Below are positions 1 through 32,866 of a stretch of 32,866 nt of DNA, piece by piece. The notes under the pieces were generated by a model. The model was given only the letters and a program-made list of their open reading frames with translations, was not told the origin of the DNA and ran no database searches. Made by a program: the position numbers and the translations under genes. The stretch is taken from the NCBI GenBank assembly GCA_003551365.1, contig PUMM01000092.1:1-32866 (forward strand). The letters run 5' to 3'. Source of the stretch: Clostridia bacterium (lineage in GTDB: Bacteria; Bacillota; Sulfobacillia; SLMV01). Position 1 is the first letter of the stretch; every line of letters starts with the position of its first letter.

Positions 1-355
1 GCTGGCCGGTGGGCGGCGGGCCATCGGGGAAGACATGGCCCAGATGCGCTTCGCAGCGCGCGCAATGCACCTCGGTGCGGCGCATGAACAGCGACCGGTC
101 CTCGCGCGTGCCGACGGGGGCATCCTCGCGGGGCGCCCAGAAGCTGGGCCAGCCGGTGCCAGAATCGAACTTGCGCCCCTGATCGAAGAGCGGCGCATCG
201 CAGCAGATGCAGCGATAGACGCCCGGCCCCTTGGGCAAATCATCATGCGTGAAGGCGCGTTCGGTGCCGTGCTTGCGCGTCACTTTGTAGGCCAGCGGCG
301 AAAGCTGGGCGCGCCATTCCGCGTCGCTCTTCACAAACGTGTCGGTTTTCGTCAT
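1..355 (-). CDS. msrB: Peptide-methionine (R)-S-oxide reductase MsrB, 3' part outside the window
   Basis: This gene is missing from the ORF track because it runs off the left edge; I read it on the reverse strand from an ATG at 355. The 118 visible residues include the MsrB zinc pair C49xxC52 (context YRCICCDAPLF), the conserved GTGWPSFW block near residue 66, and the second zinc pair C98xxC101 followed by HLGHVFPDGP. MsrB reduces methionine-R-sulfoxide in proteins, using a catalytic Cys in an RYC(I/V)N motif that would lie about 15-25 residues beyond the window edge, so catalysis cannot be checked. The wording of the protein and its codon choice (almost only GC-ending codons, no ATA or AGA) resemble Alphaproteobacteria such as Rhodobacterales, not the neighbouring genes. 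It is either a laterally acquired gene or foreign sequence joined to this contig. Confidence 0.9.
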   Translation of the reverse strand, partial: MTKTDTFVKSDAEWRAQLSPLAYKVTRKHGTERAFTHDDLPKGPGVYRCICCDAPLFDQGRKFDSGTGWPSFWAPREDAPVGTREDRSLFMRRTEVHCARCEAHLGHVFPDGPPPTGQ

Positions 356-423
356 CCTGTCACCCACTGATGGCCTGATCGTTCATGGTCCAGCAGTTAG
401 ACAGGACGCGCCGAATGTCCAGT

Positions 424-465
424 GCCTTCGCCCGCCGCCCCGGGTACCGGAGGGCGGGCGAAGGC
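424..465 (-). terminator. GC-rich hairpin after the FAH-family gene
   Basis: A perfect 13-bp inverted repeat (GCCTTCGCCCGCC and its complement) encloses a 16-nt loop and starts about 10 nt past the stop of the FAH-family gene. No U-tract follows on the minus strand, so it is a probable but not classical intrinsic terminator. It also sits close to the point where the sequence changes character towards msrB. Confidence 0.55.
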
Positions 466-474
466 CGTTACGGA

Positions 475-1242
475 TCAGTCCTCTGCCATGACCACCGGAT
501 TGCGCAGCGTTCCGAAGCCCTCTATCTCCACTTCAATGACATCTCCGCTCTGCACCGGCCCGACGCCGGAGGGAGTACCCGTCATAATCACGTCACCCGG
601 CTCGAGCGTCATGATCTGGGCGCAAAACCACACCAGATACTCGGGATCATAGATCATCGTATCGACGGTTGATCTCTGGCGGATCTCTCCATTTTGCCGG
701 GTGACTATCTCCCGACATCCGAGGTCAACATCGTAGTTTATGATCGGCCCCAGCGGGCAAAAGGTATCGAATCCCTTGGCCCGCGTCCACTGGCCGTCCC
801 TGCCCTGCAGATCGCGTGCGCTCACATCATTGCCGCAGGTATAGCCAAAGATGGCCCGGCGGGCCTGCACGGGATCGGGACGGTGTATCTTCTCCCCAAT
901 GACTGCGACCAGCTCTCCCTCGAAGTCCACGCGCTCTGCATCCGGTGGGTGTATGATGGGCGAATTGGGCCCCACCACCGAGGTGGATGGTTTCAGAAAG
1001 ATTATTGGCTCCTCGGGAAGATCCATTCCCGACTCCGCAGCGTGATCGCGATAGTTGAGCCCGACTCCAATGACCTTGCCCGGGTCCACGGGCGAGCACA
1101 GGTCCAGCTCGTCGAGATCGCCGGCAAATTCACCCGGAGTGTAGTCTTCCAGCGGGGTGCTGTCGAGTCGGTATACCCCTTCGGGGGTGACCTGCCCGTA
1201 CACCCGCCCGTCTTCAGTGCAGAATCTGACAAATTGCTTCAA
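475..1242 (-). CDS. Fumarylacetoacetate hydrolase (FAH) family protein
   Basis: FAH-family enzymes are metal-dependent hydrolases, decarboxylases or isomerases acting on 2-oxo or 2-hydroxy acids, often from aromatic catabolism. Here the family signatures VIGVGLNYRDHAAE (about residue 57), DFEGEL with putative metal ligands E108 and E110, NDVSARDLQ with D139, and TGTPSGVG (about 221) are all present, so the active site looks intact. The ORF opens with a GTG at 1281 that overlaps the upstream stop (GTGA), but the TTG at 1242 has a strong GGAGAGGAGG eight bases before it and begins where the homologous fold normally begins (MKQFVRF), so I prefer TTG and a 255-residue protein. It is the last gene of the minus-strand run starting with the aminotransferase. 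The exact substrate cannot be told; aryl or aliphatic dioate breakdown and oxaloacetate decarboxylation are both possible for this family. Confidence 0.88.
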   Translation of the reverse strand: MKQFVRFCTEDGRVYGQVTPEGVYRLDSTPLEDYTPGEFAGDLDELDLCSPVDPGKVIGVGLNYRDHAAESGMDLPEEPIIFLKPSTSVVGPNSPIIHPPDAERVDFEGELVAVIGEKIHRPDPVQARRAIFGYTCGNDVSARDLQGRDGQWTRAKGFDTFCPLGPIINYDVDLGCREIVTRQNGEIRQRSTVDTMIYDPEYLVWFCAQIMTLEPGDVIMTGTPSGVGPVQSGDVIEVEIEGFGTLRNPVVMAED

Positions 1243-1277
1243 CCTCCACGCCTCCTCTCCATCAGTTGATCCCTCAT

Positions 1278-3482
1278 TCACTCCCTTCTTTCATGCCCCG
1301 CAACTTCCTCCCCCAGCGCCAACAGCATCACCGCCACCGGGGACAGTACGGTCAGGGCAGCCGTGACTACTCCGCTGTCATTGCTGATGAGGGCGGCAAG
1401 ACTGAGGGCTACGGAGGTGCGGCACACCGAGGACAGTTCTGGCCGGCGCGCAAAGGCGTCGCGAATCCAGCCCACGGGTCGAAAGGACACCAGGGCGTAG
1501 ACTGCCAGCAGAAAGAGCCATGCCCGCGTCCACACCGTATAGCGAAAGACGCGCAGTGCGGTGGATGCCTTGCGGCTCATCAGCGCGGTGACGTCCTCGC
1601 CGCGGCCGGGCGAAAACAGCTCTCCCACGTGAGTGGAGACTTCGATCGGCGCATTCGTGTGCCAGCCGACGACCAGTGCAGCCCCGGCCAGCAGGCCGCC
1701 CCCGGCCAGGAGACACCACTGATGGGCACTTATCGGCTTATGCCTGAAGTTCCCCACGGCCGCCGCCAGCGAAGCAGCAAACCAGGCTGAAAACACCATA
1801 GCCCCTCCGAAGTTCGTCCCCCAGTTCGGTCCGGCGACCACTGCTGCGCAACCGAGGGCAAAAAGTGTCGGGAGAATCCCTCGCAGTGCGCCTCCCCCGC
1901 CCACTCCACCGACGCCGCGAACCAGGAGGACGGCGCCCAGCAGCACTCCCAACAGCTCATTGCCGAGACCGTAGTACCGGGCTCCGGCAGCCGCGCAGTA
2001 TCCCAGTGGCGACAGGAGGGCCAGACGAGCCCCCGTTAGTTGATCCAGACACACAACGAGGCAGGTACCGGCAGCTACGGCCACTACGGCCGTCCGCAGG
2101 TCGGTGGCTGCACGCAGGAGCAAGGTGCAGACGGCCAGTACCGCCCACAGGACCACCAGGCGGACGGGTGAAGACAGGGAGGCAAAAGCCGGACTGATGA
2201 GAGCTGCTGGCGGCAGCAGGGCCAGTGCCGCCATGGTATGCGCGGCGACGAAATAGGCACCCGGCATCCAGAGTATTCCCGCGGCGATCAGAAGCGCAGA
2301 GGTGACCACCAGGGCCACCATGAACTGAGCCAGAGGAGCGCGCATTGCCCGGGCCTCCTGCACGCCGTAGTGCAGGTGCTGCACTGCGGCAAGCGCATTG
2401 CCCTGCACCTGAACCTGCACGGTTCGCAGAGAGCGGGCTGCCGTCACCGTGCATGCCGTTCGGCCTGCCGTCCACAGGGTCGCACCCACATCCGAAAGCG
2501 ACACCAGCCCGGGGCGGCGGGTGGTGGAGCTGGTCAGTATCCCGTCGTCCCCCCGCGCAGGCGCCGCTATCAGGCCCATGCCTCCTGGACCTGATTTGGG
2601 GTCTATCAACAGCACCTGTGCCCCCTCATGTGCATCCGCCAGTTCCCCGGCTCCCTGCAGGGCGGCATGCAGGAGCCCCTCGCGCAGTGGCGCGGCCACT
2701 TCGTGCGGTAGCCAGTCGGGGACCAATAGCAAGTCGCCCGCCTCGACCACCGTCAGTCCGACATCGTCCGGAAGCTGCGAGCACACCCGCACCACGGAGC
2801 TCCAGTCCGTCCTGGTGCCACCTGGTATCAGCTCACAGGGGGCGCTGACAACGGAGGGCGGAATGTACCGGTCCACCACTCCGCTGCGATCGGCCGCGAT
2901 GATCCCCCCGGCCCCGTCCGCACCCACTCCCCGCACGTACGCGGTGCGCAGGCCAGCGGATCGAATCCTCTCTCCCAGGAGACCGACGTCGGCCTCGCGG
3001 GCGGGTTGGCTGTTTTTGTCCGCCAGGCGCGGCCAGTCCACAAATGCAGCCCCGTCGGAAGGCACTGCACGCCCGTACCACAGGTGAAATTGCCGGACCG
3101 TACCCTCCATCACCGGCTGTCGGTCGGCACCATCGTACACAAGATGCAGATCGGACAGCCCTCGCGCCCGGCTGCCGGCCGACAGAGTGGCGCAGGCCGC
3201 ACTCATCTGTGGACCTCCGAGCGTCTGCACGTTCAGGAGCGCGACGGCCCCGAGATCTGACCCCACATTCAGCTCATTCGACAGGACTGCCCCGGCCAGG
3301 CCCGGGAGGATGATCAGGATGGATCTGTCCGCCGGCTCCAGATCCCCACCCGGCTCGGACAGGGTGGCCACAAAATTCCACGCGCAGTGCGTCGACCAAA
3401 CAGGAGATATGAAGATCAGTCCCAACAGGACAAATGCACCAATTGCCGGGGTAGACCTCTTCAATGTTTTCCGCCGGCGCAC
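1278..3482 (-). CDS. Large membrane protein with phosphatase-like ectodomain and polytopic C-terminal half
   Basis: The 734-residue protein starts at a GTG overlapping the end of the upstream glycosyltransferase. Residues about 13-30 form a signal/anchor helix. Residues about 35-385 are a soluble, presumably external domain containing an ILPGLAG segment and a late LVSLSDVGATLW segment, which recall the alkaline-phosphatase superfamily fold; I do not see a complete metal-ligand set. From about 390 to 725 there are roughly ten hydrophobic helices. Conspicuous motifs in this half are ARYYGLGNELLGVL, GPNWGTNFGG and NDSGVVTAA, which I associate with an uncharacterised membrane family in Bacillota. 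The tight overlap with a GT4 enzyme suggests a role in an envelope glycan or glycolipid. Function is unknown; the reading frame and topology are secure, the biochemical role is inference. Confidence 0.75.
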   Translation of the reverse strand: MRRRKTLKRSTPAIGAFVLLGLIFISPVWSTHCAWNFVATLSEPGGDLEPADRSILIILPGLAGAVLSNELNVGSDLGAVALLNVQTLGGPQMSAACATLSAGSRARGLSDLHLVYDGADRQPVMEGTVRQFHLWYGRAVPSDGAAFVDWPRLADKNSQPAREADVGLLGERIRSAGLRTAYVRGVGADGAGGIIAADRSGVVDRYIPPSVVSAPCELIPGGTRTDWSSVVRVCSQLPDDVGLTVVEAGDLLLVPDWLPHEVAAPLREGLLHAALQGAGELADAHEGAQVLLIDPKSGPGGMGLIAAPARGDDGILTSSTTRRPGLVSLSDVGATLWTAGRTACTVTAARSLRTVQVQVQGNALAAVQHLHYGVQEARAMRAPLAQFMVALVVTSALLIAAGILWMPGAYFVAAHTMAALALLPPAALISPAFASLSSPVRLVVLWAVLAVCTLLLRAATDLRTAVVAVAAGTCLVVCLDQLTGARLALLSPLGYCAAAGARYYGLGNELLGVLLGAVLLVRGVGGVGGGGALRGILPTLFALGCAAVVAGPNWGTNFGGAMVFSAWFAASLAAAVGNFRHKPISAHQWCLLAGGGLLAGAALVVGWHTNAPIEVSTHVGELFSPGRGEDVTALMSRKASTALRVFRYTVWTRAWLFLLAVYALVSFRPVGWIRDAFARRPELSSVCRTSVALSLAALISNDSGVVTAALTVLSPVAVMLLALGEEVAGHERRE

Positions 3483-4546
3483 ATCTCAGCGTACAACTCC
3501 TCCAGTGCCACCGCCACCTGGCGCCAGGCCGGCAGCTGCCTGCTCCGACGCCTGGCCCCCAGTCCCAGCTGCCGGCGCATCTTCCCATCAGTCAATAGTC
3601 GGGCCAGAGCATCGGCCAGGGCTCTGGGGTCATCGGGCGGGACCAACCAGCCGCTGCGAGCGTGCTCCACCAGTTCCGGGGTACCACCGATGCGCGCCGC
3701 CACCGGCACAACTCCGTAGGTCATGGCCTCGCTCACGGCCAGGCCCGACGCCTCACTGCGGGAGGGGGACACCAACAGATCGGAGCAGCGGTAGTGAGGC
3801 GCAACATCCTCCCGCCAGCCACACCACTCGATGCGCCCCTGCAGTCCCATCGACGCCGCCGCCCTGCGGTACCGGTCCCGCAGGGGACCATCCCCCACTG
3901 CACACAGCGTCCACGGGAGGGCATGCAGGCGGCAGAGTGCAGTCAGCAAAATGTCCAGGCCCTTGCTGTGATGAAAGCGTCCGACGTACAGAAGGCGTAC
4001 CGGGCCGCTGCCCGGGATGCGAACCACGCTCGGTCTCTCGGTGCCGTTGGGGATCACGTGCACCGGAGCCGGCAGGTCGCGCAGTGTCTTTCGCACCGCC
4101 CCGCTTACGGCACACACCTGCAGATTATGCCGTTTTGCGAGCATCCCGGCGGCAATGCGGGCCCCGATTGATCGAACGAGAGTGTGAATGGTGACCAGTG
4201 CTGGTCTCTTCTCTGGCGTCCGGACATCTGCCGCCAGCAGCAGAAGACCCGCCCACAGACCGTGGGCGTGGATCATCGTGCATCGCCGGCTCAGTCTCCG
4301 CAGATTCCGGGCAGCACGCCACATAATGAGTGGTGAGGTGGGATATTCTTCCGGCAGCCGGTGCCACCGCCTCAGCACACGGGGACGATGCCCATCCAGC
4401 ACATCTCCGACGGCCGCCGGTGCTGCCACGGCCACCCGCACCCTAGTTGCGTCCAGATGTTGTAAAATCTTGTGCACGTGGGTGCGCATGCCTCCCCGCA
4501 GGGGACGCAACACCCACAGGATGTCCATAATCTTTTTTTCGGCCAT
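3461..4546 (-). CDS. GT4-family glycosyltransferase
   Basis: The 361-residue protein has the two-lobed GT-B layout of family GT4 retaining glycosyltransferases. The acceptor lobe has RPLRGGMRTHVHKIL near residue 14 and MIHAHGLWAG near residue 90. The donor lobe begins with LLYVGRFHHSKGLDILL and has the EX7E signature (EASGLAVSE) followed by a GGTPELVEHARSGWLVPP nucleotide-binding segment. It would transfer a sugar from a nucleotide sugar to a lipid, polysaccharide or secondary metabolite at the cytoplasmic face. No strong Shine-Dalgarno precedes the ATG at 4546; an in-frame ATG at 4528 (MDILWVLRP) is an alternative start. Its 3' end overlaps the membrane-protein gene by 22 nt, implying coupled expression. 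Sugar donor and acceptor cannot be read from the sequence. Confidence 0.88.
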   Translation of the reverse strand: MAEKKIMDILWVLRPLRGGMRTHVHKILQHLDATRVRVAVAAPAAVGDVLDGHRPRVLRRWHRLPEEYPTSPLIMWRAARNLRRLSRRCTMIHAHGLWAGLLLLAADVRTPEKRPALVTIHTLVRSIGARIAAGMLAKRHNLQVCAVSGAVRKTLRDLPAPVHVIPNGTERPSVVRIPGSGPVRLLYVGRFHHSKGLDILLTALCRLHALPWTLCAVGDGPLRDRYRRAAASMGLQGRIEWCGWREDVAPHYRCSDLLVSPSRSEASGLAVSEAMTYGVVPVAARIGGTPELVEHARSGWLVPPDDPRALADALARLLTDGKMRRQLGLGARRRSRQLPAWRQVAVALEELYAEMCAGGKH

Positions 4547-4635
4547 ATCTGTAGCATGATCATCCCGGTGACGGCTGATGCGCCCGGGTTGGAAAGTGAC
4601 CCGCGTCGGGCTCTGCGCTAGGTGGGTCCATCTTT

Positions 4636-5073
4636 CTAGCTCTTCTCAGCCTCGTCCCGTATGCCCGCGAGCATGCTGTCGCAGTTGTCGCGCACTACCT
4701 TTCTCACCAACGGTTCCAGTGCCGACTCCAACATGGGAACGCCGAGACTGGCCTCGACGGTCAGGCGGATCCTGCAGCCTCCGTCTTCCGGCTCGAAGGT
4801 CCAGCGACCGCGAAACACCTTGAGGTCTCCTTCGGTCTGCTCGTAGGCTATGGTGAGATTTTCGTCATCGAAGTCGTCCCTCTCCTTCCAGGTAATGGCC
4901 TTTCCCTGAAATTTGGCGTCCCAGCGGGTGATGGTCCAGTCATCCCCACCCTCCAGAACCTCGATGTCCAGTACGTTGGCCATAAAATCAGGAAATCTCT
5001 CCATATCAGAGGCAATGCGATAGCACTCCTCTGGCGGCGCATCCACATTTATCTCCGCAACTATTTCTGCCAT
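4636..5073 (-). CDS. SRPBCC (START/Bet v1-fold) protein, polyketide-cyclase/COQ10-like
   Basis: The 145-residue protein starts with the typical SRPBCC opening (a short strand, then DAPPEECYRIASDMERFPDFM) and ends with the long amphipathic C-terminal helix that closes the ligand pocket. The family binds hydrophobic ligands such as lipids, quinones or polyketides, and some members are hydroxylases or cyclases; nothing here fixes the ligand. A GGGAGGAG element lies a few bases upstream of the ATG. It begins 14 bp after the aminotransferase stop, so the two genes should be co-transcribed. It is a full-length, ordinary member of the fold. Confidence 0.85.
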   Translation of the reverse strand: MAEIVAEINVDAPPEECYRIASDMERFPDFMANVLDIEVLEGGDDWTITRWDAKFQGKAITWKERDDFDDENLTIAYEQTEGDLKVFRGRWTFEPEDGGCRIRLTVEASLGVPMLESALEPLVRKVVRDNCDSMLAGIRDEAEKS

Positions 5074-5087
5074 ATTCTCCTCCCTCT

Positions 5088-6362
5088 CTACATGTCGCGC
5101 AGCTGCGGGGCCACGTCCGCTACCACGTCCCGCACTAGCTCCAGCCCCGCCCGCAAATCCTCATCCGGGATGTTGAGCGGCGGCGCTATGCGCATAACTG
5201 TCCAGTTCATGAGGCTCGGTACCACCAGGACCCCGCGCTGAAAGAGCTCGGTAAGCACCATGATTCCACCGGAGGGATTTTCGAAATGCAGACCTATGAG
5301 CAGACCCCTGCCGTCCACATGACTGAGAACTTCGGGGAACTCCTCCGCCATATCCTGCAGATACTGCAGCGCCCACCCCCCCTTGTCGCGTGCCTGACGG
5401 GCGAGGTCTTCTTCCTGCAGAACGCGCAGTGCTGCCAGCCCCGCGCTGGCCGCAACCGGATTCCCCCCCGTCGTGGATGAATGAATCCACGGATTTTCAT
5501 CAAATATCTGAAAAATGTCTGGACGCACTATTGCCGCACCGAGAGGAATGACTCCTCCACCCAGTGATTTGGCCAGGGTCATGATGTCCGGCACCACGCC
5601 GGAGTGCTCGCAGGCGAAGTTTTCACCGGTACGGCCCAGCCCAGTCTGCACCTCATCCAGAACGAGTAGTGCTCCACTGTCATCGCAGATGCGTCGGACG
5701 CCGGGAAGATAGTCTGCGTCCGGTATCACTACCCCAGATTCCCCCTGGATCGCCTCCACTATCACCGCGGCGGTGTTTTCGTCCACTGCCTCCTCCAACG
5801 CATCCAGATCATTATAGGGGACGTGCGTAAATCCCGGCAGCAGGGGGCCAAAAGCATCGCGATACATACCCTTGCTCGTGGCCGACAGTGCGCCCAGCGT
5901 CTTTCCGTGAAATCCGCCCTCTGCAGCCACCACTCCTTCTCTCTCCGTGAACATGCGCGCCACCTTGAGGGCCACCTCCACCGCCTCTGCACCGCTGGCA
6001 CACAGAAAAGAGCGCTGCAGATCGCCGGGGGTCAGCTCGGCCAGCTCCCTGGCCAGTTCCACCTCCGGACGACTGAGCATGGTCTTGGTAGCCAGGCCCA
6101 TATGCTGCAGCTGCTCCGAAACCGCCCCCACTACAGTCGGGTGCCGGTGCCCCATGTTGAGCACGGCGTACCCGGCGCAGAGGTCGATGAACTCGTTGCC
6201 CTCCTCATCAAACACGCGCGAACCTTCGCCGCGACACTCAATATTGGTCATGCCCATGAGTCTATATACTCGCGCCCGTCCAGGATTGACGTAGCGCTCC
6301 AGATCACCCAGAAGGTCATTGGATCGGGATCCATCGCTGCACCTATTCTCTTGTTCCCACAT
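5088..6362 (-). CDS. Class III PLP-dependent aminotransferase (acetylornithine/putrescine type)
   Basis: The 425-residue protein carries the class III landmarks in order: [15 protein letters not shown] (substrate and cofactor entry), [14 protein letters not shown] (PLP phosphate site), [27 protein letters not shown] with the PLP-pyridine Asp, and [10 protein letters not shown] with the Schiff-base Lys. It should transfer amino groups between an omega- or alpha-amino compound and a 2-oxo acid; overall it resembles acetylornithine, putrescine and 4-aminobutyrate transaminases, but the substrate is not determinable. The ORF track extends to 6464, yet the ATG at 6362 has GGAAGGTGG just upstream and fits family length, so the extra 34 residues are probably leader. 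It is divergent from iorAB, which consumes 2-oxo acids, so a shared amino-acid catabolic role is plausible. Confidence 0.9.
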
Positions 6363-6628
6363 TTTTCGAACCACCTTCCCCGTCAGCTCGGGACGGAGTA
6401 CCGCCCCTTTCCCTCTGCATGCGTCTGCATGCGTGGGTAGTGCAAGCGCACACCACCGCACCATACCTGCTTTCTATCTCCGGAGGCAGGATTCCTGTTA
6501 CGGCTCGGGGCGGACCTGATGCTCAGAAGCGGGGCCGCCCGGCCGATTCGATGCAACGGAGATGCCGGGAGTGATAGAATGTGGGTGGTGTTCAAATGTG
6601 CTGGTTTAGCGGTGAAAGGAGGACCCCG
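6363..6628. promoter_or_regulatory. Divergent intergenic region between aminotransferase and iorA
   Basis: This 266-bp segment must hold promoters for both directions. For iorA, a TAGAAT at 6575-6580 is the same -10 hexamer as the leuS promoter, but its upstream partner (ATGCAA at 6551-6556, 18-bp spacer) is weak. No clear promoter was found for the aminotransferase. A tandem repeat sits in its leader and is listed separately. Confidence 0.45.
6414..6433. repeat. Tandem 10-bp repeat, two perfect copies, containing GCATGC
   Basis: TCTGCATGCG occurs twice back to back. Each unit contains the palindrome GCATGC, and the units are spaced one helical turn apart. The position, about 52-71 bp upstream of the aminotransferase start, fits a regulator-binding site in the promoter or leader. 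This is inference from arrangement only. Confidence 0.45.
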
Positions 6629-8392
6629 GTGAAATACCGACTGTTGACTGGTAACGAGGCGATCGCCTCTGGTGCACACAATTCGGGCGTAAAGGTGGTG
6701 GTCGGATACCCCGGGACCCCGAGTACTGAGATTATCGAACACATCAGGGCGGAAAGGGATTCGGACATCTACGCAGAGTGGGCACCCAATGAGAAAGTGG
6801 CGCTGGAAGTTGCGGTGGGGGCAGCTCTTTCCGGCGTCAGGTCCATGGCTGCGATGAAGCACGTGGGCGTAAACGTGGCAGCCGATCCCCTGATGACCGC
6901 CACGTACACCGGAGTGCGGGGTGGCCTGGTGATCGTCACCGCAGACGACCCGGGAATGCACAGTTCGCAGAATGAACAGGATAACCGGAATTATGCCCGA
7001 TTTGCCCGGGTGCCGATGCTGGAGCCGAGTGATAGCCAGGAGTGCCAGGACATGATGCCGCAGGCCTTCGAGATATCGGAGAAATTCGACACTCCAGTAT
7101 TCCTTCGCTCGACGACGCGAGTTTCGCACTCCAAGTCTCTGGTGCATCCGGGCGAGAGCGTGCCGTCGGATGTCGCCCCCGGGTTTGATCGCAATCCCCA
7201 GAAGCTGGTGATGATACCTGTTCATGCCCGCGGGCGCCACCCGCAGGTGCAAAGGAGATTGCAGGAGCTCCGTCAGTTCGCGGAGGAGGCGGAGGACCTG
7301 AACCGCATTGAGTGGGGTTCGGACCAGTCGGTGGGAATAATCACCGGCGGCATCGCCTATCAGTACGTGCGGGAGGTGTGTCCGGAGGCAGCGGTGTTGA
7401 AGCTGGGACTGAGCTACCCGCTGCCGCTGCAGATGATAGGCGAGTTCGCCGCAGGCGTGGACGAACTGTACGTGGTCGAGGAACTCGATCCGTTCTGGGA
7501 GATGGAGATACGGGCGGCGGGATTCGATGTACAGGGGAAGGAGCGCTTCCCGGTGGTTGGTGAGCTCAGTCCCACTCTGGTGCGCACGGGTCTGCAGGGC
7601 ACCACGGACGAGCCGAATTCTGCACCCGACAGTGAGGAGCAGCTCCCGGTCCGCCCGCCCATCCTCTGTCCCGGCTGCCCGCACCGGGGAGTATTTGCGG
7701 TGCTGAGTGAGCTGGGGCTGGTGGTTAAGGGGGACATCGGCTGCTACTCTCTGGGAGTCATGCCCCCGCTTTCGGCAATGGATACCCTCACCTGCATGGG
7801 AGCCAGCATGGGGCAGGCCATGGGCATGGAGAAAGCCCTGGGCGACCGGGCTCCCGATTCGGTGGCAGTGATCGGCGATTCCACCTTCATGCATTCGGGC
7901 ATGACTGCGCTCGCGGATATCGTATACAACAATGGACACGTCACCACCATAATCCTGGACAATGACGCCACCGCCATGACCGGCCATCAGGCTCACCCCG
8001 GATCGGGCCTGCGTGCGCGGGAGACGGGCGGGCGGCGGGTGGATTTCGAGCAGCTCGTGCGTGGACTGGGAGTACAGGACGTTCACCGCGTGGATCCATA
8101 CGATCTGCAGCAGGTCAAGGATGCGGTGCAGGCTGCGCTCGAGACCGACGCCGCCTCCGTGATCATTGCCGAACGGCCCTGCGTCCTGCTCGACCGTACC
8201 CCGCCCGAGCATCATTATTCCGTGGGAGATGACTGTACGGGCTGCGGGTTGTGTCTGCACCTCGGATGCCCGGCGCTGTCTTACACCGACGGGGGAACAG
8301 TGCGCATAGACCCGGTTCTCTGCACCCACTGCGGCCTGTGTGCCCAGGCCTGCAGCTTTGATGCCATAGAGCGAAGGAGTGAGAGCCAGTGA
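6629..8392 (+). CDS. iorA: Indolepyruvate ferredoxin oxidoreductase, alpha subunit
   Basis: IorA is the thiamine-diphosphate subunit that oxidatively decarboxylates aryl-pyruvates (indolepyruvate, phenylpyruvate, 4-hydroxyphenylpyruvate) to acyl-CoA while reducing ferredoxin. The 587-residue protein shows the N-terminal pyrimidine-binding domain (VVVGYPGTPSTEIIE), the central CPGCPHRG segment, and the TPP-binding core (GDIGCYSLG ... VIGDSTFMHSGMTALADIVYNNG ... LDNDATAMTGHQ). The C-terminus is a two-cluster ferredoxin domain (CTGCGLC and CTHCGLC motifs). The GTG at 6629 is preserved by AGGAGG six bases upstream; the ORF-track start 16 codons earlier has no such site. It overlaps iorB by four bases (GTGA), indicating translational coupling. 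Confidence 0.95.
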   Translation: MKYRLLTGNEAIASGAHNSGVKVVVGYPGTPSTEIIEHIRAERDSDIYAEWAPNEKVALEVAVGAALSGVRSMAAMKHVGVNVAADPLMTATYTGVRGGLVIVTADDPGMHSSQNEQDNRNYARFARVPMLEPSDSQECQDMMPQAFEISEKFDTPVFLRSTTRVSHSKSLVHPGESVPSDVAPGFDRNPQKLVMIPVHARGRHPQVQRRLQELRQFAEEAEDLNRIEWGSDQSVGIITGGIAYQYVREVCPEAAVLKLGLSYPLPLQMIGEFAAGVDELYVVEELDPFWEMEIRAAGFDVQGKERFPVVGELSPTLVRTGLQGTTDEPNSAPDSEEQLPVRPPILCPGCPHRGVFAVLSELGLVVKGDIGCYSLGVMPPLSAMDTLTCMGASMGQAMGMEKALGDRAPDSVAVIGDSTFMHSGMTALADIVYNNGHVTTIILDNDATAMTGHQAHPGSGLRARETGGRRVDFEQLVRGLGVQDVHRVDPYDLQQVKDAVQAALETDAASVIIAERPCVLLDRTPPEHHYSVGDDCTGCGLCLHLGCPALSYTDGGTVRIDPVLCTHCGLCAQACSFDAIERRSESQ

Positions 8393-9003
8393 CTGCACGG
8401 GATCGAATGCAGGTCAACGACGTGGTCGTGGTCGGCGTGGGCGGTCAGGGCATTCTTCTGGCCACCGATGTGATCGCCAACGTCTTCATTGCCACGGGCT
8501 GCGACGTGAAGAAGTCAGAAGTGCACGGAATGGCGCAGCGCGGTGGATCAGTGGAGAGTCACGTGCGCCGTCGTCACGGCTGTGTGCACTCTCCCCTCGT
8601 CTCCCCCGGATGCGCCGATGTGCTGCTGTCATTTGAACGCATGGAGGCTCTGCGTTACGCCAACTATGTGCATTCTGACGGAGTGGTACTTTACAACACC
8701 CAGAAGATCCCCACTCTGGCCATAGCTAACGGGGAGGTCAGGTATCCGTCCGGTATCGAACAGTCCCTGCGGAAGCGCTGCCGCACAGTGCTGCCGGTCA
8801 ATGCCATGGATGTGGCCGCGGATCTCGGGAATCCGCGCGTCGCCAACACGGTGCTGCTGGGTGCGCTGTCGCACCTGACCGACATTCCGGCGGAGCGCTG
8901 GGAGGAGGCCATTGTGGATCGGGTGCCCCGCAGCGCGGGGGAAGTGAACCGCCGGGCCTTCGCGGCGGGAGCGGCAGTGGCGAAAGATCTGATGGCAACA
9001 TAG
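8389..9003 (+). CDS. iorB: Indolepyruvate ferredoxin oxidoreductase, beta subunit
   Basis: The 204-residue protein is the gamma-type catalytic partner of IorA and completes the heterotetramer that produces aryl-acetyl-CoA. It shows the nucleotide/CoA-fold opening VVVVGVGGQGILLATDVI and the family motif SEVHGMAQRGGSVESHVR near residue 43, both typical of 2-oxoacid:acceptor oxidoreductase gamma domains. Translation starts at a GTG inside the end of iorA, with AAGGAG nine bases upstream. The stop lies about 40 bp before the leuS promoter, with no obvious terminator between, so some read-through into the T-box leader is possible. Confidence 0.95.
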   Translation: MTARDRMQVNDVVVVGVGGQGILLATDVIANVFIATGCDVKKSEVHGMAQRGGSVESHVRRRHGCVHSPLVSPGCADVLLSFERMEALRYANYVHSDGVVLYNTQKIPTLAIANGEVRYPSGIEQSLRKRCRTVLPVNAMDVAADLGNPRVANTVLLGALSHLTDIPAERWEEAIVDRVPRSAGEVNRRAFAAGAAVAKDLMAT

Positions 9004-9045
9004 GCTGAAAGGACGAGCAAACTGGCTGCAGGCCCGGACGGGATC

Positions 9046-9074
9046 TTGCGCCTTTTCGTCCCATGTAGTAGAAT
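9046..9074 (+). promoter_or_regulatory. Sigma-A-type promoter for the leuS T-box transcript
   Basis: TTGCGC (9046-9051) and TAGAAT (9069-9074) are separated by exactly 17 bp. The predicted start of transcription is near 9081, just before the T-box stem I. Confidence 0.7.
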
Positions 9075-9099
9075 TTGCTCAATCAAAATGAAGAGCGGC

Positions 9100-9323
9100 C
9101 ATGATGGAGAGTAGTAGGATGTCGTCCGTCTCAGAGAGTCCCGGGTGGCTGCGACGGGACACGGGGCGGCAGTCCGAACTCACTCCTGAGCCGGAGGAGC
9201 GAAAGACACGGGACAGTAGTTCCTCCCGGGCGCCGCCGTTACCGGCGAAAGCGGGGCGCCGTAGCGCCCAAGTAGAGTGGTACCGCGGAAGCGAACCCTC
9301 CGTCTCTATGACGGAGGGTTTTT
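9100..9323 (+). ncRNA. Leucine T-box leader (tRNA-sensing riboswitch)
   Basis: The leader has the classical T-box parts in order. It shows stem I with AGAGAG and the distal GGGTGGCTGCGACGGGAC hairpin, a specifier loop in which CTC (9179-9181, leucine) follows GAA and precedes A, and the T-box AGAGTGGTACCGCGG at 9274-9288. The UGGN sequence reads UGGU, whose last base would pair with the A73 discriminator of leucine tRNAs. Uncharged tRNA-Leu binding should stabilise the antiterminator and permit transcription of leuS. Specifier and discriminator choice agree with the downstream gene, which makes the assignment secure. Confidence 0.93.
9294..9323 (+). terminator. T-box-controlled intrinsic terminator
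   Basis: An 11-bp perfect stem (AACCCTCCGTC, loop TCTAT, complement) runs into TTTTT. Its 5' arm overlaps the region that would pair with the T-box in the antiterminator, as expected for this riboswitch class. Confidence 0.92.
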
Positions 9324-9385
9324 GTATTGCTCGCGGTGAAAATGTCGATTGCCGGAGCAGTTGACTAGCGAGGAGGTAGGTTCGC

Positions 9386-11842
9386 GTGACGAGACGTTAC
9401 AGTCGTGATACTGACCGCAAGTGGCAGGCCCGCTGGGAGGAGACCGGTCTGTACGATTTTTGTCCCGAGCGGGTGGATGACAAGCTCTACTGTCTGTCGG
9501 CCTTTTCCTATCCATCCGGTTCGAATTTGCACATCGGGCACTGGTATAACTTCGGTTTGGCGGACAGCTGGGCCCGCATGAAGCGCCTGCAGGGGTACGA
9601 GGTCTTCGAACCCATGGGATTCGATGCCTTCGGGCTCCCCGCCGAAAACTACGCCATACAGACGGGAATCCATCCCCGGGAATCCACGTGGCAGAATATT
9701 GCAACCATGCGGAACCAACTGCGGGAAATGGGGGCCATGTTCGACTGGGATTACGAAGTGGTGACCTGCGATCCATCCTACTACCGATGGACACAATGGA
9801 TATTTCTCAAGCTGTATCACTCCGGTCTGGCCTACCGGGCCGAGGCTCCCGTGAACTGGTGTCCCAACTGCATGACCGTGTTGGCCAATGAACAGGTGGT
9901 AGAAGGTCTGTGCGAGCGTTGCGACGGTGAGGTGTCGCATCGGTACATGACCCAGTGGTTCTTCCGCATAACGGAATACGCCGATCGACTGCTGGAGGGT
10001 CTGGAGGATCTGGACTGGCCGGAACGCACCAAGGTCCTGCAAACCAACTGGATCGGTCGCTCCGAGGGAGCCGTAATCCGCTTCCGGGTGGCCGATTCGG
10101 AGGAACTGATTGACGCCTTCACAACCCGGGCCGACACCCTCTTTGGCGCCACCTATCTGGTTCTCGCTCCGGAGCATCCGGCGGTAGATGATCTCACCAC
10201 CTCCGAGTACCGGGACGAGGTGCAGAGATACCGCGAGCGGGCCGCCGGGGCGCGCGAGGTGGACCGCCTTTCGACCGAGCGGGACAAGACCGGCGTATTC
10301 ACCGGTGGTTACGCCCGCCACCCATTCACGGGTGATCGTCTCCCGATATGGATAGCAGATTACGTGTTGATGAGCTACGGTAGCGGGGCCATAATGGCCG
10401 TCCCCGGACACGATGAGAGGGATTACCAATTCGCCAGCAAGTACAGCCTGCCGATTCCACGCGTCATCGCGGCAGAGGAATCACACGTGGACGACGAACT
10501 CCCCTTCACCGGGGACGGAGTTTTAGTCAACAGTGGGGAGTTTGACGGTATGGATTCGGACAGTGCCCGCACTGCCATCACCCAGCAGCTGCGAGAGCGA
10601 GAACTGGGGGACGAAGCTGTCTCTTACCGTCTGCGTGACTGGCTGGTATCGCGTCAGCGCTACTGGGGGCCACCCGTTCCCATCATACACTGCGACGATT
10701 GCGGGGCGGTGCCCGTTCCGGAGGACGACCTGCCGGTCCACCTCCCCTACGACGTCGATTTCACTCCCAAGGGAAAGGCGCCGCTGGCAAGTTCAGAGGA
10801 ATTTATCAATACGTCCTGTCCCAGCTGCGGTGCCTCCGCGCGGCGTGACGCCAACACCCTGGATACTTTTGTGGATTCATCCTGGTACTTCCTACGCTAT
10901 CCGGACCCCAATAATGAGGAGCAGCCCTTCGACACCGAATTCATAAATGAGATGCTGCCCGTCGACAAATACGTGGTGGGGCCCGAGCACGCGACCATGC
11001 ACCTACTGTATGCTCGTTTCATCAACCAGGTACTGTACGATCTGGGGTATGTGGATTTCCCCGAACCGTTCACCTCATTGACTCATCAGGGAATCATCCT
11101 CGGCCCGGACGGGCGGCGCATGAGCAAATCACGCGGCAATGTCGTATCTCCCGATGACTACATCGAGGACCACGGATCCGACGTCCTCCGCATGTATTTG
11201 GCCTTCGGCTTCAAGTTCACCGAGGGCGGCGCCTGGGAGGACGAGGGCATCCGGGCCACCGCCCGTTTTCTCGACCGGGTGGAGCGCTGGGCCAACCGAC
11301 TACTGCAGCTGCGGGAGCGAGAACCGGAACCGGCCGCCGGGGGCGAGCCCGCGGTGCAGCTGCAGTATCAACGCCACTACAGCATACAGAAAGTCACAGA
11401 GGACGCAGAAGCGCTGCATTTCAACACCTGTGTGGCGCGGATGATGGAGCTGGCCAACGCCCTCTACCGCTACGACTCAGAAGTCGATGATGCAGAGGTC
11501 GATCTGGCCCTGTTGGAGGGCGCTACTGCTGACCTGATCCTGCTCATGTCGCCGTTCGCCCCACATTTCGCCGAAGAAATCTGGGCGCGCCTGGGTCACC
11601 CGTACTCCATATTCCATGCCGAGTGGCCGCAGTGGGAAGAGGAGAAGCTGGTTCGTCCCGAAATCGAAATGGCGGTGCAGATCAACGGCAAGGTCCGCAG
11701 CACCATTAGTGTTCCCAGCGGCGCTGCGGAGGAGGAGATACGCGAAATAGCGGAGAGGGACGAAAGGGTACAGAAATACATTGCCGGCGGAGTGCGCAAA
11801 GTGATAGTAGTGCCCGAGAGTCTGATCAACTTTGTTGTGTAA
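9386..11842 (+). CDS. leuS: Leucyl-tRNA synthetase
   Basis: The 818-residue class I synthetase charges tRNA-Leu with leucine. HIGH is exact at residues 49-52 (SNLHIGHWYNFG), and the KMSKS loop reads RRMSKSRGN near 579. The CP1 editing domain is present (TFTTRADTLFGATYL in the family; here FTTRADTLFGATYL, about residue 244), and two Cys pairs in the zinc-ribbon regions (CPNC ... CERC; CPSC) are visible. The C-terminal VQINGKVRSTI segment matches bacterial LeuRS. Start is a GTG with GAGGAGG upstream, directly after the T-box terminator. Expression should depend on uncharged tRNA-Leu. Length is normal for the bacterial family. Confidence 0.97.
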   Translation: MTRRYSRDTDRKWQARWEETGLYDFCPERVDDKLYCLSAFSYPSGSNLHIGHWYNFGLADSWARMKRLQGYEVFEPMGFDAFGLPAENYAIQTGIHPRESTWQNIATMRNQLREMGAMFDWDYEVVTCDPSYYRWTQWIFLKLYHSGLAYRAEAPVNWCPNCMTVLANEQVVEGLCERCDGEVSHRYMTQWFFRITEYADRLLEGLEDLDWPERTKVLQTNWIGRSEGAVIRFRVADSEELIDAFTTRADTLFGATYLVLAPEHPAVDDLTTSEYRDEVQRYRERAAGAREVDRLSTERDKTGVFTGGYARHPFTGDRLPIWIADYVLMSYGSGAIMAVPGHDERDYQFASKYSLPIPRVIAAEESHVDDELPFTGDGVLVNSGEFDGMDSDSARTAITQQLRERELGDEAVSYRLRDWLVSRQRYWGPPVPIIHCDDCGAVPVPEDDLPVHLPYDVDFTPKGKAPLASSEEFINTSCPSCGASARRDANTLDTFVDSSWYFLRYPDPNNEEQPFDTEFINEMLPVDKYVVGPEHATMHLLYARFINQVLYDLGYVDFPEPFTSLTHQGIILGPDGRRMSKSRGNVVSPDDYIEDHGSDVLRMYLAFGFKFTEGGAWEDEGIRATARFLDRVERWANRLLQLREREPEPAAGGEPAVQLQYQRHYSIQKVTEDAEALHFNTCVARMMELANALYRYDSEVDDAEVDLALLEGATADLILLMSPFAPHFAEEIWARLGHPYSIFHAEWPQWEEEKLVRPEIEMAVQINGKVRSTISVPSGAAEEEIREIAERDERVQKYIAGGVRKVIVVPESLINFVV

Positions 11843-11896
11843 TGTTTGCGGATCGCGGTCCCGGCTGCGCTGGGCCGCACGGGAGGAGGCCCCCGG

Positions 11897-12946
11897 ATGA
11901 CGGTGCTGGTGGTGGGCGGAACGCAGTTTTTCGGCAGAAAATTCGTGGACCTCATGCTGGAGCGAGATGTTCCGGTCACGGTGCTTACGCGCGGGAAGAC
12001 TTCCCTTCCGTGGGCGGGCGACGCGGTGGAACACATCGCAGCAGACAGAAATGACGTCCCTCGATTGCACGAGCGTCTGACCGGGCGAAGTTATGATGTG
12101 GTTTTTGACAACGTGGCCATGAACGATGATCACGTGCGAGATCTACTGAATGCTGTGCAGACCGGACACTACATGCTGATGAGTTCGGGGGCCGTTTATC
12201 ACCGAGACTCTCACGTGGCGGCCATGGAGTACGTAAGCGATGCGGGCGGGGAGAAACTGCCCGACTGGACCGACGCAATGCGTCCGCTGCGCGAACGATC
12301 TGTCCCCGCCAACCCTCACTGGCTGATGCGGGAGGCAGGGGGAGAAGAGCAAAAATACCGGCGGGGCAAACTGTCAGCGGAGTGTGCCGCCGTGCGAACC
12401 TGCGAGGATCTCGGTATCCCCTTCACGATTTTTCGTCCACCCCAGGTGGAGGGGCCGTGGGATCCCACCGGTCGCACTGAATTCTTCGCCCGCCGCGTGG
12501 CGGACGAGGCCGGCATCCTCCTCCCCCACTCCGGCCGCGGGAGGGTGTTTCAGAAAGTATTCCGCGACGACCTGGCACGGGCGATAGCTGCAGCCATGGG
12601 CAACTCCCGGGCCATGGACCGCACCTACAACGTCGCCCAGGAAGAAGTCCTCTCCCTCGAGCGCTACCTGTGTGTGATCGCTGACTGCCTCGGAGTGAAC
12701 CCACCAACTCTGCTGGACTGTGACGGGGACGGATTCGCACACGCCGTGGGCACAGAATACCGCATTCCCCTGCCGCGGCCCAAGATACTGGACCTGCGGC
12801 GGGCTCAGCGCGATCTGGGCTTCCGATCCTCCCCGTACCTGCAGTGGATGAGCAGGACACTGGAATGGATATTTTCGCACGAACCCTCGGAAGAATATCG
12901 GAGGTTGCGGAGAGAAGAGGTCAAATGGATTTCCGCCACAAAATGA
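11897..12946 (+). CDS. NAD-dependent epimerase/dehydratase family protein
   Basis: The 349-residue protein is an extended short-chain dehydrogenase/reductase. It opens with the nucleotide-binding fingerprint VLVVGGTQFFGRKF and has a YHRD segment near residue 100 in place of an obvious YxxxK; a conserved RPPQVEGPWDPTGR block and a late FRDDLARAIAAAM block match sugar-nucleotide epimerase and RNA-binding CSP41-like relatives. The ATG at 11897 follows GGAGGAGG by seven bases; the ORF-track TTG start lacks a ribosome site. It lies 54 bp behind leuS with no terminator between, so it should be transcribed under T-box control. Because the catalytic Tyr-Lys pair is uncertain, enzymatic activity is not assured and the substrate is unknown. 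Confidence 0.85.
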   Translation: MTVLVVGGTQFFGRKFVDLMLERDVPVTVLTRGKTSLPWAGDAVEHIAADRNDVPRLHERLTGRSYDVVFDNVAMNDDHVRDLLNAVQTGHYMLMSSGAVYHRDSHVAAMEYVSDAGGEKLPDWTDAMRPLRERSVPANPHWLMREAGGEEQKYRRGKLSAECAAVRTCEDLGIPFTIFRPPQVEGPWDPTGRTEFFARRVADEAGILLPHSGRGRVFQKVFRDDLARAIAAAMGNSRAMDRTYNVAQEEVLSLERYLCVIADCLGVNPPTLLDCDGDGFAHAVGTEYRIPLPRPKILDLRRAQRDLGFRSSPYLQWMSRTLEWIFSHEPSEEYRRLRREEVKWISATK

Positions 12947-12954
12947 TCAATGCC

Positions 12955-12983
12955 GCGCCCGGGCGGTCAGACCGCCCGGGCGC
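12955..12983. terminator. Strong 13-bp hairpin between convergent genes
   Basis: GCGCCCGGGCGGT, a CAG loop and its exact complement lie between the convergent epimerase and AOR stops. Neither side has a good U-tract, but position and symmetry suggest a bidirectional terminator or transcription block. Confidence 0.7.
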
Positions 12984-13002
12984 ACAACTCAGATGAGGCA
13001 TC

Positions 13003-14844
13003 TCACTCCAGATCCAGCTCCTCCATGACGAAGTCCAGATCCAGTTCTCGTAGCTTCTCCGGCGTCGGATGACCATCTTCATCCCATCCGCGCAGTTCGT
13101 AGTAGTGATCGAGCAGCTTCTCGAAGTTTTCGCGCGGGACGATATTTCCTTTGGCCGGACCGGTGGGGATTTCCTCCTCGAAGAAGCGCTCCGGAACGGT
13201 GTCATGGTCGCGTCCGAATCCGGGAATGTGCTTCATGTTGAATGCCCGGGTCAGATTCCAGATCCGCTCGGAGCCCTGCATCAGATCCTCCCAGCTGTAG
13301 GACAGGCCCGTGACCATTTCGAAGATCTCGGGGTAGTTCTCCAGCGGCAGGTCGATCTCCACCCAGGGCAATCGGCATATTCCCAGTGCATCGAACAGCG
13401 GTCGTACGTGCTGCAGTTCGATGGCCTTCTCCGCTTTGCCCTCCAGCGAGTCGCGTCCTGCGGCTACGTCGTAGGTAATGGTCCAGGCGCGGTTGTGATG
13501 GGCACCCACGTCGGCCGTGGCGTAGGATATCAGCTGCCCGGGAGCCCAGCGGCTCTCGTAACCGCTCCACTCCAGACCCTTGGTCTCGATGGCGTAGTAG
13601 TGTGCATCATCGCCAATCTGCTCGGCCGCTCCCCTGACGCCGGCGGCCAGCACATCACCTATGCCTTGGCGATCGGCTATGGACTGCAGCAAAAAGGCCA
13701 CGTCATCGACGTCGCCCCATTCCAGCTTCCGGCCAACCTGCTCCTCATTCAGCAGTCCCTTCTCGAAGCACTCAAAGGCGAATGAGAGCACGGCACCACC
13801 ACTGATGGTATCTATGCCGAGATCATCGGCCAACCAGTTGGCGTAGGCCACTTTTTCTATGGAGTCCAGCATGAGATTTCCGCCCATCATGGCGATCGTC
13901 TCATACTCCGGACCCTCGACGTGAAACTCCTGGTCGCCCACGCACGCCTTGCTGTATTTGCCACAGGGAATCGTGCAGGAGAAACAGCCCTTGTGCGTCA
14001 CCAGTATCCGGTCCAGGATGGCCTGTCCATTGATGTTTTTGTGGTGCTCGAAGTGGGTGGTCCAGAAATTCTTGGTCGGAAAGGCACCTATTTCGTTGAC
14101 CCAGTCGGTCACCCCGGCAGTGCCCTGCGGCGTCCATTCCTGGAAACCGGGCAATTCAAAGGCATCCAGATACATCTTCTTACCCTTTTCCAGCACGCCG
14201 GAGGGGTCGGCCAGTTCTAAACTCTGCGTACCGCGCACCGCCACGGCCTTGAGATTCTTGGAACCCATGACAGCACCAATGCCACATCTGCCGGCCTGCC
14301 GGCCGAAATCGTGCCCTATGCAGGCGAATTTGACCTGCTTTTCACCGGCGGGGCCGATCAGAGCCACCTGGAAATCCTCGCCCAGCTCTTCCTTGAAACG
14401 CACTTCACCCTGTATGCACTTTTCCCCCCATAGATCACCGGCGGGACGCACCTGTACCTCATCGTCGTCCAGCACCAGGTAGGAGGGTTCTTCCGCCCGA
14501 CCGTGCATGACCACCGCGTCATAACCCGCGAACTTCAGCTCAGCGCAAATATGTCCCCCCATATTGCTGTCCGCGTAACCGCCGGTGGCCGGAGACTTGG
14601 TGTGAAAGGAGATCTTTCCCGCCGAGGGCAGCATTACCCCGGACAGCGGTCCGGCGGCCATGACCAGGATATTCTCCGGATCGAAGGGCTGCACATCTGG
14701 CTCAAGCTCCTCCCACAGGATGCGCGCCCCGAACCCTCTCGATCCGAGATATTTTTCTGCCCACTCCTGCGGAGTCTCGGTCACCTCATGTGTGCCATCG
14801 GATAGATCTATGTGCAGAATCTTGCCCGCATAACCCTTCAGCAT
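13003..14844 (-). CDS. aor: Aldehyde:ferredoxin oxidoreductase (tungsten pterin family)
   Basis: The 613-residue enzyme belongs to the AOR family, which oxidises aldehydes to acids with ferredoxin, or the reverse, using a W-bis-pyranopterin and one 4Fe-4S cluster in the cytoplasm. The N-terminal pterin domain is typical (YLGSRGFGARILWEEL, NILVMAAGPLSG, YADSNMGGHICAELKFAGYDA). The cluster ligands appear as CFSCTIPC (CxxCxxxC, about residue 290) with the distant fourth Cys in LGICRLPW. A perfect AGGAGGTG lies six bases before the ATG, and the start abuts the stop of the four-cluster ferredoxin gene (TGAATG). The pair matches AorB and AorA of the multi-subunit AOR type. Whether tungsten or molybdenum is used is not determinable; no cofactor genes are in the window. 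Confidence 0.95.
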   Translation of the reverse strand: MLKGYAGKILHIDLSDGTHEVTETPQEWAEKYLGSRGFGARILWEELEPDVQPFDPENILVMAAGPLSGVMLPSAGKISFHTKSPATGGYADSNMGGHICAELKFAGYDAVVMHGRAEEPSYLVLDDDEVQVRPAGDLWGEKCIQGEVRFKEELGEDFQVALIGPAGEKQVKFACIGHDFGRQAGRCGIGAVMGSKNLKAVAVRGTQSLELADPSGVLEKGKKMYLDAFELPGFQEWTPQGTAGVTDWVNEIGAFPTKNFWTTHFEHHKNINGQAILDRILVTHKGCFSCTIPCGKYSKACVGDQEFHVEGPEYETIAMMGGNLMLDSIEKVAYANWLADDLGIDTISGGAVLSFAFECFEKGLLNEEQVGRKLEWGDVDDVAFLLQSIADRQGIGDVLAAGVRGAAEQIGDDAHYYAIETKGLEWSGYESRWAPGQLISYATADVGAHHNRAWTITYDVAAGRDSLEGKAEKAIELQHVRPLFDALGICRLPWVEIDLPLENYPEIFEMVTGLSYSWEDLMQGSERIWNLTRAFNMKHIPGFGRDHDTVPERFFEEEIPTGPAKGNIVPRENFEKLLDHYYELRGWDEDGHPTPEKLRELDLDFVMEELDLE

Positions 14845-15273
14845 TCAGTCCACCTCCTGAAATTCCTTGTATCGGGTGCGCTCCGGATCATCGGCGTCAT
14901 ATATCGCATTGCGCGGGCATATCTCGACGCAGGACCCACACCCGTTGCACATGAAGGGGACCTCCACGTCGTCGTGCGTGAACACCACACCTTCCGGGCA
15001 CTCCTCTACGCACATCCCACAGAGTATGCAGTCCTCTTCAACAATGCGGTAGTAGCCGTTTTCCGTCTCCTCGATGGCATCCACCGGACAGACTTCCTGA
15101 CACGTTCCGCACTGCGTGCAGTGTGCTATACGGTACTTCCCGGGAGCGGGAAACTCGCCGGAAATGCGAAGACGGGACATCTTTGGATTGTTCTCCAGAA
15201 AATTTTCCATCGCACAAACCAGTTCACAGGTTCGGCAACCGGAGCAGTTGTCCTCATTTACGGCCAGACGCAA
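14845..15273 (-). CDS. Four-cluster (4 x 4Fe-4S) ferredoxin-like subunit, AorA/HycB-like
   Basis: The protein holds exactly four CxxCxxCxxxC motifs (ORF numbering C13-C23, C55-C65, C85-C95 and C112-C122), spaced as in electron-transfer subunits of the HycB/CooF/AorA kind. It should pass electrons to or from the AOR encoded immediately downstream. In multi-subunit AORs a comparable four-cluster protein is AorA. The ORF-track GTG at 15282 lies on top of the ribosome site; TTG at 15273 has AAAGGAG seven bases upstream and is the better start, giving 142 residues. The second electron-carrying partner (an AorC-like FAD subunit) is not adjacent, though the FAD/NAD protein of the same operon could serve. 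Confidence 0.9.
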   Translation of the reverse strand: MRLAVNEDNCSGCRTCELVCAMENFLENNPKMSRLRISGEFPAPGKYRIAHCTQCGTCQEVCPVDAIEETENGYYRIVEEDCILCGMCVEECPEGVVFTHDDVEVPFMCNGCGSCVEICPRNAIYDADDPERTRYKEFQEVD

Positions 15274-15403
15274 ACCGATCACTCCTTTCTCCTGCTAACT
15301 CAATATCATCTCGCGCAGCAGCTCGCTCGTTCCCACTGATTTCTGTGCCAGCTCTTCTACGCTGCAACCTGTACATCCTTCTGTCCATCCGATCTGCGCC
15401 GCT

Positions 15404-16552
15404 TCAGACCACGCTCGGCTCGTGGATGAGCTCCTCCCGTTCGAAGCGCCCCAGATCCAGCATGGATATGTCCATATCCGGCTCCTCACCGGTGATCTTC
15501 TGCGCCATAAGATGAGCAGTCATGGGACCGACCATAAAACCGTGTCCGCTGAAGCCCACGGCCATTTGATAGCCCTCCAGACCCGGGGCTCCACCCAGAA
15601 TCGGCTGGGCATCGGGAGTTATGTTGTATTGCCCCGCCCACTGCCGAACCATGCGCAAATCCGCCAGCGGAGGCAAAATGCTCACCACCATGTGGGCGAG
15701 CTGTTCGGCAAACTCCCAGGTCGCATCGCAGTTTATTCCGCGCGGCTCGGACGGGTCACCCAGACCGGTTACGAAGGAACCATGCGGAGTCTGCTGACAG
15801 TAGACGCCGTGCTCCAGGGAGATCACCATTGGCCCCTGAAACGGTGCCACCGGCTCGGTCACCATTATCTGGTGCCGCTCGGAGTAAACGGGTATATCGA
15901 TGCCGGCCATGGCCGCAATCCGTCCCGAATACGGGCCGGCCGCGTTGTACACCAGGGGAGTCGATATGTAACCGCCGTCAGTCTCCACTCCCACTACCCT
16001 GCCATCGACAATGTCTATTCCCGTTGCTTCAGTGCGGGTCCGTATATCCACGCCCAGGCGCCGCGCCGCGTTGGCGTAGGCCATGGTGGTATGAAACGGA
16101 TTGGCATGACCGTCTTCCGGACAGAATGAGGCGCCGACCACGGCGTCGGTGCACACGTGCGGCACAATCTCCTCTATCTCATCCACGTCCAAAATGCGCG
16201 AGGGAGTGCCCAGTCTGTTCTGCACTTCAACGTTTTTTTCGTACTGGCGCATCTGCTCCTCGGAGAAGGCCAGAATCAGGTAGCCGCTCTGATTGAACTC
16301 GATGCTCTGCGGGTAGTCGAGCGTCTCTTCCAGCACCTCCAGCATCTTGCAGCTCGCGCGGGACAGACGAATATTCATCTCCAGTCCCCACTGCTGCCGC
16401 ACCCCGGCAGCGCACCGGCCAGTAGAGCCGGCCGTCAGGTAGTCCTTCTCCAGAACCACCACATCATCCATGCCCCGCTGCGCCAGCTCATAGGCCGTGG
16501 CGCAGCCGGTTATTCCACCGCCAATGATGACCGCCTCTGCCGTATCAGTCAT
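15404..16552 (-). CDS. FAD-dependent amino-acid/amine dehydrogenase subunit (DAO fold; HcnC/PdhB-like)
   Basis: The 382-residue flavoprotein has the D-amino-acid-oxidase fold: FAD-binding AVIIGGGITGCATAYELA at the N-terminus, the VYNAAGPYSGRIA middle motif, and the C-terminal DAQPILGGAPGLEGYQMAVGF plus SGHGFMVGP segments. This family oxidises the C-N bond of secondary or primary amino acids (sarcosine, proline, hydroxyproline, glycine). The ORF track starts at 16597, but the ATG at 16552 has GGAGGTGA upstream and begins at the correct place for the FAD motif. It overlaps the BFD-like gene by eight bases. As in dye-linked L-proline dehydrogenases it probably forms the substrate-oxidising beta subunit and hands electrons to the FAD/NAD and Fe-S partners. 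Exact substrate unknown. Confidence 0.9.
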   Translation of the reverse strand: MTDTAEAVIIGGGITGCATAYELAQRGMDDVVVLEKDYLTAGSTGRCAAGVRQQWGLEMNIRLSRASCKMLEVLEETLDYPQSIEFNQSGYLILAFSEEQMRQYEKNVEVQNRLGTPSRILDVDEIEEIVPHVCTDAVVGASFCPEDGHANPFHTTMAYANAARRLGVDIRTRTEATGIDIVDGRVVGVETDGGYISTPLVYNAAGPYSGRIAAMAGIDIPVYSERHQIMVTEPVAPFQGPMVISLEHGVYCQQTPHGSFVTGLGDPSEPRGINCDATWEFAEQLAHMVVSILPPLADLRMVRQWAGQYNITPDAQPILGGAPGLEGYQMAVGFSGHGFMVGPMTAHLMAQKITGEEPDMDISMLDLGRFEREELIHEPSVV

Positions 16553-16844
16553 GATTCTCATCACCTCCGCGGCGCTCATAGGCATCCGCCAGTTCACCCA
16601 GTGTCACCGGAGTCGTGGGCGGTCGATAGACGGGGACTTCCACCTCATCCGGTGCCACGCCGCGCGCAGCGGCAATCTCGCGCAGAATGAGCTCCCGGCA
16701 CGTCCTTCCCTGGCACGAGCCCATCGTACAGCGCAGCACCCGTTTCAACTCCTCGAAATCTGTGAGCCCCTCCTCCAGTGCAGCGCGAATATCCGCCAGC
16801 GTCACGTCTTCACAGCGGCAGATAATGGTTTCCTCGTCTCTCAC
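16545..16844 (-). CDS. BFD-like [2Fe-2S]-binding protein
   Basis: The 99-residue protein is a single bacterioferritin-associated-ferredoxin-like domain with four cysteines in the usual order, CRC near residue 9-11 and CTMGSCQGRTC near 39-49. In HcnB/OoxA/proline-dehydrogenase relatives this domain is normally fused to the C-terminus of the FAD/NAD subunit; here it is a separate gene. It would coordinate one 2Fe-2S cluster on the electron path between flavins. It overlaps both neighbours by a few bases, so the stoichiometry is likely fixed by translational coupling. Confidence 0.9.
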   Translation of the reverse strand: MRDEETIICRCEDVTLADIRAALEEGLTDFEELKRVLRCTMGSCQGRTCRELILREIAAARGVAPDEVEVPVYRPPTTPVTLGELADAYERRGGDENHD

Positions 16845-17338
16845 GTTCGCCCCGCTCCCTTCCCTATCGCACGAACGTCGCGCACCAGCTCCTGGGGGAT
16901 GACCACCCAGACCACAGCGGTCCGGTCAAAGGTGCCGGGATTCTGCACCCGGTGAACCTCTCCGGTACCGACCTCCTCGCCGGCCCGGTTTAACAGGGTC
17001 ACATGCTCCCCTGTCTCCGGAACTGGGCTGAATTCGTGCGGTAGCCGGATCAGTGCCTCATCCTCCGAGTAGGTCTCATCAATGACAAAAATGGCCAGAC
17101 CCGGGCACGCGGGAACACACAGGCCGCAACCAGTGCACTCCGCATGCTCGACCGAGGGCAGATCATTTATATCGGCAAACTCAGCTATCGCCCCTGCCGG
17201 ACAGGCATCGTGACACGGATCGCAGGGTATCTCTTCGAAGCACTCCACCCACACGACTGGACCTGCCGCGCGACGCTCGGCTGACGGAGTGATGCTTTCA
17301 ACATCTTCATCGCCGGGTATCCCGTCTCGCTTCAGCAC
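16841..17338 (-). CDS. Two-cluster 4Fe-4S ferredoxin-like subunit
   Basis: The 165-residue protein contains CFEEIPCDPCHDACP and CTGCGLCVPACP, enough for two 4Fe-4S clusters, in residues about 32-82, followed by a beta-rich tail of about 80 residues of unknown role. The first motif is expanded (CxxxxxCxxCxxxC), a spacing seen in the ferredoxin-like gamma subunits of four-gene L-proline dehydrogenase clusters. It starts at a GTG overlapping the end of the FAD/NAD gene by seven bases. It should conduct electrons between the flavin subunits. Confidence 0.88.
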   Translation of the reverse strand: MLKRDGIPGDEDVESITPSAERRAAGPVVWVECFEEIPCDPCHDACPAGAIAEFADINDLPSVEHAECTGCGLCVPACPGLAIFVIDETYSEDEALIRLPHEFSPVPETGEHVTLLNRAGEEVGTGEVHRVQNPGTFDRTAVVWVVIPQELVRDVRAIGKGAGRT

Positions 17339-18459
17339 GTGTCGTCACTCCCTTCCGTCAGCTTCTGCTTCCGGGGGATGGCTTTCTGCAGGCGTGCAAA
17401 CCCGGCAAGAATATGTTCCCCGGTGGGTCCGACCCGCAGGGCCTGCAGCTCGGCGTTGATCTCGGCGTGGCGCTCGGCATACTCCTCTTCATCCACATAA
17501 TCGAGGGAGTGTGCTGCCCCCAGTCCGGCCAGACTTCCCTCCATCATGGCCGCCGAGGCTTCCTCAATTCCCCGGGCATCTCCCGCGACATACACACCCG
17601 GAGCAGAAGAGCGCATGTTCTCATCGCACAGCGGCACATATCCACCCAGTTCCGGTACATATCCCATGGAACAGTTGGCCTGCCACAGCAGGTCTATGAG
17701 GGGACTCAGGCCAACCGCCAGGCATATGGCGTCGCACTCGACGTCGGTATCCGTGCCCTCTACTGGATTCCAGCTGTCATCAATTTCAACCAGGCTGGCA
17801 CCTTCCACGCGATCGTCACCGTGCGCCCGCGTGAGGGTGTGACCGGTAAGAATTGGCACTCCCAGCCGCCGGATCTTTGCGGCGTGCACCGTATACCCAC
17901 CGATCTCCGGCAGCGCCTCCACTATGGCCAGCACATCCACCCCCGCCTGCAGGAGCTGGTATGAAACTATGAGTCCGATATTTCCGGCGCCGACCATGAG
18001 CACCCTCTTCCCGGGTCGGACGCCGTATACGTTCATCAATGTCTGTACCGCTCCGGCGCCGTAGACACCGGGCAGGTCGCAGCCGGGAAAGGCGATTGAC
18101 TTCTCCGATGCTCCGGTGGTCACCACCATGCACTTGGGGTGCACCTTATTCCAGGTTCCATTCTTCTCGTAGGCGATGGCTCCGTCCGGATAGTAACCCA
18201 TCACATCGCTGTCCAGTGATATCTCTACGCTATCGCAGTCGAGGGCCGACTCCATCAGTGTGTCCGCGATATCTATGCCGCGCACACCGGCGCGCTGGGC
18301 GCGAGAGCCGAAGAATCGATGCGTCTGCTTGATCAGCTGCCCGCCCGCCCGGTCATTGCGATCCAGCACCAGGACTTCCGCTCCGTGTTCACCCGCCTCG
18401 CGCGCAGCCATGAGGCCGGCGGGGCCACCCCCAACGATGACAATCTCACATTCGCGCAC
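17332..18459 (-). CDS. NAD(P)/FAD-dependent oxidoreductase subunit (HcnB/PdhA-like)
   Basis: The 375-residue protein has two Rossmann folds: FAD-binding VIVGGGPAGLMAAREAGEHG at the start with RAGGQLIKQTHRFFGS, and a second one near residue 150 (RVLMVGAGNIGLIVSYQLL) for a pyridine nucleotide. The C-terminal FAD signature is GVYVAGDARGIEEAS. The GQLIKQTHRFFGS stretch is characteristic of the alpha subunits of HCN synthase, opine oxidase and dye-linked proline dehydrogenase. Unlike HcnB it lacks the fused BFD domain, which is encoded separately two genes downstream. GTG start at 18459 has AAGGTGA nearby and overlaps the upstream gene. It probably receives electrons from the DAO-fold subunit and passes them to NAD or ferredoxin. 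Confidence 0.92.
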   Translation of the reverse strand: MRECEIVIVGGGPAGLMAAREAGEHGAEVLVLDRNDRAGGQLIKQTHRFFGSRAQRAGVRGIDIADTLMESALDCDSVEISLDSDVMGYYPDGAIAYEKNGTWNKVHPKCMVVTTGASEKSIAFPGCDLPGVYGAGAVQTLMNVYGVRPGKRVLMVGAGNIGLIVSYQLLQAGVDVLAIVEALPEIGGYTVHAAKIRRLGVPILTGHTLTRAHGDDRVEGASLVEIDDSWNPVEGTDTDVECDAICLAVGLSPLIDLLWQANCSMGYVPELGGYVPLCDENMRSSAPGVYVAGDARGIEEASAAMMEGSLAGLGAAHSLDYVDEEEYAERHAEINAELQALRVGPTGEHILAGFARLQKAIPRKQKLTEGSDDTC

Positions 18460-18769
18460 TCAGATCACCTTTTCCTTCCTGGCGCTCGACGTGCATTCCC
18501 TCGCGCAGAGGCTCTATACAGGTCCGGACGTTGGATTCTCCGTCCACCCGCATCATACATTCTGAGCAGTTGCCGATTGCGCAGAAGAAACCGCGGGGAC
18601 GCCCCAGCTCATTGCTGTAGCGAAGGATTCTCACCCCTGCCGCGTGCAGGGCAGCTGCAATGGGTTCGCCCTCGTAACCCGTCAGCTCCTCACCCTCGAA
18701 GGTAAAAGTCACCTCTTTGCCGCCGGAAAAGTCCAGGATCGGGTGATCGCCGATCCGAATCTCGCTCAC
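18446..18769 (-). CDS. [2Fe-2S] ferredoxin-fold subunit (HcnA/SoxA N-terminal-like)
   Basis: The 107-residue protein is a plant-type 2Fe-2S domain as in HcnA or the N-terminus of sarcosine oxidase alpha. The cluster cysteines lie in CAIGNCSECMMR and, after 12 residues, TC; GYEGEPIAAALHAAG precedes them as usual. The GTG at 18769 has GGAGGTGA five to six bases upstream and is a clearly better start than the ORF-track ATG at 18808. Its end overlaps the FAD/NAD gene by 14 bases. It adds a further 2Fe-2S centre to the dehydrogenase complex. It begins 55 bp after the cyanophycinase-like stop, without a visible terminator, so it is likely in the same transcript. Confidence 0.92.
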   Translation of the reverse strand: MSEIRIGDHPILDFSGGKEVTFTFEGEELTGYEGEPIAAALHAAGVRILRYSNELGRPRGFFCAIGNCSECMMRVDGESNVRTCIEPLREGMHVERQEGKGDLSARM

Positions 18770-18824
18770 AATAATCACCTCCGATACATCCATTAGCCTA
18801 CACTCCACAAACTCCTAGCTGCCC

Positions 18825-19745
18825 CTAGCTGCGCACGATGTCGGCCAGGTTGGCGACCTCCCCGCGCGCAAGCGGGCGGCCTCGTCCAATATCGTAGCCA
18901 TACCCCTCCCCCAAAAGATCCACCTGTAGTCCAAATGTGGTGAGCGTGCCGGGTTCCTCTGCGGTGTCGGGGGCAAAGCGCGCTCCCAGCATCACCGTCG
19001 CATTGCCGTCGCCGAACACGGCGAACTGCTCATCCTGCCAGTCGATCACCGCAGCCGTCGAATCATCCAGGCCCAGACCGATGACTTGCTGCTCCCGGTG
19101 CCGGGTGATCAGGTAGGCCAGCCGGCCGAAGCGGTTCCTGTCAAAGAAGTGCCGCTCAATTATGAGGTTGGGCATCAACCCCAGACCTTCGATCACGGGC
19201 GCCGGAGGCGGCGAAGCTCTCTCCTTTTGCGGATTCACTTCATCGGGGTACGCCCCACCATATCGGAGGGCAGCAAGGCTGTCTCCACTGCAGAACATGG
19301 CCCGTCCCATGAGAGAGGCACCCTTGCCCGTGCCGGCAACCACTATACCCCGGGAGAGGCGGTACAGCAGCACCTCCTCAAAGCGTGAACCGGGAGCTGT
19401 CCGGGCAACGCCTGTACCCGCTCCCCCATCAACGAATACTATATCGGCGGCTTCGATGGTGGCAAGTGTGGACGGGTCATCGCAGGCAATGTCATCCGGA
19501 GTGCAGACCTGTCCACTCAGGCCAGTCGGAGTCAACATCTGGCGGCACAGGCGCTGACCGTCTGCGCGGCTGGCGGCAATGAGCAGGATCAGCGGTGAAT
19601 CCACGCACCGCAAATTACCCATGACCCGGATCAATGATTCCCGAACCGGACCACCTCCAATGGGCATCAAGTAGGTGCGATTCCGCCTCCACTGCAGCGC
19701 CCCGGACAAAATATGCTCACCCACCCCAAAAATAAGTGCGGACAA
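18825..19745 (-). CDS. Cyanophycinase-like protein (peptidase S51 fold), nucleophile motif lost
   Basis: The 306-residue protein follows the cyanophycinase plan: MPIGGG opening (about residue 27), PLILLIAASR, ADIVFVDGG (about 101-108), the elbow region VVAGTGKGASLMG (about 135-147), ERHFFDRNRFGRL, and GLGLDDSTAAVI. In active members the elbow reads GTSAGA and supplies the catalytic Ser; here the aligned positions are GTGKGA, so Ser140 is Gly and the next Ala is Lys. The His of the HF motif is retained. The GGDQ substrate motif is also altered (GGAGTG). I therefore expect no canonical cyanophycin-cleaving activity. The TTG at 19745 has a poor ribosome site; a later TTG near residue 13 is possible. 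It heads the redox operon, which suggests a regulatory or structural role, but this is inference. Confidence 0.8.
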   Translation of the reverse strand: MSALIFGVGEHILSGALQWRRNRTYLMPIGGGPVRESLIRVMGNLRCVDSPLILLIAASRADGQRLCRQMLTPTGLSGQVCTPDDIACDDPSTLATIEAADIVFVDGGAGTGVARTAPGSRFEEVLLYRLSRGIVVAGTGKGASLMGRAMFCSGDSLAALRYGGAYPDEVNPQKERASPPPAPVIEGLGLMPNLIIERHFFDRNRFGRLAYLITRHREQQVIGLGLDDSTAAVIDWQDEQFAVFGDGNATVMLGARFAPDTAEEPGTLTTFGLQVDLLGEGYGYDIGRGRPLARGEVANLADIVRS

Positions 19746-20260
19746 TCCCCCTCAACGCTCCCGATGGAACCAGTGATCTCCATGCGGGCCCACGAGATGC
19801 GCCGCATACTTCTCGCGGTTCAATTAGCTTGTATTCTTCATACCCCCGGTGCACTCCTTCTCCGCACCTGCCGGGTTCTGTGCAGCGGCCGAACCTCTCC
19901 CGGGGCGATTATCGCCCAATTGCGAGTACCTGCAGGATATCGCTTTTTGCGGTGTCCATATCTGGGTAAACATCCGGGCTGGGCTATGCTGCCGGCGAAA
20001 AATGGGATGGCCATTTGTGGCCGATGAATGTATCAACGCGGGCTTTCGGTGCATATCCTCGTATGGGCCGCGACCCCGGGCAGAAGACCCCGCGGGGCTC
20101 ATCCAGATCTGCAGTGGACTCCAGGGGTGTGTCAGCGGGAGGGGTGATCGGCACATCTTCGCATGTGACTCGGGATAACGACGCGGGGGTATGCCCGCTG
20201 CCGAAAGCGCATGGGCTTCCGCTCAAGGGCATCAGACAGCTGTGCGCCGCGTCCCGATCC
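19746..20260. other. Gap of about 515 bp without a convincing gene
   Basis: The several ORFs here (for example 20015-20872 plus, 19984-20232 minus, 19824-20156 minus) have no ribosome site or recognisable domain, and the plus-strand one mostly runs through the neighbouring minus gene. There is a six-base-pair symmetric element GGGCGA-TTA-TCGCCC near 19906-19920 and a GGCCA/TGGCC hairpin at 20009-20022. It should contain the promoter of the redox operon, but I could not identify a clear pair of hexamers, and I recognise no riboswitch, tmRNA, RNase P, 6S or SRP RNA. Confidence 0.5.
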
Positions 20261-20665
20261 TCACAGGTTCATCCCGATTATTCCCCCCAGCACCCCCACT
20301 GCCAGAGCAGCTGTTGCTCGCACACCAATGTCCACTGCACTGAGGGGTCCAACCATTGCAGCATAGGAGGCAGAAGAGGACCCCAGTGCATAAAGCAATC
20401 CCACGGCGCCCCCATGCAGCCACCCCAGGCGACCGGCTCGCTTCCCCGCCGCTGCCGCTCCGGCCGCTGCGCACAACATGGCTGTGTAGTAGATTACCGA
20501 TGTGGCCGACATTTCGGACAGCGCCGTGAAATAGACGAAAATCGCCGTCAACCCCGCGGCGATGAGGGTAAGAACGACAGTCACACTGAAACCGAAGATG
20601 ATGGCAGCGCCACTGACGCCTCTACCCCCCGGTTGGTGCGTATGGGAACTGTTGTGTGTTCGCAT
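20261..20665 (-). CDS. Small polytopic membrane protein, TIGR04086-like
   Basis: The 134-residue protein has a short polar N-terminus followed by four hydrophobic helices (about residues 17-47, 55-72, 80-98 and 110-133) rich in Ala and Gly. This layout and the GWLHGGAVGLLYALG segment resemble the TIGR04086 membrane family common in Clostridia, whose function is unknown. I chose the ATG at 20665 because GGGAGAGG lies seven bases upstream; the ORF-track start 24 codons earlier has none. It follows surE by about 100 bp on the same strand. Confidence 0.72.
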   Translation of the reverse strand: MRTHNSSHTHQPGGRGVSGAAIIFGFSVTVVLTLIAAGLTAIFVYFTALSEMSATSVIYYTAMLCAAAGAAAAGKRAGRLGWLHGGAVGLLYALGSSSASYAAMVGPLSAVDIGVRATAALAVGVLGGIIGMNL

Positions 20666-20766
20666 ATCGGACCTCTCCCTTCCCGCATTGGTTCGTTCAC
20701 TCCGAAATATACTTATGTCAGCGGGAAGATATGCCAATCCTGTGGGGGGAGAAGGGGCAAATCCTC

Positions 20767-21564
20767 TCAGCGACAGAAATTGTCCTCTATCTCCCGGACC
20801 AGGGGCTTGAGTGACTCAGTGATGCGGTGGTCGGTAATGTCGAAAAACTCCAACGGAGTGATCGATACATGACCCGACAGGACCGCCGCCATATCAGATC
20901 CGTTGGGCGCGCAATCCGAACGCATATCGGCCCGGAGCCAGTAACGCCTGCCGCACTCCTCACCGTCCTCCACTCTCACCCAATGGCGGTAGGGACAGGG
21001 GCCGAGTTCGGTGATGCAGACGCCGGACAGTTCTGCCACCGGCCGGATGGGCACATTGACATTCAGAAGGAAGGGAGTTGGTGCCCAGCTACCCAGCACC
21101 TGCACCATCGAGTGTACGAAGGTAGCTGCTGTGTGGTAGTCTTCCGGCTCCTCCGACGATGAGCCCAGGGACACGGCCAGACCGGGTACTCCCTCTATCT
21201 GTGCCTCGATGGCCGCAGCCACAGTGCCGGAGTACAGCACATCGGTGGCCAGATTCGGACCACTGTTTATGCCGGACACCACCAGGTCCACCTCTTCGTC
21301 GATCAGATAGTTTATGCCCAGCTTGACGCAATCAGCGGGACTGCCGGAAGTCTTCCAGGCCGGCGTCTGAAACACATCGTCCGGCAGGCGCTCTGCGTAC
21401 AGGGGTTCGCGAATAGTTATAGCATGCCCCTTCGCCGACCATTGTTGCGCCGGTCCCACCACATATACGTTCACATCCGGAATGGAACGCAGAGCGGCAA
21501 CAGCTTCGGTGAGTCCGGGAGCGAAGATGCCATCGTCGTTGGTGGCCATCACAGTTAATGACAT
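20767..21564 (-). CDS. surE: 5'/3'-nucleotidase SurE
   Basis: The 265-residue protein is a metal-dependent nucleoside-monophosphate phosphatase involved in nucleotide housekeeping and stationary-phase survival. The metal-binding start TNDDGIFAPG, the SAKGHAITI segment, SGSPADCVKLG and SGINSGPNLATDVLYSGTVAAA are all in place, so the enzyme looks active. The ATG at 21564 has GAGAGGAA seven bases upstream. Its neighbours are two small polytopic membrane proteins of unknown role. Confidence 0.95.
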   Translation of the reverse strand: MSLTVMATNDDGIFAPGLTEAVAALRSIPDVNVYVVGPAQQWSAKGHAITIREPLYAERLPDDVFQTPAWKTSGSPADCVKLGINYLIDEEVDLVVSGINSGPNLATDVLYSGTVAAAIEAQIEGVPGLAVSLGSSSEEPEDYHTAATFVHSMVQVLGSWAPTPFLLNVNVPIRPVAELSGVCITELGPCPYRHWVRVEDGEECGRRYWLRADMRSDCAPNGSDMAAVLSGHVSITPLEFFDITDHRITESLKPLVREIEDNFCR

Positions 21565-21640
21565 ATGGACTTCCTCTCAGCGCGTGATGAGATATCAGTA
21601 CTTCAACATTCTACTCACTGACCGGGATTGCGGCAATAGG

Positions 21641-22075
21641 TCATCGGTCGCAGGTTGGTCCCGGGTCCATCATCTGAGCTATGCCTCCCCCGATAGCACA
21701 GGACAGTGACAGTACTATCGCGGTGCCCACGGCAGGTACTCCGCTCAATCCCTCCAGGCCCTCGAATATGCCCAGCCAGAATGCGGAGGACAGCGGCAGC
21801 GCTGCGGCGTACATGGCCACAAGCACTGGCGATTGAGTCAGGCTTGCATCCAGACGCATCAGTGCAGCCTGCAGCCGGACAGCCACCAGTGTAACCAGTA
21901 GGAATGCAGAGACCAGAATCAACATATCGCTCCAGTGCACCTCCGCGGGAGGAGGAGGACCGATAGCGCCTCCCCGAGTCAGAAGAGAAGACAGGACGAG
22001 GAGCAGCAGACTGCCGGCCACAGCACCACAGAGCGCTGCCTCGACCCGGCGTATCAGGAGTCGAATGGTGACCAC
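21641..22075 (-). CDS. Hypothetical four-helix membrane protein
   Basis: The 144-residue product has four clear hydrophobic segments (about residues 12-32, 48-68, 82-104 and 112-135) and short loops, with a proline-rich loop (GPPPPAEVHW) after the first. I do not recognise the family. It starts at a GTG with only a GGGGG run upstream, and lies between ispG and surE on the same strand. Hydrophobic periodicity and same-strand packing support it being real; function unknown. Confidence 0.6.
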   Translation of the reverse strand: MVTIRLLIRRVEAALCGAVAGSLLLLVLSSLLTRGGAIGPPPPAEVHWSDMLILVSAFLLVTLVAVRLQAALMRLDASLTQSPVLVAMYAAALPLSSAFWLGIFEGLEGLSGVPAVGTAIVLSLSCAIGGGIAQMMDPGPTCDR

Positions 22076-22144
22076 CCCCGGAGGCTAGTTTATGCACCCG
22101 GGAGCACTAATTTGTCTGGTTGTAAGTGGGAACGGCCCGACACA

Positions 22145-23230
22145 TCATTCTTTTCGCTCTCCATATGCCCAGACCAGTGCGAGAAGGGCCTGCACCATCT
22201 CATTTTCGTTTACTCTGTCGACGACCTCGCCCTCTCGCATCAGGAGACCGACGCCGCGTCCGCACGCGAGGCCGACGTCCGCCTCTCGCGCCTCGCCCGG
22301 TCCATTAACCTCACATCCCATTACCGCCACGGTCAATGGGATAGTACATGCCGAAAGGCCGCGCTCCACCTCCCGTACGATGGCGGGCAGATCCACGGTA
22401 CATCGCCCGCAGGTGGGACAGGAGACTATGTTGGGTCCGCGCCGACGCAGATTCCACGCGGACAGAATTTCCCAGGCCGCCCGCACTTCCTGCACCGGAT
22501 CGCCGGTCAGAGAAACGCGAATGGTGTCTCCAATTCCCTGCCCCAGAAGGTATCCGATACCCACCGAGGACTTGATTGTCCCCCGCCACTCCGCTCCAGC
22601 CTCAGTGATTCCAAGGTGCAGGGGATGATCTGCCCGTCCGCTCATCAGCTGATTTGCGGCAATCGTCGTGGGGACATCTGAGGCCTTGAGAGACAGTACT
22701 ACGGAAGAGAAGCCCGCCCGAGTCAGAGCCTGCGTCTCACGCAGGGCGGTCTCCACCATGCCCCGGGCAGAAACACCGTACTTCTCCCTGATGTCATGCG
22801 GCAGTGAACCGGCATTCACGCCAACCCGAATTGGAATGTCGGCCCCTGCAGCCGCTGCAGCCACTTCCCTGACCCGGCTCTGCGAACCGATATTTCCGGG
22901 GTTGATGCGAACCTTGCTCACCCCGGCAGAAATGGCAGCCAGCGCCAGTCGGTGGTCGAAGTGAATGTCGGCCACCAGCGGTACTGAAGATTCTGAGCAC
23001 AGTTGGCGCAACGTCTCCGCCGCCTCCATGTCGGGCACGGCGACCCGCACCAGCTCAGCGCCGGCTTCGGCCAGACGGTTTATCTGATGCGAAGTGGAGC
23101 TGGCATCGCGCGTATCGGTATTGGTCATGGACTGCACCACGATCGAGTTTCCGCCGCCTATGGTCACTGCACCAACGTCGACTGCGCGGGTCATCCGGCG
23201 CGGCAGCGGTACCTCTGTACCACTGTGCAA
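22145..23230 (-). CDS. ispG: 4-hydroxy-3-methylbut-2-en-1-yl diphosphate synthase
   Basis: IspG carries out the 4Fe-4S-dependent reductive ring opening of MEcPP, the penultimate step of the MEP isoprenoid pathway. The 361-residue protein shows the TIM-barrel start VGGGNSIVVQSMTNTDT (here IGGGNSIVV), INPGNIG, and the cluster region SCPTCGRCTVDL with the later GCEVNGPGEAREADVG. The start is a TTG with AGGAGG eight bases upstream. It follows rseP by about 50 bp. dxr lies two genes upstream, so two MEP genes share this transcript with envelope synthesis genes. Confidence 0.95.
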   Translation of the reverse strand: MHSGTEVPLPRRMTRAVDVGAVTIGGGNSIVVQSMTNTDTRDASSTSHQINRLAEAGAELVRVAVPDMEAAETLRQLCSESSVPLVADIHFDHRLALAAISAGVSKVRINPGNIGSQSRVREVAAAAAGADIPIRVGVNAGSLPHDIREKYGVSARGMVETALRETQALTRAGFSSVVLSLKASDVPTTIAANQLMSGRADHPLHLGITEAGAEWRGTIKSSVGIGYLLGQGIGDTIRVSLTGDPVQEVRAAWEILSAWNLRRRGPNIVSCPTCGRCTVDLPAIVREVERGLSACTIPLTVAVMGCEVNGPGEAREADVGLACGRGVGLLMREGEVVDRVNENEMVQALLALVWAYGERKE

Positions 23231-23281
23231 AGCTATCCCTCCTGGCGCGCACGATGCTGCACTGGCTGAAGCAATGGGCCG

Positions 23282-24337
23282 TCACAGCAGACGCGCGATA
23301 TCCTGGAATGTGATGTAGATGACCAGAAGTATCAAGAACGCAAAACCGATGAAGTTGAGCAGGCCCTCTTTTTCCGGATCGAGCGGTCGCCCCCGGATCA
23401 CCTCCACCAGCAGGAACAGGAGCTTGGATCCGTCGAGGGCGGGTATGGGCAGCAGCTGGAAGAATCCAATGCTGGCACTGATGCTTGCGGTGGCCCAGAG
23501 GACGTTGGCCAGCCCCATCTCGGCTGCACGCCCGACCTCGGCTCCCACGCCGACCACCCCGAGGAGAGCGTCCGTCTGGCCGCCCAGCAGGTTCACAAAG
23601 ACCTCCACCAGCATTACGAACATCATGCCGGTCCAGGCAACGGCCTCAAACGCCGCAGCGGGGATCGATTGACGCACGGGACTGGTCGCGGGCTGTATTC
23701 CAATATATCCAATTCCTTCTTCGTGCGGGCTGTAGCCCACATTCACCGCCACGTCCCGTTGCTCCCCGTCACGTTCTACGGTAATCGTGGCCTCTTCGCC
23801 CGGACGGGCCCGGATCTCCTCCACGATGTCGTCCCAGGATTCCGTCTCCCCGCCATTGATGGCCACGATGCGGTCACCCGGACGTATTCCGGCCTCCTCA
23901 GCCGCATATCCCGACTCGATCCTCTCGATCTCTGCAGTGGGGAAGGGAATTCCCACCACTCCAAAGATGACGAAGAATATGGCCATGGCCGCCACAAAGT
24001 TGGTCAGAGGTCCCGAGATGAACACAGCCATGCGCTGAAGCGGGCTCTTGTCATTGAGATTGCGTCCCGGTTCGGCGGGAGGGTAGGGTAGTTCCCTGTC
24101 ACCCTCCTCGGCCGGGGATGCGACCTCTCCGGCCATGAGAACGTAACCACCCAGCGGTATGGCTCGAAGGAAAAACTCCGTTTCCCCGTCACTCCACGAG
24201 TACAGGGCAGGACCAAATCCGACGGAGAACTCGTGGCACAGGATGCCCACGCGACGGGCCGCAATGAAATGCCCCAGCTCGTGCACCACAATTATGAAGC
24301 TGAGAATCACGATGGTCATCAGTATTGTACCCGGCAA
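23282..24337 (-). CDS. rseP: Site-2 intramembrane zinc metalloprotease (RseP/RasP family)
   Basis: The 351-residue protein is an M50 membrane protease that cuts anti-sigma factors and leftover signal peptides within the membrane. It has the HELGH zinc motif inside the first helix (VVHELGHFIAARR), a single PDZ domain in the middle (EAGIRPGDRIVAING), three further hydrophobic helices, and the LPIPALDGSKLLF motif with the third zinc ligand. It begins at a TTG with GGAGGGG about seven bases upstream. It sits between dxr and ispG, the usual Bacillota position. Confidence 0.95.
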   Translation of the reverse strand: MPGTILMTIVILSFIIVVHELGHFIAARRVGILCHEFSVGFGPALYSWSDGETEFFLRAIPLGGYVLMAGEVASPAEEGDRELPYPPAEPGRNLNDKSPLQRMAVFISGPLTNFVAAMAIFFVIFGVVGIPFPTAEIERIESGYAAEEAGIRPGDRIVAINGGETESWDDIVEEIRARPGEEATITVERDGEQRDVAVNVGYSPHEEGIGYIGIQPATSPVRQSIPAAAFEAVAWTGMMFVMLVEVFVNLLGGQTDALLGVVGVGAEVGRAAEMGLANVLWATASISASIGFFQLLPIPALDGSKLLFLLVEVIRGRPLDPEKEGLLNFIGFAFLILLVIYITFQDIARLL

Positions 24338-24367
24338 AAGTTACCCCTCCGTATTCAGATGCGTTTC

Positions 24368-25534
24368 TCACATATCCATTATAACACCGTGCACGTGGTC
24401 CCGCGTCCACTCATCCACCGCCACAATTTCGTCGAGTCCCGGCTCCCGCACCGTTCGGTAATCGAGCGGCAGCTCATCCAGGGCCCTCTCAATGACGGCG
24501 GGAATGTCCAGAAATGCGATTCTGCCGCGCAGAAAGGACTCAACTGCCACTTCGTCGGCACTGACCAACACGGTGGGGTACATGCCCCCCCACCCGGCGG
24601 CCTTTCGCGCCAGGCGTAGACAGGGGAAACGTACCTCATCCGGAGCCTCAAATCTCCACTCAGAGCCCACCAGCGAGAAGTCAGTGTACCCGGGATCCTC
24701 CCATCTTGCATCATAACTGAGAGCATGCTGCACAGGATACCGCATGTCGGTGGGACCGGCGTGCGCCTTCACAGACCCATCGACAAAGCGCACCAGGGCG
24801 TGGACGGCACTCTGCGGATGCACGACCACGTCTATGCCCGCAAGCGGGAAGTCGAACAACCAGTGAGCCTCAATCACTTCCAGGCCCTTATTCATGAGCG
24901 TGGCAGAGTCGATCGATATTTTGCGTCCCATGTCCCAGCGCGGGTGAGCCAGAGCTCGCTCGGGCGTGACGTCCCGCAGCTCCTCTGCAGGGGTATCCCA
25001 GAAGGGACCCCCGGATGCAGTGAGGATAAGCCGGGCGACCTCGTCGGATTTTTCTCCCTGCAGGCACTGGTACAGAGCATTGTGTTCGCTGTCGACCGGC
25101 ACCAGTGTGGTACCCGTTCTCTGCACTTCACGCATGAGCACAGAACCCGCACAGACCACGGATTCCTTGTTGGCCAGACCCAAAACGGCGCCGACTCGAC
25201 ACGCAGCCAGGGTCGGTCGAAGTCCGGCGAAACCGGAGATGGCCGATATTATGACATCCGCCCCATCATCACTGGCCGCGCGGCACACGCCCTCCTCGCC
25301 CGCGAGTACCTCAACGCCACACTCACGTGCAGCCCGGTAGATATTTTCTGCCGCATCTTCATCGCGGAGGGCCACTACCGCCGGCGAAAACTCCCTGATC
25401 TGCTCCAGCAGACGGGCATGATTCCCCCGCGCCGTCAGCCCGTGCACCTGCAGCCGATCGGAATGCTCTGCGATCACCTGCAGTGCCTGTTCTCCCACGC
25501 TACCCGTACTACCGAGTACAGTGACGCGTCTCAC
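24368..25534 (-). CDS. dxr: 1-deoxy-D-xylulose-5-phosphate reductoisomerase
   Basis: Dxr converts DXP to MEP with NADPH, the first committed step of the MEP pathway. The 388-residue protein has the nucleotide-binding GSTGSVGEQAL, the NKESVV segment, VDSEHNALYQCL, SGGPFWDTP, and the metal/substrate loop SIDSATLMNKGLEVIEAHWLF with VHPQSAVHALV. All are intact, and length is normal. GTG start with AGGAG about 11 bases upstream. It lies between cdsA and rseP with short spacers. Confidence 0.96.
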   Translation of the reverse strand: MRRVTVLGSTGSVGEQALQVIAEHSDRLQVHGLTARGNHARLLEQIREFSPAVVALRDEDAAENIYRAARECGVEVLAGEEGVCRAASDDGADVIISAISGFAGLRPTLAACRVGAVLGLANKESVVCAGSVLMREVQRTGTTLVPVDSEHNALYQCLQGEKSDEVARLILTASGGPFWDTPAEELRDVTPERALAHPRWDMGRKISIDSATLMNKGLEVIEAHWLFDFPLAGIDVVVHPQSAVHALVRFVDGSVKAHAGPTDMRYPVQHALSYDARWEDPGYTDFSLVGSEWRFEAPDEVRFPCLRLARKAAGWGGMYPTVLVSADEVAVESFLRGRIAFLDIPAVIERALDELPLDYRTVREPGLDEIVAVDEWTRDHVHGVIMDM

Positions 25535-25558
25535 GCAGCGATCAGCTCCTCTCGCAAG

Positions 25559-26359
25559 TCACAGAATTCCCAGTTCCAGCAGAAGAAATAGGACCGGCAC
25601 GGAAAACAGCAGCCCGTCCAATCGGTCCAGGACTCCACCATGACCGGGTATCATATTGCCAGAGTCGTCAATGCGTCCGGCGCGCTTTAGCATGGATGCA
25701 AAAAGATCACCCAGCTGTGCGGTTGCAGCCAGCAGCATCCCGGCCGCGGTAAGGGCGAGCGCTGAGAACCCCACCACCAGGGCGAATATCGCCCCTGCAG
25801 CTCCCCCTGCCAACAGTCCTGCAGCTGCCCCGGCATAGGTCTTGTTGGGGCTCACCGCCGGGGATATCCTCTTCCGGCCCAGGGCTTTGCCGACGAAGTA
25901 GGCCAGAATGTCGTTGAGCCAGGTGGCGGAGATCGCCAGTATGAAGTACTCCAGCCCATCGGGCCGTCCCCGCAGCAGAAGCCAGAATACGATCAATCCC
26001 AGATAGGCAGCGGACAGCGCCCGCCAGCACATATCTCTGGTGAGATCGGCCGAGTCGGTCTCAGGTCGGAACCAGGCCGGTGCTGCGCTCAACAGGATAG
26101 CCGGCGGAGCTACGAAAAGAGCGCGAGCCCCCATGAACTGTGTCGCCAGCAGCAGCACGGTTACCAGCGCGGGGGCGATAATATCGGACGATCCGGGACT
26201 TCCCAGCTCTTTCGGTCGCATGCCCGAAAGTTCCATTGCACATAGCCAGATAATGGCGGTGCACAACGCGGCAAAGGGCAGCTGGCCGAGATACACCACG
26301 AGCAGAAACAGGGGCGCAAGTACAGCTGCTGAGATAACCCGCAGGGCAAATTTACTCAC
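25559..26359 (-). CDS. cdsA: Phosphatidate cytidylyltransferase
   Basis: CdsA makes CDP-diacylglycerol from phosphatidic acid and CTP in the membrane, feeding phospholipid synthesis. The 266-residue protein has about eight hydrophobic helices and the family signature near its C-terminus, SMLKRAGRIDDSGNMIPGHGG followed by DRLD; the usual KD pair within it reads DD. The ORF track extends 60 residues upstream into uppS, but the GTG at 26359 overlaps the uppS stop and begins at the expected VSKFALR, so I trimmed it. Translational coupling with uppS is likely. Confidence 0.93.
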   Translation of the reverse strand: MSKFALRVISAAVLAPLFLLVVYLGQLPFAALCTAIIWLCAMELSGMRPKELGSPGSSDIIAPALVTVLLLATQFMGARALFVAPPAILLSAAPAWFRPETDSADLTRDMCWRALSAAYLGLIVFWLLLRGRPDGLEYFILAISATWLNDILAYFVGKALGRKRISPAVSPNKTYAGAAAGLLAGGAAGAIFALVVGFSALALTAAGMLLAATAQLGDLFASMLKRAGRIDDSGNMIPGHGGVLDRLDGLLFSVPVLFLLLELGIL

Positions 26360-27140
26360 GAGACGTCCCCCCGTCCTGATCATCATGGATTTGTCCAAAG
26401 CGTCGTTCCCTACTCTGGTACGTGCGCAGCGCATCGTGCAGATCGGCGGGAGAAAAATCGGGCCAGAGGACGGGAGTACTGACGAACTCGGCATATGCGG
26501 CCTGATAGAGCAGGAAGTTACTGAGACGCCACTCGCCACCGGTGCGAATTATCAGATCCGGGTCGGGATACGGGTGAGTGTAAAGATGTGAGCGAAACTG
26601 ATCTTCGTCTATGTCTTCCGGGGCAATTTCTCCGTCGATCACGCGGGTCGCCAGCTTCCGCGCTGCCCGGTGCACCTCATCCCGTCCACCATAGTTCACA
26701 GCGATCATGAGGATGAGATTTTCGCCTGCCCGCGTGAACTCACTCAGACGCTGCAGCTCCCGGCGGGTGGGTGCCGGCAGAGAGGCGACATCACCTATAG
26801 AGATCACCCGAACTCCGTGCGCAGCCAGCTCTGCAGCCTCCACGGCCGCGAACTCGACCATCAGACCCATGAGCGCCTCTACTTCCTCCCGCGGACGCTC
26901 CCAGTTCTCTGTGGAAAATGCGAACGCCGACAGGTGCCCAATGCCCAGCGATATGCATTCCTCAATGGTGGATCGCAGAGCCCGGGCACCCTTTCGATGC
27001 CCCTCCACGCGCCGCAGTCCGTGCTGCCGCGCCCATCTGCCGTTGCCATCCATTATGATTCCGACGTGATCCGGCATGCGACCACGCAGAATGCTCCCGC
27101 GCTGTCGGTGCATCGAGCTTTCTGTTCCGATACTCAACAC
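26352..27140 (-). CDS. uppS: Undecaprenyl diphosphate synthase (cis-prenyltransferase)
   Basis: UppS extends farnesyl diphosphate to the C55 carrier lipid needed for peptidoglycan and other envelope polymers. The signature HVGIIMDGNGRWARQHGL (catalytic Asp), FAFSTENWERP, AVNYGGRDEV and IRTGGEWRLSNFLLYQ are all present. The start is uncertain: the GTG at 27140 overlaps the upstream small ORF's stop region and gives 262 residues, while the ATG at 27113 would give 253; both fit the family and neither has a good ribosome site. It is cotranscribed with cdsA. Confidence 0.94.
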   Translation of the reverse strand: MLSIGTESSMHRQRGSILRGRMPDHVGIIMDGNGRWARQHGLRRVEGHRKGARALRSTIEECISLGIGHLSAFAFSTENWERPREEVEALMGLMVEFAAVEAAELAAHGVRVISIGDVASLPAPTRRELQRLSEFTRAGENLILMIAVNYGGRDEVHRAARKLATRVIDGEIAPEDIDEDQFRSHLYTHPYPDPDLIIRTGGEWRLSNFLLYQAAYAEFVSTPVLWPDFSPADLHDALRTYQSRERRFGQIHDDQDGGTSRE

Positions 27141-27414
27141 GCCCCATTCCCGTCCGGGCTATCCCCCAGAACCTCGCGGACACTGGAACTGCGGCGCTGC
27201 GCGCGACCGACGTACAGAACGACACAGTTGTCCCTCTCGCCGGGCTCCACCCAGAGCACATAGCGGTGGGTACTACAGGAGTACCGCTGGTTGGGGAGAT
27301 CACCATCCATCTTCCTCAGGCGGTAAGCTAATCCCATCTCCCCCAGCTGACAAACCGTATCTTCTTCCCGCGTCGCAAGAAACCGCGAGAGCAGTGATTC
27401 TCGTTCCGCAGTCA

Positions 27415-27415
<1 letters not shown>
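27134..27415 (-). CDS. Hypothetical 93-residue protein between frr and uppS
   Basis: The ORF fills the space between two conserved genes on the same strand. Its ATG overlaps the frr stop (TGATG), with GGAGG of the frr end placed about four bases upstream, and its stop lies within the start region of uppS, so both ends look translationally coupled. The product is soluble and charged with three cysteines and no recognised domain. A functional gene in this position is unusual, and I know no family for it. The packing is the main evidence that it is real. Confidence 0.55.
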
Positions 27416-28726
<1,311 letters not shown>

Positions 28727-28730
28727 TCAA

Positions 28731-29330
28731 TCACTCCTCGCCCACCGCAAAGCGCACAAATCGCCTGATCTGGATATTCTCGCCCAGGGTGGCGATGGCG
28801 TCCTTTAGAAGCTCATCGATCGTCATGTCGGGATCCCGCACATATGCCTGATCCAAAAGGCACACCTGAGAGTAGTACTTCTCCAGCCTACCCTCCACGA
28901 TCTTCTCTACGATGTGATCCGGTTTGCCCTCCTGCTTCGCCTGCTCGCGCAAAATTCCCTTCTCCTGATCCAGTACATCATCCGGAATGTCCTCGCGGTC
29001 GATATAGGTGGGGTCTGCCGCGGCTACCTGCAGACAGATATCGTGAGCCAGATCCTGAAAATCATCGGTGCGGGCCACAAAATCCGTCTCACAGTTGATC
29101 TCCAGCAGAACCCCGATTTTGCCCCCGAGGTGAATGTACGAGTCGACGAGACCTTCCTCCGTGGTCCTCCCGGCCTTCTTCTGGGCCTCGGCCAGTCCCT
29201 GGGTCCGCAGGATCTCTGCCGCCTTGTCTACATCACCTGCGGATTCCTTGAGGGCTTCCTTGCAGTCCATGACTCCGGCACCCGTTGCTTCGCGTAGCTC
29301 TTTAACCTGACGTGCATTGATTTCCGCCAT
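28731..29330 (-). CDS. tsf: Elongation factor Ts
   Basis: EF-Ts recycles EF-Tu by exchanging GDP for GTP. The UBA-like N-terminus with VKELREATGAGVMDCKEAL and the core motif GVLLEINCETDFVART are clear. At 199 residues it is of the short type, with a single core subdomain, as in Thermus and several Bacillota, compared with about 280 residues in Escherichia coli. GAGGAGA lies about ten bases upstream of the ATG. Follows rpsB by about 35 bp. Confidence 0.96.
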   Translation of the reverse strand: MAEINARQVKELREATGAGVMDCKEALKESAGDVDKAAEILRTQGLAEAQKKAGRTTEEGLVDSYIHLGGKIGVLLEINCETDFVARTDDFQDLAHDICLQVAAADPTYIDREDIPDDVLDQEKGILREQAKQEGKPDHIVEKIVEGRLEKYYSQVCLLDQAYVRDPDMTIDELLKDAIATLGENIQIRRFVRFAVGEE

Positions 29331-29365
29331 ACTCTGGACATCTCCTCCTCACAATTTCTACAGCT

Positions 29366-30175
29366 TCACGCCTCGTCATCTGATTCGTCTGACGTCTCAG
29401 TAACCTCTGCGGCTACCGGCTCGTCCTTTTCCTTTACAGGAGCGTCGTCCTGTTCGGGCTTACCGGGCTTACTCGTTTCCTGTCGCACCTGTACACCCTG
29501 TCTGCCTTCCAAAACCGCATCCGCAATTCTGGATGTCAACAGGCGCACGGCTCTGATGGCATCGTCATTGCCCGGTATGACGTAATCGATCAGATCCGGA
29601 TCACAGTTGGTGTCCACTATCGACACGACTGGAATCCCGAGGCGGCGACATTCATTGATGGCAATCTCTTCTTTGCGTGGATCCACTATATACACGGCAT
29701 CGGGAATGCGGCCCATGTTCCTGATCCCGCCGAGGAATTTGTCCAGACGCTCTCTCTCCCGGGTCAGCGAGGCAACTTCTTTCTTGGGAAGCTTATCCCA
29801 CAGACCACTCTCCTCCTGTCCCTCCAGCTCCTCAAGACGCCGGATGCGGGTCTTTATGGTAGACCAATTGGTGAGCATGCCGCCCAACCAGCGCTGATTC
29901 ACGTACGGCATGCCGCAGCGGTCTGCTTCCTCCTCGATCGTCTCCTGCGCCTGTTTCTTGGTACCGACGAACAGGACCGTTCCCTCGTGAAATACCGTAT
30001 CCCGGATGAAGTTGTAGGCATCGTCCATCAGTCGTACAGTTTTCTGTAGGTCGACAATATAGATCCCATTGCGCTCCGTGAAGATATACTCCTTCATCTT
30101 GGGGTTCCAGCGGCGAGTCTGGTGACCGAAGTGTACTCCGGACTCCAGAAGCTCCTTCATAGTGACAACAGGCAT
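29366..30175 (-). CDS. rpsB: Small ribosomal subunit protein uS2
   Basis: uS2 joins the 30S subunit at the back between head and body. [22 protein letters not shown], the LRDTVFHEG-type segment (here [10 protein letters not shown]) and [12 protein letters not shown] are characteristic. The ATG at 30175 has AAAGGGG about nine bases upstream; the ORF-track start 22 codons earlier lies in the leader. The 269-residue protein has an acidic, low-complexity C-terminal tail of about 45 residues (rich in Glu and Asp), longer than in Escherichia coli and common in Bacillota of saline habitats. Confidence 0.97.
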
Positions 30176-30294
30176 GCGTAAATTTCCCCTTTCGGTTTGG
30201 CCTCCCGCATCATCGACGGAAACCGGGACCATCTCTGGCACCGCCAGTTCCCTGAAATGCGGTGGGTGATAGAATTATCCAGTCAATTGCTATC
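30176..30294 (-). promoter_or_regulatory. Structured rpsB 5' leader, possible S2 autoregulatory RNA
   Basis: In the leader, CTGGC/GCCAG with an outer GGGA/TCCC pair (30225-30252) forms one hairpin, and a CGGTTT/AAACCG pair closes a second nearer the ribosome site. Leaders of this kind bind S2 in many bacteria. The remaining gap up to 30616 (30331-30616) shows no gene or clear terminator; a short ACTCA/TGAGT palindrome lies at 30583-30595. Confidence 0.4.
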
Positions 30295-30300
30295 CATCTT

Positions 30301-30330
30301 CTTATACCACAAGCACCGCAGGCAGTTCAA
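30301..30330 (-). promoter_or_regulatory. Sigma-A-type promoter for rpsB
   Basis: On the minus strand TTGAAC and TATAAG lie 18 bp apart, with TGG just before the -10 giving an extended-10 element. Transcription should start near 30294, leaving a leader of about 120 nt. Confidence 0.7.
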
Positions 30331-30616
30331 CAATCGGGGGATGCTGACGACATCCGAAATCTTCCGCACTCCGCCCGTCCGGCCTGCGCTGCGGGCACAC
30401 GGCGCATTCTCCACTTCACCCGCACCGGAGCACCAGTATGGCATCACGTTGCTCGGGCAAAAAGGCAGGCTGTGCCGAGACAGCGGATGGTCATCGTCAG
30501 ATGTGCTGCAAGGCGAACCATCGGATGGGCGCTGCGGTCAGAAGGCAATACCCCGGCAAAGGGCAGCTGGAGGCATCTTTACACTCATGATGAGTCATGC
30601 GAGCCGGGTTGCGGTT

Positions 30617-31174
30617 TCAGGGAACCACTTCCCCATCATCCAGATCGTCTGCCGGTACTATGCGCACCGGCACCGCGAGTGGTCCGGGAAGCTGCACGTT
30701 GAATCGCATGAGAGAGGAGTTTTCCATGATGGCCTTCAGGCCCTCTTCCGTCCCGCCGCTCAATTGCTCGAGCCGCTCCTCCCACTGCAGATTCTGCACC
30801 CAGGTCTGCATCTCCCCCGCCAGACTCTCCCGCAGCTGCTCCTCCAGGCGCTCAATGACCTCGTCGGGCAGCGGAATCTCCACACCGTATATCGTCAGAG
30901 TGAGCTGGTCAAACGATCCCGCAACCTCTTCTGCAACCTGCGAGGGCAAATCCTCGCGCACTGAGTGGATCACTCTGGCCATTTCCGCTTCCGCCTCCTC
31001 CATGATCGCATCCTCGAGCTTCTCGCTCACGGGGGCGGGGTCGAGAGGCACAGTGAGACCATCATTAGCTATCCCCTGCAGGGTGGCAAACAGGATCCCC
31101 GCAAAGACCAACGCCGCCACGAGAAATCCCAGTGCGAACGACCCGGGTGACCAGTCCACAGGTGAATCCCCCAT
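30617..31174 (-). CDS. Single-pass membrane protein in the ylxL/swrB position
   Basis: From the ATG at 31174 the product has 185 residues. One hydrophobic helix (about residues 11-33, FALGFLVAALVFAGILFATL) is followed by a long charged, mostly helical region rich in Glu with coiled-coil character and an acidic end. No enzymatic motif is visible. It lies between the sigma-28 gene and rpsB, where Bacillus carries ylxL (swrB), a single-pass membrane protein that promotes flagellar basal-body activation; sequence similarity to SwrB is not obvious, so the link rests on position and topology. The ATG is only about ten bases downstream of a TATAAT, so either the start is further in (a GTG six codons later follows GGGGGAT) or transcription comes from upstream. 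Confidence 0.65.
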   Translation of the reverse strand: MGDSPVDWSPGSFALGFLVAALVFAGILFATLQGIANDGLTVPLDPAPVSEKLEDAIMEEAEAEMARVIHSVREDLPSQVAEEVAGSFDQLTLTIYGVEIPLPDEVIERLEEQLRESLAGEMQTWVQNLQWEERLEQLSGGTEEGLKAIMENSSLMRFNVQLPGPLAVPVRIVPADDLDDGEVVP

Positions 31175-31228
31175 TCTTCCCCTATTATACGGAGATGAAC
31201 GGGATGAATGCGGGAACCTGTACCGCAC

Positions 31229-32029
31229 CTACCAGCCAGTTTCAAACAGGTACTCCTCTTGCTGCAGCATGCCGCGCAGTTTGGTCACCGCCTTGGAATG
31301 CACCTGCGATATTCTGGAGGGTGACAGATCCATAGTTCGCGCGATCTCTGACAGGGTGAGCCCCTCGTAGTAGTACAGGGTGACCACGAGACGCTCCTGA
31401 TCCGTCAGCTCCTCAATGGCCCGGGCCAGGCTCTCGCGCTGCACCTGCCAGCTGGTGGCCTCAAATGGATCCTCCACCTCCTGGTCCGGGACTGAATCGA
31501 GGAGTGTATCCACACCGAGTGGATCGTCAGAAGACCTGCTCTCATCCAGGTAGACCAGGGCGGACTGGGATATCTGATGCAGATAGTCATGCAGCCTGTC
31601 CACCGTAATGCCCAGATAATCTGCCACTTCCTCATCGGTCGCCGGGCGACCGAGGTTGGCCCGCAGATGCTGGTGCGCCTCTTCTATGTCCCGGTTCTTG
31701 CGGCGAACTGACGCGGGTACCCAGTCCATATTTCTGACGCCATCGAGTATGGACCCACGAATGCGGGTCACGGCGTATGTTTCGAATTTGATTCCCCTTT
31801 CGATGTTGAACTTGTCCAGTGCATCGATGAGCCCGAACACGCCGTAGGTCTCCAGATCAGAGGCATGAATTTCGGCCGGCATCCCCATGGCCATCTGACC
31901 TGCGGCGTGTCGGACCAGTTCCAGGTACTGCAGTATCAGCTGCTCACGCGCCTCGGCATCGCCTTCCTCCTTGAACCTGCGCCACAGCTCAGCGTTTTCT
32001 CCCAGGTGTCGCAAGTCTATATCGGTCAA
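31229..32029 (-). CDS. sigD: Flagellar sigma factor, sigma-28 family (FliA/SigD/WhiG)
   Basis: The 266-residue protein is a group 3 sigma factor for flagellar and chemotaxis genes. Regions 2 (ETYGVFGLIDALDKFNIERGIKFETYAVTRIRGSILDGVR), 3 and 4 (the helix-turn-helix LTLSEIARTMDLSPSRISQVHSKAV) are all in order and complete, and region 1.1 is absent as usual. The start is a TTG with a weak ribosome site. It follows the PilZ and flhG genes, which fits the end of a flagellar operon. Confidence 0.93.
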   Translation of the reverse strand: MTDIDLRHLGENAELWRRFKEEGDAEAREQLILQYLELVRHAAGQMAMGMPAEIHASDLETYGVFGLIDALDKFNIERGIKFETYAVTRIRGSILDGVRNMDWVPASVRRKNRDIEEAHQHLRANLGRPATDEEVADYLGITVDRLHDYLHQISQSALVYLDESRSSDDPLGVDTLLDSVPDQEVEDPFEATSWQVQRESLARAIEELTDQERLVVTLYYYEGLTLSEIARTMDLSPSRISQVHSKAVTKLRGMLQQEEYLFETGW

Positions 32030-32044
32030 CAGTTCTCAACCCCC

Positions 32045-32716
32045 TCACATCAGTCCCAACCGCCGCATCATGAGCATCTCGCGAAAAATGAAATTTTGTA
32101 TTCTATCCTCATCGGCGGCAGCAATCTGCGTAAATTCGACGGCCCAGACGGCCGATCTATCCTTCCTACGTCCCCTGGAGCGGACCACTTTTCCCGCACA
32201 CTCAATCGTCTCATCCTCCCGCAGAAAGATGGTGAATTCGCACCTCTCACCCGTGCGCGGTGCCTGCCGCCCCCCGCGGCACAGCATCCCACCACAGCTG
32301 AGGTTTATGGTCACAGCCTCCCCTTCCTCGCCTCCTCCGCGCCTCTCGGAGGTACTTCTCCACCGCACGCGCAGACTGCACTCCCAGCGCACGTGTCGCC
32401 GGCGCTGCACCCGCTGAAACTTTTGTGGCGCAGTTATCCGCACGGTCGGGATGCCCCGCGGCCTGCGTACATCCAGTCCCTCGCATTCCGCCCGATATAC
32501 TGCATCATCCTGTGTTACGTACAGAGCAATAGTTGCTCCGCGCGAGAAGTACAGCAGTGTTCCGCCCCGGGAAGGAATCGGCATGCGCAGGGAATCCTCG
32601 CCCAGTGCCTCCACATAGGTATGGGCCATTTCGCCCTCACCGCCGTCCTCATCCATTAGGGCGAGCTGTACTCCGTCGTTGACCCGCAGCGAGACCTCTG
32701 GCGTCTGACTCATCAC
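32045..32716 (-). CDS. PilZ-domain protein with YcgR-like N-terminal domain (flagellar brake)
   Basis: The 223-residue protein has an N-terminal beta-rich YcgR_2-like domain (about residues 5-95) and a C-terminal PilZ domain that binds cyclic di-GMP. The PilZ ligands are visible as RVQRRRHVR (the RxxxR loop) and NLSCGGML (the [D/N]xSxxG motif). In Bacillota such proteins slow the flagellar motor when c-di-GMP is high. GTG at 32716 overlaps the flhG stop; the ATG at 32713 next to it is an equally likely start. The sigma-28 gene begins 15 bp after its stop. Confidence 0.9.
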   Translation of the reverse strand: MMSQTPEVSLRVNDGVQLALMDEDGGEGEMAHTYVEALGEDSLRMPIPSRGGTLLYFSRGATIALYVTQDDAVYRAECEGLDVRRPRGIPTVRITAPQKFQRVQRRRHVRWECSLRVRWRSTSERRGGGEEGEAVTINLSCGGMLCRGGRQAPRTGERCEFTIFLREDETIECAGKVVRSRGRRKDRSAVWAVEFTQIAAADEDRIQNFIFREMLMMRRLGLM

Positions 32717-32866
32717 CCCACCCCTCCCCGGCCGGACAGGAACCAGCTGAGTTTTTTGAGAAATGATCGCGCTGACGCTTCATCCTCTGCCGGCAAATCG
32801 GTCAGACTCCGGGCCATGCGCCGGATGGCTCGTGCCGCCGGGCTGCCCGGATACGCGCTCGCCAGC
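32713..32866 (-). CDS. flhG: MinD-like flagellar number regulator FlhG, C-terminal end only
   Basis: The last 50 residues of a reading frame enter from the right edge and stop at 32713. The visible end SPAARAIRRMARSLTDLP, then FLKKLSWFLSG, is typical of the C-terminus of FlhG/YlxH, the ParA/MinD-type ATPase that sets flagellar number and position. The gene neighbours (PilZ, sigma-28) agree. The ATPase motifs lie outside the window, so the call rests on the short tail and context. Confidence 0.7.
   Translation of the reverse strand, partial: LASAYPGSPAARAIRRMARSLTDLPAEDEASARSFLKKLSWFLSGRGGVG

Follow-up and report, generated by a model that had tools for sequence, protein, structure and literature searches.

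A cyanophycinase-fold protein without its catalytic serine in a clostridial genome with a vacated cyanophycin synthetase site

Cyanophycin is a nitrogen-storage polymer that is made by cyanophycin synthetase and cut by cyanophycinase. In the window analyzed here, a stretch of 32,866 nucleotides from a Clostridia bacterium, a minus-strand gene encodes a protein of the cyanophycinase (S51) fold that has lost its catalytic serine. The question raised by this locus is whether such a protein is a decaying relic, an enzyme of altered chemistry or a former enzyme that is kept folded for another purpose. The genome (G000) is a metagenome-assembled genome (MAG) of 201 contigs, 86% complete and 5.9% contaminated, and it was compared with the other members of its family, which is represented by eight genomes in the collection.

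The S51 gene and its assignment

The open reading frame spans positions 18825-19745 of the minus strand and its translation contains VVAGTGKGASLMG. As read from the sequence, the gene likely starts at a TTG codon at 19709 rather than at 19745, because an in-frame TAA lies just upstream in the same-genus orthologue and a G-rich ribosome-binding region precedes the TTG in both. The resulting frame (18825..19709) encodes 294 amino acids and is 12 codons shorter than the full open frame. The protein matched Pfam PF03575 with 32.1 bits, above the gathering cut-off of 23.9, which places it in the S51 family, and it is the only PF03575 match in its genome. Against the TIGR02069 cyanophycinase model it scored 93.4 bits, under the equivalog cut-off of 126.6; four of five intact relatives passed this cut-off and the same-genus copy (119.4) fell just under it. 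An AlphaFold model reached a pLDDT of 90.8 and a pTM of 0.90, values that by themselves are no proof of folding, as the input alignment included intact relatives. The solved cyanophycinases 7uqv, 7uqw and 3en0 match the protein and were also the top PDB structure matches to the predicted fold (TM 0.74-0.84), which thus is of the S51 type.

Changes in the active site

The initial annotation held that the elbow had lost its serine and that the GGDQ motif was altered as well, and both observations were confirmed. The nucleophile elbow reads GTGKGA (19317..19334, minus strand) where relatives read GTSAGA; with the same-genus orthologue as reference, the Ser codon AGC is now GGC (Gly) and the following Ala codon GCG is AAG (Lys). 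The GGDQ motif of relatives reads GGAG (19416..19427, minus strand), so that Gln101 in the numbering of the Synechocystis enzyme CphB is replaced by Gly. A further change that the earlier account had missed converts DQHF to ERHF (19146..19157, minus strand), replacing Asp172 by Glu and Gln173 by Arg and leaving His174 in place. The HF-R-R-GRL and GLGLDDSTA motifs had been described as retained; this holds for the histidine and for Arg178, Arg180 and Arg183, but the second motif reads LDDST (19056..19070, minus strand) where the same-genus orthologue has LDEST, an exchange of Glu201 for Asp. Gln101, Ser132, Asp172, Gln173, Arg178, Arg180 and Arg183 are published active-site or pocket residues of CphB (PMC3235067).

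When aligned with the window protein, 114 other S51 sequences all had Ser in the nucleophile column and Gln in the Gln101 column, and the Asp172, Gln173 and Glu201 columns were 97-99% conserved. The third residue of the triad is Glu in 113 of the 114; the Asp of the window protein also occurs in the Ser-intact relative G005, so a His-Asp pair of triad partners persists. Altogether, of the nine catalytic or substrate residues known from the literature, five are altered; Gly stands for Ser in the G-T-S-x-G elbow, and the cyanophycinase pocket has lost Gln101, Asp172 and Gln173 and kept its three arginines. The protein is very probably not a working cyanophycinase, we infer that it lacks peptidase activity, and annotation of the gene as a cyanophycinase should be avoided.

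Two other readings of the elbow were considered. A relocated nucleophile ('S145') is unlikely, because the Ser of GKGAS, which sits three residues past the nucleophile-plus-one position, is also present in the intact same-genus GTSAGAS. Inspection of VAGTGKGAS likewise led us to reject a Walker A motif, as the GxxxxGK[ST] spacing does not occur.

Relatives and the branch of the serine loss

The nearest named relatives are the clostridial MAGs T1Sed10_160, T3Sed10_282 and B1Sed10_244R1, whose names appear to match soda-lake sediment metagenomes, to judge from passages of two papers with the term T1Sed10 (PMC6704655, PMC6295475). The same-genus orthologue (G001, MAG T1Sed10_160, locus L042) occupies the same locus, is 55% identical and aligns without gaps over 288 codons. 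It has all catalytic residues, with intact GTSAGA, GGDQ and DQHF, and its genome carries the cyanophycin synthetase gene cphA. In the S51 tree the window protein groups with G001 (100/100), then with G005 and G003, and then with G049 plus L045. Since all five retain GTSAGA, the loss of the serine falls on the branch that leads to the window protein alone.

About 85,000 species, each represented by a single genome, were scanned with a pattern allowing S or G and A or K at the elbow. The 80 best loci included no further GTGKGA member; the best-ranked matches listed were all Ser-intact relatives, and distant Ser-less S51 proteins may exist beyond them. The dead form is thus known from one genome, an 86% complete MAG. 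A second, canonical cyanophycinase was found in G003 and G005 and was not seen in G000 or G001; because of it, the SurE-linked S51 copy in G003 and G005 may not be the main cyanophycinase of these organisms.

Absence of cyanophycin synthetase

Taking a TIGR02068 match above cut-off as a full-length cyanophycin synthetase, we found cphA in G001, G003, G005, G006, G049 and G076 and did not find it in G000, G002, G004 or G007. Because the window genome is 86% complete, the cphA site itself was inspected. In G001, G003 and G005, cphA is flanked by ispE on one side and by a gene for a 344-aa NAL1/trypsin-like protein on the other. In G000, contig C26 reads pyrG, the 344-aa gene, about 430 bp and ispE, and contig C95 continues from ispE to prs. 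Thus cphA is missing from its syntenic site, and no cphA remnants were detectable in the 430 bp spacer. Cyanophycin synthetase, which is a usual companion of a cyanophycinase rather than part of its strict definition, was accordingly not found encoded in this genome.

The gene for the 344-aa protein (L163:10122-11156, L164:5212-6243, L165:9367-10398 and L169:775-1806) adjoins cphA in G001, G003 and G005 and was retained in G000 after the loss of cphA; it was not found in the four other family genomes. An isoaspartyl peptidase of the PF01112 kind was absent from all eight family genomes, including those that bear cphA.

The locus and its redox neighbors

Upstream of the S51 gene lies surE (20767..21564, minus strand), a conserved marker of the locus. 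Downstream, on the same strand, a Fer2_4 [2Fe-2S] protein (18446..18769) has a ribosome-binding site of its own, GGAGGTGAT, and a GTG start at 18769. It is followed by a redox module of HcnB-like, Fd2, BFD and DAO genes (15404..18459), inherited neighbors that serve here as context only, as do the 4Fe-4S protein and aldehyde ferredoxin oxidoreductase genes beyond them (13003..15282). The region 13003-18769 as a whole resembles a split sarcosine-oxidase-like set (Fer2_4, HcnB-like protein, ferredoxin, BFD and DAO) followed by the 4Fe-4S protein and the oxidoreductase, and most of the family shares the first part of this set.

The position of the gene at the head of this operon had been taken as a hint of a new role for the S51 fold, a proposal that comparison with the relatives does not sustain. 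In G001, G005 and G003, Ser-intact S51 orthologues lie downstream of RseP-IspG-SurE, the same place as in the window. Fer2_4 and HcnB come next in G001 and G005, whereas in G003 the 4Fe-4S protein and aldehyde ferredoxin oxidoreductase follow, with no adjoining Fer2_4/HcnB/DAO module. The order in G002, G004 and G007 is RseP-IspG-SurE, an opposite-strand gene and Fer2_4-HcnB; the S51 gene is absent there, and no S51 relative was found anywhere in these three genomes. Outside the family, G049 and G076/L045 have the S51 gene with other neighbors. As the redox operon exists in genomes devoid of S51, and S51 at a locus from which most of the operon is missing, their adjacency is no evidence of joint function, and the position of S51 beside the redox genes is inherited. 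Nor did we recover the clade proposed beforehand, in which GTGKGA would always stand beside HcnB/DAO genes: among the genomes examined, GTGKGA occurred in one only.

Some arrangements at these loci deserve mention. In G001 no stop separates the S51 frame from that of Fer2_4, and together they form a 420-aa open frame on the minus strand (L002:1105-2364, with the corresponding part of L031). A fusion of the two is possible there, but Fer2_4 has retained a ribosome-binding site of its own. The opposite-strand gene found between SurE and Fer2_4 in three relatives (L175:2602-3633, L176:3875-5119 and L177:2994-3992), at the place that S51 holds in the others, resembles a D-Ala-D-Ala ligase-type ATP-grasp protein on a reading of its sequence only. 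At L045:8998-11151, upstream of Obg, the gene immediately after an S51 relative encodes a YheC/D-like ATP-grasp protein.

Constraint on the window protein and alternative explanations

The window protein has changed fast. Its end branch in the S51 tree measures 0.72 changes per column against 0.14 for G001, and the window/G001 branch ratio in three- or four-taxon trees was 2.96 for S51 and 0.74-2.04 for nine neighboring or cphA-locus genes. With G005 used to polarize the amino-acid changes, 48 were assigned to the lineage of the window protein and 19 to that of G001 (p = 5e-4). These changes are unevenly distributed: the losses comprise five of nine catalytic or pocket residues but, of the 22 other invariants, only the elbow Ala (Fisher p = 0.004). 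Among near-invariant columns, all six losses were in or beside the active site, and all 21 structural invariants were kept. The 288 codons shared with G001 contain no stop or gap, with differences at 60% of third positions; in our own codon model for branch dN/dS the synonymous sites were saturated and the omegas not separable.

A plain relic, functionless since the loss of cphA and with its frame unbroken by chance, would agree with this faster change, with the empty cphA site and with the absence of S51 from the locus in G002, G004 and G007, genomes also without a full cphA. We consider it unlikely. In a neutral simulation started from the G001 sequence as stand-in ancestor, none of 1,500 runs kept all 21 structural invariants, and at t >= 0.3, where loss of the six residues becomes even slightly likely, the probability of no stop was about 3% and that of no indel below 1e-5. 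Substitutions on the window branch were also far more conservative (mean BLOSUM62 of 0.04) than under neutrality (about -0.86 +/- 0.19). Neutral decay does not fit this protein and was rejected. With catalytic residues lost and fold residues conserved under selection, the proposal of a pseudoenzyme made in the initial annotation is upheld.

Selection could have acted on something other than a non-catalytic protein. An altered enzyme, in which the Gly-Lys elbow and the kept His and Asp catalyze another reaction on an anionic substrate, would suit the retention of His174 and three arginines and the gain of a Lys and an Arg next to the pocket; it seems improbable to us, given an elbow without a nucleophile, the loss of the substrate-site residues Gln101, Asp172 and Gln173, and the failure to find in other genomes a conserved form that would indicate a stable new active site. 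Even less credible is a frame preserved solely as a translational leader that brings ribosomes to the downstream redox genes. The distance of about 55 bp from the S51 stop to the Fer2_4 start and the 294 codons free of stops and frameshifts are what such a leader would show, but Fer2_4 has a strong ribosome-binding site of its own, three relatives have the redox operon without S51, and selection on the frame alone would neither preserve all 21 structural residues nor favor conservative changes. As for an error of sequencing, assembly or binning, a fragmented and partly contaminated metagenome assembly invites the suspicion; nine nucleotide differences from G001 across six active-site codons with zero indels, in the expected synteny and alongside same-genus neighbors, make it extremely unlikely.

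A proposed origin of the protein

The explanation that we favor, and hold to be somewhat better than an even bet, is that of a former cyanophycinase that became catalytically dead with the loss of cphA, was kept folded and is now probably non-catalytic. Its ancestor would have been a serine-type cyanophycinase-like peptidase, of the kind still intact in the same genus. In the window lineage catalysis would have been lost together with the cyanophycin synthetase gene, with no order of the two implied. With no polymer left to cut, the nucleophile and substrate residues would have been freed from constraint while selection kept the fold; the loss of cphA was presumably the cause of this release. 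A more basic pocket would result from the His and the three pocket arginines that were kept, together with the new elbow Lys and the new Arg beside the His; as a conjecture, such a pocket could bind a small anionic ligand or a protein partner. The present action of the protein most likely does not involve catalysis. Only tentatively do we suggest its more specific form, in which the cyanophycinase fold took on, in one lineage after cphA was lost, the role of an anion-binding regulator or scaffold, an enzyme-to-sensor conversion with an intact sister at the same locus.

This would be the birth of a pseudoenzyme with its likely trigger visible in the genome, where the gene of the polymer-making partner no longer stands at its syntenic site and the catalytic residues are gone. 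The intact same-genus orthologue supplies the state before the change, so the passage from enzyme to non-catalytic protein is a question testable with two expressed proteins.

Comparison with known systems

Catalytic residues lost from a conserved fold are the general mark of pseudopeptidases and other pseudoenzymes (PMC10211241, PMC11266112), as in the window protein; no S51 example was found in a limited literature search. The best PDB match in both fold and sequence is the cyanophycinase of P. cellulosolvens (PDB 7UQV), titled 'pseudo-CphB'. Unlike the window protein, its sequence has GTSAGAS, GGDQ and DQHF all intact, so by sequence it is no serine-less precedent, its title notwithstanding. 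Peptidase E (aspartyl dipeptidase, S51.001) shares the superfamily fold and is a weaker match (TM 0.5-0.7); the window motifs, HFxxRxRxGRL and DxST, are cyanophycinase-like and not those of PepE. Synechocystis CphB (PDB 3EN0, 7UQW; MEROPS S51, TIGR02069) has the same fold as the window protein (Foldseek TM 0.74-0.83), and His174, Arg178, Arg180, Arg183 and the glycine framework are common to both. The window protein differs from it in lacking Ser132, Gln101, Asp172 and Gln173, in having Asp for Glu201, in its TIGR02069 score below cut-off and in belonging to a genome without cphA.
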